Shown here: positions 1 through 64,000 of the stretch, one piece after another
Layout: each line of letters begins with the position of its first letter
Numbering within the stretch: position 1 is the first letter of the stretch
Assembly: GCA_016235125.1 (NCBI GenBank)
Contig: JACRLZ010000001.1
Span: 360,645 to 424,644, forward strand
Length of the DNA: 64,000 nt
Reading direction: 5' to 3'
Source of the DNA: Sphingobacteriales bacterium
GTDB lineage: Bacteria; Bacteroidota; Bacteroidia; Chitinophagales; Chitinophagaceae
Notes under the pieces: generated by a model
Database searches by the model: none
What the model was told of the DNA's origin: nothing
What the model saw: the letters and a program-made list of their open reading frames with translations, nothing else
Program-made: the position numbers and the translations under genes

Positions 1-2
1 AC

Positions 3-143
3 GAGTTTGCCGAAACGAATAACCTTGACCTTGTAATTGCCATACCTAAAAAACACAAGTTGCTCGATGGGATATTCAAACACAGCAGCACTAAAGACCT
101 GGTATTTCATTCACATGTGCCGGTGATGTGTGTGCATGAATGA
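3..143 (+). CDS. Universal stress protein, C-terminal end (partial)
   Basis: An open frame enters from the left edge and stops at 141-143, giving 46 residues. The tail, with DLVIAIPKKH, then FKHSSTKDLVFHSHVPVMCVHE in two parts, has the pattern of the last strand and helix of UspA-fold proteins: 'D-L-(V/I)-(V/A)-(I/M)' followed by 'G-S-(T/V)-(S/T)-x-x-(V/L)-x-x-x-(S/A)-x-x-P-V-(L/M)-V/C-(V/I)'. Here the helix reads HSSTKDLVFHSHVPVMCV. Only the end is visible, so nucleotide binding cannot be judged. It lies tail to tail with the iron-sulfur repair gene, 8 bp away. Stress proteins of this family are often co-induced with anaerobic respiration genes, but nothing in the fragment proves that here. 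Confidence 0.6.
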   Translation, partial: EFAETNNLDLVIAIPKKHKLLDGIFKHSSTKDLVFHSHVPVMCVHE

Positions 144-151
144 ATGAGAAT

Positions 152-901
152 TTAATTATTCAGTAACTCCTTTTCGATGGCTATTACCTGAGGAAAAAGA
201 ACTGCGTCCTCGAGTGAAAGATGCTGCATCAGATCATTGTCGAGTTCTTTTAGTTTCCTGAATACCACTTTATGACTTAAACAGGCTTTTTCAGGTATAG
301 AATAATTATTGGTCAGGTTCCTCATGGTATCAAGAATGCCAGTAACGGTTTTATGCCCCTTAAACATTATATCTTCCACCGGTTTTCGTAATGTGCGGAT
401 GAATAGCGCAGCATAGGGCTCCTTGTGCCTGTGTGCATGAGCAATCTGGCGGATGTAAGGAAAAATCACATCTTCTTCCTGCTGCATGGAAGGCATAATT
501 TTTTTAATCAGCAGGTCAAAACTTCTTTCGAGTTCCGGGAGGTACGAAAACTTTTTTATATGCTCCTTTGAGAACTCCCTTAATAATTCCCGGGTTTGTC
601 CAAGGGTCTTTTTTAAAAATGAGTGATGAACATTAATGATATAGTCAACCAGAAACACAACATCCCATTCGGAAAAATCAAGCTGGTTGGAAATATTCTT
701 CACCTGTATTGCCGATTCCAGCTCTTCAATTACTTTCCTGACGTCAAGACCCTTTGCCTGGCAAGCTGTTTCAAGCGGCCATTTTCCCCCACAGCAATAG
801 CTGATATCATATTTGCGGAAAACATCAGCCGTCCGGTAATCCCGGTCAACGATTTCCGTTACGGATAAATTACGGTCTATTTCAAATTCTTTTAAAAACA
901 T
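152..901 (-). CDS. ric: Iron-sulfur cluster repair di-iron protein (RIC/ScdA/YtfE family), divergent copy
   Basis: RIC proteins rebuild Fe-S clusters damaged by NO or oxidants, using a di-iron site in a hemerythrin-like bundle. The 249-residue product has the N-terminal ScdA_N domain (about residues 10-60) with the paired cysteines in SYCCGGKWPLETAC, then a hemerythrin-like domain (about 80-245) with NVHHSF and QHLSLEDAVLFP. Two ligand motifs look eroded next to the second copy at 8632: the HMQKEEKILFP type motif is SMQQEEDVIFP here, and the EHDH motif is GHKT. The copy may therefore be catalytically altered. It starts with ATG. A TGAT-N4-ATCA palindrome lies about 50 bp upstream of the start (945-958), so a Crp/Fnr-type regulator probably controls it. 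Confidence 0.85.
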   Translation of the reverse strand: MFLKEFEIDRNLSVTEIVDRDYRTADVFRKYDISYCCGGKWPLETACQAKGLDVRKVIEELESAIQVKNISNQLDFSEWDVVFLVDYIINVHHSFLKKTLGQTRELLREFSKEHIKKFSYLPELERSFDLLIKKIMPSMQQEEDVIFPYIRQIAHAHRHKEPYAALFIRTLRKPVEDIMFKGHKTVTGILDTMRNLTNNYSIPEKACLSHKVVFRKLKELDNDLMQHLSLEDAVLFPQVIAIEKELLNN

Positions 902-944
902 ATCAAAAAAAACGCAAATAAAAAAAGAGCTCCTGTCAAAAATG

Positions 945-958
945 ATGATTTAAATCAT
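945..958. promoter_or_regulatory. Crp/Fnr-family operator upstream of ric
   Basis: ATGATTTAAATCAT is a perfect 14-bp palindrome with the TGAT-N4-ATCA core of Fnr/Dnr boxes (consensus TTGAT-N4-ATCAA). It lies about 50 bp before the ric start on the minus strand. A second close match lies at 1471-1484 before the nos operon. The function is inferred from motif and context. Confidence 0.55.
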
Positions 959-974
959 TCTGCCCGTCAATACA

Positions 975-1415
975 TTAAATGACAGCAATACTCTTTAAAA
1001 AATCGGGGTGATTTTTCTTTAGCAGGTCGCCTATATTGGTAGAAGCCAGCACATTTTGCCATTCATTTTTCAAAAATTCTACCTGCCTGTGCAAAGGACA
1101 AGGGTTTTCAGCATTGCATTTTCTGAACCTCAATACGCAACTCCCATACATTATTGTATCACCGGTAATTGCAGTAAGCTGCAAAAGAGTTGTACTTAAT
1201 GTTTTTTCATGAATATAAAATCCCCCGTAAGGACCCTTCTTTGATTTTAATACTCCCCCTTTTACCAGTTTTTTCATCACTTTTCCCAAAAAATACCTGG
1301 GAACAGCCAGTTTTTTTGATATCTCATCTAATTGCACTCTCGGGCTGGTTTCATTGATCATAGCCACATACAACAATCCTCTAAGGGCATAACCAAAAGA
1401 TTTTGAAAAAACCAT
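975..1415 (-). CDS. Rrf2-family transcriptional regulator (NsrR/IscR-like, three cysteines)
   Basis: Rrf2 proteins are winged-helix regulators that often hold an Fe-S cluster and sense NO, iron or redox state. The N-terminal part (residues 1-75) shows the typical F-G-Y-A-L-R-G-L-L-Y opening and the wing sequence GPYGGFYI. Three cysteines, C93, C100 and C106 (GSCVLRFRKC then NAENPC), sit where NsrR and IscR bind their cluster. The longest frame begins with TTG at 1421, but the ATG at 1415 gives a normal Rrf2 N-terminus and 146 residues, so I prefer it. The gene is divergent from the cytochrome c/nosZ operon and follows on the same strand as ric. An NO-sensing role controlling both is a good inference; the exact ligand is not provable here. 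Confidence 0.85.
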   Translation of the reverse strand: MVFSKSFGYALRGLLYVAMINETSPRVQLDEISKKLAVPRYFLGKVMKKLVKGGVLKSKKGPYGGFYIHEKTLSTTLLQLTAITGDTIMYGSCVLRFRKCNAENPCPLHRQVEFLKNEWQNVLASTNIGDLLKKNHPDFLKSIAVI

Positions 1416-1470
1416 TTGCAAACCAACTTATTAATAAGGACTACCGGCCTGATAAATATCATTCCTTTTT

Positions 1471-1484
1471 TTGATGACAATCAT
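1471..1484. promoter_or_regulatory. Crp/Fnr-family operator between the rrf2 and nos genes
   Basis: TTGATGACAATCAT differs from the Fnr consensus TTGAT-N4-ATCAA only at the last base. It lies in the divergent intergenic region, 56 bp from the Rrf2 start and 125 bp before the cytochrome c start. It could serve either direction. Confidence 0.6.
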
Positions 1485-1520
1485 GACAGAGAAAAGGTGC
1501 CCCAAATACTTTTGGCGGAT

Positions 1521-1540
1521 AAAAGACAGGTTTGTCTTTT
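1521..1540. promoter_or_regulatory. Perfect inverted repeat before the nos operon, possible operator
   Basis: AAAAGACA-GGTT-TGTCTTTT is an 8-bp perfect inverted repeat with a 4-base spacer. A degenerate -7 box, TAACTTTA, lies 20 bp further on at 1560-1567. The position suggests an operator for the neighbouring Rrf2 regulator; a weak hairpin is the alternative. The link to Rrf2 is inference. Confidence 0.35.
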
Positions 1541-1608
1541 TATAAAATAGCAGAATAAGTAACTTTAGGAGTGTACAATTTTATTCCAACAATTAAAACA
1601 TCTAAAAC

Positions 1609-2079
1609 ATGAAAACCTCTCAATTTCTCACAGCATTATCAGTAAGTATCAGTTTGTTTGCATTGTCTTGCAAAGAAGGCGCTAAGAAAGAACCACCCCC
1701 GGTAGATATTACTGAATTATCCAAGAACCAGCCAGAGACGCATGGAACGGAGATTAAAGAAAGTGAAATCACTATTGCCACACCGCTTAATGCTGAATGG
1801 GTCAGTGCTGGTAAAACAATATATGAATTAAAATGTCTGTCGTGCCACAAACTTACTGAGGAAAAATTGGTGGGCCCGGGTTGGAAAGATGTTACCAAAA
1901 GAAGAAAACCCGTTTGGATAATGAACATGATCACCAACGTTGATATGATGCTTGAATCAGATCCTGAAGCGCAAAAGCTGCTTGAATTGTGTATGGTAAG
2001 GATGCCCAATCAAAATATAATGATGGAAGATGCCAGAAAAGTACTTGAGTTTATGCGCAGCAACGACGGAGAAAAATAA
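1609..2079 (+). CDS. Monohaem cytochrome c lipoprotein of the nos cluster
   Basis: This 156-residue protein probably passes electrons to N2O reductase on the outer face of the inner membrane. It begins with a lipoprotein signal ending LFALSC (lipidated C21), followed by a Pro/Glu-rich linker. One haem c site, CLSCH (C76, C79, H80), is followed by a GPGW loop and a methionine in VRMPNQ that fits the sixth ligand. Clade II nos clusters usually carry one or two such small cytochromes (called NosC), so position and fold agree. It is the first gene of the operon, 65 bp before nosZ, downstream of the Fnr-like site and the inverted repeat. The specific partner is inferred. Confidence 0.85.
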   Translation: MKTSQFLTALSVSISLFALSCKEGAKKEPPPVDITELSKNQPETHGTEIKESEITIATPLNAEWVSAGKTIYELKCLSCHKLTEEKLVGPGWKDVTKRRKPVWIMNMITNVDMMLESDPEAQKLLELCMVRMPNQNIMMEDARKVLEFMRSNDGEK

Positions 2080-2144
2080 CAGGAGCAAAAAAGGTCAATT
2101 AATTAAAAAACCGAAACCCCCTTTCATCACAATAAATACGTTTT

Positions 2145-4154
2145 ATGAAATACTCTGTTCAAAAGTTTTTACCAATTATCGGTTTAATGGTAATTGGGTC
2201 TTTAATCATGCAAAGCTGCAAACCCAAAGGCGCCGGTTCTGCTGCAGGCGGTAATGCTGCCAAAGCCTATGTAGCTCCGGGAAAGTATGATGAGTTTTAC
2301 AATTTTGTTTCCGGCGGCTTTAGCGGGCAAATGTCTGTGTATGGATTGCCCTCGGGCCGTTTGTTCCGGGTTATTCCTGTTTTTTCCGTTGATCCCGAGA
2401 AAGGCTATGGATATAGCGAAGAGACAAAACCCATGCTGAACACTTCCCACGGTTTTGTTCCTTGGGGTGATCTGCACCACATTGCCATGTCCGAAACAGA
2501 TGGCATCCAGGATGGACGCTGGGCTTTTGGAAATGAAAATAATACTCCCCGTATTGCCCGTATCGACCTGAAAACATTCCGCACTGCTGAAATCATTGAA
2601 ATACCCAACAGCGCCGGTAACCACTCTTCGCCTTTCATTACAGAAAATTCTGAATATGTTGTTGCCGGTACCCGCTTCAGCATTCCTATGGATAACACAA
2701 GTGGTGATGTACCTATCAATACTTACAAACAAAATTTCAGAGGCACAGTAAGTTTCATTCGTGTGGACCAAAAATCCGGTGGAATGAAAATTGCCTTCCA
2801 GATTCAAACACCCGGAGTAAACTATGATCTTGCCCGTGCCGGTAAAGGCCCCTCTCACGGTTGGATGTTCTTCAGCTGTTATAATTCAGAAAGAGCTAAT
2901 ACACTGCTTGAAGTAAATGCATCACAAAAAGACAAGGATTTTATTCTTTGTGTAAACTGGAAAAAAGCTGAAGAATATGTAGCTGCCGGAAAAGGACAGA
3001 AAAGGGCTGTAAAGTATGCTCATAATGTTTATGACGAAAGCAAGCACTTGGCTACTTCCACCATCGAAAACGAAGTGACTGTTCTTGACCCCAAAGATTG
3101 CCCTGGCATGATTTACTATATGCCATGTCCCAAATCACCACATGGTTGCGATACTGATCCCACCGGTGAATACATTGTAGGCAGTGGTAAGTTGGCAGCC
3201 GTAATTCCTGTTTTCTCATTCACCAAAATTCAAAAAGCCATTGCTGACAAAAACTTTGATGGTGATTATGAAGGAATTCCGGTTCTTAAATATGATGCCG
3301 TACTTCATGGTGAAGTACAAAAACCCGGCCTTGGACCTTTGCATACAGAGTTTGATGCAAATGGAAATGCTTACACTTCATTCTTCGTTTCTTCTGAAAT
3401 CGTAAAATGGAATGTAAAAGACCTGAAAGTACTGGACAGAGTACCTACTTATTACTCTATCGGTCATCTTTGCGTTCCCGGGGGGCCCACAAGAAAGCCC
3501 TGGGGTAAATATGTGATTGCTTATAACAAAATCACAAAAGACCGTTACCTGCCTACAGGTCCTGAGTTGGCTCAAAGTGCTCAGCTTTATGATATCAGTG
3601 GCGATAAAATGAAACTCATTCTTGATTTTCCAACTATCGGCGAACCACACTATGCTGAAGCTATTCCGGCTGACCTGGTTATGAAAAACAGCCAGAAGAT
3701 TTATAAGATCGAGGATAATAAAAATCCTTATGCTGCACTGGGCGACAACAATGCCAGGGTGGAAAGAAAAGGAAATGAAGTGCATGTTTATATGACCTCC
3801 ATCCGTTCACACTTTACTCCTGATAATATCGAAGGAGTAAAATTGGGTGATGTGGTATATTTCCATGTTACCAACCTTGAGCAGGATTGGGATGTACCAC
3901 ATGGGTTTGCTGTAAAAGGGGCGAACAACGCTGAATTGCTGATTATGCCCGGAGAAACACAAACCTTAGCATGGAAACCTGACCGTGTAGGGGTGTTCCC
4001 GATGTATTGTACTGACTTCTGCAGTGCATTGCACCAGGAAATGCAGGGGTATATCAGGATAAGTGCTCCGGGAAATAATGTGCCTTTATCTTTTAGCACA
4101 GGTAAAAATGTTCCTGCATCAACTGACAAAAAAGATTCTGTAACCAATAAATAA
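2145..4154 (+). CDS. nosZ: Nitrous-oxide reductase, clade II
   Basis: NosZ reduces N2O to N2 in the periplasm. The 669-residue protein has an N-terminal hydrophobic segment ending MQSC, so it is Sec-exported and probably lipidated. It lacks the twin-arginine signal of clade I enzymes. The beta-propeller carries the expected histidine motifs of the CuZ site (DLHH, HGCDTDP, PLHTEFD, GEPHYAEA). The C-terminal cupredoxin domain has the complete CuA set: a histidine in DVPHGF, then C622, C626, H630 and M633 in CTDFCSALHQEM. No key residue is missing and the length is usual. It follows the cytochrome c gene and precedes the fasciclin and nosL genes. I am confident of function and clade. Confidence 0.97.
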   Translation: MKYSVQKFLPIIGLMVIGSLIMQSCKPKGAGSAAGGNAAKAYVAPGKYDEFYNFVSGGFSGQMSVYGLPSGRLFRVIPVFSVDPEKGYGYSEETKPMLNTSHGFVPWGDLHHIAMSETDGIQDGRWAFGNENNTPRIARIDLKTFRTAEIIEIPNSAGNHSSPFITENSEYVVAGTRFSIPMDNTSGDVPINTYKQNFRGTVSFIRVDQKSGGMKIAFQIQTPGVNYDLARAGKGPSHGWMFFSCYNSERANTLLEVNASQKDKDFILCVNWKKAEEYVAAGKGQKRAVKYAHNVYDESKHLATSTIENEVTVLDPKDCPGMIYYMPCPKSPHGCDTDPTGEYIVGSGKLAAVIPVFSFTKIQKAIADKNFDGDYEGIPVLKYDAVLHGEVQKPGLGPLHTEFDANGNAYTSFFVSSEIVKWNVKDLKVLDRVPTYYSIGHLCVPGGPTRKPWGKYVIAYNKITKDRYLPTGPELAQSAQLYDISGDKMKLILDFPTIGEPHYAEAIPADLVMKNSQKIYKIEDNKNPYAALGDNNARVERKGNEVHVYMTSIRSHFTPDNIEGVKLGDVVYFHVTNLEQDWDVPHGFAVKGANNAELLIMPGETQTLAWKPDRVGVFPMYCTDFCSALHQEMQGYIRISAPGNNVPLSFSTGKNVPASTDKKDSVTNK

Positions 4155-4161
4155 TCGGGTT

Positions 4162-4722
4162 ATGAAAAAAATATTCAGCATAATCATTTTAGGGGCTTCT
4201 TTACTGACATTCAGTTGCAACAGCAACAAATCATCCGAAGAACCCGCTAACGATACGCCTGTCAGTACCGGAGGTCAGGAGAATGTACAGGATGATGTAT
4301 CGCAAAAGGATGTTGTTAAAGTAGCGGCAGGCTCTAAAGACCACACTACATTGGTAGCTGCGGTAAAACAGGCAGAACTTGTTACAGCATTATCCAATGC
4401 CGGGCCGTTTACAGTATTTGCCCCAACTAATGCAGCATTTGATAAACTACCGGCCGGAACAGTAGATGGCCTGATGAAAGATGACAAGAAAGCTGATTTG
4501 CAAAACATACTTCAATATCATGTAACTACTTCTGCACTAAAAGCAGATTTCCTTACAGATGGAATGACAATAGGAATGGTAAATGGTGATAATGTGACTG
4601 TAACTGTAAAAGACGGAAAGATTATGCTCAACGGCGCAGCCACTATTGTTGCCTCTGTCCCTGCTTCCAACGGAATGGTTCATGTAATTGATGCCGTTTT
4701 GCTGCCCCCGGCTAAAAAATAA
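4162..4722 (+). CDS. Fasciclin (FAS1) domain lipoprotein in the nos operon
   Basis: This 186-residue protein has a lipoprotein signal ending LTFSC (C19), a low-complexity Ser/Asp linker, and one FAS1 domain (about residues 50-186). The FAS1 signature segments are clear: GPFTVFAPTNAAFDKLP, LQNILQYHVT and VIDAVLLPP. FAS1 domains mediate adhesion or protein-protein contact and carry no known catalysis. The gene starts 7 bp after nosZ and ends just before a strong terminator, so it is co-transcribed with nosZ. A structural or assembly role near surface-anchored NosZ is conceivable, but the sequence does not show one. Confidence 0.9.
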   Translation: MKKIFSIIILGASLLTFSCNSNKSSEEPANDTPVSTGGQENVQDDVSQKDVVKVAAGSKDHTTLVAAVKQAELVTALSNAGPFTVFAPTNAAFDKLPAGTVDGLMKDDKKADLQNILQYHVTTSALKADFLTDGMTIGMVNGDNVTVTVKDGKIMLNGAATIVASVPASNGMVHVIDAVLLPPAKK

Positions 4723-4755
4723 GTTCTTGAGTAGAGGTTTTTTCATTGTACACTG

Positions 4756-4788
4756 CTTCCGGGGCCGTGTTGCCCCGGAAGTTTTTTT
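4756..4788 (+). terminator. Intrinsic terminator after the nosZ-fasciclin pair
   Basis: CTTCCGGGGC pairs perfectly with GCCCCGGAAG around a 6-base loop, and seven T follow. It stands between the fasciclin gene and the nosL fusion, so it may end or attenuate the first part of the nos transcript. Confidence 0.85.
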
Positions 4789-4799
4789 AAAAGACTGAT

Positions 4800-5840
4800 A
4801 TGAAACAAAAACTGAGCGTTGCTTCCAGGATCCTTGTGGCCTTTGCATCCGGCGCCCTCATCGCTGTATTCTTTCTCCCCGCCTGGCGAATTGATTTATT
4901 CGCACCACAATACCCTGAAGGCCTAACGATGAACATATGGATCAATGGCCTGAGTGGTGAGGTAGATGTAATAAATGGATTAAACCACTATATCGGGATG
5001 AAGCATATCACTGTGGATATGTTTCCCGAATTTAAATTTCTTCCTTATACTGTTGGATTTTTTATGTTACTCGGAATGATTGTGGCTGTAACGGGTCGTA
5101 CAAAATTTTTGTTGTATTACCTCATCCTGTCAGCTGTTGGCGGTGCCGCAGCGATGATTGATTTTTATAAATGGGAATATGATTACGGACACAACCTCGA
5201 CCCCACTGCACCAATACAGGTTCCCGGGATGTCATTTCAACCGCCATTAATTGGGCATAAACGCATATTGAATTTTGACGCCTACTCATTTCCCGATGTA
5301 GGCGGGTGGATCGTAATAGCAGCAGGAGCATTATCTTTTGCTGTATTATTTTCCGAATGGTGGCATCACAGAAAAATACAAAAGAAAACAAAAATAAAAA
5401 TGCCTGCAATGACCGCTCCGTTGCTTCTGTTTGCTTCATTTTTGGTTATTTCCTGTAATCCCAAACCCGAACCCTTTAAATATGGAAAGGATAATTGTGA
5501 CTTTTGCAAAATGGCTATTGTTGATCCAAAGTTCGGCGGAGAAGTGGTTACTAAAAAAAGCAAAGTGTATAAATTTGATGATGTTGTTTGCATGGCCCGT
5601 TTTTTAAATTCAGGTTCTTTAAATGAAGGGGACATTGCAAAAAAAGTTGTTATCAATTTTGAAAAGGAAAATGACTTCCTCGATGTTGATAAGGCATTCT
5701 TCCTGGTAAGTCCTGCAATAAAAAGCCCTATGGGAAGCAATGCGGCTGCTTTTGCAACAAAAGAAGCTGCCATAAAAACAAAGGGCAGTCAGGAAGGCGA
5801 GTTATTATTGTGGGACGATTTGTACCAAAAAATTAAATGA
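4800..5840 (+). CDS. nosL: Membrane domain fused to NosL copper chaperone
   Basis: NosL delivers Cu(I) for assembly of the NosZ copper sites. The 346-residue product is a fusion. Residues 1-195 form a membrane module with about four transmembrane segments (near 10-28, 82-98, 102-120 and 168-186). Residues 200-346 are a complete NosL, beginning with its own signal-like stretch that ends FLVISC (C219), followed by the copper motif CDFCKM (C233, C236, M238). There is no stop or frameshift between the parts. The N-terminal part resembles the small membrane proteins found beside nosL in clade II clusters, but I cannot name its family. It overlaps nosD by ATGA, so the two are translationally coupled. 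Confidence 0.88.
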   Translation: MKQKLSVASRILVAFASGALIAVFFLPAWRIDLFAPQYPEGLTMNIWINGLSGEVDVINGLNHYIGMKHITVDMFPEFKFLPYTVGFFMLLGMIVAVTGRTKFLLYYLILSAVGGAAAMIDFYKWEYDYGHNLDPTAPIQVPGMSFQPPLIGHKRILNFDAYSFPDVGGWIVIAAGALSFAVLFSEWWHHRKIQKKTKIKMPAMTAPLLLFASFLVISCNPKPEPFKYGKDNCDFCKMAIVDPKFGGEVVTKKSKVYKFDDVVCMARFLNSGSLNEGDIAKKVVINFEKENDFLDVDKAFFLVSPAIKSPMGSNAAAFATKEAAIKTKGSQEGELLLWDDLYQKIK

Positions 5841-7069
5841 GGTCTGTCTTTGTTATACTATTCCTTTCTGTTGCATTTATAGCTTCAGCCAATACGATTG
5901 TCGTAGGAAGCAATCAGCCTGTTACTTCCCTGAAAAAAGCCATTGAAATTGCCCATGATAAAGACACGATTCTAATTATGTCCGGAATCTATAAAGAAGG
6001 GAGCGTTACCCTTACAAAATCACTGTCAATCATCGGCCAAAATAATACTGTACTCGACGGAGAAAATAAATATGAAATACTGCTGATAAGCGGAAAAAAC
6101 ATTCTGATCAGGGGAATTCAGTTTCGCAACTCGGGCTATTCTGCATTAAATGATTTTGCTTCCATTAAACTGGTGGATTGTTCGAATGTTGTGGTTGAAA
6201 ATAACACAATCCTTAATGCTTATTTTGCAATTCATGTTTCCAATTCGTCTTTTGTTACCATCCGAAATAATACTATTACGGGTTCTCCGAAATCAGAACA
6301 ACTGACAGGTAACGGGATACATTTGTGGAAATCCGCCAATGCACTTATCGAGAATAATCATGTAGAAGGCCAGCGAGACGGCATTTATTTTGAATTTGTA
6401 TCATATTCTACCATCCGCAATAACCGGAGTGAAAAAAATATCCGATACGGCATTCATTTCATGTTTTCAAATGATGATGTTTACCTGAATAATATCTTTC
6501 ACGATAATGGCGCAGGTGTAGCTGTCATGTATTCAAAAAAAGTGAGAATGGAAGGCAATCATTTTGAACAAAATTGGGGCCCGTCGGCTTATGGCATTTT
6601 ATTGAAAGATATTTCGGACAGTTATATCCTTCACAACACTTTTTTTAAAAACACAGTTGGGATACATATGGAAGGTTCCAGCCGGATGGATATTGAAAAA
6701 AATGTGTTTAAGGAAAACGGTTGGGCTATAAAAGTGCAGGCCAGCTGTGAGGATAATCGTTTTCATCACAATAATTTTATGGGTAACAGCTTTGATGTGG
6801 GTACTAATGGTTCTATTTCCCTTAACACTTTTTATAATAATTACTGGGATAAGTATGAGGGATATGATATTAACAAAGACGGAACCGGCGATATACCTTA
6901 TCATCCGGTAAGTATGTACTCAATGATTATTGAAGAAAATCCATTCGCATTAATGTTGTTCAGAAGTTTTACAGTACAGCTTCTGGATAAGGCCGAAAAG
7001 GCCATACCCAGCCTGACGCCGGAAAACCTGGTAGATAACAAACCTTTGATCAAGCCAAATAAATTATGA
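5837..7069 (+). CDS. nosD: Periplasmic beta-helix maturation protein NosD
   Basis: NosD works with the NosFY transporter in maturing the CuZ site of N2O reductase. The 410-residue protein has a signal peptide (about residues 1-18, ending IASA), then a right-handed parallel beta-helix of repeated turns rich in N-N-x-(I/F) pattern, for example VVENNTILNA, IRNNTITGS and LNNIFHDNG. The C-terminal block YNNYWDKYEGYD is typical of NosD/CASH proteins. Its length is within the family range. It overlaps nosL upstream and nosF downstream by four bases each (ATGA), showing one tightly coupled unit. Confidence 0.95.
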   Translation: MRSVFVILFLSVAFIASANTIVVGSNQPVTSLKKAIEIAHDKDTILIMSGIYKEGSVTLTKSLSIIGQNNTVLDGENKYEILLISGKNILIRGIQFRNSGYSALNDFASIKLVDCSNVVVENNTILNAYFAIHVSNSSFVTIRNNTITGSPKSEQLTGNGIHLWKSANALIENNHVEGQRDGIYFEFVSYSTIRNNRSEKNIRYGIHFMFSNDDVYLNNIFHDNGAGVAVMYSKKVRMEGNHFEQNWGPSAYGILLKDISDSYILHNTFFKNTVGIHMEGSSRMDIEKNVFKENGWAIKVQASCEDNRFHHNNFMGNSFDVGTNGSISLNTFYNNYWDKYEGYDINKDGTGDIPYHPVSMYSMIIEENPFALMLFRSFTVQLLDKAEKAIPSLTPENLVDNKPLIKPNKL

Positions 7070-7833
7070 TCCGGATCGAACATATAAGCAAGAGATTTAA
7101 AAAACTGCAGGCGCTGGATGATATTACTGTCCAGTTAATAAAAGGCCAGGTTGTTTCATTAATCGGGCCAAATGGTTCGGGTAAAACGACATTGATAAAA
7201 TCAATCCTTGGAATGGTGCGCCCCGACAAGGGAAAAATATTTGTTGATGAAAGCCCCATTAACGGCGACCCTGATTACCGGAAAAAAATCGGGTATATGC
7301 CACAAATCGGGCGGTATCCGGATAATATGAAAGTGGGTCAGTTGTTTAAGATGCTGAGAAATATCCGCAATGCTGATGAAAAGGAAACGGATAGTTTCTT
7401 AATTAAGCATTTTGAACTGGAAAAAATATTTGAGAAACCGATGAGAACATTAAGCGGCGGCACCCGGCAAAAAGTAAGCGCTGCCATAGCGTTTCTTTTT
7501 GACCCCGCCATTCTCATACTTGATGAACCCACTGCCGGCCTCGATCCGCTGGCCTCCGAAATTTTAAAAGGAAAAATTCTGGAAGAAAAGAAAAAAGGCA
7601 AACTCATTCTTATTACCTCTCATATTCTAAGTGATCTTGATGAACTCACTACGCATATCATGTATATGCAGGATGGCAAAATGCAGTTCTTTAATGATAT
7701 TGAAACATTACAGGAAGAAACCGGGGAATTGCGGTTGGGTAAGGCCATTGCCAGGATCATGAAAGGAGAAAAAACAGACAAGAACTGGATCGATAAAATG
7801 TTTGAGCCTGAAAATGACGAAAAAATATTTTAG
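7066..7833 (+). CDS. nosF: ABC transporter ATP-binding protein NosF
   Basis: NosF is the ATPase of the NosDFY maturation complex, on the cytoplasmic face of the membrane. The 255-residue protein has Walker A at residues 34-41 (GPNGSGKT), a signature LSGGTRQKV, Walker B ILILDEPTAGLDP and the switch histidine in ITSHILSD. All ATPase residues are present. It starts inside the nosD stop codon and its end lies close to the nosY start, so the three genes are one translational unit. Confidence 0.95.
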   Translation: MIRIEHISKRFKKLQALDDITVQLIKGQVVSLIGPNGSGKTTLIKSILGMVRPDKGKIFVDESPINGDPDYRKKIGYMPQIGRYPDNMKVGQLFKMLRNIRNADEKETDSFLIKHFELEKIFEKPMRTLSGGTRQKVSAAIAFLFDPAILILDEPTAGLDPLASEILKGKILEEKKKGKLILITSHILSDLDELTTHIMYMQDGKMQFFNDIETLQEETGELRLGKAIARIMKGEKTDKNWIDKMFEPENDEKIF

Positions 7834-7840
7834 TTTCTTT

Positions 7841-8608
7841 ATGATGAAGCTTTCACGATATGTATTGTATGATATCCTCCGGAGTAAGATCATCATTGCT
7901 TACACCCTGTTTCTTTTTATTGTTTCGATGAGTATGTTTCAGATGGAAGAAAACAGCAGCAAGGCCATGCTGAGCTTGCTGAATATCATTTTGATAGTCC
8001 TCCCTTTGATAAGCCTGATATTTACCACCATCCACTATTATAATTCTTATGAGTTTATAGAGCTCATGGCTTCTCAGCCCATGGGCCGGACAAGAATCAT
8101 TCTCAGCGAATTTGCCGGAGTAAGTTTGTCTTTGCTCAGCGCCTTTTTGATTGGAGTGGGTATTCCCATCTTCCTGTTTGCCGCAAATGAAACAGGTTTT
8201 GCTTTATTGTTTACCGGCTCAGCTCTGACTCTTGTTTTTACATCTCTTGCTTTTTTTGCTTCAGTAAGAGCAAGGGATAAGGCAAGGGGAATCGGGGCTG
8301 CTTTGTTGCTTTGGTTTTATTTCGCCTTGATTTATGATGGACTGATCCTTTTGCTAACTTTCAATTTGACTGATTACCCTCTTGAAAAGATCATCCTGGC
8401 ACTGGTATCCTTAAACCCTATTGATATCGGAAGAATTTTTGTTGTATTGAAAATGGACATCAGCGCCCTGATGGGAGTAACCAGCGCTTTGTACAAAGAT
8501 TTTTTTGGCAGTGGCACCGGAATTTTGTTTACCACCGGTATCATGCTGCTCTGGATAGTCATTCCTCTCTGGTTAGCCGTTAGAAAATTCAGGAAAAAAG
8601 ATTTGTAA
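7841..8608 (+). CDS. nosY: ABC transporter permease NosY
   Basis: NosY is the membrane part of the NosDFY complex. The product of about 255 residues has six predicted membrane spans (near AYTLFLFIVSM, LNIILIVLPLISLIF, LLSAFLIGVGIPIFLF, LVFTSLAFFA, FYFALIYDGLILLL and GIMLLWIVIPLWLAV). The frame is open from TTG 7802, and an ATG at 7814 would overlap nosF. The ATG pair at 7841/7844 follows the nosF stop and gives MKLSRYVLYDILRSKI, the usual NosY N-terminus, so I use it. It is the last nos gene before the second ric. Confidence 0.93.
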   Translation: MMKLSRYVLYDILRSKIIIAYTLFLFIVSMSMFQMEENSSKAMLSLLNIILIVLPLISLIFTTIHYYNSYEFIELMASQPMGRTRIILSEFAGVSLSLLSAFLIGVGIPIFLFAANETGFALLFTGSALTLVFTSLAFFASVRARDKARGIGAALLLWFYFALIYDGLILLLTFNLTDYPLEKIILALVSLNPIDIGRIFVVLKMDISALMGVTSALYKDFFGSGTGILFTTGIMLLWIVIPLWLAVRKFRKKDL

Positions 8609-8631
8609 TCAATTAAAATAAAAAATATTTT

Positions 8632-9366
8632 ATGAACAATTTAATGAACAAAAGCCTGGCACAAATTGTCACTGCTGATCATAAGGCAGCGGCCGTATTT
8701 GAAAAACATCACCTTGATTTTTGCTGTAAAGGAAAAAGAACCCTGCAACAGGCTTGTGCAGAAAAAAATCTGGCTATTGATCAAATCCTGTCGGAGCTCA
8801 ATATTACAGGCAACCCTGAAAAAGAAAATAACGTAGCATTTGATAAACTCCCGCTGAGTGAACTCTCGGAGTATATCGTTTCTACCCATCATAATTATGT
8901 AAAAAATGAATTGCCCGCTATATTTGGTTATTTACAAAAAGTGGCCTCCAAACATGGCGACAGGCACCCTGAACTGTTCAAGGTATTTGAAATTTTTGCT
9001 GCGGTAAAAGAGGAAATGGAAATGCATATGCAAAAGGAAGAAAAAATTCTTTTCCCAAGGATCAGTGAAATTGAGAAACTGGCTAAAGAAAATACTGCCA
9101 TACATATTAATAATGGTTTTTTAACAGCCCCTATCAATATGATGGAACAGGAACATGATCATGCCGGGGGCTTACTGGCCGAAATCAGCAGGCTTACGGA
9201 TAATTATACCCCTCCTGCCGATGCATGCACCACCTATAAACTGAGTTATGCATCTCTGAAGGCATTCGAAACTGATCTGCATTTGCACATACACCTGGAA
9301 AACAATGTACTTTTTCCAAAGGCCCTGGAACTTTTTGAAACAAGATGCCATACATCGTTAAATTGA
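8632..9366 (+). CDS. ric: Iron-sulfur cluster repair di-iron protein (RIC/ScdA family), canonical copy
   Basis: This 244-residue protein has the same two-domain plan as the copy at 152-901. An N-terminal ScdA_N domain (LDFCCKGKRTLQQAC, paired cysteines) is followed by a hemerythrin-like di-iron domain with all expected motifs: THHNYVKNE, HMQKEEKILFP, EHDHAGG and HIHLENNVLFP. It should repair NO-damaged Fe-S clusters. It follows nosY by 23 bp and precedes the nor-like genes, so NO protection is built into the operon. A second ATG lies four codons downstream of the first; either start is acceptable. Confidence 0.93.
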   Translation: MNNLMNKSLAQIVTADHKAAAVFEKHHLDFCCKGKRTLQQACAEKNLAIDQILSELNITGNPEKENNVAFDKLPLSELSEYIVSTHHNYVKNELPAIFGYLQKVASKHGDRHPELFKVFEIFAAVKEEMEMHMQKEEKILFPRISEIEKLAKENTAIHINNGFLTAPINMMEQEHDHAGGLLAEISRLTDNYTPPADACTTYKLSYASLKAFETDLHLHIHLENNVLFPKALELFETRCHTSLN

Positions 9367-9441
9367 GATGCAGGAAGTTTTAAAATTCCGTTATCTTAAC
9401 GACTGTTAGGAATCAGCAATCAATTTTTCTTAATAAAATCA

Positions 9442-9472
9442 TTTGCTTTGATTGGCAGGCAAAGTATATTCG
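9442..9472 (+). promoter_or_regulatory. Bacteroidota-type promoter before the nor-like pair
   Basis: TTTG (9442-9445) is followed after exactly 19 bases by TATATTCG (9465-9472), one mismatch from the -7 consensus TAnnTTTG. The predicted start of transcription lies about 10 bases before the norC-like gene. Confidence 0.45.
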
Positions 9473-9489
9473 CCATTCAATGTTAAAGG

Positions 9490-9873
9490 ATGCCAAGAAT
9501 AATTATTTTTTTATCCCTTTTCATTACCTATGCCATCTACAGCGTTGTTGTTTACTCAAAAGGAACAATGAGCATTAGCTCTTCAGCTTTTCATGAAAGT
9601 GAAAAAATACGGAATGGAAAAGAGTTATTTCAGCAATACAATTGCATCTCTTGTCACCAGCTTTATGGCTTAGGGGGGTATCTTGGCCCTGAATTAACTA
9701 CCGCTTATAGCGATCCGCAAAGGGGAGAACTTTATATGAAAGCATTTTTGCAGGCAGGCGGCCCGAGAATGCCCAATTTTCATTTTACTAAAGAAGAAAT
9801 AGATGACATTATCAGTTATCTGAAATATGTGGATACAACAGCTGTTACTTATAAGACCCGGCAAATTCAATGA
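9490..9873 (+). CDS. NorC-like membrane cytochrome c
   Basis: NorC is the electron-entry subunit of cytochrome c-dependent nitric oxide reductase. The 127-residue protein has one N-terminal membrane anchor (about residues 3-21), then a haem c domain with CISCH followed by QLYGLGGYLGPELT. That run matches the NorC pattern of haem site, GxGxYxxPDLT and later methionine (here GPRMPNF). It overlaps the following norB-like gene by four bases (ATGA), as in norCB operons. Together they suggest NO reduction, although the large subunit is unusual. Confidence 0.82.
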   Translation: MPRIIIFLSLFITYAIYSVVVYSKGTMSISSSAFHESEKIRNGKELFQQYNCISCHQLYGLGGYLGPELTTAYSDPQRGELYMKAFLQAGGPRMPNFHFTKEEIDDIISYLKYVDTTAVTYKTRQIQ

Positions 9874-11228
9874 ATCCCGAAAAACTGAATACCGAATCAT
9901 ATCCCTCTGATAAAATTGCCCGTAAATTTTTAGTACTGGCAATTTCATATCTTCTTCTCGGTTTGTTATTGGGTATCATTGGGGGATTCCAATATATATT
10001 ACCTCCTTTTTTAAAAGACAATGTTTCTTTCCAGAAAACAAGGCCGCTGCATGTCTACCTTGTATTAACCTGGATTTTCACGGCAGCACAGGCAGGACTA
10101 TACTATTATTTACCAAGAATTGTCAATCGGCCGGTTTACTGGCTTCGGGGAGTGTGGTTACACTTTTTTCTGCAGTTATCCGTCTCTCTTGTTATTATAA
10201 TTTGTTTCTTTCTTGGTTATTTTGGCGGAAGAGAATACCTGGAGTTTCCGCCGTTGATAGGCGCTTTCATTTTGTTAGGCTGGGTTCCTTTTGCAATTAA
10301 TTTTTTCTTTACTCTCAAGCCAAATTATAAAACTGCACCGGTATATATCTGGAGCTGGTCAACGGGAATACTCTTCTTCTTTATTACTCTATCTGAATCT
10401 TATTTATGGCTGATTGGCCATTTTAATAATAATGTTGTAAGAGATGTAACCGTACAGTGGAAGGCATTGGGGTCAATGGTCGGAAGCTGGAATATGCTGG
10501 TATATGGCACAGCGATGTATGTAATGGAAAAAATAAGCGGTGATGTTAAACTTTTCCGTTCACCTCTGGCCTTCTTCTTCTACTTCCTTGGATTAACCAA
10601 TCTTATGTTTAACTGGGGTCATCACACATATATTGTTCCCGCTGCACCTTGGGTAAAAACCGTGGCTTATATAATCAGTATGACTGAGTTGCTGATACTT
10701 GGCCATATTATCTGGAACTGGCGAAAATCACTTGCTGCGGCTAAACGTAATTATCATTCCATTCCTTATCGTCTTTTATCATTTGGAGATGTGTGGATCT
10801 TCCTGAACCTCATATTGGCAATAGCTATATCTGTTCCTGCATGGAATTTTTATACACATGGCACACATATTACTGTGGCGCATGCTATGGGCGCCACCAT
10901 TGGCATCAACACCATGTTGCTTTTCGCTTCTGTCTTTTATATGATCCAAAAAGAAAACCCCGATGCAACAGAAAATAGAAAAAGAATGGTGGGAACGGGA
11001 ATCATTATTACAAATATCGCCTTACTTGTTTTCTGGATATCATTGCTGGGAAGCGGTGTAGCAAAAATCATAAGCAAGCAGAATAATGAACCTTTCTATA
11101 CCCTTATGCAAAAGAGCCAGTCATGGTTTAAATTATTTACATACAGTGGGGTTATAGTATTCATTGGCCTCTTTATATTAATCGCTTCTGTTCTCCTGAT
11201 TATCAGGGCAAGGAGACGTCCGACTTAA
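9870..11228 (+). CDS. NorB-like haem-copper superfamily subunit with altered metal ligands
   Basis: By partner, size (452 residues, about 12 membrane spans) and motifs this belongs with NorB-type nitric oxide reductases. H61 in RPLHVY fits the low-spin haem b ligand of helix II. H251-H252 in NWGHHTYIV fit two FeB ligands, E273 fits the conserved glutamate of the FeB pocket, and H338 in TVAHAM fits the haem b3 ligand. Three sites deviate from canonical cNorB: the helix VI FeB histidine of H-L-W-V-E-G is N208 (NMLVYG), the glutamate of that motif is Y212, and the second low-spin haem ligand is M340 instead of His. NOR variants with replaced ligands are known, so it may be one of them. Annotation as a cbb3 subunit I would be misleading. 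Confidence 0.75.
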   Translation: MNPEKLNTESYPSDKIARKFLVLAISYLLLGLLLGIIGGFQYILPPFLKDNVSFQKTRPLHVYLVLTWIFTAAQAGLYYYLPRIVNRPVYWLRGVWLHFFLQLSVSLVIIICFFLGYFGGREYLEFPPLIGAFILLGWVPFAINFFFTLKPNYKTAPVYIWSWSTGILFFFITLSESYLWLIGHFNNNVVRDVTVQWKALGSMVGSWNMLVYGTAMYVMEKISGDVKLFRSPLAFFFYFLGLTNLMFNWGHHTYIVPAAPWVKTVAYIISMTELLILGHIIWNWRKSLAAAKRNYHSIPYRLLSFGDVWIFLNLILAIAISVPAWNFYTHGTHITVAHAMGATIGINTMLLFASVFYMIQKENPDATENRKRMVGTGIIITNIALLVFWISLLGSGVAKIISKQNNEPFYTLMQKSQSWFKLFTYSGVIVFIGLFILIASVLLIIRARRRPT

Positions 11229-11267
11229 CTCATTTCAGAATTTTTATCCCTTTAAAATGCTGTTTTC

Positions 11268-11279
11268 TGACAAAAATCA
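11268..11279. promoter_or_regulatory. Weak Crp/Fnr-like site before ccoI
   Basis: TGACAAAAATCA has one mismatch to the TGAT-N4-ATCA core seen at 945, 1471, 13762 and 25044. It lies about 77 bp before the copper ATPase gene. The case rests mainly on the other sites. Confidence 0.3.
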
Positions 11280-11350
11280 GGAAATGCTTTGAACTTCCTC
11301 AATATCCTTATTATATCAGCCGTTTACTTTAGCTGCTTAGTTGGAAACAT

Positions 11351-13747
11351 ATGCCCTCTTCAAAAATTACAACCAGCAAACTCAGGTGTTATCATTGCGG
11401 TGAGCCCTGCCCGAATGATAAAATCCGGTCAGAAGATAAAAATTTCTGTTGCGAAGGCTGTAAAATGGTCTACGGGATCCTGAATGAGAGCAATCTTTGC
11501 GATTATTATAACCTGAACGAAAATCCTGGCATCACTCAAAAAATAACGGTCAGGAAAGATAAGTTTGCCTTCCTCGATGATGAAAAAATACAGTTACAAC
11601 TTATCAGTTTCCGGGATGATAAGCAGGTGCATGTAACTTTTTATTTGCCGCAGATGCATTGCAGTTCATGCCTCTACCTGCTCGAAAATCTTCATCGCCT
11701 GAATGAAGGAGTCATTTCCAGCAAAGTGAATTTTGTAAGAAAAGAAGTTGACATTGTTTTTCTCTCCCAAAAAACAAGTCTCAGAAAAGTGGCCGAAACA
11801 CTTACCGGCATCGGCTATGAACCCTATATCAGTCTGAATGATCTGAAAGAAAAGAGGCCTGCTATAAATAAAAGCATGGTCTTTCAGCTGGGCGTTGCAG
11901 GTTTTTGCTTTGGCAACATCATGCTCATGAGTTTTCCGGAATATCTTGGAATTGATGCAAGCGAAACAGGCTTGCGAAGTATTTTTCGCTGGCTGAATTT
12001 TGGATTAGCCATACCGGTATTACTCTATTCTTCGCTTCCTTTTTATACTTCATCATGGAAAAGCCTGAAACATAGGTTTCTGAACATTGATGCCCCCATC
12101 GCACTTGCTATTATCATCACTTTTATCCGCAGCGCCTATGAAGTAATAAGCGGAACAGGTGGCGGTTATTTTGATTCGATGACGGGTATTGTTTTCTTCA
12201 TGCTTGCAGGAAGGATTTTGCAGGATAAAACATATCGCCAGCTTTCTTTTGAAAGAGATTATACCTCTTATTTCCCGGTCGCAGTTTCAGTTTTAAAAGA
12301 AGGCAAAGAAATCCCTACCGCCCTGCCTGATATCAAACCGGGCGACACCCTGCTTATTCATAACGAAGAGCTGATACCTGTGGATGGTATATTGACAAAA
12401 GGAAAAGCTTTCATTGACTATAGTTTTGTTACCGGAGAATCACTGCCGGTACTGAAAGAAATGGGTGAACTTTTATATGCCGGTGGCAAGCAAACCGGAT
12501 CAAATATCGAATTACTCGTTGTGAAAGAGGTGACACAAAGTTACCTGACCAATCTATGGAACAAGGATGAAATGAAAAAAGAAGGCCAGGAAAAAAGCGT
12601 TTCATTTGTTCATCTTCTCAGCCGCTACTTTACTTATATAGTTCTGACCATTGCCGCTATAACAGCCATTTACTGGCAATTAAATGCCCCGGCGAAGATC
12701 TGGCCCGCAGTCACTTCCATATTTATTATTGCCTGTCCTTGTGCACTGCTTTTATCCAATACATTCACCAATGGAAACATTTTACGGATATTAAGCCGCA
12801 ATCGCCTCTATCTGCGCAATGCACAAACTATTGAAGACATAGCCAAGGCAACGCATATTGTTTTTGACAAAACCGGTACCCTTACTTCAACACAGGAACA
12901 GGATATTATTTATAAAGGGGTGCCGCTTACAAGAGAGCAGGAAGAAAAGATAACAGCGCTGGCCTCACATTCCTCTCATCCGCTGAGTAAAGCATTGGTA
13001 AAACACCTTGCCAATGGCAACCACAAGCCGGTGATTGACTTCAAAGAAGTAACCGGTCAGGGAATTGAAGGATATGCTGACAATGAAACAATAAAACTGG
13101 GTTCCCTCAAATTTGTAACGGGCAATAAGGATTTAAAAAACGGCACATCTGTTTTTGTAAGTATTGATGATAAATACCTGGGTTATTTTTTATTCCATAA
13201 TCATTACCGTGAGGCAATCCCTGAACTGATCAAAACACTTAAGAAAGATTATAAACTTTCTGTTTTATCAGGCGACAGCAGTACCGAAAAGGAAACTTTA
13301 CAAAAAATGCTGGGTACAAAAGCCACATTGCTATTTCAGCAAAGACCAGATGACAAGCTGGAATATATAAAACACCTGCAGCAGAAAGGAGAAAAAGTGA
13401 TGATGATCGGAGATGGGCTTAATGATGCAGGTGCACTTAAACAGAGTGATATCGGCGTTGCCGTTTCAGAACAAACAAACAATTTCACACCATCCAGCGA
13501 TGCAATTATTGAGGCAAATCAATTATCCCACTTTACAAAGTTTATTCAGTTGTGCCGGGCCAATAAGAATATTGTGGTTGCAAGCTTTGTCTTATCAATC
13601 GTTTATAATGTTATCGGGTTATTTTTTGCTGTGCAGGGCAATCTTTCTCCTCTTATTGCGGCCATACTGATGCCCAGCAGTTCTCTCAGCATACTGCTTA
13701 TCACATTTGGCAGCAGCAGCCTGATAGCGAAACGTATGAAGCTTTGA
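11351..13747 (+). CDS. ccoI: Copper-translocating P-type ATPase for cbb3 oxidase assembly
   Basis: CcoI/FixI exports copper needed to assemble the cbb3 binuclear centre. The 798-residue protein has an N-terminal cysteine-rich module (CYHCGEPC and CCEGC, residues 13-40), a heavy-metal-associated domain with MHCSSC, and the P1B core: the membrane metal site CPCALLLSN, the phosphorylation motif DKTGTLT, the HP dipeptide in SSHPLSKAL, and the hinge MIGDGLNDAGAL. The ATG at 11351 is the first that gives the cysteine module. It heads the cco cluster, 100 bp before ccoS, with a weak Fnr-like site upstream. Family and cluster position together make the assignment firm. Confidence 0.94.
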   Translation: MPSSKITTSKLRCYHCGEPCPNDKIRSEDKNFCCEGCKMVYGILNESNLCDYYNLNENPGITQKITVRKDKFAFLDDEKIQLQLISFRDDKQVHVTFYLPQMHCSSCLYLLENLHRLNEGVISSKVNFVRKEVDIVFLSQKTSLRKVAETLTGIGYEPYISLNDLKEKRPAINKSMVFQLGVAGFCFGNIMLMSFPEYLGIDASETGLRSIFRWLNFGLAIPVLLYSSLPFYTSSWKSLKHRFLNIDAPIALAIIITFIRSAYEVISGTGGGYFDSMTGIVFFMLAGRILQDKTYRQLSFERDYTSYFPVAVSVLKEGKEIPTALPDIKPGDTLLIHNEELIPVDGILTKGKAFIDYSFVTGESLPVLKEMGELLYAGGKQTGSNIELLVVKEVTQSYLTNLWNKDEMKKEGQEKSVSFVHLLSRYFTYIVLTIAAITAIYWQLNAPAKIWPAVTSIFIIACPCALLLSNTFTNGNILRILSRNRLYLRNAQTIEDIAKATHIVFDKTGTLTSTQEQDIIYKGVPLTREQEEKITALASHSSHPLSKALVKHLANGNHKPVIDFKEVTGQGIEGYADNETIKLGSLKFVTGNKDLKNGTSVFVSIDDKYLGYFLFHNHYREAIPELIKTLKKDYKLSVLSGDSSTEKETLQKMLGTKATLLFQQRPDDKLEYIKHLQQKGEKVMMIGDGLNDAGALKQSDIGVAVSEQTNNFTPSSDAIIEANQLSHFTKFIQLCRANKNIVVASFVLSIVYNVIGLFFAVQGNLSPLIAAILMPSSSLSILLITFGSSSLIAKRMKL

Positions 13748-13761
13748 TCCTGTTGAAAAGA

Positions 13762-13775
13762 TTGATAAAAATCAG
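13762..13775. promoter_or_regulatory. Crp/Fnr-family operator before ccoS-ccoNO
   Basis: TTGATAAAAATCAG differs from TTGAT-N4-ATCAA only at the last base. TTTG, a possible -33 element, follows directly. It lies 80 bp before ccoS, a natural place for low-oxygen control of the cbb3 operon. Confidence 0.6.
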
Positions 13776-13847
13776 TTTGCCGCTTGATATTGGTTATCTG
13801 AAGCAGGGAAAGTTGAAAATATTTTTACCCGCTTAAAACAAAACCCG

Positions 13848-14012
13848 ATGAGTGTCATCATCATTTTGCTGGCAGCAAGTATTTCTATAGCTGCTTTATT
13901 TCTCGGCGCTTTTTTATGGGGCGTAAAATCCGGTCAGTTTGAAGATGATTTCTCTCCTTCTTCCCGGATTCTTTTTGATGATAAACCTGCTTCAACAACC
14001 AAAACACAATAA
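13848..14012 (+). CDS. ccoS: cbb3 oxidase assembly protein CcoS (small)
   Basis: This 54-residue protein is short enough to be missed by gene callers. It has one membrane span (residues 3-25, LLAASISIAALFLGAFLW) followed by the family pattern SGQFEDDFSPSSRILFDD, where CcoS typically has W-x-x-x-x-G-Q-F-D-D-x-x-x-P-x-x-R-I-L-x-D-D. CcoS is needed for cofactor insertion into cbb3 oxidase. The gene sits between ccoI and ccoNO, as in other clusters, and ends 15 bp before the ccoNO start. Confidence 0.93.
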   Translation: MSVIIILLAASISIAALFLGAFLWGVKSGQFEDDFSPSSRILFDDKPASTTKTQ

Positions 14013-14027
14013 AAAACAAACCCCGTT

Positions 14028-16181
14028 ATGCAAGTAGAAAAATTTTATTATGACAACAAGATTGTAAAGGCATTTGGATATGCCACTATAGTCTTTGGTG
14101 TTGTCGGTATGCTGGTGGGTCTGTGGGTGGCTATACAGATTTATTATCCCGCCATAAGTCTGAATTGGGCCCCCACAACTTTTGGACGCCTGAGACCACT
14201 GCATACCAATGCAATCATTTTTGCATTTGTAGGTAATGCATCCTTTGCAGGAATTTATTATTCGCTGCAGCGGCTCTGCAAAACCCGGATGTGGAGCGAC
14301 AGGTTAAGCTGGGTCCACTTTTGGGGCTGGCAGTTGATCATTGTTGCTGCCGCCATTACATTGCCCCTTGGTCTTTCCAACGGTGCTGAATATGCAGAAC
14401 TGATATGGCCCATTGATATTGCTATCGCCTTAGTGTGGGTCATTTTTGGTATCAACATGTTTGCTACTATTATTGTAAGAAGGGAAAGACATTTGTATGT
14501 TGCTATCTGGTTTTATATTGCCACATGGGTAACAGTAGCATTATTGCACATTGTCCGTTCTATTGAACTGCCTTATTCTGCTACCGGAAGTTATAGCTGG
14601 TTTGCTGGCGTGCAGGATGCATTGGTACAATGGTGGTATGGGCATAATGCAGTTGCTTTCTTCCTTACAACACCTGTGTTGGGGCTGATGTATTATTTTC
14701 TGCCAAAGGCCGCTAACCGGCCGGTTTATTCATACCGCCTTTCCATTATCCACTTCTGGGCGCTGATATTTATTTATATCTGGGCCGGGCCACACCATCT
14801 GCTTTATACTTCCTTACCGGATTGGGCTCAATCATTAGGAACTGTTTTTTCAATCATGCTTATCGCACCAAGCTGGGGTGGTATGCTGAATGGCCTCTTC
14901 ACACTCCGTGGAGCATGGGATAAAGTAAGAGAAGACCCTGTATTGAAATTTATGGTTGTTGCTATCACCTGTTATGGCATGTCAACTTTTGAAGGGCCTT
15001 TGCTGAGCTTGAAAAGCATAAATGCTATCTCGCATTTTACCGACTGGACTATCGGGCATGTACATATCGGTGGGCTGGGATGGAATGGCTTCCTTGCATT
15101 TGCCATCCTGTATTATATGATCCCTAAAATGTGGGGTACCAATCTTTATTCAAAGAAAATGGCAACGAACCATTTCTGGCTGGGCACTATCGGCATTATA
15201 CTTTATGCTGTACCCATGTACTGGGCCGGTTTTGAACAAAGCCTGATGTGGAAAGCATTCACTCCGGAAGGACAGTTAAAATTCCAGTTCCTGGAAACGG
15301 TTACTAACATCAAACCTTTTTACATACTCAGAAGCATAGGCGGGGCATTATATCTTGTCGGCGCTTTTATTATGGTGTACAACCTTTATAAAACAATCCG
15401 TCAGGGTAAGTTTATTTCAAACGAAGCTGCAGAAGCACCCCCGCTGGTTAAAGAAACCTCACCCAAAAAAGAATACTGGCACCGGATACTGGAAAGAAAG
15501 CCTGTTACCATGCTGGTTGTAAGTCTTGTGTTGGTAGCCATTGGAGGTATCATTGAAATAATACCCACTTTCCTGGTAAAATCAAATGTACCAACCATCG
15601 CCAGTGTAAAACCTTATACGCCTCTTGAATTGCAGGGAAGGGATATATATGTAAGAGAGGGATGTTACACCTGTCACTCACAAATGGTCCGGCCTTTCAG
15701 AGATGAAGTGGCCCGGTATGCACCCAATCCGGGTGATGGTGGATATTCAAAGGCAGGTGAATTTGTTTATGACCATCCATTCCAGTGGGGCAGTAAAAGG
15801 ACTGGTCCCGACCTGGCAAGAGAAGGCGGAAGACAAACGGATAAATGGCATTATATGCACATGTATGATCCGCGGCTTGTATCCCCCGGCTCTTTGATGC
15901 CAAGATACATTTGGTTACTCGATAATAAACTGGACACATCCACTACTCCTGCAAAGATCAGGGCTATGAGAACGTTGGGTGTTCCCTACCCTTCGGGATA
16001 TGATAAGATTGCCAACAGGGATCTGATGACACAGGCACAAATCATAGCTGATAACCTGAAAAAAGAAAAGATTGAAACGGCGCCCAATGCGGAAATAGTG
16101 GCAGTGATTGCCTATCTGCAGCGGCTGGGCAGAGACATAAAGGAAGAAGTAAAGAATCAACCGATTACTGAAAACAAATAA
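14028..16181 (+). CDS. ccoNO: cbb3-type cytochrome c oxidase, CcoN-CcoO fusion
   Basis: This 717-residue protein joins the catalytic subunit CcoN (about residues 1-480) to the monohaem cytochrome subunit CcoO (about 520-717), a fusion known in Bacteroidota. The CcoN part keeps its metal ligands: RPLHTN for haem b, WWYGHNAV for CuB, GPHHLLYT for the histidine pair and GHVHIGGLGWNG for both haems. This contrasts with the altered NorB-like gene upstream. The CcoO part has an anchor near MLVVSLVLVAIGGI and one haem site, CYTCHSQMVRPF, with cysteines near residues 546 and 549. It is a high-affinity oxidase for low oxygen. It lies between ccoS and ccoQ. Confidence 0.96.
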   Translation: MQVEKFYYDNKIVKAFGYATIVFGVVGMLVGLWVAIQIYYPAISLNWAPTTFGRLRPLHTNAIIFAFVGNASFAGIYYSLQRLCKTRMWSDRLSWVHFWGWQLIIVAAAITLPLGLSNGAEYAELIWPIDIAIALVWVIFGINMFATIIVRRERHLYVAIWFYIATWVTVALLHIVRSIELPYSATGSYSWFAGVQDALVQWWYGHNAVAFFLTTPVLGLMYYFLPKAANRPVYSYRLSIIHFWALIFIYIWAGPHHLLYTSLPDWAQSLGTVFSIMLIAPSWGGMLNGLFTLRGAWDKVREDPVLKFMVVAITCYGMSTFEGPLLSLKSINAISHFTDWTIGHVHIGGLGWNGFLAFAILYYMIPKMWGTNLYSKKMATNHFWLGTIGIILYAVPMYWAGFEQSLMWKAFTPEGQLKFQFLETVTNIKPFYILRSIGGALYLVGAFIMVYNLYKTIRQGKFISNEAAEAPPLVKETSPKKEYWHRILERKPVTMLVVSLVLVAIGGIIEIIPTFLVKSNVPTIASVKPYTPLELQGRDIYVREGCYTCHSQMVRPFRDEVARYAPNPGDGGYSKAGEFVYDHPFQWGSKRTGPDLAREGGRQTDKWHYMHMYDPRLVSPGSLMPRYIWLLDNKLDTSTTPAKIRAMRTLGVPYPSGYDKIANRDLMTQAQIIADNLKKEKIETAPNAEIVAVIAYLQRLGRDIKEEVKNQPITENK

Positions 16182-16191
16182 ATTAAACGGT

Positions 16192-16353
16192 ATGAAATTC
16201 ATCCACTATATCGAAAAGATCAGCGGGATTGATATCTACGGATTACTATCGCTTGGCATCTTCGTAATATTCTTTCTGGCAATGCTTACCTGGGTATTTA
16301 AAACCAGGAAGAAAAAATTTGATGAGGTGAGCAGGGTTCCGCTTGATAACTAA
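16192..16353 (+). CDS. ccoQ: CcoQ-like small membrane subunit
   Basis: This 53-residue protein has a single membrane span (IYGLLSLGIFVIFFLAMLTWV, shown in part) and a short basic tail TRKKKFDEVSRVPLDN. The size, topology, tail and place between ccoNO and ccoP are those of CcoQ, which stabilises the cbb3 complex. Its ATG is 10 bp after the ccoNO stop. Sequence conservation in CcoQ is low, so context carries most of the weight. Confidence 0.85.
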   Translation: MKFIHYIEKISGIDIYGLLSLGIFVIFFLAMLTWVFKTRKKKFDEVSRVPLDN

Positions 16354-16379
16354 TAACTAAAACCACAAAACAAATTACT

Positions 16380-17591
16380 ATGCTCTCATTGAAACATATA
16401 AAAACAAAAATGAAAGTCCTGTTATTGGGTGGCTTTCTGTTACTGTTTTTTGCCCAGCCTGTATGGGCTGCAGGCCCACCGGCTGAATCTCCGTTTAATA
16501 ATCCTCTTGCCGTGGTATTGGTGATACTGATGGCTTTGTTGCTGATCATTATCGGGATACTTGCCAACATATTGGTAGGAGCTGCTGATATTAAACTGAA
16601 GAAAAAGAAAAACAAAACAGTTGTTCAAGTCACAATGTTGATTTTTTTGCTGTTGATAAGTGGCAGCCCGTTGTTCGCACAGGATACTGGTAACAACGGA
16701 AACTCAGCTGCCAAAACCATCGGGGGTATGCAAAGTTCCACTTTCTATATTATGGCAACGGTGATCTTTCTTGAACTGCTGGTAATTATTGGCCTCTTAT
16801 TAAATATTAGGGTTTTGTTAAAGCAGGAAAAAGAAAAGCTGTCTCCTGAAATGGTGGAAGAGATTAAGATTGCAAAATCCAGCCGGTTAACCTGGTGGGA
16901 TAAATTTAATAAGCTTCGACCTGTAACACAGGAATCGGAACTTGACCTTGGCCATGATTATGACGGCATCCGTGAGCTGAATAACCGGCTTCCGCCCTGG
17001 TGGCTCTATGGTTTCTATTTTACCATATTATTTGCAGCTGTATACCTGTGGCGTTATCATGTTTCACACACAGCGCCTTTAAGTGGAGAAGAATATACAA
17101 GATCAGTTGAAAGTGCCCAGCTAAAAGTTCAGGAATACCTGAAGAAAAAAGGCGAAAATATCAATGAGAACACGGTGGTACTGCTAACAGACAAAGCCGA
17201 CCTGGATGCAGGTAAAGAATTATTTACAAACGGAGCCTGTGCAGGCTGCCATGGTAAAGATGGGAGCGGAATGGTGATGGGTCAGCCGGGTGTGGGACCC
17301 AACCTTACCGATGATTACTGGATCAATGGCGGAAGTATTAAAAGTGTTTTTACCACCATTAAATATGGGGGCAGACCAAATAAAGGAATGCAGGCATGGG
17401 AAAATACATACTCAGCTAAACAAATTGCCCAACTGGCCAGTTATGTCAAATCGTTAATAGGAACCAATCCTGCCGTACATAAAACAGCGGATGGCGAATT
17501 ATACAAGGAAGAAACAACTGTAAAACCCGTTGCTGACTCTGCGAAGTCAAAAACAGATTCGATAAAAACCAAAACTGATAAACAGCCATGA
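16380..17591 (+). CDS. ccoP: cbb3 oxidase subunit CcoP, single-haem form with extended N-terminus
   Basis: CcoP passes electrons to the CcoO/CcoN subunits. The 403-residue protein has only one haem c motif, CAGCHGKDGSGM (near residues 287-291), where proteobacterial CcoP has two. It also carries extra hydrophobic segments before the usual anchor: near residues 12-30, 42-66, 80-98 and 115-140, then the regular CcoP span NRLPPWWLYGFYFTIL. The N-terminus holds two signal-like stretches ending VWA and LFAQ, so it looks built from two joined pieces, but the frame is open throughout. The Ser/Thr/Lys-rich tail is probably disordered. It follows ccoQ and precedes ccoG. Confidence 0.92.
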   Translation: MLSLKHIKTKMKVLLLGGFLLLFFAQPVWAAGPPAESPFNNPLAVVLVILMALLLIIIGILANILVGAADIKLKKKKNKTVVQVTMLIFLLLISGSPLFAQDTGNNGNSAAKTIGGMQSSTFYIMATVIFLELLVIIGLLLNIRVLLKQEKEKLSPEMVEEIKIAKSSRLTWWDKFNKLRPVTQESELDLGHDYDGIRELNNRLPPWWLYGFYFTILFAAVYLWRYHVSHTAPLSGEEYTRSVESAQLKVQEYLKKKGENINENTVVLLTDKADLDAGKELFTNGACAGCHGKDGSGMVMGQPGVGPNLTDDYWINGGSIKSVFTTIKYGGRPNKGMQAWENTYSAKQIAQLASYVKSLIGTNPAVHKTADGELYKEETTVKPVADSAKSKTDSIKTKTDKQP

Positions 17592-17627
17592 GAGAATGAA
17601 AAGTGAAACCGGAAAATAATAAGAACA

Positions 17628-19064
17628 ATGACCAACGATACATTACAGCAGAAAGCTGCGACTGAATCATTCCGTGACCAGCTCGCAACTGTGGATGCAA
17701 AGGGAAAAAGGAATTGGGTGTATGCCCAAAAGCCAAAGGGAAGATTTTATAATGCCCGAACCATAGTCAGTTGGGGGTTTTTTGCGTTATTCTTCACTCT
17801 GCCATTTATAAAACTGCATGGCCGTCCATTTGTGATGATTAATATTCCTGATGCGGAGTTCATCATCTTTGGTAAAATATTCTGGCCACAGGATTTTTTC
17901 ATTTTCGGTATCCTGATGATCACTTTTATTGTCTTCATTGTACTTTTCACCTCGGCATTTGGCCGGTTATTTTGCGGTTGGGTATGCCCTCAGACTGTTT
18001 TCATGGAAATGCTTTTTCGTAAAGTGGAATACCTGATTGAAGGAAATGCAGCCAAACAAAAATTACTGAACAAAGGTTCATGGACAGCTGAAAAAATCAG
18101 GAAGAAACTCACCAAGCACATTGCTTTTTTCTTATTGGCTTTTATCATTGCTAACTTCTTTCTCGCATACATTATCAGCATGGATGAGTTGAAAAAGATC
18201 ATCAGCGAGCCGGTAAGCGAACACCTGGTTGGTTTTATAGCCATTTTAATTTTTTCGGGTATTTTTTATTTTGTTTATATCTATTTCAGGGAACAGGTTT
18301 GTACCGTGGTTTGTCCTTATGGACGTCTGCAGGGTGTATTACTCGATAGAAATTCAATGATTGTTGCATACGATCACAAAAGGGGTGAACCCAGAGGAAA
18401 ATATAAAAAGACAGAAGCGATCACAACTGAAACAGGTGATTGTATTGATTGCTTCCAGTGTGTAAAAGTGTGTCCTACCGGTATTGATATCCGTAACGGC
18501 ACACAAATGGAATGTGTAGGATGTACTGCCTGTATAGATGCCTGTAATAAGATGATGGATGCCATCGGCAAACCAAAGGGTCTGGTACGCTATGCATCTG
18601 AAAACAAAATAGCAAGTGGCGACAAGTTGCACTATACAGGAAGAATGAAGTTCTACACAGTTTTACTTATTGTGCTGGCGGGATTACTTTCATTTTTACT
18701 GTTTTCGCTTAAAGATGTGGATGGCACCATTATCCGGGCCACCGGGCTTTCTTACCAGGAAAGAGGAACGGACAGTCTCTCTAATCTGTATAACATCAAA
18801 ATTCAGAATAAGACGATCAAGGATATACCCGTGCATCTGAAACTGGAAGGTGCTATGGCCGATGCAGGAAAAGTGGAACTGGTTGGGACAGAAAATATAA
18901 CCGTAAAAAAAGAAGGACAAGGCGCAGGCTCCTTTTTTATAGTGATAAACAAAAACAGAATTAAATCGATAAAAACAAAACTGACCATCGGGCTGTATGA
19001 AGGAGAAAAAAAGATAACTGAACTTCATACTAATTTTATGGGGCCTTTTATCAGAAGGTTTTAA
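17628..19064 (+). CDS. ccoG: Membrane iron-sulfur protein CcoG (RdxA/FixG family)
   Basis: CcoG is a membrane-bound ferredoxin-like protein that reduces Cu(II) for cbb3 assembly. The 478-residue product has several membrane spans, the motif FCGWVCPQTVFMEM, and two [4Fe-4S] sites in CIDCFQCVKVCPTGIDI and ECVGCTACIDAC. A C-terminal immunoglobulin-like domain (FixG_C, about residues 370-478) follows the last span. The length is normal. The gene lies 36 bp after ccoP and 11 bp before ccoH. Confidence 0.95.
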   Translation: MTNDTLQQKAATESFRDQLATVDAKGKRNWVYAQKPKGRFYNARTIVSWGFFALFFTLPFIKLHGRPFVMINIPDAEFIIFGKIFWPQDFFIFGILMITFIVFIVLFTSAFGRLFCGWVCPQTVFMEMLFRKVEYLIEGNAAKQKLLNKGSWTAEKIRKKLTKHIAFFLLAFIIANFFLAYIISMDELKKIISEPVSEHLVGFIAILIFSGIFYFVYIYFREQVCTVVCPYGRLQGVLLDRNSMIVAYDHKRGEPRGKYKKTEAITTETGDCIDCFQCVKVCPTGIDIRNGTQMECVGCTACIDACNKMMDAIGKPKGLVRYASENKIASGDKLHYTGRMKFYTVLLIVLAGLLSFLLFSLKDVDGTIIRATGLSYQERGTDSLSNLYNIKIQNKTIKDIPVHLKLEGAMADAGKVELVGTENITVKKEGQGAGSFFIVINKNRIKSIKTKLTIGLYEGEKKITELHTNFMGPFIRRF

Positions 19065-19075
19065 AAAAAATTAAT

Positions 19076-19513
19076 ATGAACTGGGGAAATAAATTACTGC
19101 TTGCATTTATTGTTTTTGCTGCCGGTATGTTTTATCTCGTTTACCGCTCAGTAAACACCAATTATGAACTGGTTGAAAAAGATTATTATAATAAAGAGCT
19201 TCGCTATCAGCAGGTGATAGATGGTATGAACCGTGTTAATCAGCTGAGCAACCCGGTAAAACTTGAGCAGACGGGGAGGGGGATCATTCTGCAATTACCT
19301 GAAGAAATGAAAAACAAAGCCATATCAGGAGATGTATGGTTTTATTGTGCTTACGATGAAAAAAAAGATAAGAAATTCAGATTGCAGCCGGATGCGGATG
19401 GTATGCAAATATTTCAGTTATCGTCGGTTTTGCCGGGCAACTATATGGTAAAGATTACATGGCAGGGCGATGGTAAAGATTATTTCACTGAGAAAAAACT
19501 GACCATATTATAA
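19076..19513 (+). CDS. ccoH: FixH/CcoH family protein
   Basis: FixH/CcoH proteins help assemble cbb3 oxidase together with CcoI. The 145-residue protein has one N-terminal membrane span (KLLLAFIVFAAGMFYLVY), the family-typical block NYELVEKDYYNKELRYQQVIDG split by the membrane boundary, and an all-beta periplasmic domain. Its stop codon overlaps the next start (TAATG), showing translational coupling. Confidence 0.9.
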   Translation: MNWGNKLLLAFIVFAAGMFYLVYRSVNTNYELVEKDYYNKELRYQQVIDGMNRVNQLSNPVKLEQTGRGIILQLPEEMKNKAISGDVWFYCAYDEKKDKKFRLQPDADGMQIFQLSSVLPGNYMVKITWQGDGKDYFTEKKLTIL

Positions 19514-20226
19514 TGTCCTGGCCGGTAATGATAGCAGGTTTTACATTAGGCGCTGCAGGCAGCCTGCATTGTGTTGGAATGTGCGGGCCATTAAGCCTTG
19601 CCTTACCGGTTTACCGGTTTTCAAAAACCCGGAAAATCCTTGCTCTTTTGTTGTATCAATCCGGCAGAATTATTACTTACTCAGTAATTGGTTTGTTATT
19701 TGGTCTGGCAGGCAGGCGAATTTATATTTCGGGATACCAGCAATGGTTTTCCATTGGCATGGGAGTTCTGATTCTTTTATTTGCAGCCTTTTATTTTTTC
19801 CGAAGATGGAGTTCCCGCCCTGTTTTTCTAAATGGTTTCTATAAACGGGTTCAATCAGCAATAACAAGGATTTTGAAATCTTCAACCACTACGATCAGTT
19901 TCTTACTTCTCGGAATGGCCAATGGGCTGCTCCCCTGCGGCATGGTTTATATTGCTATTGCTTCCTCCCTTTCACTGCCCTCTGTCAGTGAAAGTGTAAG
20001 TTTCATGGCGATGTTTGGAACTGGCACTGTTCCCGCAATGATGCTGGTGGGCTATGCCGGGCAATTATTTACACCGGCATGGAGAAATTCTTTTCGAAAA
20101 ATGGTCCCTGTATTTATTTCTCTCATGGGGGCCTTGTTGATATTGAGGGGTTTGAACCTGGGTATCCCTTTCATCAGTCCTCAACTGCCTCAATCACCGG
20201 GCAGCGCCATAATCTGCCACCCCTGA
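19513..20226 (+). CDS. SafE/TauE-like membrane protein of the cco cluster
   Basis: This 237-residue protein has about six membrane spans and belongs to the sulfite exporter TauE/SafE-like (DsbD_2-related) group that commonly ends cbb3 clusters. The N-terminal motif GSLHCVGMCGPLSLALP, with two cysteines in a membrane helix, and the second motif GLLPCGMVYIAIA are typical. Members are thought to move copper or reducing power for oxidase assembly, but the substrate cannot be read from sequence. It is the last gene of the operon and is followed by a terminator at 20365. Confidence 0.85.
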   Translation: MSWPVMIAGFTLGAAGSLHCVGMCGPLSLALPVYRFSKTRKILALLLYQSGRIITYSVIGLLFGLAGRRIYISGYQQWFSIGMGVLILLFAAFYFFRRWSSRPVFLNGFYKRVQSAITRILKSSTTTISFLLLGMANGLLPCGMVYIAIASSLSLPSVSESVSFMAMFGTGTVPAMMLVGYAGQLFTPAWRNSFRKMVPVFISLMGALLILRGLNLGIPFISPQLPQSPGSAIICHP

Positions 20227-20364
20227 AAAAATTTCCTGACAGAAATCATTACGCTGACTGATAATTGTCAACTGACTCCATTTCACCTGCCCATATTTTT
20301 AGCCTATAAATAATGACACAGACACTCATGAATGTGAGTTATTGTTGGTTTTTGTTTCTAACAC

Positions 20365-20390
20365 AACCCCCGGTTCCCCGGGGGTTTCTT
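20365..20390 (+). terminator. Intrinsic terminator after the cco operon
   Basis: AACCCCCGG pairs with CCGGGGGTT around TTCC, and TCTTTT follows. It ends the cco transcript. The 266-base region between the cco operon and trmD also holds the repeat described at 20391. Confidence 0.75.
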
Positions 20391-20490
20391 TTACCCCCAT
20401 CCCTAAAGAGGCGTTTTCAATCAAACTTATATTGTGACCACACTTATTATCTTTGAACGACCCCATACCCCCCTTTAGGGGATGGGGGTT
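20391..20490. repeat. Inverted C/G-rich repeat pair before trmD
   Basis: ACCCCCATCCCTAAAG (from 20393) is nearly the reverse complement of CTTTAGGGGATGGGGGTT (20473-20490). The second arm also folds on itself with CCCCATACCCCC upstream and ends two bases before the trmD ATG. A -7-like box, TATCTTTG, lies between the arms at 20448-20455. The block resembles the C/G-rich repeats at 37920 and inside argF and argB. It could hinder trmD translation when folded. Confidence 0.5.
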
Positions 20491-20492
20491 TC

Positions 20493-21176
20493 ATGCACAT
20501 TGATATTCTTACCGTGTTACCTGAATTGCTGGAAAGCCCCCTGCAACACAGCATAATGAAAAGAGCACAGGAGAAAGGCTTGCTTACAGTTGAGGTTCAC
20601 CCTCTCAGAAAGTGGGCGGTGAATGAATATGGACAGGTGGACGATTATCAATACGGCGGAGGCGCTGGCATGGTTATGATGTGTGAACCACTGGCCAAAG
20701 CCATTGAAGAATTGTCGAAAGAGAAAAGTTATGACGAAATTATTTACCTGACACCGGATGGAGAAAGACTGAATCAAAAAACAGCCAATGCACTTTCACT
20801 AAAAGAAAATTTACTATTAATATGCGGCCACTATAAAGGAATTGATGAAAGAATCAGGCAACATTTTATAACAAAAGAAATGTCAATTGGTGATTATGTA
20901 TTGAGTGGGGGCGAACTTCCTGCAGCAATTTTGGTGGATGCTATAGGCCGGTTATTGCCCGGCGTGCTGAATGATGAAACATCTGCACTCACCGATTCTT
21001 TCCAGGATAATTTGCTGGCTCCCCCGGTGTACACAAGACCTGAAGATTTCAGAGGATGGAAGGTGCCGGAAATTTTATTGAGCGGTGATCATAAAAAAAT
21101 AGAAGAATGGAGGCAGGAGCAATCGCTTCAGCGAACAAAAGAAAAGAGGCCCGACATCCTGAAAGGAGATGAGTAA
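20493..21176 (+). CDS. trmD: tRNA (guanine-N1-)-methyltransferase TrmD
   Basis: TrmD methylates G37 of tRNAs reading CNN codons, which prevents frameshifting. The 227-residue protein shows the SPOUT knot features: [14 protein letters not shown], the SAM-binding [11 protein letters not shown] and [14 protein letters not shown], and the C-terminal [20 protein letters not shown] (the last part of the catalytic region). Length and motifs are those of the family. It starts directly after the C/G-rich hairpin and is probably driven by the TATCTTTG box. It stands alone between the cco operon and the DUF5916 gene. Confidence 0.96.
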
Positions 21177-21253
21177 TATAACCGCTCTTCCTTCTTATTG
21201 ACTGCTTGTTTATTTTTGACCGTTCTGAGCATTTAAAAGATTAATCTTGCCCT

Positions 21254-23500
21254 TTGAAACAAAACCATCACTTGAGAAAACAGTTTTTATTTACAACAGT
21301 CTCCGGTATCCTTATCGGGTTTTGTGTATCAGCACAGGAAATAGATGTTTCTAAATACAAGGAGCAATACCAGTTGCATGTTACTAAAGCAAAAGACAAG
21401 ATAAAAGTAGATGGCGACCTGGATGAAGAAGCATGGAAGTCGGCAGAAACAGCCAAAGATTTTTGGCTGAAATTTCCGAAAGATGATTCAAAAGCCTTTC
21501 ATCACACTGAAGTAAAAGCTTCGTACGATCAAAACTTTCTATATATCGGTGCAGTTATTTATGACTCGTTACCCTTGATCGGCCAGTCATTGAAAAGAGA
21601 TTCCCGGATCAGAGAAAGCGACGGCATCGGCATAGTGCTTGACCCGATGAATAAAAAAACGAACGGATTCTATTTTTCTGTTACCGCATATAATGTGCAG
21701 GCCGATGATCTGCTTACGGCCGGGCAGGAAGGTGATATCACTTTCAGCTGGGATAATAAATGGTATTCCAAAACAAAAATCTTCGATGACCATTATGTTA
21801 TCGAAGTAGCTATCCCTTTTAAAACTCTACGCTACGATAAGGCCAGTACCCGCTGGGGCATTAACTTTATCCGCAGCGAAAGAAAGAAAAATGAATTTCA
21901 TACCTGGACAAGGGTTCCTGTTAATTTTCCCGGTCCCGACCTTGGCTATACCGGTGTATTGATATGGGATGTTCCGCCGCCAGCACCCGGTACTAACATT
22001 TCTATAATACCATATATAACCGGGGGATTAAAGGAAAGCAAAATTGATAACGAAGAACTCAGCGGCGATTTCAATGCCGGCTTCGATGCAAAGATTGCTT
22101 TGAATTCATCGCTTAATCTTGACCTGACGGTGAATCCCGATTTTTCACAGGTGGAAGTGGACAGGCAGGTAACCAATATTACCAGGTTCAGCATATTTTT
22201 CCCGGAAAGAAGAAATTTCTTTTTAGAAAACAGTGATTTGTTTTCAGGCTATGGCATTCCTCCTATTCGCCCCTTTTATTCAAGAAGAATCGGGCTGGAT
22301 AATGATGGTAACACTATTTCCATTATCGGGGGTGCAAGACTTACCGGCAATATAGCGCCAAAAACAAGAGTGGGATTAATGACCATGCAGACAAAAGCCA
22401 AAGGAGATTTTGCTTCGCAGAATTATTCGGCTGTTTCCATTAACCAGCAGGTGTTGCGCCGCTCACTTTTTAAAGCTTATTTTTTAAACCGTACCGGAAT
22501 TGAAACAACCAAACATCCGATCAAAGACCCGATGGATAAATATGGCCGCAATGCAGGAGCCGAATTCAGTTTTACAAACGAAAAAGGAGATGTGCAGGCA
22601 TGGTCGGGTTTTCATTCTTCCATGAAAAAGGATATTCATGATAAAAATGCCTACCTGAATCTTGGAGCAGGATATTTTGGCCGTCAGTTTTTCTCATTTA
22701 TTAATTATGATAACCTGGGCACAAATTATTATACGGATATGGGGTTTGTGCAGCGCATTGAGAATTATGATGCGGCCCGTGACACAGTGATCCGGTTGGG
22801 TTACAAGTCTTTTTACAGCGAAAGCCAGTATAAAATTTTACCCGAAAAAGGAAACCTGAATCAAATTGAATTTAACCTGGAAAGCTCTCTCATCCTGAAC
22901 CCCGATAACAGTTTCAATGAGTTTTCAGTAGGACCAGGTTTTGCTTTCGATTCAAGAAACACCAGCACTATTGATTTTGGAATGGAATATAATCGTACAA
23001 AACTTTTATTTCCCTCGTCTTTTACCGATGGTGATCCGTTGCCTCCAGGTTTATATAATTATACACAGGGATGGATAAGGCTCAGATCTGACAACAGGAA
23101 AAAAATATCAGCGGTGGGCGGTGGAAGGATTGGAGGTTTTTACAACGGAAGCATAATACAACTTTCCACCAGCCTCATTTACCGCAACCAGCCAAAGCTG
23201 GTAATAGATCTTAATTGCGAGTATAATCATCTCAACTTTCCTGCACCGTATGGGAATGAAAACCTGTTTTTACTTTCAACAAGGATAGAATATAGCTTTT
23301 CCAATTCCATGTTCTGGACCACTTTTATACAATACAATACCCAGGCAAACAATATCAATATCAACAGCCGCTTTCAATGGAGATATAAACCTGCCAGCGA
23401 TTTCTTCCTTGTTTACACTGACAATTATTACTCCGATCCGCTTTTTAAAAACAAGAGCAGAGCCATTGTTTTCAAGCTGAACTATTGGCTGAACCTCTGA
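21254..23500 (+). CDS. DUF5916 outer-membrane protein with CBM9-like N-terminal domain
   Basis: This 748-residue protein has a signal peptide ending VSAQ, a CBM9/DOMON-like beta-sandwich (about residues 35-220, with KVDGDLDEEAWKSAE) and a long C-terminal region (about 230-748) typical of DUF5916. That region is rich in alternating beta-barrel strands and ends LNYWLNL, as outer-membrane barrels do. Such proteins are common in Bacteroidota; the substrate is unknown. The only workable start is TTG at 21254, because a stop lies at 21242 and the signal peptide begins there. A weak promoter (TTTG at 21215, TAATCTTG at 21242) would start transcription almost at that codon. Confidence 0.85.
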   Translation: MKQNHHLRKQFLFTTVSGILIGFCVSAQEIDVSKYKEQYQLHVTKAKDKIKVDGDLDEEAWKSAETAKDFWLKFPKDDSKAFHHTEVKASYDQNFLYIGAVIYDSLPLIGQSLKRDSRIRESDGIGIVLDPMNKKTNGFYFSVTAYNVQADDLLTAGQEGDITFSWDNKWYSKTKIFDDHYVIEVAIPFKTLRYDKASTRWGINFIRSERKKNEFHTWTRVPVNFPGPDLGYTGVLIWDVPPPAPGTNISIIPYITGGLKESKIDNEELSGDFNAGFDAKIALNSSLNLDLTVNPDFSQVEVDRQVTNITRFSIFFPERRNFFLENSDLFSGYGIPPIRPFYSRRIGLDNDGNTISIIGGARLTGNIAPKTRVGLMTMQTKAKGDFASQNYSAVSINQQVLRRSLFKAYFLNRTGIETTKHPIKDPMDKYGRNAGAEFSFTNEKGDVQAWSGFHSSMKKDIHDKNAYLNLGAGYFGRQFFSFINYDNLGTNYYTDMGFVQRIENYDAARDTVIRLGYKSFYSESQYKILPEKGNLNQIEFNLESSLILNPDNSFNEFSVGPGFAFDSRNTSTIDFGMEYNRTKLLFPSSFTDGDPLPPGLYNYTQGWIRLRSDNRKKISAVGGGRIGGFYNGSIIQLSTSLIYRNQPKLVIDLNCEYNHLNFPAPYGNENLFLLSTRIEYSFSNSMFWTTFIQYNTQANNININSRFQWRYKPASDFFLVYTDNYYSDPLFKNKSRAIVFKLNYWLNL

Positions 23501-23585
23501 CAGGGTCAATCGTTTGCCCAACTTACCTCTCTTCGTCTTTTCATATTGATTATTTCAGTTACTTGCAATCACATAACTCTATTTT

Positions 23586-25031
23586 ATGGACAACAATCGC
23601 AGAAAATTTCTTCGCCGTGTAATAGTGGGAACCGGCGCTTTGGCTGTCGGTATCCCCGGTTTAGCTAAAATGTCCGGCACCGGCGATGAAGAAATTAATC
23701 GTTCAAAAGAAAATGAAGCCAGTGACCAGCATTTCAATATGTGTGGCTATGCTGCACCAAAAATTGAAACGGTTCGCATTGCTGTTGTTGGTTTGGGACA
23801 AAGAGGATCAGAAGCGGTGGAAAGATTAAGTTTTATTGACGGATTAGAAATAGTAGCTCTTTGTGATAAATATTCTGACAGAGTTGCCGCTTCGCAAAAG
23901 ACCCTGGAGAAAATGAAGAGGCCGAAAGCAAAAGAATACAGTGGCGAAGAGGGTTGGAAAGCTCTTTGTGAAAGCAAGGATATTGACCTTGTTTATACTC
24001 CCACTCCCTGGCATTTGCATACTCCCGTAGCACTCCTCGCCATGAAGAATGGCAAACATGCCGCAGTGGAAGTTCCTGCTGCCAAAACAATTGATGAATG
24101 CTGGCAATTGGTGGAAACTTCTGAGAAAACAAAAAAGCATTGTATGATGCTTGAAAACTGTTGTTATGATTTCTTCGAGCAACTTACTTTGAACATGACA
24201 AGGCAGGGAATGTTTGGAGAGTTGGTTCATGCCGAAGGAGCATATATACATGACCTGAGCAAAGACTGGCTCTTCAACAAAAATGCATACGCTGATATGT
24301 GGCGGTTAAAAGAAAATGCATCAAGGAACGGCAACCTCTATCCTACCCATGGCCTTGGCCCCGTAGCACAGTGCATGAACATCAACCGTGGTGATAAGAT
24401 GGATTATATGGTAAGTATGAGCACCCATGATTTTTCCCTGAATACAATGGCTAAAGATCTTGCATCAAAAGATTCTTTCTTCAATGAATATGTTGGCAAG
24501 CCTTATCGTGGCAATATGAATACATCCATGATCAAAACGAACAAAGGGAAAACAATCATGGTGCAGCACGATGTTTCTTCTCCAAGACCTTATTCAAGAA
24601 TTCATGTGCTGAGCGGCACAAAAGGTTCTGTCGGCAAATGGCCCTCTCCTGAAAAAATTTCTTTTGGCCACAGATGGATAAAGAAAGAAGAACTGGATGA
24701 ACTTTATAAAAAGCATTCTACCCCAATCGTAAATCATATCGGGGCTATTGCCAAAGATGTGGGCGGACATGGTGGCATGGATTTCATCATGGATTGGCGC
24801 CTGATTGACTGTTTACGAAATGGTTTGCCGCTTGACCAGGATGTATATGATGCAGCGCTTTGGAGTTGTATCGCCCCACTCAGTGAAAGTTCCGTGGCAA
24901 AAAAATCAAAGACAATGGACATTCCCGATTTTACAAGAGGCGCCTGGAAGAAAAATAAACCCGTCAGCCTGTCACTCGATGGCGGAGCAACCACACAGGT
25001 AAGAGATATAAAACCTGATCTAAAGATGTAG
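23586..25031 (+). CDS. Gfo/Idh/MocA-family oxidoreductase, GH109-like, Tat-exported
   Basis: This 481-residue protein starts with a twin-arginine signal (NRRKFLRRVIVGTGALAVG) and then a Rossmann domain with RIAVVGLGQRGSEAVERL, the NAD-binding loop. The EVPAAKTIDECWQLV segment stands where the family has the catalytic-pocket EKP-like motif. The block THGLGPVAQCMNINRGDKMD is typical of GH109 proteins, which remove alpha-linked N-acetylgalactosamine by an NAD-dependent mechanism. Export suggests sugar release in the periplasm. The true glycoside is not certain, as many GH109-like proteins are uncharacterised. Confidence 0.85.
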   Translation: MDNNRRKFLRRVIVGTGALAVGIPGLAKMSGTGDEEINRSKENEASDQHFNMCGYAAPKIETVRIAVVGLGQRGSEAVERLSFIDGLEIVALCDKYSDRVAASQKTLEKMKRPKAKEYSGEEGWKALCESKDIDLVYTPTPWHLHTPVALLAMKNGKHAAVEVPAAKTIDECWQLVETSEKTKKHCMMLENCCYDFFEQLTLNMTRQGMFGELVHAEGAYIHDLSKDWLFNKNAYADMWRLKENASRNGNLYPTHGLGPVAQCMNINRGDKMDYMVSMSTHDFSLNTMAKDLASKDSFFNEYVGKPYRGNMNTSMIKTNKGKTIMVQHDVSSPRPYSRIHVLSGTKGSVGKWPSPEKISFGHRWIKKEELDELYKKHSTPIVNHIGAIAKDVGGHGGMDFIMDWRLIDCLRNGLPLDQDVYDAALWSCIAPLSESSVAKKSKTMDIPDFTRGAWKKNKPVSLSLDGGATTQVRDIKPDLKM

Positions 25032-25043
25032 CCGCTTTTGCAC

Positions 25044-25086
25044 CTGATTAAAATCAGTTTGTCCGACGATGGCATTACCTATTTTG
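25044..25086 (+). promoter_or_regulatory. Crp/Fnr-like operator joined to a promoter before the fatty acid hydroxylase
   Basis: CTGATTAAAATCAG (25044-25057) carries the TGAT-N4-ATCA core. TTTG follows directly (25058-25061), and after 18 bases comes TATTTTG (25080-25086), a near match to the -7 box. Transcription would begin close to the ATG at 25092. The operator touches the -33 element. Confidence 0.45.
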
Positions 25087-25091
25087 CCGTT

Positions 25092-25760
25092 ATGGAATTC
25101 GAAAAAATATATAATAAAGGCCAGGCCCGTCTTTTTAAAAGCAGTTTTCTGGAAGCCCTTACCAAAGCACATCCTCTCGTTATCTGGGGAATGTATTTGC
25201 CGGTTATCATTTACCTGTTGTACCACAGTGCAGCAATACTGGGCTATGCATTTCTGAACATTCTTTTATTGTTTCTTGGGGGAATGTTCTTGTGGAGCTT
25301 GTTTGAATATTTTGCGCATCGGTTTCTTTTTCATTGGGAACCTAAAAACAAAAGGGCACAAAGAATAGTTTATACATTTCATGGCTGTCATCATCACTAT
25401 CCAAGAGACACTACCCGGCTGTTTATGCCTCCTGTTCCAAGTATTTTAATCTCAGGTTCTGTCTTTGGCCTGATGTATCTTCTCATGAAGTATAATGCTT
25501 TTATGTTTTTCCCGGGGTTCTTGCTGGGCTACCTGTTGTACGGCAGTATTCATTATGCTATTCATGCCTGGAACCCTCCTTTTAAATGGATGAAACCACA
25601 CTGGCGCAACCATCATCTGCATCATTACAAAAACGAACATATGGGTTATGGGGTAAGTTCTACACTCTGGGATCATGTTTTTGGTACCATGTTCGATCTG
25701 AAGAACGAAAAGGAAGATAAAGAGAAAGTGAAAGAGATGATGTACGAAAAAAAGAAATAG
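25092..25760 (+). CDS. Fatty acid hydroxylase / sterol desaturase superfamily protein
   Basis: Members are membrane di-iron enzymes that hydroxylate or desaturate lipids with O2. The 222-residue protein has four to five membrane spans and the histidine clusters HRFLFHW, HGCHHHYPRD, HYAIHAW and HHLHHYKNEHMGYG, the full metal-binding set. The spacing resembles fatty acid 2-hydroxylases, which act on sphingolipid or related acyl chains. The frame opens at TTG 25038, inside the regulatory site; the ATG at 25092 is the better start. Two desaturase-like genes follow, so the three probably remodel membrane lipids. Confidence 0.85.
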   Translation: MEFEKIYNKGQARLFKSSFLEALTKAHPLVIWGMYLPVIIYLLYHSAAILGYAFLNILLLFLGGMFLWSLFEYFAHRFLFHWEPKNKRAQRIVYTFHGCHHHYPRDTTRLFMPPVPSILISGSVFGLMYLLMKYNAFMFFPGFLLGYLLYGSIHYAIHAWNPPFKWMKPHWRNHHLHHYKNEHMGYGVSSTLWDHVFGTMFDLKNEKEDKEKVKEMMYEKKK

Positions 25761-25793
25761 AATTCCTGATCACTTAACTATAAAATTTTTTCC

Positions 25794-26828
25794 ATGAAGA
25801 CGCTCAACTTAATTACAGACCCCGTTTTTTCCGAAAACAAAAAATTCAGCTGGTATGAACGATTCTGGATGAAATATGTAAATGATAAAAGAGATCTTCC
25901 TTTCATCCACCTGCTTACAGCCATTCATTTGTTTGTTATACCTGCCGCAGTTATTTTATATACTCCTTTGTTACAAGGCATCGAATGGTGGCTGCTTTAT
26001 ATCCCGTATTTCTATATATCGCAACTGTATTTTAAAGGCCGTTTCGGGTTAATGTTGCATTGCATTGTTCACCGTAAGCTGTTCAAAAAACCATATACAT
26101 GGATGTATAACTGGGTCATCTGGGCCATTTGTCCTTTCTTCGGTCATACGCCTGAAACTTATTTTGTACATCATATGGGCATGCACCATGTGGCCAATAA
26201 TATGCTGGACGATGCCAGCAGTACATTACCTTATCAACGGGACAGTTTTCGTGGATTTCTGGCTTATGTAGGCCGCTTTCTTATTCTTGGTTTCAGAGAT
26301 ACTTTTATGTATTTCTTCAAAAATAAAAGAAAGAAGTTTTATATGCGACTCGCAGCCGGTGAGTTTTCGTTTTACATTTTCTGTGCAGGAATGTGTTTTG
26401 TAAATTTTCATGCCACTCTTTTTATTTTTATTATTCCCTTTGTATTTGCAAGAATTGTAATGATGCTCGGCAACTGGACACAACATGCCTTTGTGGATCT
26501 GAATAACCTGGAAGACAATTCCATTAACTGCATTAATACCAAATACAATAAAACCTGCTGGAATGACGGTTATCATGCCGTTCATCACATTCGCCCGGCT
26601 GCACATTATACTGACCTGCCGGAAGAATTATTGAAAAACAGGGAGAATTATGCCCGGCAAAAAACACCTATTTTCGACGGAATACATTACCTGCACCTCT
26701 TTTTCTGGCTCATGACAAAACGCTATGATAAAATGGCGAATAATCTTGTCAATCTGAATAACATATATGCAAATGAAGAAGAAGCAATTCTGGAATTAAA
26801 AAGAAGAACTGCCAGATACAAGCCTTAA
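25794..26828 (+). CDS. Membrane fatty acid desaturase-like protein (copy 1)
   Basis: This 344-residue protein has several membrane spans and three histidine clusters, HCIVHR, HHMGMHH and HAVHHIRP, matching the metal-binding plan of membrane fatty acid desaturases/hydroxylases. It is closely similar to the next gene over its full length, so the two arose by tandem duplication. The substrate cannot be read from sequence. It starts 33 bp after the fatty acid hydroxylase and probably belongs to the same lipid-modifying group. Confidence 0.8.
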   Translation: MKTLNLITDPVFSENKKFSWYERFWMKYVNDKRDLPFIHLLTAIHLFVIPAAVILYTPLLQGIEWWLLYIPYFYISQLYFKGRFGLMLHCIVHRKLFKKPYTWMYNWVIWAICPFFGHTPETYFVHHMGMHHVANNMLDDASSTLPYQRDSFRGFLAYVGRFLILGFRDTFMYFFKNKRKKFYMRLAAGEFSFYIFCAGMCFVNFHATLFIFIIPFVFARIVMMLGNWTQHAFVDLNNLEDNSINCINTKYNKTCWNDGYHAVHHIRPAAHYTDLPEELLKNRENYARQKTPIFDGIHYLHLFFWLMTKRYDKMANNLVNLNNIYANEEEAILELKRRTARYKP

Positions 26829-26902
26829 AGCAAATCACTGCTTAAATAAAATACGGTACTACATAATAAAAACTTAATTTTAGCCCTTCACCCAAACCCA
26901 GT

Positions 26903-26924
26903 CTTCCGGCTTTTTTTCCGGAAG
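26903..26924 (+). terminator. Hairpin between the two desaturase genes
   Basis: CTTCCGG pairs with CCGGAAG around CTTTTTTT. No long T tract follows (CTTTAT), so it is a weak terminator at best, or an element separating expression of the two copies. Confidence 0.35.
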
Positions 26925-26938
26925 CTTTATAAATTGGT

Positions 26939-27979
26939 ATGAAGGCGCTGACAACAATCACCGATCCGGTTTACATAGAACCTAAACAATTCAGCCGTTA
27001 CGAAAAGTTCTGGCTGAAGTACATTAATGATAAAAGAGATCTTCCTTTTATTCATTTGCTCACAGCCATTCATATCCTGGTGATCCCTGTAGCCGTTTTG
27101 CTTTATACTCCTTTGCTGGAAGGATGGTATTGGTGGTTGGCTTATATTCCTTACTTCTATATTTCCCAGCTTTATTTCAAAGGCCGTTTTGGTTTGATGC
27201 TGCATTGCATCTGTCATCGCAAGCCCTTTAAAAAACAATACAACTGGATGTTCAATTATGTTATCTGGGCCCTATGTCCTTTCTTCGGACATACTCCTGA
27301 AACATATTTTGCCCATCATATGGGGATGCATCATGTTGAAAATAATATGCTGGACGATGCCAGCAGCACCCTGCCCTACCAAAGAGACAGTCTTCGTGGC
27401 TTTCTTGCTTATGTGGGCCGTTTTCTTTTACTGGGCTTTGAAGATACGTTTATGTATTTCTTCAGAAGGAAAAGAAGAAAATTCTACATGAGGCTTACGG
27501 CAGGTGAGCTTGCTTTTTATCTTTTCTGTGTGGGGATGTGTTTTGTAAACCTTCAAGCCACTTTATTTATTTTCATTATCCCATTTATTTTTGCAAGAAT
27601 TGTAATGATGCTGGGCAACTGGGCTCAACATGCCTTTGTCAACCTGGATGATCTTGAAGATAATACCATCAATTGTATTAATACCAAATACAATAAAACC
27701 TGCTGGAATGACGGTTATCATGCCATACATCATGTTCGCCCCGCTATGCATTATACAGACATCCCGGGTGAATTTTTAAAAACAAAAGATAAGATGGCTG
27801 AACAAAAAATACTGACATTCGACGGCATTCATTATCTCCATATCTTTCTTTGGCTGATGACAAAACGGTATGATAAACTGGCAAAAAACCTGGTGAATGT
27901 AAACAATATGTTTTCCAGCGAAGAAGAGGCAATTGCTTTGATGAAAGAACGAACCAAAAAATACAAACAAACTGCTTAA
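26939..27979 (+). CDS. Membrane fatty acid desaturase-like protein (copy 2)
   Basis: This 346-residue paralogue of the preceding gene has the same motifs (HCICHR, HHMGMHH, HAIHHVRP) and the same length. The most conserved stretch, around NTKYNKTCWNDGYHA, is identical over 48 bases in both copies (26532-26579 and 27677-27724), while flanking codons differ at silent sites. That suggests recent gene conversion or strong constraint. It ends at a bidirectional terminator. Confidence 0.8.
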   Translation: MKALTTITDPVYIEPKQFSRYEKFWLKYINDKRDLPFIHLLTAIHILVIPVAVLLYTPLLEGWYWWLAYIPYFYISQLYFKGRFGLMLHCICHRKPFKKQYNWMFNYVIWALCPFFGHTPETYFAHHMGMHHVENNMLDDASSTLPYQRDSLRGFLAYVGRFLLLGFEDTFMYFFRRKRRKFYMRLTAGELAFYLFCVGMCFVNLQATLFIFIIPFIFARIVMMLGNWAQHAFVNLDDLEDNTINCINTKYNKTCWNDGYHAIHHVRPAMHYTDIPGEFLKTKDKMAEQKILTFDGIHYLHIFLWLMTKRYDKLAKNLVNVNNMFSSEEEAIALMKERTKKYKQTA

Positions 27980-27980
27980 C

Positions 27981-28009
27981 AAAAACCCCCGAGTAGATCG
28001 GGGGTTTTT
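27981..28009. terminator. Bidirectional terminator
   Basis: AAAAACCCCCGA pairs with TCGGGGGTTTTT. It works in both directions for the convergent desaturase and BNR-repeat genes. Confidence 0.85.
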
Positions 28010-28016
28010 GTTATCG

Positions 28017-31000
28017 TCATTCCTTCTTTTCATCTTTCTTCAACCCTATCACCGGCAGCATTTTTTCATGTATCATTTTATTCAGGTTTGCAACATCTTC
28101 ATTCATTATCTTTTTCAGTTTACCCAGTTGCTCATCAATTAACGGCACAAGCTCAGCATAGGCATCTTTCGATTGTTTGCTTAAACCTGAGCTTCCAGCT
28201 GCCGAAGCATTATAGATGCTTGACAGTTTATCATCGAGCCGGATGGGATAATTCAACACATCCTGTCCGCTTTTTGCTTTTGTCTGGTGCAGGGCTTCTT
28301 CAACAGCTGTCATTTGTTTATTTATAGTGTCAACTTGTTTTTTGATATCCATGGGCAAACTGTCAACCATTTTACCAAAATCCGCCATCTGCTGTCTTAA
28401 TTCACGGATATTCTTTATTGCTTTCATTATTTCGGACGATTTGTCACGGATTGTAATCAGGTGATTGAACTGCTCTTCATACTCCGCCTGTGATGTTTTG
28501 TAATTGGGATCGGCAAGAATAGTAAATGGAACTTCAGTGGAGTCTTTTCCTGATTTGAATTTTGCAAAATAGTTTCCCGGGGCTGCTTTGGGTCCCGTAA
28601 TAAATCCGTTCCATAAAATTAATCCCTCCACTCTTTCTGCCTCCGGGTAGTTCATATCCCATTCAAACTGGTTCATGCCTTTATTGATTGCTACTTTATT
28701 GTCTTTGGAAGAAGTACTGAAGGTTTTGATCTTCTTTTTATTTTTATCCAATACCTCTATCGAAAGTTTGGTGCTATCGCTAACATCCTTCATATAAAAA
28801 TTCATGACCACTCCATTAGGAGGATTCATTCCGGCATTAGCTATTTCGCCGCCGGCACCACGACGGCCACCGCCTCTTCTTCCACCACCGGGCATGCGAT
28901 ATGCCGGATTTACACTGAATACATGAAGTGATTTATTCAAAACATCTGCACTTTTCTCCTGCACAGTCGTCAAATCATCCAGTATATAAATGCTGCGCCC
29001 CTGTGTGCCGACAATCAGGTCATTATTCTTTATAGCTAAATCGGTAACAGGAACAACAGGCAGATTTAATTGAAAAGAACTCCAGTTGGCACCATCATCA
29101 TAAGAAATGTACATTCCATACTCAGTTCCTGCGTATAGCAACCCTGCTTTTTTTTTATCTGCCCGCATTGCTCTTGCAAAATGCAGCGGATTAATGCCAT
29201 TCGTTATCAGCTTCCATGATTTACCATAATCTTCTGTTTTATAGATATAAGATTTGAAATCATCCAGCTTGTATCTTGTCCCTACAAAATAAGCAGCACC
29301 TTTCCTGAACGGATCAACTTCCACGCAATTCCACATCATCCATTGCGGGCAATCCCTGGGAGTAACATTCTCCCAGTTCTTTCCACCGTCTTTACTCACA
29401 GATATCACACCGTCATCACTTCCTGTCCACAAAAGATCTTTTTCAACCCAACTTTCTGTTGCAGTAAAAATGGTGCAGTAATATTCAACACTTGTATTGT
29501 CCTGTGTTATCGGTCCACCACTGGATGCCTGTTTCTTTTTATCGTTTGTCGTTAAATCAGGAGAGATGATCTGCCATGACTTTCCTTCATCTTCAGTTAC
29601 GAAAAGATGATTTCCGGCTGCGTATAATTTTTTCGGATTGTTGGGAGAAAAGAAGATCGGGTAGTTCCATTGAAAACGGTACCGGGCCGCCTCGGCACCA
29701 GCACCCATATTATCAATTGGCCATACATTAATCATCCGGCTCTCGCCTGTTTTATGATCAAGTCTTTGCAGCATTCCCATATAATTGCCCCCATATGTAA
29801 TATCCGGATTCAGCGGATCGGCAACTACATAACCGCTTTCGCTGCCCGCTGCATCTTCCATATCTGCAGCAGTAATAGCCGCTCCGTATGTTCTGCTTTT
29901 TATCCTGAAAGCGCCGTTATCCTGCTGACCGCCCATGATACGATAAGGAAAAGCATTGTCGGTACTTACTCTATAAACCTGCACTGTTGGCTGATTCAAA
30001 TAAGTACTCCAGTTATTGCCGGCATCAAAACTTACCTGTGCTCCGCCGTCATCAGCCACAATCATACGGTTGCCTTCTTCCGGGTCAATCCACAGATCAT
30101 GATGATCGCCATGAGGAGTGTTTATGGACTGAAAGGTTTTACCACCATCATTACTCCGCATGAATCCAACATTCGGGCAATACACCCTGTTTTCATTTTT
30201 AGGATCAATAAACACTTTTGTATAATACCATGCCCGCTGGCGGATATTGTTATCACTGCAATTCAGCGTCCATGTTTCGCCTCCATCGGCACTCATGTAT
30301 AAGCCGCCGTCTTTATTTTCTATAAGGGCATAAATTTTATCTGTGTTGGAGGGAGCTACTGCTACACCAACAATTCCCCATACCCCTTTTGGTAATCCTT
30401 TGTTTCCTGAAATACTTTTCCATGTTTCTCCGCCATCTTCGCTTTTCCATAAGCCGCTGCCATCACCGCCGCTCTCTAACGAATAAGGTGTACGGATCAA
30501 TTTCCATGTGCCTGCATAAAAAACGTTTGGATTACCGGGTTCCATCACCAGATCACTACAGCCTGTTTGATTATTTACAAACAATGTTTTCTTCCATGTT
30601 TTACCGCCATCAGTAGTTTTAAAAACCCCTCTTTCATCATTGGGTCCGAATAAATGTCCCATCACAGCCACCCAAACTATATCCGGGTTTCTGGGATGAA
30701 TAACAATCCGGATGATATGCCGGCCATCTTTCAATCCTATATTCTTCCAGCTTTTCCCTCCATCATCACTACGCCACATGCCACCAAGGCCTTCGCTTAC
30801 ATTTCCCCGCATAGTATTCTCGCCTTCACCTACATAAATTACCGACTCATCGGATGGAGCAACCGCAACTGAACCTATTGAACCTCCAAAATATTTATCC
30901 GAAATATTTTTCCAGTTACTTCCCCCATCTGTTGTTTTCCAAACGCCGCCGCCGGTGGCACCGAAATAAAAAGTATTTCTGTTTTTATAACTGCCGGTAA

Positions 31001-31178
31001 CAGCACCGCTTCTTCCGCCACGGAATGGACCAATAAGCCGGTATTTTAAATTCTTAAACAGCGACTCCGTTTTATCTTCTTGCGGAGTCTGTGTGACAGG
31101 TGTTGCTGGTTTGGTTTTTTGTGCAGAACTGGTCAGTGTATAACTGAGAACAATCAGCAGAAAGAATAATTTTCTCAT
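28017..31178 (-). CDS. Large secreted BNR/VPS10-like beta-propeller protein
   Basis: This protein of about 1053 residues has a signal peptide ending TSSAQ, then many Asp-box/BNR repeats (TTDGGSNWKN, SDDGGKSWKN, KTTDGGKTWKK, SADGGETWT and more), which fold as sortilin/VPS10-like propellers. The region after about residue 770 holds a Gly/Arg-rich insert (PGGGRRGGGRRGAGG) and an FlgD-like segment plus an alpha-helical tail. Such proteins are common secreted proteins in Bacteroidota, annotated as glycosyl hydrolases without proof. The frame opens at TTG 31229, but the ATG at 31178 begins the signal peptide and is preferred. It is divergent from ade. Confidence 0.8.
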   Translation of the reverse strand: MRKLFFLLIVLSYTLTSSAQKTKPATPVTQTPQEDKTESLFKNLKYRLIGPFRGGRSGAVTGSYKNRNTFYFGATGGGVWKTTDGGSNWKNISDKYFGGSIGSVAVAPSDESVIYVGEGENTMRGNVSEGLGGMWRSDDGGKSWKNIGLKDGRHIIRIVIHPRNPDIVWVAVMGHLFGPNDERGVFKTTDGGKTWKKTLFVNNQTGCSDLVMEPGNPNVFYAGTWKLIRTPYSLESGGDGSGLWKSEDGGETWKSISGNKGLPKGVWGIVGVAVAPSNTDKIYALIENKDGGLYMSADGGETWTLNCSDNNIRQRAWYYTKVFIDPKNENRVYCPNVGFMRSNDGGKTFQSINTPHGDHHDLWIDPEEGNRMIVADDGGAQVSFDAGNNWSTYLNQPTVQVYRVSTDNAFPYRIMGGQQDNGAFRIKSRTYGAAITAADMEDAAGSESGYVVADPLNPDITYGGNYMGMLQRLDHKTGESRMINVWPIDNMGAGAEAARYRFQWNYPIFFSPNNPKKLYAAGNHLFVTEDEGKSWQIISPDLTTNDKKKQASSGGPITQDNTSVEYYCTIFTATESWVEKDLLWTGSDDGVISVSKDGGKNWENVTPRDCPQWMMWNCVEVDPFRKGAAYFVGTRYKLDDFKSYIYKTEDYGKSWKLITNGINPLHFARAMRADKKKAGLLYAGTEYGMYISYDDGANWSSFQLNLPVVPVTDLAIKNNDLIVGTQGRSIYILDDLTTVQEKSADVLNKSLHVFSVNPAYRMPGGGRRGGGRRGAGGEIANAGMNPPNGVVMNFYMKDVSDSTKLSIEVLDKNKKKIKTFSTSSKDNKVAINKGMNQFEWDMNYPEAERVEGLILWNGFITGPKAAPGNYFAKFKSGKDSTEVPFTILADPNYKTSQAEYEEQFNHLITIRDKSSEIMKAIKNIRELRQQMADFGKMVDSLPMDIKKQVDTINKQMTAVEEALHQTKAKSGQDVLNYPIRLDDKLSSIYNASAAGSSGLSKQSKDAYAELVPLIDEQLGKLKKIMNEDVANLNKMIHEKMLPVIGLKKDEKKE

Positions 31179-31238
31179 AACAGTGTGTGTTGAATTGGTC
31201 TTTGAAGTTAGTGATTTACCTTTATCCAAATCAAACCT

Positions 31239-32885
31239 ATGTCATCCTTTTCCATCAGTGGCAACCTGGTTGATGTGCATCAACAAAAAATTTATCCTGC
31301 AACAATAACTGTTGACAACGGAAAGATTATTGCTATTGAGAAACTCTCCTCCCCGCTTACTACTCCCCACTACCTGCTCCCGGGTTTCATCGATAGCCAT
31401 GTCCATATTGAAAGCTCCATGCTGGTTCCATCTGAGTTTGCAAGATTGGCTGTAGTGCATGGTACGGTAGCTACGGTCAGTGATCCGCATGAAATAGCTA
31501 ATGTTTGCGGCATGGAAGGTGTGGAATTTATGATTGAGAATGGAAAAACAGTTCCTTTCAAATTTAATTTCGGTGCCCCCAGCTGTGTACCAGCTACTGT
31601 ATTTGAAACTGCCGGGGCAACATTAAATTCAAAGGATGTGGAAGTATTGCTAAAAAGGGAGGAGATAAAATACCTGAGTGAAATGATGAACTTTCCCGGA
31701 GTATTGAATAAAGATGAGGAAGTGATGAAGAAGATTGCGGCAGCTCACCGCTTAGACAAACCCGTGGATGGTCATGCTCCCGGACTAAGAGGCGAAATGG
31801 CAGAGAAATACATTGCGGCAGGTATCAGTACCGATCATGAATGTTTTACCAAAGAAGAAGCATTGGACAAATTAAAATGCGGCATGAAGATCATCATCCG
31901 TGAAGGCAGCGCAGCGAAAAATTTTGAAGCGTTGATTGATCTGTTACATGATCATCCGGATATGATGATGTTTTGCAGTGATGATAAACATCCGGATAGT
32001 TTGGTGCTGGGTCATATCAACCAGCTTTGTGCAAGAGCCGTTGCAAAGAACATTGATATTTTTAAAATATTGAAAGCAGCCTGTGTGAATCCGGTGCTGC
32101 ATTACAAATTAGATGTTGGCTTGTTAAGAGTCGGCGACCCTGCTGATTTTGTCATGGTGAATGATCTGGAAGGTTTTGAAGTAAATAAAACTTTTATCAA
32201 TGGCGAATTAGTAGCGGAAGAAGGCCGGTCATTAATTAAAGCACCTGAGTCCGGCATCATTAATAATTTTTCATGCCACAAAAAAAGTGTTGAGGACTTT
32301 GCACTGTGGTGGGATGGGAAAAAAGAAAATCCTGTAATTGAAGCACTGGACGGTCAGTTGATTACCAATAAACTGTCTGTAGAGCTAAAAATTGAAGATG
32401 GTAAATTTGTTAGCGACATAGAAAGAGATATATTAAAGTTAGTGGTAGTAAACCGCTACACCGATACCCCAGTGGCGGCAACGTTTATTAAAAATTTTGG
32501 ATTGAAGAAAGGTGCAATAGCATCTTCTGTAGCTCACGACAGTCATAATATCGTTGCCGTGGGTGTGGATGATGAAAGCGTTTGCAATGCAGTGAATCTG
32601 GTAATTGAGAACAAGGGCGGCGTCAGTTGTGTTTGCCCCGTTGAACCCGAAGGCAGCTGGACAGAAATGGCATTGTCACTACCTGTTGCAGGGTTAATGA
32701 GCAATGAAGACGGTTATATGATTGCCGCCAAGTATGAACAGCTTGATACAATGGCAAAGGAAGAATTGGGCTCCACCCTTGCTTCTCCATATATGACTTT
32801 ATCTTTTATGGCTTTACTGGTGATCCCGCATCTGAAATTGAGTGATAAAGGACTTTTTGATGGAGATAGGTTTGAGTTTGTGTAA
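31239..32885 (+). CDS. ade: Adenine deaminase
   Basis: The enzyme converts adenine to hypoxanthine and ammonia in purine salvage. The 548-residue protein has the amidohydrolase metal motif [13 protein letters not shown], the HEIANVCG block, DGHAPGL and the STDHE metal ligands, then the C-terminal adenine deaminase domain with [11 protein letters not shown]. The length is that of the Ade family. It starts divergently from the BNR protein and is followed after 18 bp by the cyclase-TPR gene on the same strand, probably in one transcript. Confidence 0.94.
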
Positions 32886-32903
32886 AGATTAATAACTTTC
32901 AAT

Positions 32904-34841
32904 ATGCCCTCCACCCGCCAATTGGCTGCCATCATGTTTACCGACATCGTCGGCTATACCGCATTAATGGGGAAAGATGAGCAAAAGGCATTTGAGTTAC
33001 TAAATAAGAACAGGCAAATACAAAAACCAATTATTGAAGAACATAATGGCCGATGGATAAAAGAACTGGGTGATGGGGTGATGGCAAGTTTCAATACTGT
33101 TAGTGATGCGGTAGGTGCAGCCATAAAAATCCAGCAAGCCTGTCATTCTGCAAAAGATTTTCAATTGCGAATCGGTATTCACCAGGGTGAAGTTGTTATT
33201 GAAGAAAATGATCTCTTTGGTGATGCTGTTAATATTGCTTCCCGCATTCAGGCATTGGCTGATCCAGGCGGTATCTGGATATCAGAAACAATTCATCACA
33301 ATGTCGCCAATAAGAAAGACATCCAGACAAAATTTGTAAAAGAAGAAATATTAAAAAACGTAAAACATCCGGTCAGGATATATGAAGTAATAATCCAAGC
33401 TCCTAACTTAGCCGCTGCCTCCCCAACTAAAATAAACAGGACACCCAAAAACAGTATTGCCGTTCTCCCCTTTGCCAACATGAGCAGCGATTCCGAGCAG
33501 GAATATTTCAGCGATGGCATCACAGAAGAAATCATAACCGATCTCTCCCATCTTCACAATATGCTTGTTATTTCACGCAGCTCAGTCATGACTTTTAAAA
33601 ACACAACTAAAAAGATCAAAGAAATCGCTACCGAGTTAAATGTTCATTATGTTTTGGAAGGAAGTGTAAGAAAGGCCGGAAACAACTTGCGAATTACGGC
33701 ACAATTGATTGATGCGGCCAGTGATGCACATCTATGGGCTGAAAAATATAGTGGCACTTTGGATGATGTGTTTGACATACAGGAAAAAGTTTCAAGATCT
33801 ATTGTCGATGCATTGAAATTAAAATTGACTGCGAAAGAAAATAAACACATATCAGATAGGCCGATTGACAATGTACCTGCGTATGAATGTTACCTGCTTT
33901 CCAGAAGAGAGTTATTAAAATGGAACCCGGAGGCATTTGACAGAGCAAAAAAATATATCGAAAATGCACTTTCCATTATCGGGCCCAATGCCGTTTTATA
34001 CGGAGCTATGGGCTATGTATATTGGAGTTATGGCAATATTGGTATTGACCACGAAGAAAACTACAAGAAAGCTACCGAATATGCCAACAAAGCATTTGAA
34101 TATGACCCGGATTTGCCTGTTGCTCACCTCGTACTTGGTGTTATGAATATGTCTGCCCTTGGAAATCCCCTTGGAGTTATACGCCATCTGAGAATTATTT
34201 TAGATAATAATCCAAATGATTATGATGCTTTGCTCTGGATTTCTTTAGCTTATATACTTATTGGCAAGCCCGAAAAAGCAAAACTACTATCAACACGGCT
34301 GATAACATTAGATCCGCTCAGTCCCATTACTTACGGATGGCCTACCGCTGAATATTTTTATACAGGGAATTTTAGCGATGCTATTCCCAAAGCACAAAAG
34401 GCATTTGAAATGGAACCGGAAAATCCTTTCTGGGGATTATTCGTAGTTCTTTCTTATGCTTACAACATGCAAACTGAAGAAGCAATTTCATTTATTGATA
34501 ATAATCTTGATCCAAATAAAAAAGGCCTTGTGGATGAAACTGCTCTTATGACAAAGCCTGCCCTGTTAAAAGAAAAAAATAAAATTAAGGACTGGATTAC
34601 GTCAATGACCTATAGCGCTAAAAATGATTTCCAATATTCCCATATGGTGGCTGCTTTATTTGCTTTTGCAGGGTTGCCTGACGAAGCATTTAGCTGGCTT
34701 GAAAATGCAATTGACCGGGGTTTTTGGAATTATTCTTTTCTTGCAGAACATGAAACCGCTTTCAAGCCTTACAGAAATGATGAACACTACCTGAAATTGC
34801 TGGATAAAGCAAAGCAATATTGGGAAAACATCCCTGATTAA
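32904..34841 (+). CDS. Class III nucleotidyl cyclase with TolB-like and TPR regions
   Basis: This 645-residue protein has an N-terminal class III adenylate/guanylate cyclase domain (residues 1-165). Metal aspartates are visible in FTDIVGY and IKELGDGV, and the transition-state residues in FGDAVNIASRI. A TolB-N-like segment follows (NSIAVLPFANMSSDSEQEYF, about 180-300), then repeated TPR-like helices (about 320-645). The purine-selecting lysine (K in WIKELGD) and aspartate (D in DLFGD) favour ATP, so cAMP is the likely product. No membrane span was seen, so it is cytosolic. The signal sensed by the TPR part is unknown. It follows ade closely. Confidence 0.88.
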   Translation: MPSTRQLAAIMFTDIVGYTALMGKDEQKAFELLNKNRQIQKPIIEEHNGRWIKELGDGVMASFNTVSDAVGAAIKIQQACHSAKDFQLRIGIHQGEVVIEENDLFGDAVNIASRIQALADPGGIWISETIHHNVANKKDIQTKFVKEEILKNVKHPVRIYEVIIQAPNLAAASPTKINRTPKNSIAVLPFANMSSDSEQEYFSDGITEEIITDLSHLHNMLVISRSSVMTFKNTTKKIKEIATELNVHYVLEGSVRKAGNNLRITAQLIDAASDAHLWAEKYSGTLDDVFDIQEKVSRSIVDALKLKLTAKENKHISDRPIDNVPAYECYLLSRRELLKWNPEAFDRAKKYIENALSIIGPNAVLYGAMGYVYWSYGNIGIDHEENYKKATEYANKAFEYDPDLPVAHLVLGVMNMSALGNPLGVIRHLRIILDNNPNDYDALLWISLAYILIGKPEKAKLLSTRLITLDPLSPITYGWPTAEYFYTGNFSDAIPKAQKAFEMEPENPFWGLFVVLSYAYNMQTEEAISFIDNNLDPNKKGLVDETALMTKPALLKEKNKIKDWITSMTYSAKNDFQYSHMVAALFAFAGLPDEAFSWLENAIDRGFWNYSFLAEHETAFKPYRNDEHYLKLLDKAKQYWENIPD

Positions 34842-34874
34842 ACTTATTTTTCAGGAATCCGAACAATAACCCTA

Positions 34875-34910
34875 CCCAACTTTCACAATCCCTTAATAAG
34901 TAAATAAAGC
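34875..34910. repeat. Left direct repeat flanking the toxin-antitoxin pair
   Basis: A 36-base sequence beginning CCCAACTTTCACAATCCC lies 52 bp before the antitoxin. It repeats with one mismatch at 35433. See the finding on the flanked cassette. Confidence 0.75.
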
Positions 34911-34935
34911 ATTCCGCATTTTCAAATAATTAATC

Positions 34936-34943
34936 TAAATTTG
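34936..34943 (+). promoter_or_regulatory. -7 promoter box of the toxin-antitoxin pair
   Basis: TAAATTTG is an exact match to the Bacteroidota -7 consensus TAnnTTTG and lies 19 bp before the antitoxin ATG. No clear -33 TTTG was found at the usual spacing, so the promoter may be weak or need an activator. Confidence 0.4.
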
Positions 34944-34962
34944 AGATACAATTATTACCTCC

Positions 34963-35169
34963 ATGAGCATTACTGAACAAGTAGTTTTAAATAAAAAAGG
35001 GAAACCCATAGCGGTTCAACTTCCGGTAAGCCAGTATAAAAAGCTATTGGAACTTGCAGAAGAAATGGAAGAGATTAAAGCCTACGACAGGGCAATGAAA
35101 CGCAAACACAAATACATTCCTTTTGATAAGGCCGTAAAAGAACTCAAGGCAAAAAGAAAAGCCAGCTAA
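34963..35169 (+). CDS. Antitoxin of a RelE-type toxin-antitoxin pair
   Basis: This 68-residue protein pairs with the toxin that follows it by 2 bp. It has a short N-terminal DNA-binding-like strand (MSITEQVVLNKKGKPIAVQL), the segment VSQYKKLLELAEEMEE and a charged C-terminal helix that would wrap the toxin. The pattern resembles Phd/YefM or RelB-like antitoxins; I do not assign a narrower family. The pair sits between two direct repeats of about 36 bp. Confidence 0.75.
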   Translation: MSITEQVVLNKKGKPIAVQLPVSQYKKLLELAEEMEEIKAYDRAMKRKHKYIPFDKAVKELKAKRKAS

Positions 35170-35171
35170 AG

Positions 35172-35423
35172 ATGTACCGGCTTGTCATAGACAGGTATGC
35201 ACAGAAGCAATTAGGAAAAATTTCCCCTCCCCATTTCAACAGAATTATTAAAGCTATCAATGCATTAAAAGATAATCCCCGACCAGCCGGATATATTAAG
35301 CTTACAGGCAGACCTGGTTATAGAATAAGGGTTGGCGACTACCGGGTCATTTATAAGATTGAAGACAATATCCTCACTGTTTTTGTGATTGACATTGGCC
35401 ATCGCAAAGACATCTACGATTAA
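35172..35423 (+). CDS. RelE/ParE-family toxin
   Basis: This 83-residue protein has the RelE/ParE superfamily pattern: YRLVIDRYAQKQLGKI, a helical middle (IIKAINALKDNPRPAG), then RIRVGDYRVIYKI and IDIGHRKDIYD. The arginine and histidine of the last two blocks match residues typical of RelE-like mRNA interferases, so it probably cleaves mRNA on the ribosome. It starts 2 bp after its antitoxin. The right direct repeat begins 10 bp after the stop. Confidence 0.85.
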   Translation: MYRLVIDRYAQKQLGKISPPHFNRIIKAINALKDNPRPAGYIKLTGRPGYRIRVGDYRVIYKIEDNILTVFVIDIGHRKDIYD

Positions 35424-35432
35424 TTCTCTCCC

Positions 35433-35468
35433 CCCAACTTTCACAATCCCTTAATAAGTAAACAAAGC
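35433..35468. repeat. Right direct repeat flanking the toxin-antitoxin pair
   Basis: A 36-base copy of the sequence at 34875-34910 with one mismatch (T to C). Both copies are followed by an imperfectly matching stretch (AAAGCATTCCGCAT and AAAGCCATTCTGGCAT). Confidence 0.75.
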
Positions 35469-35519
35469 CATTCTGGCATCCTATTCGTAACTGAAGTAAC
35501 AAGACCCGCCGCAGGGTTG

Positions 35520-35563
35520 ACAAAGTGTAGAAAGAAAAGGGTCAGAACGCTAAAACACTTTGT
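35520..35563. repeat. Inverted repeat upstream of a doubtful small ORF
   Basis: ACAAAGTGT (35520-35528) and ACACTTTGT (35555-35563) are perfect reverse complements with a 26-base spacer. The right arm ends at the ATG 35565. It may be a hairpin, an operator or the remnant of a mobile element end. Confidence 0.4.
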
Positions 35564-35564
35564 T

Positions 35565-35861
35565 ATGAAACAAGCTCTACACATCTCCGCTTCCTTCGAT
35601 GAACCTGAACTGGTTCAAAACCTTGTGGAAAGACTGGCCTATCGCCGTTATGAGATCGGTTTCAGCAAACAAATGGTTCCCCGTGGCTTGAAAGCAATTG
35701 AAACATCTTCCACCGAAACATACGTCAGCGGCACCATGGCCATTGAAGCCGACAGCAGTGGAGAACATTTTAATATGCCTTTTATAACCTGTTTTTTGTT
35801 TACCTGTATTAAAGGCCCCAGTGAGCCTTACCAGATGATATGGAGCAGTTCGCTTTCCTGA
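35565..35861 (+). CDS. Doubtful small ORF of unknown function
   Basis: The plus strand offers 98 residues from ATG 35565 with a protein-like first half (ISASFDEPELVQNLVERL) and a less credible second half. The minus strand is also open here (35577-35954), so coding is unproven on either strand. I recognise no family. The ORF lies between the toxin-antitoxin repeats and a run of intergenic repeats, which suits a decayed gene or noncoding DNA. Confidence 0.25.
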   Translation: MKQALHISASFDEPELVQNLVERLAYRRYEIGFSKQMVPRGLKAIETSSTETYVSGTMAIEADSSGEHFNMPFITCFLFTCIKGPSEPYQMIWSSSLS

Positions 35862-35950
35862 CCTTCCGGATGTCTGACAGGCCCGTTTTGATCCGTTTCC
35901 TTTTTCACCCTCTGTTTTCTGCCACTTACCGACATCTGCAGCTTTATTAC

Positions 35951-35982
35951 CCATTCACTATTCCCTATTCACCATTCACCAA
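35951..35982. repeat. Tandem-like repeat, CATTCAC family
   Basis: A run of short units, CCATTCACTATTCCC then TATTCACCATTCACC, lies 26 bp before the LiaF-like gene. The same family occurs at 51461-51510 and inside argH at 60474-60502. The 146-base region 35862-36007 otherwise shows no gene. Confidence 0.6.
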
Positions 35983-36007
35983 TTAGCTTTGGTAAAAATT
36001 GAATGAT

Positions 36008-36856
36008 ATGAATGACTTTAGAAGTTGGAGAGAAGAAAGAAGAGAGCAACGCAGAAAGATGCGGGAAGAATGCCGTGCAAGGTTCCGTGAAAAATATCCG
36101 CACATGATGACAGGGGCACATGTTCGCAGCAGCAGCATCTGGACAGGTCTTTTTATACTGCTGATCGGTGTGGCGGCCCTGATAAAGGCCACCGTAACAG
36201 ACCTTCCTTACTGGTTTTTCAGCTGGCAAACTTTTTTGATTGCATTAGGAGTCTTTCTTGGAATCAAACAGCTTTATTTGGGTGGTTCATTATTTGCACC
36301 CCTGGTGCTGGTATTGGTAGGGGGAGCTTTTCTTGTACCCGAAATTTATCCTGATGTTGCCGTTCGCCGTTATATATGGCCCGTAGTACTTATCATCATC
36401 GGGTTGTTTTTTATATTTCGTTCCCGGAATTTTTTTTCCGGCAGCGACCCTGAAAAAAAAAAGGACAGTTCCGGTATAGAGGATGCCACGGTTGTTGATG
36501 AAACGGCCTATTCAAAAGAAGATTTCATTAATGCCACTTCTGTTTTTGGCGGTACCAAGAAAAATATCCTTTCCAAGAATTTCAAAGGCGGTCATATCAC
36601 CAATATTTTCGGGGGCACCGAGCTTTATCTTGGACAGGCAGATATAAATGGTATGGCTACGATCGACACCACTACTATGTTTGGCGGACTCAAACTGATC
36701 ATCCCCTCCAACTGGACGGTGAAGTCACAGGCAGCGGTTATTTTTGGCGGCATTGAAGATAAAAGAGCCATTACTCCTGTTACTGACGGAACTGAGAAAA
36801 CATTGCTGATCAAAGGAACGGTGATGTTTGGTGGTATTGATATTAAAAGCTACTAA
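36008..36856 (+). CDS. LiaF/LiaI-like membrane protein with C-terminal LiaF-type beta domain
   Basis: This protein of about 282 residues has a basic N-terminus (residues 1-40), about four membrane spans between residues 45 and 140 (ending WPVVLIIIGLFFIF), a Ser/Lys linker, and a C-terminal LiaF-type beta domain with repeated FGG motifs (TSVFGGTKK, NIFGGTELY, TMFGGLKL, VIFGGIED, VMFGGIDI). LiaF-like proteins tune envelope-stress two-component systems. The genes that follow are a LytS-type kinase and a LytTR regulator, so it probably works with them. The frame opens at TTG 35999; the ATG at 36008 is preferred. A run of ten A lies at about 36453-36462. Confidence 0.85.
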   Translation: MNDFRSWREERREQRRKMREECRARFREKYPHMMTGAHVRSSSIWTGLFILLIGVAALIKATVTDLPYWFFSWQTFLIALGVFLGIKQLYLGGSLFAPLVLVLVGGAFLVPEIYPDVAVRRYIWPVVLIIIGLFFIFRSRNFFSGSDPEKKKDSSGIEDATVVDETAYSKEDFINATSVFGGTKKNILSKNFKGGHITNIFGGTELYLGQADINGMATIDTTTMFGGLKLIIPSNWTVKSQAAVIFGGIEDKRAITPVTDGTEKTLLIKGTVMFGGIDIKSY

Positions 36857-36861
36857 ATCAA

Positions 36862-37914
36862 ATGTCAGCAACGCCGCTTTCCAGTCCAAGGACCAGATTT
36901 TTTTTATTGCTTTTCTGGTTAGCCATCATGGCCGATCAGGCTATTGTATTGCATTGGTTCGGCCAGAGCTGGAAGATTTCCATCATCGACAGCTTGGTAA
37001 GCGCCACCCTGCTATTTCTGGCTGGTCTGCTTGTGATGAATACACTCCGTTATTACCTCCCCCGCAGGGAACGTTATGTACACCTGTTCATCTGGGCTGT
37101 ATTTTTTACCGTTATCATCACTTTGCTCGACGGATGGATACTGAAAGCGATATTTAAAAATGAACCCGGTTATGGTCTTTTCCTTCATCATTCATTGGCA
37201 GTAAGGGTAAGTCTTATTTTTTTATTACTCGGATGCCTGATCCTTTTTAGTGTGCTGTGGTATCACCAGCAGGAACAAAAGGAACAGGAGGAACTTAAAA
37301 AGGATGCAGAGAAACTGGCTAAAGAAGCAGAGCTTTTTAAATTAAGACAGCAATTACAACCGCATTTTTTATTCAACAGCCTTAATTCCATCAATGCATT
37401 GATCGGCTCCCGGCCTGAAGAAGCAAGAAGAATGGTGCAGCAGCTTTCTGATTTTCTCAGGGGCACCATTAAAAAAGAAGAAACACAATGGGTGACATTG
37501 AAAGAAGAGATGCAATATCTCCAACTCTACCTGGATATTGAGAAAGTGAGATTTGGTAACCGGCTTGCCACCATTATTGAAACGGATGAAACAACCAGCA
37601 GTTTAAAATTACCGGCTTTGTTGCTTCAGCCCGTTGTGGAAAATGCCATCAAGTTTGGCTTGTATGACACCACCGGTGAAACGGTTATCAAAATTTTTGC
37701 TGAAAAAAATGAGAACAACCTTGTAATAAAAGTTATAAATCCGTTTGATCCTGAAACCTCGTCACCTCAACAGGGAACAGGATTCGGCTTAAAATCAGTG
37801 CAGCGGAGGTTGTATTTACTGTTTGCAAGAAATGATTTATTAACCACAGAAGCTAAAGAGAATATCTTTACAACTATTGTGAAAATTCCGCAAACAACCG
37901 ATAAGAAAACTTAA
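36862..37914 (+). CDS. LytS-type sensor histidine kinase
   Basis: This 350-residue protein has about four membrane spans (residues 10-135), a coiled coil (about 140-165), and a His_kinase/HATPase pair. The phosphorylated histidine is in LQPHFLFNSLNSINALIGS, typical of the LytS/YehU group. The ATP-binding region shows LLLQPVVENAIKFG and GFGLKSVQRRL. It is preceded by the LiaF-like gene (5 bp) and followed by its LytTR response regulator, after a C/G-rich repeat. The system probably senses the envelope; the signal is unknown. Confidence 0.92.
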   Translation: MSATPLSSPRTRFFLLLFWLAIMADQAIVLHWFGQSWKISIIDSLVSATLLFLAGLLVMNTLRYYLPRRERYVHLFIWAVFFTVIITLLDGWILKAIFKNEPGYGLFLHHSLAVRVSLIFLLLGCLILFSVLWYHQQEQKEQEELKKDAEKLAKEAELFKLRQQLQPHFLFNSLNSINALIGSRPEEARRMVQQLSDFLRGTIKKEETQWVTLKEEMQYLQLYLDIEKVRFGNRLATIIETDETTSSLKLPALLLQPVVENAIKFGLYDTTGETVIKIFAEKNENNLVIKVINPFDPETSSPQQGTGFGLKSVQRRLYLLFARNDLLTTEAKENIFTTIVKIPQTTDKKT

Positions 37915-37917
37915 ATC

Positions 37918-37964
37918 TTTAAACGACTTAAAGCCCCGCCTAAGGTGGGGTTTGGGGAGGCCTG
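37918..37964. repeat. C/G-rich palindromic repeat before the LytTR gene
   Basis: AAACGACTTAAAGCCCC is followed by a GCCTAAGGTGGGG hairpin and GGGGAGGCC, ending 1 base before the regulator ATG (37966). The same start (AAACGAC-CTAAGCCCC) and end (GGGGAGGC) occur in-frame inside argF at 57410-57472, so these are two members of one family. Confidence 0.65.
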
Positions 37965-37965
37965 T

Positions 37966-38706
37966 ATGAGTAAAGTAATTATCATAGACGATGAGCCGCT
38001 GGCAAGAAGTATTGTAAAAGAATATTTACAAAAACACCCGGAACTTCAGCTTATAGCTGAATGCGGCGATGGTTTTGAAGGAGTGAAAACAATTCAGCAG
38101 CATCAACCCGATTTGATCTTTCTCGACATTCAAATGCCTAAAATAAACGGTTTCGAGATGCTGGAACTGATTGATCAGCCTCCTGCCGTTATTTTTACGA
38201 CCGCATTTGATGAGTATGCCATCAAAGCATTTGAAGCACATGCCATAGACTATTTATTAAAGCCATTCGATCAGCAACGTTTTGACAAGGCCATTGCCAA
38301 ATGGGAGGAACAAAAAACAAAAGATGCCGGAAACATCACACAAGAGCTTCTGGAAACAGCTTCACAATCTCCTGCGCAAAACCAGCGTATCGTAATCAAG
38401 GATGGCAGTAAGATAAAGATCATCCCTGTTCATGAAGTGCAATACCTGGAAGCAGCCGATGATTATGTAAAAGTTCATACCAAAGACGGTTATTTCCTCA
38501 AGAATAAAACGATGAACCATTTTGAACAGGTGCTGGATGCCAACCAGTTTGTCCGCAGCCATCGTTCTTATATTGTAAATGTGCAGCAGATCACAAGGAT
38601 CGATCCATATGAAAAAGACGGCCATGTGGCAGTGCTGCGTTCAGGAGTGAAAGTGCCGGTAAGCAGGAATGGCTATGGGAAATTACGGGAAGTGCTTGGG
38701 CTATAG
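37966..38706 (+). CDS. LytTR-family response regulator
   Basis: This 246-residue protein has a receiver domain (residues 1-120), with the acidic pocket in IIDDEPLAR, the phosphorylated aspartate in LIFLDIQMP and the lysine in YLLKPFD. A LytTR DNA-binding domain (about 145-246) follows, with VQYLEAADDYVKVHT and FVRSHRSYIVN. It pairs with the LytS kinase. The frame opens at 37945 inside the repeat; the ATG at 37966 gives the normal N-terminus. Confidence 0.93.
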   Translation: MSKVIIIDDEPLARSIVKEYLQKHPELQLIAECGDGFEGVKTIQQHQPDLIFLDIQMPKINGFEMLELIDQPPAVIFTTAFDEYAIKAFEAHAIDYLLKPFDQQRFDKAIAKWEEQKTKDAGNITQELLETASQSPAQNQRIVIKDGSKIKIIPVHEVQYLEAADDYVKVHTKDGYFLKNKTMNHFEQVLDANQFVRSHRSYIVNVQQITRIDPYEKDGHVAVLRSGVKVPVSRNGYGKLREVLGL

Positions 38707-38769
38707 CGTCTTGACATGCCTGTACTGATTTGAGGAATATTAAGTATTTTCCGAAACCAAACAGGCTTT

Positions 38770-39402
38770 ATGAAATCTTATAAACTTAATATTAAGGCTA
38801 TTATTGTTATAGTCGGCACATTAAGCCTTTTCATTTTTTCTTTTGCCCTTATACTTTTTAAAATCACCGACTTTCATAGCCTGGGAGAAATGCTTTTGCA
38901 TTATGGCTTCATCATTGCACCAATATCAGTACTATGGGTTTTGATGGATCATTATCTATGGCACACCCGTTTATTCCAATCAGCCCGCAAATCATTAAAT
39001 ATTCCCCCGGACCTTAGAGGGCGATGGGAAGGATCATTGGAAAACACGGATGGAGGACCCACACAAAAATTTGTCATTGAAGTAAAGCAAACATTAACTA
39101 AGTTAAGAGTTCACTCCTATGCTTCTGTGGCACATTCTGAAAGTATCCTTACTGAAATTGCATCGGATACACATGAAGAGAACTTTATTCTGTGTTATTT
39201 ATGGCAGGGAGAAACACATACAGATATAAAAGACATGCACCAGGGTGAACGCTTCCAGGGATATACGATGCTCAACCTGCTTGAACATGAATCGCCTAAA
39301 ATGCTGAAAGGTTCCTATTTTACCAACAGGAAAGGAATGCAGACAAGGGGAGGCATCCGGCTGACATGGGTCTCTGATGAGTTGAAAAGAAAGTTTGAAT
39401 AG
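38770..39402 (+). CDS. Cap15/S-2TMbeta-like membrane protein (CBASS effector-like)
   Basis: This 210-residue protein has two N-terminal membrane spans (about residues 10-32 and 40-62) and a C-terminal all-beta domain (about 78-205). The beta domain shows DLRGRWEGSL, EVKQTLTKLRVHS, HSESILTEIA and LKGSYFTNRKGMQTRGGI, with the W-E-G opening and YFTNR-x-x-x-x-R-G-x-I end of the Cap15 cyclic-nucleotide receptor barrel (also called S-2TMbeta). In CBASS defence, Cap15 disrupts the inner membrane when bound to a cyclic dinucleotide. No CD-NTase is in the window, so its partner is unknown. It ends 2 bp from the end of a giant cyclase on the other strand. The family call is by eye. Confidence 0.7.
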   Translation: MKSYKLNIKAIIVIVGTLSLFIFSFALILFKITDFHSLGEMLLHYGFIIAPISVLWVLMDHYLWHTRLFQSARKSLNIPPDLRGRWEGSLENTDGGPTQKFVIEVKQTLTKLRVHSYASVAHSESILTEIASDTHEENFILCYLWQGETHTDIKDMHQGERFQGYTMLNLLEHESPKMLKGSYFTNRKGMQTRGGIRLTWVSDELKRKFE

Positions 39403-39404
39403 AC

Positions 39405-42400
39405 TTAATTATTGGCTTTCTCCACAAAATACATATCCACCTCACCTTTATTTTTTGCAGGAATTTTACCACGATGAGTGCAGGTGAATTTATCTTTTAC
39501 AAGTTGATAAGTGTTTCCTGAAATATTGATCCTGCCAGCCTCGCCATGTTGTTCCATCCTGGCAGCCATATTTACCGCATCGCCCCAGATATCGTAAGTG
39601 AATTTTTTCAATCCCACCACCCCTGTTATCACCGGCCCGGTATGGATACCAACCCTGAATTCAAATGCCGGGAGGTCCTGTATTATTTTTGTCATTCCAA
39701 AGCCTTTTGCAAAATCAAGCATGTCTATAGCAGCCCTCACTGTTTTCACAGCGTTATCAGGATCGGGGTTGGGCAAGCCGCAGGCACATATATAAGCATC
39801 GCCGATCGTTTTTATTTTTTCCAGTCCGTGTTTGCCAACAATATGATCAAATGCCCTGAAACATTCATCCAACTGATTTACCAGTTCCTCAGCCGACAGT
39901 GTTTCACTGATCGTGGAAAATCCTTTGATATCAGTAAAAAGAATACTTACCTGTTCATGTTTTCTTGCATAGGACTTCCCAAATTGTTTCAATTCGTTGG
40001 CTATTTCCCTTGGAAGAATATTGAGTAACAGATCTTCTGAACGCTTTTTTTCCAACTCGACCTCTTTTGCATGTGCTTCGGCTTTTTGCAGATCGAGAAA
40101 ACGGGTATAGGTTTGCTGGAATACTTTTCCAAAGCGCATAAGCGTGGCATTCTCCTCATCTGAATAAGAAATACCCGAAAAATTTTCAATGTACAGGCAA
40201 ACATTGTCTAACAATACAGTTGATGCTGCAAGGCCTGGGCAACTAAAATAAAATTCCTTTGCCTGCTCCGGCAATCCGGGGACATACTCAAAAAGCTTTT
40301 GATAAAATCTGTTTTTTTCTTCAAAACTCAGGTTGGTGGCAAAGAAATCCTCTCCTTTTTCTTTTGCTTCATTAAAACGATTGTAATACACAGAATCAAA
40401 ATAAGGAACTGTTACCCGGGAGGGAACCCCGAGCGGGTCAGCTATCCAAATATCGTAATCATCCCTTGCCTTATAATCTATAACAAACCCTGTATGCTCA
40501 ATATTGATATTTAAGTGAACGAATTGTTCATATACTACCTGAATTACTTCTTTGAGTTCCTCACTTTTTTGCATGCCCATTGTTCTGCTTCTCACTCTTT
40601 CCAATGCCGCTTCTATCTGTGCTTCTCTTGCCTGTGCTTCTGCTTTTTGAAGATCGAGAAATCGCACATAAGCTTGCTCAAAAACTTTTGAAAAACGTTC
40701 TACTATATTGATTTCATCCTTCGACAGCGGGATATTTGTATAATTGGCAATACCAATACTGGAATTTTTTTCAAACACAAGTGAAAGGGAATAAAATTCC
40801 TGTTCAAGTATCCAAAGTCGGGTTTCATCAATATTCTCAAAATCTTTAAACGAAGAATGTTTAAATAAATAGTTGAAATAACTGTTCTTTACTTCAGTCG
40901 GATAGGATTTCGTATAAAAATCCACCCCGCTTTCCCAGGCATTCCAGAGGTCGTCAAGGATGATATGTTTCGTATAAGGTGTGGAAGCATGTGTTACAGA
41001 AAAATTCGGTGAGGCCACCCATTGATTGAGCTCCCGGCTGTCATTGTTCAACTCAATGATAATAGCCACCCGGGATTCCATCGTGATACCGAGTTCCTGG
41101 AATTTTTTTAAAACTTCCCTTATCACCAGGCTAAGCTCTTCACTTTTCTGCATGGACAGGGAACGGGAACGTATGGTTTCCAATGCTACTTCAATCTTTG
41201 CTTCTCTTGCCTGTGCTTCGGCTCTTTGCAGATCAAGAAAACGGGTATAAGTCTGCTCAAAAACTTTTGCGAAGCGTATAAAAACGGAATGTTCCTGAGG
41301 ACATTGTTCCCGGGTAACAAATACCAAAAATCCATGAGAAAAATATGCAAAATGAAATATAGTGACAGCAGGAATTATTTCATTGTAAACTTCAGGATCA
41401 TGAACAAGGGGTAATATGTATGCAAAATGTTCCTGTAATTCTTCGCCGTGTGCCTTCACCTCCAAAAAAGTTTCTCCTTTTTTCCAACCATCATACATTT
41501 TTCGTGATAGTCTGTCTTGTGTGTGATCATATCTTATTTTAGGCATCTGGCCTTTTAGCGGATCTGACATCCACGCATCAGAGACCGGTTCATTAATATG
41601 ACAGACATGAATTCCATCCCCAATTAACGGAATCCCTAAGGATTCAATCTGCTTAAAAATTATTGTATTGGTTTCCTGCAATTCATCACTTTTATGCATA
41701 CCCATTGTTCTTGCCCTTATTCTTTCCAATGCTGCTTCAATTTGCGCCTCTCTTGCCTGTGCTTCGGCTTTTTGCAGATCGAGGAAACGTTTGTAGGTCA
41801 TTTCAAAAACCCTGGTGAATCTCATCAGTAACAACTCAGCTTCGCCTGAGAGTAGGGCGTCTGTAATAATATGCAGGTACCCATGAGAAAAGTTACTGCA
41901 ATAAAAAATGGTAGGATCGGCAAAACGAATCCTGACCAATTCATCAATTTCTGTTTGCCTGTAGTGTTGGGTAGCGAATTCAATATGACTTTTCAGAAGT
42001 TCACCCCCAACGGACTGATGAAAGAGATGCCCTTTTCTCTTCCATGCATCATAACGTTCATCAAACACTTTATCACCAGTAAGCGGAAGCCGGACTACAC
42101 TTAATCCTGACCCATCAGCATTAGTCATCCAGGCATTCTGTACTTTGTTGGTTTCGTCTATTTCCACATATCCGCAATTAATAAACCGGGTTACGCCAAG
42201 GCCTTGCAGCTCATTATACAGCAAAGCGGACACTTCTGACAATTCATCACTTTTGTGCATGGCCATGGTTCTGCTTCTCACTCTTTCCAATGCCGCTTCT
42301 ATCTGCGCTTCCCTTGCCTGTGCTTCGGCAGTAGCTACATCCATGTATCTTTTATAAGCAAATTCAAAAACATTTCTGAAGCGTCTTAGCAATTTCAGCT

Positions 42401-44468
42401 TTTCTTCACTAATAGAACTGAAAGTCGAGATGCCGATATCACCAGTGCCAACTGAATAGATATAATAATAGAGTGCATCGGTTTTATTTAATCTTGGGTC
42501 ATCAGGTTGGCCCCCGCTTTTTCTGAATTTTTTCCATTCAGTCAATTCTTTACCTGCTATGGTGATTTCCGCAAATGCCTCATCTGATTTTCTTATCTGC
42601 ATTAAAAATCGTTTGATAATCGGATGATCACTGTAAGAAATATTTGTAATCACTCCTCCCGTAAGGGCAGAATAATCATAATCTATAAAATATTTTTTTT
42701 CATCATTAAACGTGTGAATGATCGCATTCCTTATTTCATGAAAGCCTAATGAACTGAGTTCTGTAAACATTACTTTACAAACATTCAACAGATCATCCGG
42801 CTTATGCATGCCCATTGCCTGTGCCCTTACTTTTTCCAGCGACGCTTCAATCTGCGCTTCCCTTGCCTGCGCTTCGGCCTTTTGAATATCTATGTACCTT
42901 TTATAAGAAAGATTGAAAACATTCCGGAACCGCTCTAAAATTTTTATATACCCGTCTTCCAGGGCTTGCCAGGTTGAAATACTTAATGCCCCCAGGCCAA
43001 TAGAATAAGAATAATAATGTACTGCTTTTGCTCCCGCCATTTTTGGGTCTGTTTTATACCCTAATTCCTTCCTGTACTTATTCCAGCCTATCATTTCCTT
43101 TTCGGGTATGGAAACCGGCACAAAAACATCGTCTGCCTTTTTTAAATCATTCGCCCATTTCTTTACGATGGGATTTTCTTTATATCCGATCTCAATAATC
43201 TCTTCTTTTCCATAATCAGAATAATGATAACTTTTAACAGTTTCTTTTTCATCATTATTAATGACCATTTCTGTGTTACGGATAGTTGTAAAACCCAGGT
43301 TTTTCAATTCAGTAAAAACGGTTTTACCAATAGCTGATAAATCTTCGGAATTATGCATAGCCATGGCAACGGCCCTTACTCTTTCCAATGAGGCTTCGAT
43401 CTGTGCTTCTCTTGCCTGTGCAAGGGCCCGTTCAATATCCATATACCTGGTATAAGCCAGTTCAAATACATTCAGGAAACGATTGAATAAACCCAGGTCA
43501 TTTTTGCTCAACGGCGAATAGGTGGAAATGCCCAACGCTACCGGGCCTAGGGAATGCCAGTAATAATTCAATGAAGAAGCAGTTTCAAGAAATGAATCAA
43601 TAAAAACATTGGTGGTTTTCTGGTAAGCGATCCAGTCATTCAACTCAGCCTTAGAAATATGAGTTGAATAAACTTCGCCTTTTCCCCTAAGCATTTGTTC
43701 CGCAAATGCCTGGTGAATTTTATGGTTGGTATAACTGGTTTCGGTGATTATAGTTTTGCCATGCTTTGCATAATATTCATAATTCATGTAAGTGCCCTTG
43801 CTTTCATAAAAGATAGCCGTCTGTACATTACGTATTTCTTTTGCGCCAAGTTTATCCAGTTGCTGTGCAATGATCTTGCATACTTCGGGCATGTCGGCTG
43901 GCTCTTTCATACCCAAAGCAATAGAACGGACCTTTTCCAAAGCCGTTTCAATTTCCAGTTCCCGGTTCTTGTTTTCCAGTTCAATGGTGCGGCGTTTTAT
44001 GGCATCCCTGAGTTCAAGATTTTCTTTTGCTATTTTCTCCAATCCTATAGTTTCACCCACATCTGCCCTTGTATCCGGAAAAGAAATATGCATCTGAATA
44101 AACTTCCAAACCATATCTTTTTTCTGTAATAAAGACGAACCCCTTGTTTTCGCATAATAGGTCCACACCTCATCAATCTTAACATACGCATAGGACTGTT
44201 CGGTGATGAGAATGAGTTTATCAAGTGCTTCAATTTTTATATTCCTGTTTCTTAATTCAATATTGCCCACTACCTGTTCTTTCGTTGCTTTTAAAAATTT
44301 AGCAGCTTCCTTTTTATTGAAAAACACTTCCGCTTCTGTAGTGCCTATTTGTTTAAAATCGTCTGCAAGAAAAGAATTGAATCTTTTCATATCTACATTC
44401 AACAGGCTTTCCCAGAAAGCTTCATACACTTCCTTTACTTCTTTTTCCAGTTGTTTGGTAAGCTCCAT
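39405..44468 (-). CDS. Giant class III nucleotidyl cyclase with seven repeated sensor modules
   Basis: This 1687-residue protein starts with an NTF2/SnoaL-like domain (residues 1-130), then a coiled coil. Seven modules of about 180-190 residues follow, each closed by a near-identical helical linker (AEAQAREAQIEAALERVRSR, then TMGMHKSEEL). The modules look GAF-like. The C-terminal class III cyclase domain (about 1490-1687) has metal aspartates in FTDIKGF and IGDAYI, the adenine lysine in KIKTIGD, the aspartate in YDIWGD, and N and R in VNMAARM, so it should be active and ATP-selective. It follows the ATP-grasp gene by 26 bp on the same strand. No membrane span is seen. What the modules bind is unknown. 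Confidence 0.88.
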   Translation of the reverse strand: MELTKQLEKEVKEVYEAFWESLLNVDMKRFNSFLADDFKQIGTTEAEVFFNKKEAAKFLKATKEQVVGNIELRNRNIKIEALDKLILITEQSYAYVKIDEVWTYYAKTRGSSLLQKKDMVWKFIQMHISFPDTRADVGETIGLEKIAKENLELRDAIKRRTIELENKNRELEIETALEKVRSIALGMKEPADMPEVCKIIAQQLDKLGAKEIRNVQTAIFYESKGTYMNYEYYAKHGKTIITETSYTNHKIHQAFAEQMLRGKGEVYSTHISKAELNDWIAYQKTTNVFIDSFLETASSLNYYWHSLGPVALGISTYSPLSKNDLGLFNRFLNVFELAYTRYMDIERALAQAREAQIEASLERVRAVAMAMHNSEDLSAIGKTVFTELKNLGFTTIRNTEMVINNDEKETVKSYHYSDYGKEEIIEIGYKENPIVKKWANDLKKADDVFVPVSIPEKEMIGWNKYRKELGYKTDPKMAGAKAVHYYSYSIGLGALSISTWQALEDGYIKILERFRNVFNLSYKRYIDIQKAEAQAREAQIEASLEKVRAQAMGMHKPDDLLNVCKVMFTELSSLGFHEIRNAIIHTFNDEKKYFIDYDYSALTGGVITNISYSDHPIIKRFLMQIRKSDEAFAEITIAGKELTEWKKFRKSGGQPDDPRLNKTDALYYYIYSVGTGDIGISTFSSISEEKLKLLRRFRNVFEFAYKRYMDVATAEAQAREAQIEAALERVRSRTMAMHKSDELSEVSALLYNELQGLGVTRFINCGYVEIDETNKVQNAWMTNADGSGLSVVRLPLTGDKVFDERYDAWKRKGHLFHQSVGGELLKSHIEFATQHYRQTEIDELVRIRFADPTIFYCSNFSHGYLHIITDALLSGEAELLLMRFTRVFEMTYKRFLDLQKAEAQAREAQIEAALERIRARTMGMHKSDELQETNTIIFKQIESLGIPLIGDGIHVCHINEPVSDAWMSDPLKGQMPKIRYDHTQDRLSRKMYDGWKKGETFLEVKAHGEELQEHFAYILPLVHDPEVYNEIIPAVTIFHFAYFSHGFLVFVTREQCPQEHSVFIRFAKVFEQTYTRFLDLQRAEAQAREAKIEVALETIRSRSLSMQKSEELSLVIREVLKKFQELGITMESRVAIIIELNNDSRELNQWVASPNFSVTHASTPYTKHIILDDLWNAWESGVDFYTKSYPTEVKNSYFNYLFKHSSFKDFENIDETRLWILEQEFYSLSLVFEKNSSIGIANYTNIPLSKDEINIVERFSKVFEQAYVRFLDLQKAEAQAREAQIEAALERVRSRTMGMQKSEELKEVIQVVYEQFVHLNINIEHTGFVIDYKARDDYDIWIADPLGVPSRVTVPYFDSVYYNRFNEAKEKGEDFFATNLSFEEKNRFYQKLFEYVPGLPEQAKEFYFSCPGLAASTVLLDNVCLYIENFSGISYSDEENATLMRFGKVFQQTYTRFLDLQKAEAHAKEVELEKKRSEDLLLNILPREIANELKQFGKSYARKHEQVSILFTDIKGFSTISETLSAEELVNQLDECFRAFDHIVGKHGLEKIKTIGDAYICACGLPNPDPDNAVKTVRAAIDMLDFAKGFGMTKIIQDLPAFEFRVGIHTGPVITGVVGLKKFTYDIWGDAVNMAARMEQHGEAGRINISGNTYQLVKDKFTCTHRGKIPAKNKGEVDMYFVEKANN

Positions 44469-44494
44469 TTGTTGTAATTAGCCTGAATGAATAA

Positions 44495-46057
44495 TCAGCA
44501 TTCTTTTTCCAGCACCGTAACAATTCTTGCATACAGTTCTCTTGCTCTTTGCGGTGTGCTGCCAATACAAACCACTCCCAGTTTTCCAAATTGTGATAAG
44601 GCACCAATAAGATGAAACATGATGCCTTCCTGAGAACTACCATCATAATGCAGATCATTCACCATGGCAATATCAATCAGGTCATGCGGGCTGAGCCCTT
44701 TGTATTTATCACTCCGGAGATTATCGGAGCAGAAATAATACCGTATCAGGTGACCTTTGGAAGTATAATAAACGCCCTGTTCAGCATCGTATTTACCATC
44801 AGTTAAAAACTGAAGCATTAAAAACGGATGAGTGGTCCCTCCCTTCCGTAAATTAATTTCAATAGGATAATGTTTCCACTCTTCTTTTTCTTTTACTGAA
44901 ATAAAATCAACGGCAAAACGACCCAAAACACCTTTATCCCTTAAAGCCTCCGCTACTGTAATTCCCATCTTTCCCAGTTCAACTGCATATTCATTGGAAG
45001 CAGGAAAATGGGCGCCGATATACACCTGTCCGCTTTCGCCACCCAACTCCTGGTCATGTGTCGAAATGATCTCGCAATGACCCGTTGGAGTAACACGGCA
45101 TTGAACGGATGGTGATTCCTTAGGCTCCCCTTCTAAAAATTCTTCCACAATGCCCTCCATGCTCTTGAATTTTTGCATGAATACCTCATAAGAAATATCC
45201 GGGGCGACAAATTTTAATCTTGTATGAAGATTTTCTTTTACCCATTTTTTAAAGTCAACTATATTTTCTGAACCGCTGTAAGAAAACACAGCATTCCCAT
45301 CGCCTGAAAATCCGTCGTTGATCTTCACCACGGCTTTTCTTAAACCCGGATTTTGCTCCTTCAGTTTTGCCAACGCATTTATAATACCATCTTCGTTTTT
45401 CAGGTCTTCAAATCCCGGAGGAACATTTAACCCGCATTCACGGAAAATCTTCCGGCCATTGCTCTTGCTCCCTAATTCATATAAATCAGGATCACAACCA
45501 TAGATGGGCACCTGCAATTGTACTGCCAATGAACGTTCCAGGGGCGTCACATTAAAACATGACATATGGGCTTCATGATCAGGAGGAATAAAATCTTTGA
45601 TCCGTTGAATCAATCTTGGTCGTTCCAGTATTTTTTGGGTAAGAGGTTTGGATGAAAAATCGTGACAATTAAACAGCGTAAGGCGCCGCAGGGCATGATA
45701 GCCTGTAATGCCGGGTAACATATGGAGATAATAATCCACAATCACCGGGTCAATAGGTTCGCTGGTAACATAGATGACATGGGTGCGGGGCAGGCGCAGC
45801 AGCATCAGCATACAAAGCATCCTTTCTTCGTAATGATTAATCCCTGAGATTTTGGAAAGGATCTCCTGGTCCATTGTTATGGATGGAATGATAATAACCG
45901 TTCGGGGGGCCAGCTTATCAGGAAAAATATGTTCAAACTGCTGGATAAATCTTTCCTGCAATTTTTTATACTGCAATACTTCAGCTACAGAGCCCGGCTC
46001 GGGAACATGAGAATGTCCGTTAGTGGCCGATGAAATTTTTTTCACATCTTCCATCAC
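44495..46057 (-). CDS. ATP-grasp ligase, PGM1-like
   Basis: This 520-residue protein has a pre-ATP-grasp region (about residues 1-200) and an ATP-grasp domain (about 210-440) with AVVKINDGFSGDGNAVF, IVEEFLEGEP, YIGAHFP and FAVDFISVKEK followed by YPIEINLRKGGTTHP, the metal- and ATP-binding blocks. The arrangement resembles the pheganomycin ligase PGM1 and relatives, which join amino acids or peptides by amide bonds. No peptide substrate gene is nearby, so the product is unknown. It lies 23 bp after anmK and 26 bp before the giant cyclase on the same strand. Confidence 0.75.
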   Translation of the reverse strand: MMEDVKKISSATNGHSHVPEPGSVAEVLQYKKLQERFIQQFEHIFPDKLAPRTVIIIPSITMDQEILSKISGINHYEERMLCMLMLLRLPRTHVIYVTSEPIDPVIVDYYLHMLPGITGYHALRRLTLFNCHDFSSKPLTQKILERPRLIQRIKDFIPPDHEAHMSCFNVTPLERSLAVQLQVPIYGCDPDLYELGSKSNGRKIFRECGLNVPPGFEDLKNEDGIINALAKLKEQNPGLRKAVVKINDGFSGDGNAVFSYSGSENIVDFKKWVKENLHTRLKFVAPDISYEVFMQKFKSMEGIVEEFLEGEPKESPSVQCRVTPTGHCEIISTHDQELGGESGQVYIGAHFPASNEYAVELGKMGITVAEALRDKGVLGRFAVDFISVKEKEEWKHYPIEINLRKGGTTHPFLMLQFLTDGKYDAEQGVYYTSKGHLIRYYFCSDNLRSDKYKGLSPHDLIDIAMVNDLHYDGSSQEGIMFHLIGALSQFGKLGVVCIGSTPQRARELYARIVTVLEKEC

Positions 46058-46080
46058 AAAAAATATTTAATAAAAAATTG

Positions 46081-47199
46081 TCAGGCATCCTGCCCGGTCC
46101 ACAGGGCTCCGCCTATATTGTTTCGGGATGCTCCGGTTACGGAAGATAAGACATTATACTCCTGCCGCCAACGTAATACGCCAATAAAAGCCATAATCAA
46201 CGCTTCTTTGTAGCTGACGAGGTCCGCATCGGGAACTATTACTTCTATATTCAGTTTTTCAAGATATTTCTTAAGCTGCTCAATCAGGAATGCATTGAAG
46301 GCTCCGCCACCCGTTGCAAGAAGTCCCGAGCCGGCCTGCCGGTCAGGCAGGTTTTGAGTTTCGGGTTTCGGGTTGGTAATATTGGTAATTGCATTTCTTA
46401 TTTGTGCAGCAATATGTTCACTATACGTTCTCAGCGCATCCTGTATCCCGCATCCCGAATCACGGATCAGCGGATACACGATATCTGTTCCAAAATCATT
46501 AGCCAGAGATTTAGGATACGGCTGTCTGTAATAATCGAGTTGATTTAGTTTTTCAAGCAATGAAGAATTAATTGATCCTGTCTGGGCAATTTTTCCACCA
46601 TCATCATATGCTAGTCCCATTTCATTAGCCAGCATATTTAATACTCTGTTGGCAGGACAAATGTCAAAAGCAATATAAGGTTCAGTATTTACAGAGATAT
46701 TTGCGATGCCTCCGATGTTCAAAAAATAAGCAAAGTCATTCATCAGCAATTTTTCTCCTATCGGAACAATTGGCGCCCCTTGCCCACCCAAAGCCACGTC
46801 TATTGCCCGCAGATCGGTCACCACAGGCAATCCTGTTTCAGCGGCTATAGCTGCACCATCGCCCAACTGTGCTGTCATTTTTCGGGATGGTATATGAAAA
46901 GTTGTGTGCCCATGCGAAGCAATTAAAGAAACCTGGTATTGCAGTTTTTTCTCTGCAATGAACTTGTTTATCTCTTTACCGATATAATGGCCAAAATCTG
47001 TATGAAGCAACTGATAATCCCGGGCTGGTAAGGATATTGCGTTTTTCAACCGGCTGGTGCATTCTTCGTCATAAGCATAGCAGGCTGCTTCTTTAATTTC
47101 ATAACTCCATTTCCCGCCATTTTCCTGAAACTCTGCAAAAACAATATCCAATCCGTCCAGTGAACTGCCACTCATTATACCTATTGCCCGGTAAACCAT
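46081..47199 (-). CDS. anmK: Anhydro-N-acetylmuramic acid kinase with a short in-frame insertion
   Basis: AnmK phosphorylates anhydro-MurNAc during cell-wall recycling. The 372-residue protein has the family start AIGIMSGSSLDGLD, the substrate region SHGHTTFHIP, QLGDGAAIAAETGLPVV, GGQGAPIVP, FLNIGGIANIS and LLATGGGAFN. Just before LLATGGGAFN lies a run with no conserved function, NPKPETQNLPDRQAGSG (residues about 274-290), encoded by two repeat-like stretches (46329-46380) and probably inserted in frame. The kinase motifs outside it are intact, so activity is likely kept. It heads the minus-strand run leading to the ATP-grasp ligase and cyclase. Confidence 0.93.
   Translation of the reverse strand: MVYRAIGIMSGSSLDGLDIVFAEFQENGGKWSYEIKEAACYAYDEECTSRLKNAISLPARDYQLLHTDFGHYIGKEINKFIAEKKLQYQVSLIASHGHTTFHIPSRKMTAQLGDGAAIAAETGLPVVTDLRAIDVALGGQGAPIVPIGEKLLMNDFAYFLNIGGIANISVNTEPYIAFDICPANRVLNMLANEMGLAYDDGGKIAQTGSINSSLLEKLNQLDYYRQPYPKSLANDFGTDIVYPLIRDSGCGIQDALRTYSEHIAAQIRNAITNITNPKPETQNLPDRQAGSGLLATGGGAFNAFLIEQLKKYLEKLNIEVIVPDADLVSYKEALIMAFIGVLRWRQEYNVLSSVTGASRNNIGGALWTGQDA
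46329..46380. repeat. Repeat-like insertion inside anmK
   Basis: CCTGCC-GGTCA-GGCAGG (46335-46351) is a perfect 6-bp inverted repeat, followed by TTTTGAGTTTCGGGTTTCGGG. A similar palindrome part (CTGCGGCAGGCAGG) lies between genes at 51487-51500. The insertion keeps the reading frame. Confidence 0.65.
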
Positions 47200-47205
47200 G
47201 GAATT

Positions 47206-47238
47206 TATTTTAGATTGAAGATTTTAGATTTTAGATTT
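47206..47238. repeat. TTTTAGATT-family repeat before anmK
   Basis: A run of TTTTAGATT units lies between anmK and upp (for example GATTTTAGATTTTAGATTTG). Its reverse complement shares the 12-mer AAATCTAAAATC with a segment inside argC at 55499-55531. Confidence 0.55.
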
Positions 47239-47313
47239 GCCTGTTAAAGGAAGCTTTCGCAAAGGTTTGAATTGTTCTTCAATATTAAATCAACAATATT
47301 AAATATTCAATAA

Positions 47314-47964
47314 ATGATCGTTAACCTTAGCCAGCAACATTCTCTTATCAGCAATTGGGTGAGTGAATTGCGGGATATAAATGTACAAACCGACCGGATG
47401 CGCTTCCGCCGCAACCTGGAGCGGATCGGCGAGGTAGCCGCCTATGAGATCAGTAAGGTTCTTTCGTTTACAGAAAAGGAAATACAAACCCCCCTTGGCA
47501 CAGCGGTTCATAAAGTTTTAAATGAACAGCCTGTGCTGGCAACCATACTCAGGGCGGGGCTTCCCCTTCACCAGGGCCTGCTCAATTTCTTTGACAAAGC
47601 GGATAATGCTTTTATTTCAGCCTACCGCAAACATCATAAAGATGGCAGCTTTGAAATAAGCATGGAATATGTTTCCTGCCCCGAACTGGAAAACAGGGTA
47701 CTCATCATATCAGACCCGATGCTGGCAACCGGTTCATCCCTGGTAAAAACCATACAATTTCTCCGGGAAGAAGGCAGACCAAAAGAAATACATATTGTGG
47801 CGGCCATCGCCTGCACCGTAGGCATAGAATATGTAAAAAGAGAGGCGCCTGCAGTTACCATCTGGTGCGGTGATATTGATGATGAACTGACCGCCAAAGG
47901 ATATATCGTTCCGGGTCTTGGTGATGCCGGTGATTTGGCTTTTGGAAATAAAGTGCAGATGTGA
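47314..47964 (+). CDS. upp: Uracil phosphoribosyltransferase
   Basis: Upp makes UMP from uracil and PRPP in pyrimidine salvage. The 216-residue protein has the PRPP loop VLIISDPMLATGSS and the uracil-binding block YIVPGLGDAGDLAFG. Length and motifs are standard. It is divergent from anmK and followed by a 316-bp intergenic region with repeats. Confidence 0.95.
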   Translation: MIVNLSQQHSLISNWVSELRDINVQTDRMRFRRNLERIGEVAAYEISKVLSFTEKEIQTPLGTAVHKVLNEQPVLATILRAGLPLHQGLLNFFDKADNAFISAYRKHHKDGSFEISMEYVSCPELENRVLIISDPMLATGSSLVKTIQFLREEGRPKEIHIVAAIACTVGIEYVKREAPAVTIWCGDIDDELTAKGYIVPGLGDAGDLAFGNKVQM

Positions 47965-47967
47965 GCT

Positions 47968-48061
47968 GATAGTCAGTAGTCATGAGTCGTTAGTCTTGAG
48001 ACTACACTCCTAACTATTGAAACCCAGACTAATGACTCCGGACTCCCGACTAACGACTTTC
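47968..48061. repeat. AGTC-family repeat block after upp
   Basis: Short units such as AGTCAGTAGTCATGAGTC and GACTCCGGACTCCCGACT run across the block. AGTCGTTAGTC (47985-47995) and GACTAACGACT (48048-48058) are perfect 11-bp reverse complements. The same unit, GAGTCAGGAGTCAGTAGTC, occurs in frame inside argG at 54621-54652. The block may end upp transcription. The rest of the gap to 48280 holds a TCCCGAT-TTTTT-ATCGGGA hairpin (48117-48135) and nothing else I recognise. Confidence 0.6.
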
Positions 48062-48280
48062 CTCCAAAAGCAGCAATAATTCTACAACTCAGGTCTTGAA
48101 AAAGTTGTATTTTTCCTCCCGATTTTTTATCGGGACAGTATTCGTTCCTTACAGGGCGAACCGGATGGGATAATAAGTTGAAAGCAATTTAGTGGAGATT
48201 ATGACGTTTCTTATTTTTTCAGGACAAGTCCCCCTTATTTATTCACCCGGTCTGGCCATGAAAAAACTTTAATAGTTGTG

Positions 48281-49294
48281 ATGAAAAAAAATTTCTTCAG
48301 CCTGTTGGTTTGTGTGGCTTTGGTAAGTGTGTCAAAAGCCCAGGACCCTAATTTTTCCCAATTCTTTGCTTCTCCGCTTACCCTGAACCCTGCTCTAACA
48401 GGAAAATTCGACGGAGTGTTCCGGATAGCAGGCAATTACCGGAATCAATGGCCAACTATCAATAATGCTTTTGTTACAAAAACTGTTTCAGTTGATTTTG
48501 GCATATTAAACAACAGCTTATCGGAAATTGACCAAATGGGTGTGGGCATTCTTGGTGTTACTGACAATGCAGGCGATGGGGTTTTGGTCACTAATTATGG
48601 CGGCCTTTCATTAGCCTATCACAAAGGACTTGATGAAAACGGATATCACCAGCTTGGAGCCGGTTTTCAGGCAACTTTGGCGAGTAAAAGACTTGACATC
48701 ACAAAAGTAAAGTTTGAAGATCAGCTGACCCCTCTTGGTTTTACAGGAGTAACCAGCGAAATATTTACTAACAAACAGGTCAATATTAACTATGTTGATG
48801 TGAATGCAGGAGTTTTTTATAACGGAAGCACCAATGGCTATAACAATTTTTATTTTGGCGCTTCTATGTATCACATCAACAGGCCTAAGGAAACTTTTAA
48901 AGGAGGAAATTACCTGCTCTCTGCCAGAACAACCTTGCAGGCAGGCGGAAAAATTCCAATGGGGTCATATAACTACTTGCACATATCGGCCAATCACAGT
49001 ATGCAGGCAAAAGCCCATAACACCGTGGTGGGTGGAGCTTTTTCATACAATGTAAATCACAATGATGCAAATCCTGTAAATGTTTACATTGGGAGCTGGT
49101 ACCGCTTCAATGATGCTGCCATTCCTTATATCGGACTGGAGTTTAACAGCATTCATATCGGCGTTACATATGATGCCAATACCTCCAGCCTGAAACCTGC
49201 TTCCAACACCAGAGGCGGTATGGAAATTTCAATTATCTATATTAAGAAACCGGGTGATCCGGATGCGAAAAAACTGAACTGTCCGAGGTTCTGA
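48281..49294 (+). CDS. PorP/SprF-family type IX secretion membrane protein
   Basis: PorP/SprF proteins are outer-membrane beta-barrels linked to type IX secretion and gliding. The 337-residue protein has a signal peptide (MKKNFFSLLVCVALVSVSKA) and the family start QDPNFSQFFASPLTLNPALTG, in which the FSQFFASPLTLNPA run is the hallmark. Alternating strands fill the rest (NYVDVNAGVFYN, FNSIHIGVTYD). Many copies exist per genome, so the partner is unknown. A GTG at 48278 precedes the ATG used here. It stands alone. Confidence 0.9.
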   Translation: MKKNFFSLLVCVALVSVSKAQDPNFSQFFASPLTLNPALTGKFDGVFRIAGNYRNQWPTINNAFVTKTVSVDFGILNNSLSEIDQMGVGILGVTDNAGDGVLVTNYGGLSLAYHKGLDENGYHQLGAGFQATLASKRLDITKVKFEDQLTPLGFTGVTSEIFTNKQVNINYVDVNAGVFYNGSTNGYNNFYFGASMYHINRPKETFKGGNYLLSARTTLQAGGKIPMGSYNYLHISANHSMQAKAHNTVVGGAFSYNVNHNDANPVNVYIGSWYRFNDAAIPYIGLEFNSIHIGVTYDANTSSLKPASNTRGGMEISIIYIKKPGDPDAKKLNCPRF

Positions 49295-49315
49295 TTCGAA
49301 GCCCACTTTTCCCTT

Positions 49316-50794
49316 TTACATTATTAATGGCAGGATGAACCAGCAAAACAAAGTGATGAGAATAATAGCAACAATATTCATCACAAACCCGGCCCTCATC
49401 ATTTGCTTTATTTTAATGTGACCACTGGCAAATGCTATAGCGTTGGGGGGGGTTCCCATCGGCATCATGCTTGCACAGCTTGATGCAAGAGTCATGGCAA
49501 TACCAAGTATCAAAGGATTCATTCCTAAAGCATCCGCAAGACTGCAAACTACCGGAGCAAATACAATCACCTGTGCAATATTGCTCATTACTTCACTGAT
49601 AAAAATGCTGATGACTGTAACCATCAGTAGCAGCATAAATCCCCCACCGGCAAAATGAGAAAGCCATTCACCTAATTGTTTTATCAATCCTGCTTTTTCC
49701 AGTTGCGCTGCAAGGGCAAGGCCACCGCCGAACAACAATAAAATTCCCCAGGCCATTTTTTTAGTGTCGCCCCATTCCAGTAAACCGCCATGCAATTCCT
49801 GCTCGCTGTTTTCATCTGAACTATCATTCTTTTTATATGTACCCGATGGCCAGATAAACAAAGCCATGGCGCAAAGCAGGGCAATAATGGTATCATCCAG
49901 TTTTGCTAAGCTTTGCGCTTCATTTATCAGGTCCTTAAAAATCCATAATAAGGCAGTGAATATAAAAACAATCATCACTCTTTTTTCAGCAGAAGACAAA
50001 GGGCCCAGCGATTTGTATTCTTCATTAATATAATTCCTTGCTGCATCGCTTGGACGGATATGATTACGGAATAAGATTTTGGTAAGAACAAAATACAATG
50101 CCGCAAGCAACAGGATGGCAACGGGCATGCACAGCAGCATCCAGTCAATAAAACTCACCCCGCCATACTGTTTTTCGTAATAACCAACAAAGGCCACATT
50201 GGGAGGTGTACCGACAATAGTGGCTATGCCGCCAAAATTGGATGCATAGGCAATGGATAACATCATGGCAAGACGGAAGTGCTTGAAGTTGCCTTTACCA
50301 TCACTGCTATCCTTCATCACATGAATAACAGATAATGCGATGGGAAACATCATCATAGTGGTAGCGGTATTACTGATCCACATACTGATAAATCCGGTGG
50401 ACAAAATAAAACCGAGTATGATGCGGTTGCCGCTTGTGCCGGTGATTTTTACAATGCCTAAAGCAATGCGCCGGTGCAGATTCCACTTTTCAATCGCCAG
50501 ACCCAGCATAAACCCGCCCATAAAAAGGAAAATAATCTGGTCGCCATAGCTGAGTGCCACTGATTTCAGATCAGCAATATCAAGCAACGGAAAAATAATT
50601 AAAGGGATCAAAGCTACTACCGGCATGGGCAATGCCTCAGTTACCCACCAGGTGATCATCAATGCCGCTGCCGATAAAACAATATTGGCTCTTTCACCCA
50701 CTCCAAAGGGGTTGGTAAAATAAACAAACAATGCAATAGCTATGCCCCCGGCAAGAAAAATTAATTTACGCTGGGATTTTGTAAGAGATGACAA
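49316..50794 (-). CDS. SLC13/DASS-family sodium-coupled anion transporter
   Basis: DASS transporters import dicarboxylates or sulfate with Na+. This protein of about 492 residues has around 12 membrane spans and the family blocks FMGGFMLGLAIEKWNLHRRIAL, split around its loop, STGFISMWISNTATTMMMFPIALSV in part (SNTAT motif), GGIATIVGTPPN and the second repeat SNIAQVIVFAPVV and MPMGTPPNAIAF. The SNT and TPPN motifs bind substrate and sodium. No ATG opens the frame: TTG 50848 overlaps the previous gene, and TTG 50794 begins SSLTKSQRKLIFL without overlap, so I use the latter with modest certainty. Confidence 0.88.
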   Translation of the reverse strand: MSSLTKSQRKLIFLAGGIAIALFVYFTNPFGVGERANIVLSAAALMITWWVTEALPMPVVALIPLIIFPLLDIADLKSVALSYGDQIIFLFMGGFMLGLAIEKWNLHRRIALGIVKITGTSGNRIILGFILSTGFISMWISNTATTMMMFPIALSVIHVMKDSSDGKGNFKHFRLAMMLSIAYASNFGGIATIVGTPPNVAFVGYYEKQYGGVSFIDWMLLCMPVAILLLAALYFVLTKILFRNHIRPSDAARNYINEEYKSLGPLSSAEKRVMIVFIFTALLWIFKDLINEAQSLAKLDDTIIALLCAMALFIWPSGTYKKNDSSDENSEQELHGGLLEWGDTKKMAWGILLLFGGGLALAAQLEKAGLIKQLGEWLSHFAGGGFMLLLMVTVISIFISEVMSNIAQVIVFAPVVCSLADALGMNPLILGIAMTLASSCASMMPMGTPPNAIAFASGHIKIKQMMRAGFVMNIVAIILITLFCWFILPLIM

Positions 50795-50825
50795 ATAATA
50801 AAATTTAATCCCTGAAAAATACAAT

Positions 50826-51431
50826 CTATTTATGTTTCCCGCTAACAAAAGGGTTCCCTTTTACATAAAAACGGTATTTCAGCTTTGCGTGCCTTCCGGC
50901 ATAATCAACCCCAATCCTTGGTGACGATGCAATTTCTTTATCGGAATAAACAAGACCATCATCTGCAATATAAAGCTCTTTTCCCGGCAATGAAATCCCG
51001 GAATGTTTTGTCAGAATACCCAATGCTTTTGAAACATTACCGGGTCCCCTTGTCAGGCTGTAATCCGTTTTTTTCTTTCCCGTTCTTTTCAACATCACTT
51101 CAACTCCCCTAACCGGTTCCAATGCCCTTATCAATATAGCATGCGGAATATCTTTATTATTCGTTACCACATTAAACAAATGATGAATGCCGTAACACAA
51201 ATAAACATAAGCTGAACCTCCTTCGGCATACATCACTTCATTCCTTTTTGTCCTGCGCCCGCCAAATGCATGTGAGGCTTTATCAATCGTTCCGTTGTAG
51301 GCCTCCACCTCCACTATGCGTCCCGAAGTGAAAGTGCTCTTCCAATTTGTTACAAGGATCTTTCCCAGCAAATCTTTTGCAATCGTCAAAACATCCTTTC
51401 TTTGATAAAACTCCAATGACAGTTTCCGCAT
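50826..51431 (-). CDS. 3-methyladenine DNA glycosylase (AAG/Mpg family)
   Basis: The enzyme removes alkylated and deaminated purines to start base-excision repair. The 201-residue protein shows VEVEAYNGTIDKASHAFGG, RRTKRNEVMYAEGGSAYVYL, CYGIHHLFNVVTN and ILIRALEPVRG, with the DNA-intercalating and catalytic regions typical of AAG. Length is standard. It lies just before the DASS transporter on the same strand. Confidence 0.94.
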   Translation of the reverse strand: MRKLSLEFYQRKDVLTIAKDLLGKILVTNWKSTFTSGRIVEVEAYNGTIDKASHAFGGRRTKRNEVMYAEGGSAYVYLCYGIHHLFNVVTNNKDIPHAILIRALEPVRGVEVMLKRTGKKKTDYSLTRGPGNVSKALGILTKHSGISLPGKELYIADDGLVYSDKEIASSPRIGVDYAGRHAKLKYRFYVKGNPFVSGKHK

Positions 51432-51460
51432 AAGCCGGTAAAGTCTAAATTAATTGGCCG

Positions 51461-51510
51461 CACTCAGCACTCACTATTCCCCCCGTCTGCGGCAGGCAGG
51501 CATTCACTAT
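51461..51510. repeat. Mosaic repeat between the glycosylase and EI24 genes
   Basis: CACTCAGCACTCACTATTCC is followed by CCCCGTCTGCGGCAGGCAGG and CATTCACTAT. It joins the CATTCAC family (also 35951 and argH) and the GGCAGG palindrome family (also in anmK). Confidence 0.55.
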
Positions 51511-51529
51511 ATTTACCCAAATTTAGTCT

Positions 51530-52276
51530 TTGCTGAAAGAAATAGTCATAGCCGTTCAAAGCTGGGGTGAGGCCCATCGCTTTATTCAGCAGCACCGTTT
51601 GTTCCGGTGGATAATCATCCCCGGCATCATCTACACTTTTCTTTTTGTTGCCGGCATGTTTCTGTTCTGGCAATCATCGGATACTGTTTGGTCATGGGTG
51701 AGCAGGCAGCTCAACATTGAAGCATGGCTTCAGAAAGAAAGAAACCAATGGCTCAGTTTTTTATTTGTAATGACCGGGGTGATGTTGCGTCTCACTTCAG
51801 TATTGTTTTATTTTTCTTTCTTCAAATATCTTATTCTCATCATCGGGTCACCTGTATTCGCTTACCTAAGTGAGAAAACAGAAGCCAATATTGATGGCAA
51901 AGAACATTCATTCAATTGGTCCGAATTGAAAAAGGATTGTATCAGGAGCAGTAAACTTGCTTTAAGAAATTGCGGCTGGCAAACAGTTTACCTCATTGCT
52001 CTGTTACTGCTTTCTTTAATTCCCGTAGCCGGATGGATCACTCCCCTGATCGCTTTGCTGATGGAATGCTATTACTTTGGATTTGCCATGCTTGATTACA
52101 GCCTTGCAAGAAATGGTTTCAATCCATCTCAAAGCATACAATTCGTTGGCAGGCACAAAGGCCTTGCAATTGGAAATGGCCTTTTATTTTATTTGTTGCA
52201 TATTATCGTTTTACTTGCTCCTGCTTATGCTATTATTGCGGGCACTCTGACCATTCAAAAAGTAAAGTCAGCCTGA
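51530..52276 (+). CDS. EI24/CysZ-like membrane protein
   Basis: This 248-residue protein belongs to the EI24 (etoposide-induced 2.4/CysZ-like) membrane group. The first segment VQSWGEAHRFIQQHRLFRW leads into about five hydrophobic spans, with the conserved stretch around SPVFAYLSEKTEANIDG. CysZ members import sulfate, but this may differ in bacteria without a cys context, so the substrate is unknown. The only usable start is TTG at 51530. It ends 1 base before the next gene. Confidence 0.75.
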   Translation: MLKEIVIAVQSWGEAHRFIQQHRLFRWIIIPGIIYTFLFVAGMFLFWQSSDTVWSWVSRQLNIEAWLQKERNQWLSFLFVMTGVMLRLTSVLFYFSFFKYLILIIGSPVFAYLSEKTEANIDGKEHSFNWSELKKDCIRSSKLALRNCGWQTVYLIALLLLSLIPVAGWITPLIALLMECYYFGFAMLDYSLARNGFNPSQSIQFVGRHKGLAIGNGLLFYLLHIIVLLAPAYAIIAGTLTIQKVKSA

Positions 52277-52277
52277 T

Positions 52278-52985
52278 ATGGGAACAGTTTACCTTATACC
52301 TTCATTGCTGCATGAAGAAGGAGTTAACTCAATTCCCTTTTATATTACCAATGCCATAAAAGAATGCGATGTCTTCTTTGTGGAAAATGAAAGAACTGCC
52401 CGCCGGTATTTTAAACAACTCTGGAAAACTCTTCTGCCCGAAGAACAAATAATCATTGACAATTATGAATGGCATATTATTGCGGATAATAGTGCCGCAG
52501 TTTTCAGTCAAAAACTTAAAGAAGGAAAAAACATAGGCATAGTAAGTGAAGCAGGATGTCCGGCTGTGGCCGATCCCGGTCAACAGCTTGTTGACATAGC
52601 ACAGCAAATGAACGCTGACGTAAAGCCTTTAGTCGGGCCAAGTTCAGTTCTACTGGCATTAATGGCCAGCGGTTTGAATGGGCAGAGATTTCAATTCTCC
52701 GGTTATTTACCTGTGAAGGAACCCGACAGAACAAAAGCGATCAAAGAACTGGAAGCTGAATCAGCCCGCAAACATTGCACACAAATATTCATTGAAACGC
52801 CTTATCGAAATAATCAACTGGTCGATGCCATTCTTAAGATCTGCAATCCCACCACCAAACTCTGTATTGCAGTTGATATAACAGGATCAAATGAGTGGAT
52901 TAAAACAAAAACAATCACTGACTGGAAAAAACATAAACCGGACATTCATAAACGACCGGCAATCTATTTACTTTATGCTGGTTGA
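52278..52985 (+). CDS. Tetrapyrrole-methylase-fold SAM methyltransferase, RsmI-like
   Basis: This 235-residue protein has the tetrapyrrole methylase fold with SAM-binding features as in RsmI, which methylates the 2'-O of C1402 in 16S rRNA. The sequence shows VSEAGCPAVADPG and GPSSVLLALMASGLNG followed by FQFSGYLP, blocks shared with RsmI. The N-terminus (MGTVYLIPSLLHEEG) differs from classical RsmI, so this may be the shorter Bacteroidota variant with a different target. It follows the EI24 gene with 1 base between, as one transcript. Confidence 0.82.
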   Translation: MGTVYLIPSLLHEEGVNSIPFYITNAIKECDVFFVENERTARRYFKQLWKTLLPEEQIIIDNYEWHIIADNSAAVFSQKLKEGKNIGIVSEAGCPAVADPGQQLVDIAQQMNADVKPLVGPSSVLLALMASGLNGQRFQFSGYLPVKEPDRTKAIKELEAESARKHCTQIFIETPYRNNQLVDAILKICNPTTKLCIAVDITGSNEWIKTKTITDWKKHKPDIHKRPAIYLLYAG

Positions 52986-53007
52986 TAACCCGGCAAATTG
53001 GAAAAGT

Positions 53008-53042
53008 TTTGGAAATTATTTTAAACTAATATTATACATTTG
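53008..53042 (+). promoter_or_regulatory. Promoter of the arginine operon
   Basis: TTTG (53008-53011) and TACATTTG (53035-53042), an exact match to TAnnTTTG, are 23 bases apart. Transcription would start near 53049, giving a leader of about 235 bases before the first gene. The leader encodes the peptide at 53069. Confidence 0.65.
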
Positions 53043-53068
53043 TTTCCAAATTAGCTATTGAAGCAAGC

Positions 53069-53191
53069 ATGTTCAACATTCTGACACATACAAAGCAAAT
53101 GGCGTTTCATGCACCGATCACCAGCGGGGTTTACTCGGTTGGTTTTGATGTGTTCACTTTTTCCCGCCCCCGACGCCGCCCTGTATTCTGA
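53069..53191 (+). CDS. Arginine leader peptide (attenuator), 40 codons
   Basis: An ATG 20 bases after the predicted transcription start opens 40 codons ending S-R-P-R-R-R-P-V-F. Arginine is at residues 33, 35, 36 and 37 (codons CGC, CGA, CGC, CGC), four of five consecutive codons. It lies upstream of the arginine operon, just before a 10-bp hairpin whose left arm overlaps the stop codon. This is the layout of amino-acid attenuators such as trpL or hisL: ribosome stalling at Arg codons when arginine is scarce would change leader folding. An in-frame ATG at 53099 would give 30 codons with the same end. No poly-U terminator is obvious, so the downstream switch is not settled. Confidence 0.75.
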   Translation: MFNILTHTKQMAFHAPITSGVYSVGFDVFTFSRPRRRPVF

Positions 53192-53223
53192 CAGGACGAA
53201 CCCCTCACCATGGTCCCTGTCAG
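53188..53223 (+). promoter_or_regulatory. Attenuator hairpin 1 of the arg leader
   Basis: CTGACAGGAC (53188-53197) pairs with GTCCCTGTCAG (53213-53223), 10 pairs with one bulged G. The loop holds AACCCC (53199-53204), which could also pair with GGGGTT at 53126-53131 in the leader ORF. A ribosome at the stop codon would cover the left arm. Confidence 0.6.
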
Positions 53224-53271
53224 TGAAGCACCTCCGCAAATTTAATTTGGGATGGTTACCCGCAGTTCACT
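53222..53271 (+). promoter_or_regulatory. Attenuator hairpin 2 before the GNAT gene
   Basis: AGTGAAGC (53222-53229) pairs with GCAGTTCACT (53262-53271, two bulged bases), and CAAAT-TTA-ATTTG folds inside the loop. A T-rich stretch (AATTATTTCGATTT) follows, 12 bp before the TTG start. It could stop transcription or hide the ribosome site. Confidence 0.45.
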
Positions 53272-53283
53272 AATTATTTCGAT

Positions 53284-53994
53284 TTGGATAATCACAACAT
53301 CATTATAAGGGTAGCAACAGCAGCAGATAAAGTTTATTCAAAAACTATCACTGATGAAATGGAAGATTCGGCCAATGCCCGTGGCACCGGTATAGCCAAA
53401 CGAAGCCCTGAATACATTGAGGAAAAGATTGATGAGGGCAAAGCAGTTATTGCTATCACTGATCAGAATGAATGGGTCGGTTTTTGTTACATCGAAACAT
53501 GGAGTCATGGGGAATATGTAGCCAACAGCGGGTTGATCGTAGCACCGGCATATAGAAAAAGCGGCGTGGCTAAAGCTATCAAACAAAAGATATTTGCTCT
53601 GTCAAGAGAAAAATATCCGGAAGCAAAAATCTTTGGGTTAACCACCGGTCTTGCAGTGATGAAGATCAACAGTGACCTGGGTTATGAACCTGTCACTTAT
53701 TCTGAGCTTACACAAGATGAAGCGTTCTGGGCGGGCTGCAAAAGCTGTGTGAATTATGAAATATTGATGGGTAAAGAAAGAAAGAACTGTATGTGTACTG
53801 CCATGCTGTATGACCCGAAAGATCACTATGAACCGGAAGAAACAAAACAATATTTTGAAGAAAATAAAAAAGGATTTGAAAGACTCATTCGCTTCAAGCA
53901 ATGGAAATTGCTTAGACCTTTTATGAAAAAGGATAAAAATGGCGGTAACGGCGGCAAGCCAAAATCATTATTTCATTACCTGTTTAACCTTTAG
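53284..53994 (+). CDS. GNAT acetyltransferase at the head of the arginine operon
   Basis: This 236-residue GNAT protein opens the arginine operon, where it most likely acylates glutamate, replacing classical ArgA (N-acetylglutamate synthase). The acyl-CoA-binding region is seen in NSGLIVAPAYRKSGVAKAIKQ, read here in two parts (VAPAYRKSGVAKAI is the Q/R-x-x-G-x-A-like loop). The start is TTG with no ATG in the conserved region. Bacteroidota operons often carry such a gene at this place, which supports the role, but the acyl group (acetyl or succinyl) cannot be told from sequence. Confidence 0.78.
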   Translation: MDNHNIIIRVATAADKVYSKTITDEMEDSANARGTGIAKRSPEYIEEKIDEGKAVIAITDQNEWVGFCYIETWSHGEYVANSGLIVAPAYRKSGVAKAIKQKIFALSREKYPEAKIFGLTTGLAVMKINSDLGYEPVTYSELTQDEAFWAGCKSCVNYEILMGKERKNCMCTAMLYDPKDHYEPEETKQYFEENKKGFERLIRFKQWKLLRPFMKKDKNGGNGGKPKSLFHYLFNL

Positions 53995-54001
53995 TTAGCT
54001 A

Positions 54002-55204
54002 ATGTCAAAAAAAATTGTTTTGGGTTTCAGTGGCGGACTTGACACAACTTACTGTGTAAAATACCTCAGCGAAGAAAAAGGCTACGAGGTACACAGTATT
54101 ATTGTAAACACTGGCGGTTTCAGCAATGACGAGTTGAAGAAGATCGAATCTCATGCTTACAAACTCGGCGTAAAAACACATACTACGGTTGATGCCGTGA
54201 GAAGCTATTATGACCGTATCATTAAATACCTCATTTTCGGAAACTGTTTAAAAAATAATACCTATCCTCTTTCAGTATCTGCAGAAAGGCTTAGCCAGGC
54301 ATTGCATATTGCCGAACATGTTCAAAAACTCAAAGCAGATGCAGTGGCGCATGGCAGCACCGGCGCAGGCAACGACCAGGTGCGGTTTGATATGATATTC
54401 CATATCATGATACCGGGTGTCGAAATCATCACTCCCATCCGTGATTTAAAACTAAGCCGGGAAGAAGAAATCGCCTACCTGAAAAGCAAAGGCGTGGAAA
54501 TGAACTTCGGGAAAGCCATATACTCAATCAATAAAGGTCTGTGGGGAACCAGCGTCGGCGGAAAAGAAACACTTTCTTCAAAAGGCATACTGCCAGAAGA
54601 GGCCTGGCCAACACAGGTGACAGAGTCAGGAGTCAGTAGTCTGGAGTTGGGGTTCACAAAAGGAGAATTGAAAAAGGTTGATAGGAAAGAATTTGATCAT
54701 CCTTCTGAAGCAATACAATATTTACAAAGTATTGCCGGACCTTATGGCATTGGCCGTGATATACATGTGGGTGACACGATTATCGGTATAAAAGGCCGTG
54801 TGGGATTTGAAGCTGCTGCACCGATGATAATACTCAAATCACATCATGCTCTCGAGAAACATGTTCTTACCAAGTGGCAACTGCAATGGAAAGATACGCT
54901 GGCGCAGTTTTATGGCAACTGGATGCATGAAGGCCAGATACTGGACCCGGTGATGAGAGATATTGAAGCCTTTCTTGAAAACAGCCAGCAAACTGTAACA
55001 GGTGATGTGTTTGTTCAGTTAATGCCTTACCGTTTCCAGGTCACGGGCATTGAAAGCAAATATGACCTGATGAGCAGCAAGTTTGGTAAATACGGTGAGA
55101 TGAATACCGGCTTTACCGGCGAAGATGTAAGAGGTTTTTCAAAAATATTCGGCAACCAGACAAGTATCTGGAATGCTGTGCAAAAAGAAAACGATGGCGA
55201 TTAA
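54002..55204 (+). CDS. argG: Argininosuccinate synthase
   Basis: ArgG joins citrulline and aspartate using ATP. The 400-residue protein has the PP-loop GFSGGLDTTYCVKYL, the block AHGSTGAGNDQVRFD, and the catalytic region with TPIRDLKLSREEEIAYL. It has the sequence type of Bacteroidota ArgG. The segment VTESGVSSLELGF (residues about 207-217) is encoded by AGTC-family repeat units (54621-54652), though overall length stays normal. Its last 11 bases overlap argC. Confidence 0.95.
   Translation: MSKKIVLGFSGGLDTTYCVKYLSEEKGYEVHSIIVNTGGFSNDELKKIESHAYKLGVKTHTTVDAVRSYYDRIIKYLIFGNCLKNNTYPLSVSAERLSQALHIAEHVQKLKADAVAHGSTGAGNDQVRFDMIFHIMIPGVEIITPIRDLKLSREEEIAYLKSKGVEMNFGKAIYSINKGLWGTSVGGKETLSSKGILPEEAWPTQVTESGVSSLELGFTKGELKKVDRKEFDHPSEAIQYLQSIAGPYGIGRDIHVGDTIIGIKGRVGFEAAAPMIILKSHHALEKHVLTKWQLQWKDTLAQFYGNWMHEGQILDPVMRDIEAFLENSQQTVTGDVFVQLMPYRFQVTGIESKYDLMSSKFGKYGEMNTGFTGEDVRGFSKIFGNQTSIWNAVQKENDGD
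54621..54652. repeat. AGTC-family repeat segment inside argG
   Basis: CAGAGTCAGGAGTCAGTAGT continues CTGGAGTTGGGG. It matches the block after upp (47968-48061), in frame, in a variable part of ArgG. Confidence 0.5.
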
Positions 55205-56171
55205 AGTAGGCATAATCGGAGGTGCAGGCTACACCGGAGGTGAGTTAATACGACTGCTGTTAAATCACCCCTGTGTAAACATCTCTTTTATTAATAGCCG
55301 GAGCAATGCGGGCAAACTGGTTTCATCTGTTCATCAGGATCTGCTGGGGGATACTGATATCAGGTTCTCAGGTGAATTGCTCAATGACATTGATGTTTTG
55401 TTTTTGTGCCTTGGTCATGGCGAATCGGAAAAATTTATTTTGGAAAACAAAATTTCTGATAAAATAAAGATTATTGATCTGGCGAATGATTTTCGCTTAA
55501 ATCAAAAATCTAAAATCCAAAGCCGAAAATTCATCTATGGATTACCTGAATTAAACAGGGAGCATATAAAAAAAGCAAGCAACATTGCCAATCCCGGATG
55601 CTTTGCCACCACTATTCAGCTTGGCTTATTACCATTAGCCAAAGCCGGTTTACTGAAAGACATATATACAACGGGCATTACCGGCAGTACAGGTGCCGGA
55701 CAATCATTCAGCCAAACTTCTCATTTCAGTTGGAGAGAAAATAATATACAGGCCTATAAAACATTAACACACCAGCATCTTGGAGAAATTGGGGAATCGC
55801 TAAAGCAATTACAACCAACCGGCCACATCAACGTAAATTTCGTTCCGTGGAGAGGCGATTTTACAAGAGGAATTTTTGTGAGTTCCCAACTGCAATGTAA
55901 TAAACCTTTGGATGAACTGAATAAATTGTATGAGGATTATTATGCCGGTCACCCGTTCATACATATTACAAAAGAACAGGTTTTTCTGAAGCAGGTAGTG
56001 AATACTAATAAGTGCATTATACAACTGGAAAAAGTGGATTCTGTGCTGGTAGTACATTCCGTTGCTGATAACTTATTAAAAGGCGCCAGCGGACAAGCCG
56101 TGCAAAATATGAATTTGATGTTCGGAGTTGATGAAACAACAGGATTAAGATTAAAAGCAAATTATTTTTAA
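55194..56171 (+). CDS. argC: N-acetyl-gamma-glutamyl-phosphate reductase
   Basis: ArgC reduces acylglutamyl phosphate to the semialdehyde with NADPH. The 325-residue protein has GIIGGAGYTGGELIRLL (nucleotide binding), the catalytic cysteine in ANPGCFATTIQLGLLP, and the catalytic histidine in a block beginning THQHLGEIG. Residues 102-113 (NQKSKIQSRKF) are encoded by a repeat-like segment at 55499-55531, a few residues longer than in relatives. The frame opens at 55173, but the ATG at 55194 starts the Rossmann fold. It overlaps argG by 11 bases. Confidence 0.95.
   Translation: MAIKVGIIGGAGYTGGELIRLLLNHPCVNISFINSRSNAGKLVSSVHQDLLGDTDIRFSGELLNDIDVLFLCLGHGESEKFILENKISDKIKIIDLANDFRLNQKSKIQSRKFIYGLPELNREHIKKASNIANPGCFATTIQLGLLPLAKAGLLKDIYTTGITGSTGAGQSFSQTSHFSWRENNIQAYKTLTHQHLGEIGESLKQLQPTGHINVNFVPWRGDFTRGIFVSSQLQCNKPLDELNKLYEDYYAGHPFIHITKEQVFLKQVVNTNKCIIQLEKVDSVLVVHSVADNLLKGASGQAVQNMNLMFGVDETTGLRLKANYF
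55499..55531. repeat. AAATCTAAAATC-family segment inside argC
   Basis: AAATCAAAAATCTAAAATCC is followed by AAAGCCGAAAATTC. The 12-mer AAATCTAAAATC also occurs, on the other strand, at 47221-47237 before anmK. Confidence 0.5.
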
Positions 56172-56174
56172 ATA

Positions 56175-56220
56175 GCCACAGAAACACAGAGAAAATTCAG
56201 CGCCTCTGTGTTTCAGTGGC
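56175..56220. repeat. Inverted repeat between argC and argD
   Basis: GCCACAGAAACACAGAG (56175-56191) and CTCTGTGTTTCAGTGGC (56204-56220) match as reverse complements in 16 of 17 positions, with a 12-base loop. It can form a strong hairpin in the operon mRNA and would slow or trim the transcript; no T tract follows. Confidence 0.7.
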
Positions 56221-56232
56221 AAAAAAATTGAA

Positions 56233-57387
56233 ATGAATTTATTTGACGTTTATCCAATCAACGAAATCACCATCGTAAAAGCCAAAGGCTCCTATGTATG
56301 GGATGATAAAGGCGAGCAGTATCTTGATCTTTACGGCGGCCATGCAGTAATCAGCATTGGTCATACGCATCCGCATTGGGTTAAACGAATTGAAGAGCAG
56401 TTAGAGAAAATTGCTTTTTATTCCAATTCAATAAGAATTCCATTGCAACAGGAACTGGCAGTAAAGCTTGGCCATGTATCCGGAAAAGAAGATTACCAGC
56501 TTTTCCTCTGCAATAGCGGAGCCGAAGCCAATGAAAACGCATTGAAGATGGCATCCTTTCACAATGGCAGGAAAAAAATAATTGCTTTCAGTAAATCATT
56601 TCATGGCAGAACATCGCTGGCCGTTTCAGCAACGGATAATAAAAATTATATCGCCCCGGTTAATGAAACAGGCAATGTTATTTTTCTTCCGTTGAATGAT
56701 GAAAATGCATTACAGGATTGTTTTGAAAAAAACGGAAAAGAAATCTCTTCTGTCATCATTGAAGGCATACAAGGAGTGGGTGGTATAAATGTGGCCGAAG
56801 TTTCCTTCCTGAAAAAAATACGCAGCCTTTGCGATGAATATGGCGCTGTGTATATCGCCGACAGTGTACAGTGTGGTTATGGCCGGAGTGGAAAATTCTT
56901 TAGTCATGATTTTGCGGGGGGAAATGCTGATATGTACACAATGGCAAAAGGTATGGGCAATGGTTTTCCGGTAGCCGGAGTAATTATAGCGCCACACATA
57001 AAGCCCAAACACTTTCAACTCGGAACTACATTTGGTGGTAACCATCTCGCCTGTACCGCAGCATTAGCAGTACTGGAAGTAATAGAAGAAGAAAAGCTGC
57101 TTGGCAACGCTACAATGGTGGGTAAATATTTAAAGGATGAACTGGAGGCTATTCCGCAGTTGAAAAATGTTCGTGGCCGTGGTTTGATGATTGGTTTTGA
57201 CGTACCGGAAGAATTGAAAGATTTAAAAAAGAATCTGCTCTGGAATCAGAAAATATTTACCGGTGAGGCTAAACCCAATGTAATTCGTTTGTTGCCGAGT
57301 CTTGCTTTGAAGAAAAGAGATGCGGAACAATTCATTGAATCAATAAAAGAAGAAATCAGCAACATGGTTTCTGCACCTGTTAGTTAA
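56233..57387 (+). CDS. argD: Acetylornithine aminotransferase
   Basis: ArgD is a PLP enzyme that makes acyl-ornithine by transamination. The 384-residue protein has YLDLYGGHAVISIGHTHP, NSGAEANENALKMA, the cofactor-binding region with ADSVQCGYGRSGKFF (PLP aspartate) and the internal lysine in YTMAKGMGNGFPVAG. All key residues are present. In this pathway it may also act on succinyl-ornithine. It follows the hairpin repeat and precedes argF by 2 bases. Confidence 0.93.
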   Translation: MNLFDVYPINEITIVKAKGSYVWDDKGEQYLDLYGGHAVISIGHTHPHWVKRIEEQLEKIAFYSNSIRIPLQQELAVKLGHVSGKEDYQLFLCNSGAEANENALKMASFHNGRKKIIAFSKSFHGRTSLAVSATDNKNYIAPVNETGNVIFLPLNDENALQDCFEKNGKEISSVIIEGIQGVGGINVAEVSFLKKIRSLCDEYGAVYIADSVQCGYGRSGKFFSHDFAGGNADMYTMAKGMGNGFPVAGVIIAPHIKPKHFQLGTTFGGNHLACTAALAVLEVIEEEKLLGNATMVGKYLKDELEAIPQLKNVRGRGLMIGFDVPEELKDLKKNLLWNQKIFTGEAKPNVIRLLPSLALKKRDAEQFIESIKEEISNMVSAPVS

Positions 57388-57389
57388 AG

Positions 57390-58415
57390 ATGAGAAATTT
57401 CACTTCTGTAAACGACCTAAGCCCCTCCTTCGGAGGTTCCCTGAAAGGAAACGAACGAAGTTCAGGGGAGGCTATTGATACATTGGTACAAACAGCCCTT
57501 GCCTGCAAGGCCAACCCCTTTGCAGACAAAACGCTGGGGACAAACAAAAGAATTGGTTGCCTGTTTCTGAACCCGAGTATGCGTACCAGACTGAGCACAC
57601 AAATAGCCGCTCAAAACCTCGGCATGGAAGCCATCATCTTCAATGTTGGAAGCGAAGGCTGGGCATTGGAGTTTGAAGAAGAGGCCATCATGAGTGGCAA
57701 TACCGTAGAGCATGTAAAAGATGCAGCACCCATATTTGGAAAATATTTCGACATTCTTGCCATCCGAACTTTCCCCTCATTAAAAAACAGGGAAGATGAT
57801 TACAGCGAGCTGTACATTAAACAGTTCATTAAATATGCAGGTATACCGGTGGTGAGTCTGGAAAGCGCCACATTGCATCCATTACAATCTCTCACAGATA
57901 TTATAACTATAAGTGAAGAGTTGGCCAAGCCCACCCCTTCGGGGGACAGGAAGGCTAAACCAAAAATTGTTCTTACCTGGGCTCCGCATGTAAAACCCCT
58001 TCCTCAATGTGTGGCCAATAGTTTTTCACAGTGGATAAATGCCTGGGGTAAAGCTGATTTTGTCATTACACATCCGGAAGATTATGAACTGAGTGAAGAA
58101 TTCACCAAAGGAGCCACTATCACTCACAACCAGGAGGAAGCCTTACAAGGTGCAGACTATGTTTATGTGAAAAACTGGAGCACCTATAATGATTATGGAA
58201 AGATTTATACCAATAATCCTAAGTGGATGCTGAAAGAAAAAAGATGGTCGCTAACCAACAACGCAAAAGTGATGCACTGCCTGCCGGTAAGAAGAAATGT
58301 GGAGCTAAGTGATGAAATATTGGATGGCCCAATGAGTATCGTTACCCAACAGGCCGGCAACAGGGTGTGGGCAGCACAGGCTGTTTTATCTGAAATATTG
58401 AGAAGCAATGGCTGA
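57390..58415 (+). CDS. argF': N-acyl-ornithine carbamoyltransferase (ArgF') with two in-frame repeat insertions
   Basis: Bacteroidota use ArgF' to carbamoylate N-acetyl- or N-succinyl-ornithine. The 341-residue protein keeps the carbamoyl phosphate loop NPSMRTRLSTQIA, the block HPLQSLTDI and the C-terminal HCLPVRRN. Two segments seem foreign: residues 8-28 (LSPSFGGSLKGNERSSGE) and about 179-190 (PTPSGDRKAK). The first is encoded by a C/G-rich palindromic repeat (57410-57472) with the same ends as the one at 37918-37964. Catalytic loops lie outside both insertions. The exact acyl substrate cannot be told. It overlaps argB by 8 bases. Confidence 0.92.
   Translation: MRNFTSVNDLSPSFGGSLKGNERSSGEAIDTLVQTALACKANPFADKTLGTNKRIGCLFLNPSMRTRLSTQIAAQNLGMEAIIFNVGSEGWALEFEEEAIMSGNTVEHVKDAAPIFGKYFDILAIRTFPSLKNREDDYSELYIKQFIKYAGIPVVSLESATLHPLQSLTDIITISEELAKPTPSGDRKAKPKIVLTWAPHVKPLPQCVANSFSQWINAWGKADFVITHPEDYELSEEFTKGATITHNQEEALQGADYVYVKNWSTYNDYGKIYTNNPKWMLKEKRWSLTNNAKVMHCLPVRRNVELSDEILDGPMSIVTQQAGNRVWAAQAVLSEILRSNG
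57410..57472. repeat. C/G-rich palindromic repeat inside argF'
   Basis: AAACGACCTAAGCCCCTCC with GGAGG forms a hairpin, and GGGGAGGC ends the element. Start and end match the repeat before the LytTR gene (37918-37964). The element is read in frame. Confidence 0.7.
57926..57957. repeat. Second C/G-rich segment inside argF'
   Basis: AAGCCCACCCCTTCGGGGG is a small hairpin, followed by ACAGGAAGGCT. It resembles the C/G-rich family but only loosely. Confidence 0.4.
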
Positions 58416-59211
58416 TTTGTTTGTCATAAAGATTGGCGGAAATATTATTGATGATGAAACAAAGCTTTCTTTATTCCTAAAATCATTTGCTGCAATTGAT
58501 AACAAAAAAATATTGGTTCATGGTGGCGGCAGGCTGGCCACTAAACTGGCAGAACAATTAAAAATACCACAACAGGTTGTTGAAGGAAGAAGGATCACTG
58601 ATGCAGAAACATTGAAAGTAGTAACGATGGTGTATACCGGATACATCAATAAAAACATTGTGGCACAGTTGCAGTCAAACAACTGCAATGCTATCGGGCT
58701 TTGTGGCGCAGACGGGGATGCTATCCTTGCTCATAAACGAGAACACCCGGTCATGGATTATGGTTTTGTCGGCGATGTAGATGTGGTGAATACGGTTTTT
58801 TTACAGTCATTCATTGAAAAAAATATTACTCCTGCTCTCTCTCCCATTACACATGATGGCAAAGGGCAATTACTGAACACCAATGCAGATACTATTGCAC
58901 AGGAAGTAGCCAAAGCCATGAGCAGCGAATATGACGTTCAGCTTATTTATACTTTTGAAAAGAGCGGAGTGTTAACGGATGTAAATGACGATAACTCTGT
59001 GATACCTGTTATTACTCCTTCTCTCTTTAGTGAGTTAAAAGCCCCCCTTACGGGAGTTGGGGTACCAAAAATCTTTGCAGGTATGATACCCAAACTGGAC
59101 AATGCCTTTGCTGCATTAAACAGTGGTGTTAAAAAAGTAATTATTGGCAAAGCAGAGAATTTAGCAGGGCTGATTGATGGCAGCTCCGGAACAACTATTA
59201 TCAATGAATGA
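58408..59211 (+). CDS. argB: Acetylglutamate kinase
   Basis: ArgB phosphorylates acylglutamate. The 267-residue protein has VHGGGRLATKLAEQL, GLCGADGDAI, NTNADTIAQEVAKAM and AGMIPKLDNAFAAL, the family blocks. Residues 210-220 (APLTGVGVPKIF) hold a segment encoded by a C/G-rich repeat-like sequence (59036-59066), a few residues longer than relatives. It overlaps argF' by 8 bases and argE by 8. Confidence 0.94.
   Translation: MADLFVIKIGGNIIDDETKLSLFLKSFAAIDNKKILVHGGGRLATKLAEQLKIPQQVVEGRRITDAETLKVVTMVYTGYINKNIVAQLQSNNCNAIGLCGADGDAILAHKREHPVMDYGFVGDVDVVNTVFLQSFIEKNITPALSPITHDGKGQLLNTNADTIAQEVAKAMSSEYDVQLIYTFEKSGVLTDVNDDNSVIPVITPSLFSELKAPLTGVGVPKIFAGMIPKLDNAFAALNSGVKKVIIGKAENLAGLIDGSSGTTIINE
59036..59066. 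repeat. C/G-rich repeat segment inside argB
   Basis: AAAAGCCCCCCTTACGGG is followed by AGTTGGGG. It resembles AAAGCCCCGCCTAAGGTGGGG at 37929 and is read in frame. Confidence 0.5.
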
Positions 59212-60274
59212 ATCGCTAACCACATTGCAAAATGAAGCTATTGAGTTATTGAAAAAACTCATTGCCACTCCTTCATTCAGTCGTGAAGAAGACAGGACTT
59301 CGGAAATACTGGAGAAATTTTTCCTTGCTAAAGATATTCCCGCAAAAAAATACTTATACAATGTATGGGCAGTCAATAAATATTTTGATGAAAACAAACC
59401 CACGCTGCTGCTTAACTCACATCATGATACCGTAAAACCTAATTCGCAATACACGAAAGACCCTTTCAATCCTTCAGTTGAAGACGGAAAGCTTTACGGT
59501 CTGGGCAGCAATGATGCCGGGGGATGTCTTGTTTCCCTGATAGCAACATTTCTGTATTTCTATGAAAAAAAGGATCTGAAGTATAATCTCATCCTGGCTG
59601 CTTCGGCCGAAGAAGAGATATCCGGTGCCAACGGTATTGAAGTATTACTAAAACAACTTGGCCCGATAGACTGTGCGATTGTTGGTGAACCCACTCAAAT
59701 GCAAATGGCTGTAGCAGAAAGAGGCCTCATGGTACTGGATTGCCTGGCAACAGGTAAAGCTGGTCATGCTGCAAGAAAAGAGGGTGACAATGCCATTTAC
59801 AAAGCAATAAAAGATATCAATTGGTTTACCTCTTATCGGTTTCCGAAAGTATCAGACCTGCTCGGCCCGGTGAATATGGATGTAACGGTTATTGAAACAG
59901 AAAATAAAGCTCATAATGTTGTTCCTGCTCAATGCAAATTTGTAGTGGATGTAAGAGTAAATGAATATTATACGTTTGAAGAAGTACTGGACGAGATAAA
60001 AAAGAATATACAAAGCGAAGCAAAGCCAAGAAGCTTCCGGCTTCGTTCCACTTCCATTGCATTGGATCACCCGCTGGTGAAAGCTGGTATGAGCCTGGGC
60101 AGAACATGCTATGGCTCTCCCACAACTTCAGACAAAGCGCTGATGTTTTTCCCCTCTTTAAAAATGGGGCCTGGAGATTCAGGCCGAAGTCATTCGGCAG
60201 ATGAGTATATTTATGTGGATGAAATCAGGGAAGGAATTGAGTTATATATAAAATTATTGGGGCAGATACTATGA
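59204..60274 (+). CDS. argE: Acetylornithine deacetylase (M20 family)
   Basis: ArgE releases the acyl group late in the pathway. The 356-residue protein has the M20 metal motifs NSHHDTVKPN, GSNDAGGCLVSLIA, SAEEEISGANG and the final histidine block SGRSHSADEYIY. The ATG at 59204 overlaps the argB stop (ATGAATGA) and gives MNESLTTLQNEAIELL; an upstream ATG at 59177 is possible but adds no conserved residue. It overlaps argH by four bases. Confidence 0.92.
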   Translation: MNESLTTLQNEAIELLKKLIATPSFSREEDRTSEILEKFFLAKDIPAKKYLYNVWAVNKYFDENKPTLLLNSHHDTVKPNSQYTKDPFNPSVEDGKLYGLGSNDAGGCLVSLIATFLYFYEKKDLKYNLILAASAEEEISGANGIEVLLKQLGPIDCAIVGEPTQMQMAVAERGLMVLDCLATGKAGHAARKEGDNAIYKAIKDINWFTSYRFPKVSDLLGPVNMDVTVIETENKAHNVVPAQCKFVVDVRVNEYYTFEEVLDEIKKNIQSEAKPRSFRLRSTSIALDHPLVKAGMSLGRTCYGSPTTSDKALMFFPSLKMGPGDSGRSHSADEYIYVDEIREGIELYIKLLGQIL

Positions 60275-61602
60275 AACTTTGGGAAAAAAATACCAAGTCC
60301 TTAAAGGAAGTAGAAAATTTTACAGTCGGCAACGACAGAAAATTTGATTTAATGCTTGCACCATTTGATGTGCTCGGCAGTATCGCTCATGTTATCATGC
60401 TGGAAACTGCTGGCTTGCTTACTACAGAAGAGAAAGATTTGCTTATAAAAGAACTCAGGACTGTTTATACATCCATTCACAATTCACTATTCACTATTCA
60501 CCCTGATGTTGAAGACATTCACTCACAGGTAGAACTGCTGCTTACGCAAAAACTGGGTGATGTGGGCAAGAAAATCCACTCAGCCCGCAGCCGCAATGAT
60601 CAGGTGTTGGCGGATATAAAATTATTTTTAAGAAATGAGCTGGAAGGATTGGTAAAATCAATTCAGCAATTATTTGAACTACTGCAGTCGCAAAGCGAAA
60701 AATACAAAGATCATCTATTACCTGGATACACTCATCTGCAATTGGCCATGCCTTCATCTTTTGGTCTTTGGTTTGGCGCTTATGCCGAAAGTTTGGTGGA
60801 TGATGTAATAACTGCCAAAGCAGCTTTTGATGTAGTGAATAAAAACCCGCTGGGTTCCGCAGCTGGCTATGGCTCTTCATTCCCCATTGACAGGACATTG
60901 ACAACTAAACTGCTGGGCTTTGATGATTTAAATTATAATGTGGTATATGCACAAATGAATAGAGGAAAAGCAGAACGAATTGTTGCACAGGCAATATCCA
61001 ATGTAGCCGATACTTTGGCCAGGCTCAGTATGGACGCCTGCCTTTACCTGAATCAGAATTTTGGTTTCATTTCTTTCCCTGCTGAGCTGACCACCGGCAG
61101 CAGCATCATGCCGCATAAAAAAAATCCGGATGTATTCGAACTGATACGTTCTCATTGCAACCGTATCAAAGCCTTGCCCAACGAAATAATGCTGATGACA
61201 ACCAACCTGCCTTCCGGTTATCATCGTGACCTGCAGTTATTGAAAGAGCATTTATTCCCTGCTTTTAAAACGCTGAAAGATTGCATTGAAATGGCCGGGC
61301 TGTTGCTGAGTAATGTTGAAATCAAAAAAAATATCCTTGTTGATGAAAAATATAAATACCTGTTTAGCGTAGAAGAAGTGAATAAGCTGGTGAATGCCGG
61401 CATGCCTTTCAGGGATGCTTATAAAAAAGTAGGGATAGATATTGAAGCAGGTAAATTTAATTACGATAACTCAGTTCATCATACACACGAAGGAAGCATT
61501 GGTAATCTTTGCAATGAGGAGATAAAAAAACAGATGCGAAATGTTGTTGATTCATTCCCCTTCGCATCTGTTCAGGCTGCCATAAACAACCTGATTAATT
61601 AA
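60271..61602 (+). CDS. argH: Argininosuccinate lyase
   Basis: ArgH splits argininosuccinate into arginine and fumarate, the last step. The 443-residue protein has the family blocks DVEDIHSQVELLLTQKLG, SARSRNDQVLADIKLFLR in part, GYTHLQLAMP and the signature GSSIMPHKKNPDVFELIR. The segment SIHNSLFTIHP (residues 68-78) is encoded by CATTCAC-family units (60474-60502), without clear length change. It ends the arginine operon, tail to tail with the M28 peptidase. Confidence 0.95.
   Translation: MKLWEKNTKSLKEVENFTVGNDRKFDLMLAPFDVLGSIAHVIMLETAGLLTTEEKDLLIKELRTVYTSIHNSLFTIHPDVEDIHSQVELLLTQKLGDVGKKIHSARSRNDQVLADIKLFLRNELEGLVKSIQQLFELLQSQSEKYKDHLLPGYTHLQLAMPSSFGLWFGAYAESLVDDVITAKAAFDVVNKNPLGSAAGYGSSFPIDRTLTTKLLGFDDLNYNVVYAQMNRGKAERIVAQAISNVADTLARLSMDACLYLNQNFGFISFPAELTTGSSIMPHKKNPDVFELIRSHCNRIKALPNEIMLMTTNLPSGYHRDLQLLKEHLFPAFKTLKDCIEMAGLLLSNVEIKKNILVDEKYKYLFSVEEVNKLVNAGMPFRDAYKKVGIDIEAGKFNYDNSVHHTHEGSIGNLCNEEIKKQMRNVVDSFPFASVQAAINNLIN
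60474..60502. repeat. CATTCAC-family segment inside argH
   Basis: CATTCACAATTCACTATTC is followed by ACTATTCACC. The same units occur between genes at 35951 and 51461. Confidence 0.5.
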
Positions 61603-61604
61603 TC

Positions 61605-62981
61605 TTACAATCCGTATTGGGCAACGAGGTAAACAATGGCCGTCATTCCAATGGCGCCCATTTCCAGCTCTCTTTTATGCACTGCTTCGAACTTGTCATT
61701 CGGCGCATGGTGATAATCAAAATATCGTTGTGTCCCCGGATTAACGCTGCACATAAAAGTTCCGTATTTTCTCAATGGACCAATATCGGCGCCACCACCG
61801 CCATCGGGCATATCATAAATGCCATAAGGACGGAACAAAGGCAACCAGCTTCTTACTTTGTTTACCTGTTCTGGTTTACCGGTAAGTCCCAATGTTTCCA
61901 CTCCAAACCCACCTGCATCACTTTCGATAGCGAAAATGTGATTCTCTTTATTTATACCTGCCAGTTCAGCATATTTGGTACCTCCTGCCAGTCCATTCTC
62001 CTCATTCATAAACATTACTGCCCGAATGGTTCTTTTAGGTTTAATACCTAAATTTTTTATTGTTCGGATGATTTGAATGCTTTGCACACAGCCTGCCCCG
62101 TCATCGTGGGCTCCCTCTCCAAGGTCCCAGCTGTCCAGGTGGCCACCGGCGGTGATTATTTCTTCCGGTTTCTCTGTTCCCCTGATTTCTCCAATCACAT
62201 TATAACTGAGAACATCCGGCAATTTTTCGCAGCTCATTTTCATGAACAGTTCAACCTTCTTTTCCTTTTTAAATAACTCATGCAGCCATTCAGCATCCAG
62301 TGTGCTGCAGGCCATGGCCGGAATTTTATTAACAGTGCTATCATAACGGGTGGCGCCTGTATGCGGATTATTATCGAGAGCATGAGTCACAGAACGTATC
62401 ATCACAGCCACTGCGCCCAGTTTTGCAGCTTCAACAGGACCGCTACCCCTGTATCGTACCGCATCTCCATAGCCATTAAAAATCAGTTCTGGTTTCATCG
62501 GATAATTGAAAAAAACTATTTTACCCTTTACCTTTTCCGCTCCCAATTTTTTTAACTCTTCAAAATTTGCTACTTCAATCAGTTCCGCTTTCAGTCCTGA
62601 TGCCGGAGTACCCACACTCATGCCCAGTGCACAAACATTCAGCGCCTTTTTATTTTTCCCCCATTGAACAATACCCTGCTCTTTGGCGCCTCTTATCCAA
62701 TGAGGTACCATGCAAGGTTGAAGATAAACTGTATCGGCTCCTGCTTCTTTCAACATAGTTGCCGTTGCTTCCACCGCTTTTTGCGCATTGGCGGAGCCAC
62801 TCAGCCTTGCACCGATCTTTTTACACAAATATCTAAGGTCGTCATATGCTTTACCGTTTATCAGTATATCGTCTGCAATTCGCCTTACCATCAACGAATC
62901 TTCATTTTGGGAAAATGCAAACAATGAGCAGATCATGCAATACGAAAGAAGGAGAATTTTTTTCATTTTAATCCGGGCCAT
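61605..62981 (-). CDS. Secreted M28 metallopeptidase with PA domain
   Basis: This 458-residue aminopeptidase/carboxypeptidase-like protein has a signal peptide ending LFAFSQ, a PA-like insert (about residues 120-240) and the zinc core of M28: GGHLDSWDLGEGAHDDGAG, MNEENGLAGG, SDAGGFG and DYHHAPNDKFE. All zinc ligands are present. The exported enzyme probably trims peptides for nutrition. The ATG at 62981 is used; an ATG at 62966 is also possible. It is convergent with argH and divergent from bshA. Confidence 0.9.
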   Translation of the reverse strand: MARIKMKKILLLSYCMICSLFAFSQNEDSLMVRRIADDILINGKAYDDLRYLCKKIGARLSGSANAQKAVEATATMLKEAGADTVYLQPCMVPHWIRGAKEQGIVQWGKNKKALNVCALGMSVGTPASGLKAELIEVANFEELKKLGAEKVKGKIVFFNYPMKPELIFNGYGDAVRYRGSGPVEAAKLGAVAVMIRSVTHALDNNPHTGATRYDSTVNKIPAMACSTLDAEWLHELFKKEKKVELFMKMSCEKLPDVLSYNVIGEIRGTEKPEEIITAGGHLDSWDLGEGAHDDGAGCVQSIQIIRTIKNLGIKPKRTIRAVMFMNEENGLAGGTKYAELAGINKENHIFAIESDAGGFGVETLGLTGKPEQVNKVRSWLPLFRPYGIYDMPDGGGGADIGPLRKYGTFMCSVNPGTQRYFDYHHAPNDKFEAVHKRELEMGAIGMTAIVYLVAQYGL

Positions 62982-63059
62982 TTAATTTGAAAATTGAAAA
63001 TAAGGAATTAACATGAACGGTAAATACGGTTGGGGCAAAGTTGATTACCTTCGGGGACT

Positions 63060-64000
63060 ATGACTATTAACAGGACCATGAGGATCGGTATTGTTTGTTA
63101 TCCTACATTCGGAGGATCGGGTGTACTGGCTACTGAATTAGGCAAGGCGCTTGCACAGAAAGGACACCTGGTGCATTTTATCACTTACCGGCAGCCGGTA
63201 AGGTTAGATGGCTTTATTCCGAATATTTTTTATCATGAAGTGCAGGTGCCCACCTACCCGCTTTTTGATTATCCGCCTTATGAAACTGCTTTGGCAAGCA
63301 CTATGGTGGATGTAATAAAAAATAATAATCTGGATCTTCTTCATGTGCATTATGCCATACCGCATGCATCCGCTGCTTATATGGCAAAACAGATTTTAAA
63401 AAAAGAAGGAAAGGACATTCCGGTCATCACCACATTGCATGGAACAGATATAACCCTTGTAGGAAGAGATAAGACCTATGCCCCTGTGGTTACATTTTCC
63501 ATCAACGAAAGCGATGCTATCACCGCAGTGTCCAATAGCCTGAGAGAAGATACCTATAAACATTTCAATATCACTAAAGATATTGAAGTGATAAAAAACT
63601 TTGTTGACGTCAGCCGTTTTAAACGCAAGCCGATTGATGCATTTAAAAAAATGATTGCCCCTGATGGAGAAAGAGTGATCATGCATGCTTCTAATTTCAG
63701 AAAACTGAAAAGGATACCGGATGTAATCAGAATTTTTAAAGAAGTAAACGACAAACTACCCAGTCGCCTGATGCTGGTGGGTGATGGCCCCGAAAGGCCT
63801 GCCGCAGAAGATCTCTGCCGGGAATTAAACCTGTGCGATGAAATCCGTTTTGTAGGCAAGCAGGAGCAGATGGAGGACATTCTTGCTATTGCTGATCTGT
63901 TTCTACTTCCATCAGAAACGGAAAGTTTTGGTTTGGCTGCACTGGAAGCAATGGCCGCTGGTGTACCCGTTGTTACAACCAACGCCGGAGGATTGTCAGA
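63060..64000 (+). CDS. bshA: N-acetyl-alpha-D-glucosaminyl L-malate synthase, partial (bacillithiol synthesis)
   Basis: BshA joins UDP-GlcNAc and malate, the first step of bacillithiol synthesis. The frame runs off the right edge after 313 codons. The GT-B glycosyltransferase features are clear: IGIVCYPTFGGSGVLATELG, LHVHYAIPHA, TTLHGTDITLVGRD, SESFGLAALEAMAAGVPVV-like block (here TESFGLAALEAMAAG) near the end. The start may be ATG 63060 or 63078; the latter matches the usual MRIGIV opening. The enzyme links to redox protection. Confidence 0.92.
   Translation, partial: MTINRTMRIGIVCYPTFGGSGVLATELGKALAQKGHLVHFITYRQPVRLDGFIPNIFYHEVQVPTYPLFDYPPYETALASTMVDVIKNNNLDLLHVHYAIPHASAAYMAKQILKKEGKDIPVITTLHGTDITLVGRDKTYAPVVTFSINESDAITAVSNSLREDTYKHFNITKDIEVIKNFVDVSRFKRKPIDAFKKMIAPDGERVIMHASNFRKLKRIPDVIRIFKEVNDKLPSRLMLVGDGPERPAAEDLCRELNLCDEIRFVGKQEQMEDILAIADLFLLPSETESFGLAALEAMAAGVPVVTTNAGGLS

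What the first reader, a model, noticed from the sequence alone, without database searches (positions are those of the whole stretch)
53069..53191. Arginine-coded leader peptide before the arginine operon
A 40-codon ORF after a consensus promoter ends S-R-P-R-R-R-P and overlaps a hairpin, right before an eight-gene arginine operon. Four Arg codons in five would stall a ribosome when arginine runs low. I know of no described arginine leader of this kind in Bacteroidota, but my recall is limited.
Basis: partly seen in the sequence, partly recalled or inferred. Interest (0 to 1): 0.85.

Follow-up and report, generated by a model that had tools for sequence, protein, structure and literature searches.

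The report
Arginine-sensing leader with knotted RNA
A tiny gene full of arginine codons sits in front of the arginine-making genes of a family of environmental bacteria, ends inside a strongly conserved folded RNA, and probably lets a stalled ribosome report arginine shortage where no usual arginine repressor was found.

Summary
In detail: the ORF at 53069-53191 has four Arg codons in five, follows a promoter-like stretch, overlaps a hairpin and precedes an eight-gene arg operon. Comparison shows it is real. All 19 readable loci of the genus carry the element. A covariance model finds it once per genome in 56 of 396 genomes of the order (one a false hit), all in one family, Chitinophagaceae. 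Of 136 distinct loci, 134 stand before the same acetyltransferase gene and 133 have at least two Arg in the last ten codons; 29 held-out loci agree (28 and 28). Arg sits at codons -3 to -8, almost never at -1 or -2. The UGA lies in the first helix of a covarying hairpin, whose loop, in the window's clade, pairs downstream (pseudoknot). No Rfam family matches. ArgR gave one weak hit in 396 genomes. Many other Bacteroidia carry Arg-ended leaders before this gene. I judge it an arginine-responsive, ribosome-mediated leader with a new RNA element. How the RNA switches the operon is open: no intrinsic terminator was found in the window's clade. Against simple codon counting, the long peptide itself is conserved (pN/pS 0.30). 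There are no expression data here.

The parts
53007..53042 (+). promoter-like stretch: TTTTGG (53007-53012) and TACATTTG (53035-53042), the Bacteroidota -33/-7 type (consensus recalled)
   Evidence: read; TAnnTTTG upstream in 75 of 107 loci vs shuffled mean 17.45, max 23
53069..53191 (+). arginine leader ORF, 40 codons, stop UGA at 53189-53191
   Evidence: amino-acid conservation pN/pS 0.296 over 38 long-type leaders
53165..53179 (+). regulatory Arg codons CGC, CGA, CGC, CGC at codons -8, -6, -5, -4 (CCC at -7)
   Evidence: Arg concentrates at -3 to -8 in 135 loci; CGA 165 of 384 leader Arg codons vs 6.5% of 709 in window ORFs
53188..53223 (+). hairpin P1/P2: CTGACAGG (53188-53195) with CCTGTCAG (53216-53223), internal loop ACGA (53196-53199)/C (53215), P2 ACC (53200-53202) with GGT (53212-53214), apical loop 53203-53211; the UGA lies in P1
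   Evidence: one P1 pair and P2 pairs covary; the other seven P1 pairs never vary
53205..53258 (+). pseudoknot P3: loop TCACCA (53205-53210) with TGGTTA (53253-53258); one C-U mismatch in the window itself
   Evidence: 12.84 vs shuffled 9.05 (max 9.97) in this clade; not supported in the Sediminibacterium-like clade
53224..53235 (+). conserved single-stranded TGAA plus C-rich stretch after P1
   Evidence: T-G-R-A in 74 of 74 distinct hairpins; largely fixed by the search pattern for the pattern-found loci
53284..53994 (+). first gene of the operon, GNAT acetyltransferase (candidate N-acetylglutamate synthase, inferred), TTG start
   Evidence: non-ATG start in 111 of 122 loci with a script-assigned start
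54002..61602 (+). argG, argC, argD, argF-like, argB, argE-like, argH

Best explanation
A cis-acting, ribosome-mediated arginine leader that controls the arg operon. A ribosome translating the 40-codon ORF slows at the CGC/CGA/CGC/CGC cluster when charged tRNA-Arg is scarce. Whether it waits 3-8 codons before the UGA or runs on to the UGA decides whether the UGA-containing hairpin P1/P2, and the pseudoknot P3 made by its loop, can form before the first gene is transcribed or translated. Shown here by comparison: the Arg codons, their position, the UGA in P1, P1/P2/P3 pairing, single-copy linkage to the operon, no ArgR found. Inferred: ribosome stalling, response to arginine, and direction. I lean (about 0.5) to P1-P2-P3 being the fold of starvation, operon on: the last Arg codon here is -4, whose stalled ribosome would end near the base of P1, whereas a ribosome on the UGA would cover the whole 5' arm; this is the logic of region II:III in trp. 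The opposite sign (fold represses) I put at about 0.3. How the fold acts (Rho, translation start, RNA decay, or a very weak terminator) is not known.
For: Element in 19 of 19 readable genus loci; no hit in the three same-genus genomes of the order sample that lack the GNAT. One copy per genome where found. GNAT downstream in 134 of 136 loci and at least two Arg in the last ten codons in 133 of 136; in 29 further distinct loci of the same scan, not used for any other count, 28 and 28. Arg at -4 in 113, -3 in 86, -6 in 86, -5 in 49, -8 in 34, -7 in 1, -2 in 2 and -1 in 0 of 135. The searches did not select on these codons. Five loci of the genus have unrelated short leaders (for example MKRTTIFFLTRRLRLC) before the same RNA, so Arg codons plus UGA hairpin are the shared part. 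P1/P2/P3: 96.0% of cells paired, covariation score reached by 0 of 500 shuffles, slid controls 23-39% paired. CGA is 43% of leader Arg codons. ArgR (PF02863): 1 weak hit in 396 genomes, while 8 of 14 control genomes ring. Arg-ended leaders elsewhere: 38 of 56 (shuffled mean 6.15, max 11) and 24 of 40 (mean 4.45, max 7) upstream regions. L020, another family, has ..RRRR-stop plus a terminator-like hairpin with a T run (read by eye).
Against: No intrinsic terminator in the window's clade: 0 of 43, fewer than shuffled (mean 3.7, range 1-6). No conserved alternative fold when P1 is blocked (alifold -3.1 and -2.4 kcal/mol). The whole peptide is conserved in the long type, which codon counting does not need. 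The shuffle controls do not remove relatedness, and the loci are not independent. P3 has a mismatch in the window and fails in the other clade. In the VRR-stop leaders of relatives Arg is at -2 and -1, unlike here. At -3, used by 86 of 135 loci, a stalled ribosome would cover most of the P1 5' arm, which blurs the direction. No expression, stalling or binding data.
Confidence: 0.72

Rival explanations
1. Nascent-chain sensor: the conserved 40-aa peptide arrests the ribosome (as TnaC or SpeFL do, recalled), with free arginine or tRNA state as signal, and the Arg residues act in the tunnel or peptidyl transferase centre rather than as codons being counted.
For: pN 0.197 vs pS 0.664 over 38 leaders; H7, K9, F13, V24 and D27 invariant in 13 diverse examples. 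VRR-stop leaders of relatives keep a length of about 43 aa.
Against: Five same-genus loci have short unrelated leaders before the same RNA; Sediminibacterium-type leaders share little but an RRG[CF]-stop end. The codon bias to CGA points to codon reading. Selection on the VRR-type peptides is weak (28 sequences, pN/pS 0.78), and long and VRR types do not align significantly (hhalign probability 1%).
Confidence: 0.25
2. RNA-only regulator: P1/P2/P3 binds arginine or a protein directly (riboswitch or protein site), and the ORF is a passenger.
For: Conserved internal loop (ACGA in 55 of 74 distinct hairpins, C opposite in 72 of 74) and TGRA tail; pseudoknot in the window's clade.
Against: Arg codons in one frame and at fixed distance from the UGA in 135 loci. 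Relatives outside the model keep Arg-ended leaders with other RNA downstream. Part of the invariance is imposed by the search pattern.
Confidence: 0.1
3. The 40-aa product is a small protein that works in trans.
For: Purifying selection on the peptide.
Against: Its replacement by unrelated short ORFs (about 16-17 codons) in five loci of the same genus, the stop codon inside the RNA helix, the strict linkage to GNAT, and no Pfam or NCBIfam match.
Confidence: 0.05
4. Chance ORF or antisense gene: the conserved DNA serves another purpose.
For: An antisense ORF (53051-53239, minus) overlaps; one antisense frame also reads Arg (2.8 per 30 nt), explained by CGACG being read as CGTCG.
Against: That antisense stretch is open in at most 13 of 28 relatives in any frame, while the sense leader ends at the UGA with at least two Arg codons in 133 of 136.
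Confidence: 0.02

Closest known systems
Classical ribosome-mediated attenuators of amino-acid operons (trp, his; model paper PMC1183508, passages seen, abstract among them)
   Same: leader ORF with codons for the operon's own product before the stop, RNA structure that depends on ribosome position, biosynthetic operon downstream
   Different: no intrinsic terminator in the window's clade; UGA is inside the first helix; pseudoknot; conserved peptide; arginine
speF orf34 of Salmonella (PMC6386406, abstract and section list seen)
   Same: two consecutive Arg codons in the upstream ORF; arginine sensed by pausing; outputs are Rho, RBS structure and RNase G rather than a simple terminator; a section heading says the stop-codon position affected regulation
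   Different: controls ornithine decarboxylase, another phylum; no sequence comparison was made here
rbfL of Staphylococcus aureus (PMC13009471, passages seen)
   Same: upstream ORF senses arginine through rare Arg codons
   Different: the paused ribosome blocks the RBS of a biofilm regulator and represses it; the codons are AGA/AGG; the passages seen name no structured RNA element
ilvB-II motif of Corynebacterium (PMC10272879, abstract and section list seen)
   Same: a conserved RNA motif that turned out to hold a uORF, with attenuation of an amino-acid operon proposed
   Different: branched-chain amino acids, Corynebacterium
Attenuation candidates in Flavobacterium psychrophilum (PMC9723704, passages seen)
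   Same: same phylum; clues for leader-peptide attenuation upstream of amino-acid biosynthesis operons
   Different: the passages seen name no arginine leader; supplements could not be read
ArgR regulation of arg operons (recalled)
   Same: purpose
   Different: one weak ArgR hit in 396 genomes of this order

Membership tests
Ribosome-mediated amino-acid leader (attenuator) | short ORF with codons of the operon's product near its stop, upstream of the cognate operon | tested here: met
   133 of 136 loci with at least 2 Arg in last 10 codons, GNAT downstream in 134 of 136; held-out 28 and 28 of 29; arg operon in the window
Ribosome-mediated amino-acid leader (attenuator) | conserved RNA structure positioned so that the ribosome could decide its folding | tested here: met
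   UGA in P1; P1/P2/P3 covary; Arg at -3 to -8. The coupling itself is inferred
Ribosome-mediated amino-acid leader (attenuator) | expression responds to the amino acid through leader translation | not testable with these tools
   needs reporters
Transcription attenuator with intrinsic terminator | GC-rich hairpin followed by a T run before the first gene | tested here: not met
   0 of 43 in the window's clade (shuffled mean 3.7); 2 of 31 in the other R1 clade (mean 1.2); 13 of 47 in relatives without the R1 element (mean 8.0, max 11)
Transcription attenuator with intrinsic terminator | mutually exclusive antiterminator | tested here: inconclusive
   no conserved alternative fold when P1 is blocked; weak hairpin with T-rich tail around the P3 strand in part of the clade
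Nascent-peptide arrest leader | peptide sequence under selection | tested here: met
   pN/pS 0.296, 38 leaders; but short unrelated leaders in 5 genus loci
Nascent-peptide arrest leader | arrest that depends on peptide and effector | not testable with these tools
   needs toeprinting
Known Rfam family | match at or above gathering score | tested here: not met
   none in window 40000-64000 nor in 11 relatives; only sub-threshold hit an unrelated lncRNA at E 0.49
ArgR regulon | ArgR in the genome | tested here: not met
   PF02863 in 1 of 396 genomes of the order, at the cut-off and with an internal stop; none in G000; only the C-terminal model was run

The most novel reading that the evidence does not exclude
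A composite arginine sensor in which the conserved 40-aa nascent chain, a CGA-rich Arg codon cluster and a pseudoknotted RNA that has the leader's own stop codon in its first helix act as one switch. It would be one branch of an Arg-ended leader system that does the work of ArgR across much of Bacteroidia.
Probability: 0.22. Interest if true: 0.86.

Novelty: new variant of a known kind. Interest (0 to 1): 0.7.

Why it matters
It would explain how bacteria of an order in which I found next to no ArgR (1 weak hit in 396 genomes) control arginine synthesis. It adds a structured RNA family that Rfam 15 does not match, with a stop codon built into its first helix. It also points to Arg-ended leaders before the arg operon in many Bacteroidia. 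It is directly testable with one reporter and two media.

Tried and rejected
Rfam gathering and e-value scans of the window and gathering scans of 11 relatives: nothing relevant. Pfam (four leader peptides) and NCBIfam (five): nothing. Other copies of the motif or peptide in the own genome: none found, so it is not a leader type shared by many operons there. An extended pairing TCACCNNGGTCC with GGACTGGTGA, seen in the genus, was dropped because P2 changes (GGT to GGC) are compensated on the P2 side and not downstream (read). P3 for the Sediminibacterium-like clade: not better than shuffled (10.89 vs 10.35, max 10.94) nor than permuted (10.29 vs 10.11). Common ancestry of the long and VRR-stop peptides: not supported. 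Terminator scan. Start-codon accessibility with the leader ribosome placed: small change only (mean 0.52 to 0.59 over 38 sequences). Frameshift fusion of leader and GNAT was judged unlikely because the open frame upstream of GNAT differs in length among genus loci (234 to 305 aa); not tested further. L077 (G346) was treated as a false model hit and left out of the 135-locus counts: AT-rich, no Arg leader, and on another contig than that genome's GNAT. Three loci (L251-L253) were left out of the order set. For 12 of the 134 GNAT loci the script assigned no start codon. Search listings also led to PMC2965389 (no passage on arginine or Bacteroidetes).

Full report
What is there. The window lies in a genome whose genus-mates are Chitinophagaceae: some of their contigs have the same length as named Chitinophagaceae contigs found later, for example 117141 bases. 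At 53069-53191 an ORF of 40 codons ends in S-R-P-R-R-R-P-V-F and UGA. It follows a promoter-like stretch and stands 92 bases before the TTG start of a GNAT acetyltransferase, the first of eight genes (GNAT, argG, argC, argD, argF-like, argB, argE-like, argH). The GNAT is the natural candidate for the missing N-acetylglutamate synthase; that is inference from the operon.

Conservation in the genus. The GNAT was found in the own genome and in 19 of 22 genus-mates. One contig begins inside the gene; in the other 19 loci, the window included, the same element stands upstream. Fourteen carry the long peptide M-x-N-[IL]-L-T-H-T-K-Q-... (first residue V in one), and five (L012, L013, L014, L015, L017) carry short unrelated leaders such as MKRTTIFFLTRRLRLC or MTTAKPLTVIKPLRRIC before the same RNA. 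What both kinds share is one or more Arg codons just before a UGA and the RNA that starts at that UGA.

The RNA element. In 19 loci the core is CTGACAGG-ACGA-[AG]CC-NN-TCACC-NN-GG[TC]-C-CCTGTCAG-TGAA with few exceptions. A covariance model (R1) run over 396 genomes of the order found it in 56, once each, all in the window's family and in 19 genera. One hit, L077, I judge spurious. From the model hits and 80 of the 117 stretches, made distinct, 136 loci remain: 134 have the GNAT downstream (of the other two, L103 ends with its stored stretch and L077 is spurious), 136 have UGA (fixed by the pattern for the pattern-found ones), and 133 have at least two Arg in the last ten codons. The remaining 37 stretches, checked last, gave 8 repeats and 29 new loci: GNAT downstream in 28 (the other ends 128 bases on), at least two Arg in 28, and none with Arg at -1 or -2. 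Over 74 distinct hairpins of the main set P1 pair 5 is C-G, U-A or U-G in 74 of 74 (shuffled at most 69), and P2 pairs 1 and 3 hold in 71 of 74 each (shuffled at most 60 and 51); the other seven P1 pairs never vary. In the window's clade the apical loop TNACCA pairs with a downstream TGGTNA: on 43 sequences P1/P2/P3 gives 96.0% paired cells, covariation score 0.139 with 0 of 500 shuffles as high, and 23-39% paired when slid; loop-tail complementarity is 12.84 against 9.05 for shuffled tails (max 9.97; 54 sequences). Against it: the one P3 pair that covaries is unpaired in 14 of 41 rows, the window among them, and the Sediminibacterium-like clade gives no support. Shuffles do not remove relatedness.

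The codons. Arg is at codon -4 in 113, -3 in 86, -6 in 86, -5 in 49, -8 in 34 and -7 in 1 of 135 loci, at -2 in 2 and at -1 in 0. CGA makes 165 of 384 leader Arg codons against 6.5% of 709 Arg codons in mechanically listed window ORFs of at least 200 aa. CGA is thus strongly preferred, although nucleotide-level selection on CGACG cannot be excluded. The sense frame holds 2.84 Arg per 30 nt against 0.58 and 0.23 in the other sense frames; one antisense frame reaches 2.8 because of sequence symmetry, but that stretch is open in at most 13 of 28 relatives.

The peptide. Over 38 long-type leaders pS is 0.664 and pN 0.197 (ratio 0.296, synonymous sites near saturation). So the peptide itself is selected, which a codon counter does not need. 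H7, K9, F13, V24 and D27 are invariant in 13 diverse examples. This is the best opening for an arrest-peptide reading; the short leaders in the same genus speak against its being essential.

Wider picture. ArgR (PF02863) was found in 1 of 396 genomes of the order, at the cut-off and with an internal stop, while the same search rings in 8 of 14 control genomes, a Bacteroides among them. In 56 upstream regions of the GNAT from the order (regions not hit by R1; a full-sensitivity search later gave L197 a 23.6-bit R1 match) 38 have an ORF with at least three Arg in its last nine codons (shuffled mean 6.15, max 11); in 40 of the class-level regions, from other orders, 24 do (mean 4.45, max 7). Leu, Ser, Pro, Gly, Ala, Thr and Val show no comparable excess (largest: Leu 29 vs 19.4 and Val 7 vs 3.8, in the order set). 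Many of these leaders are about 43 codons long and end VRR-stop or IRR-stop, others are shorter and end RRPRI-stop. The VRR-type peptides are less constrained (28 sequences, pN/pS 0.78). In L020, of another family, a short leader ends RRRR-stop and is followed by GACTAC-TTATGCA-GTAGTC-GTTTTT, a textbook terminator shape (by eye). Profile comparison does not show that long and VRR types are homologous.

Mechanism. Shown by comparison: leader, codon position, stop codon in the helix, covarying RNA, linkage, next to no ArgR. Inferred: ribosome pausing at Arg codons in arginine shortage alters the folding of P1-P2-P3 and thereby operon expression. PMC4833913 states that the ribosome covers about 12 nt beyond the translated codon (passage seen). 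By that measure a ribosome held at -4 ends near the base of P1 and one on the UGA covers its whole 5' arm, so the fold would be favoured during starvation, as region II:III in trp (PMC1183508, passages). The estimate is uncertain by a codon, and at -3 most of the arm would be covered, so the sign is not settled. The output is the main gap: no terminator in 43 distinct sequences of the clade, only a weak hairpin around the P3 strand with a T-rich tail in part of them (mean -0.7 kcal/mol; TTTT in 21 of 53, control mean 14.6, max 19) and no such tail in the window. Rho, translation initiation at the TTG/GTG start (111 of 122 non-ATG) or RNA decay remain. The Salmonella speF leader, which senses arginine by two Arg codons and acts through Rho, RBS structure and RNase G (PMC6386406, abstract), shows that such outputs exist.

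Known or new. Eight searches of the held library listed no paper that, by title and abstract start or by the passages I opened, describes an arginine leader in Bacteroidota or this RNA. The nearest are speF orf34, rbfL (PMC13009471, passages), ilvB-II (abstract) and the general remark on F. psychrophilum (passages). Most subscription journals and all preprints are missing from the library, and supplements could not be read, so this is weak evidence of absence. I file it as a new variant of a known kind: it works like a ribosome-mediated amino-acid leader, but it fails the intrinsic-terminator test in its clade.

Noticed in passing
L197-L249 and L257-L276, roughly 130-390 bases before the end of each fetched stretch (inside the GNAT start): Leaders of about 40-45 codons ending VRR, IRR or SRR, and shorter ones ending RRPRI, before the same gene in other Chitinophagales and other orders of the class, with different RNA downstream; possibly one ancient arginine leader system.
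   Followed up: partly
L259, L271, L276, L279, L283, L290 and L239, about 20-40 bases after the leader stop: A recurring CCTACGYGG or CCTATGCGG box in several loci outside the R1 clade (read by eye).
   Followed up: no
L262, L239, L252, L222, L212 around the leader stop codon: A mini-hairpin with the stop codon in its loop, made of the last codons and the bases just after the stop (for example ACGCT-GAT-AGCGT), seen by eye.
   Followed up: no
L020 (G030), upstream of the GNAT: Short leader ending RRRR-stop followed by a classic terminator-like hairpin and T run with a possible antiterminator: a textbook arginine attenuator shape in another family.
   Followed up: no
53284 and relatives: The GNAT starts with TTG or GTG in 111 of 122 loci with an assigned start, an unusually steady weak start.
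   Followed up: partly
L016 (G014), GNAT gene: The GNAT match holds one in-frame TGA; a frameshift, a shorter protein or an error.
   Followed up: no
L012, L013, L014, L015, L017: Within one genus the conserved long leader is replaced by short Arg-coded leaders while the RNA element stays.
   Followed up: partly
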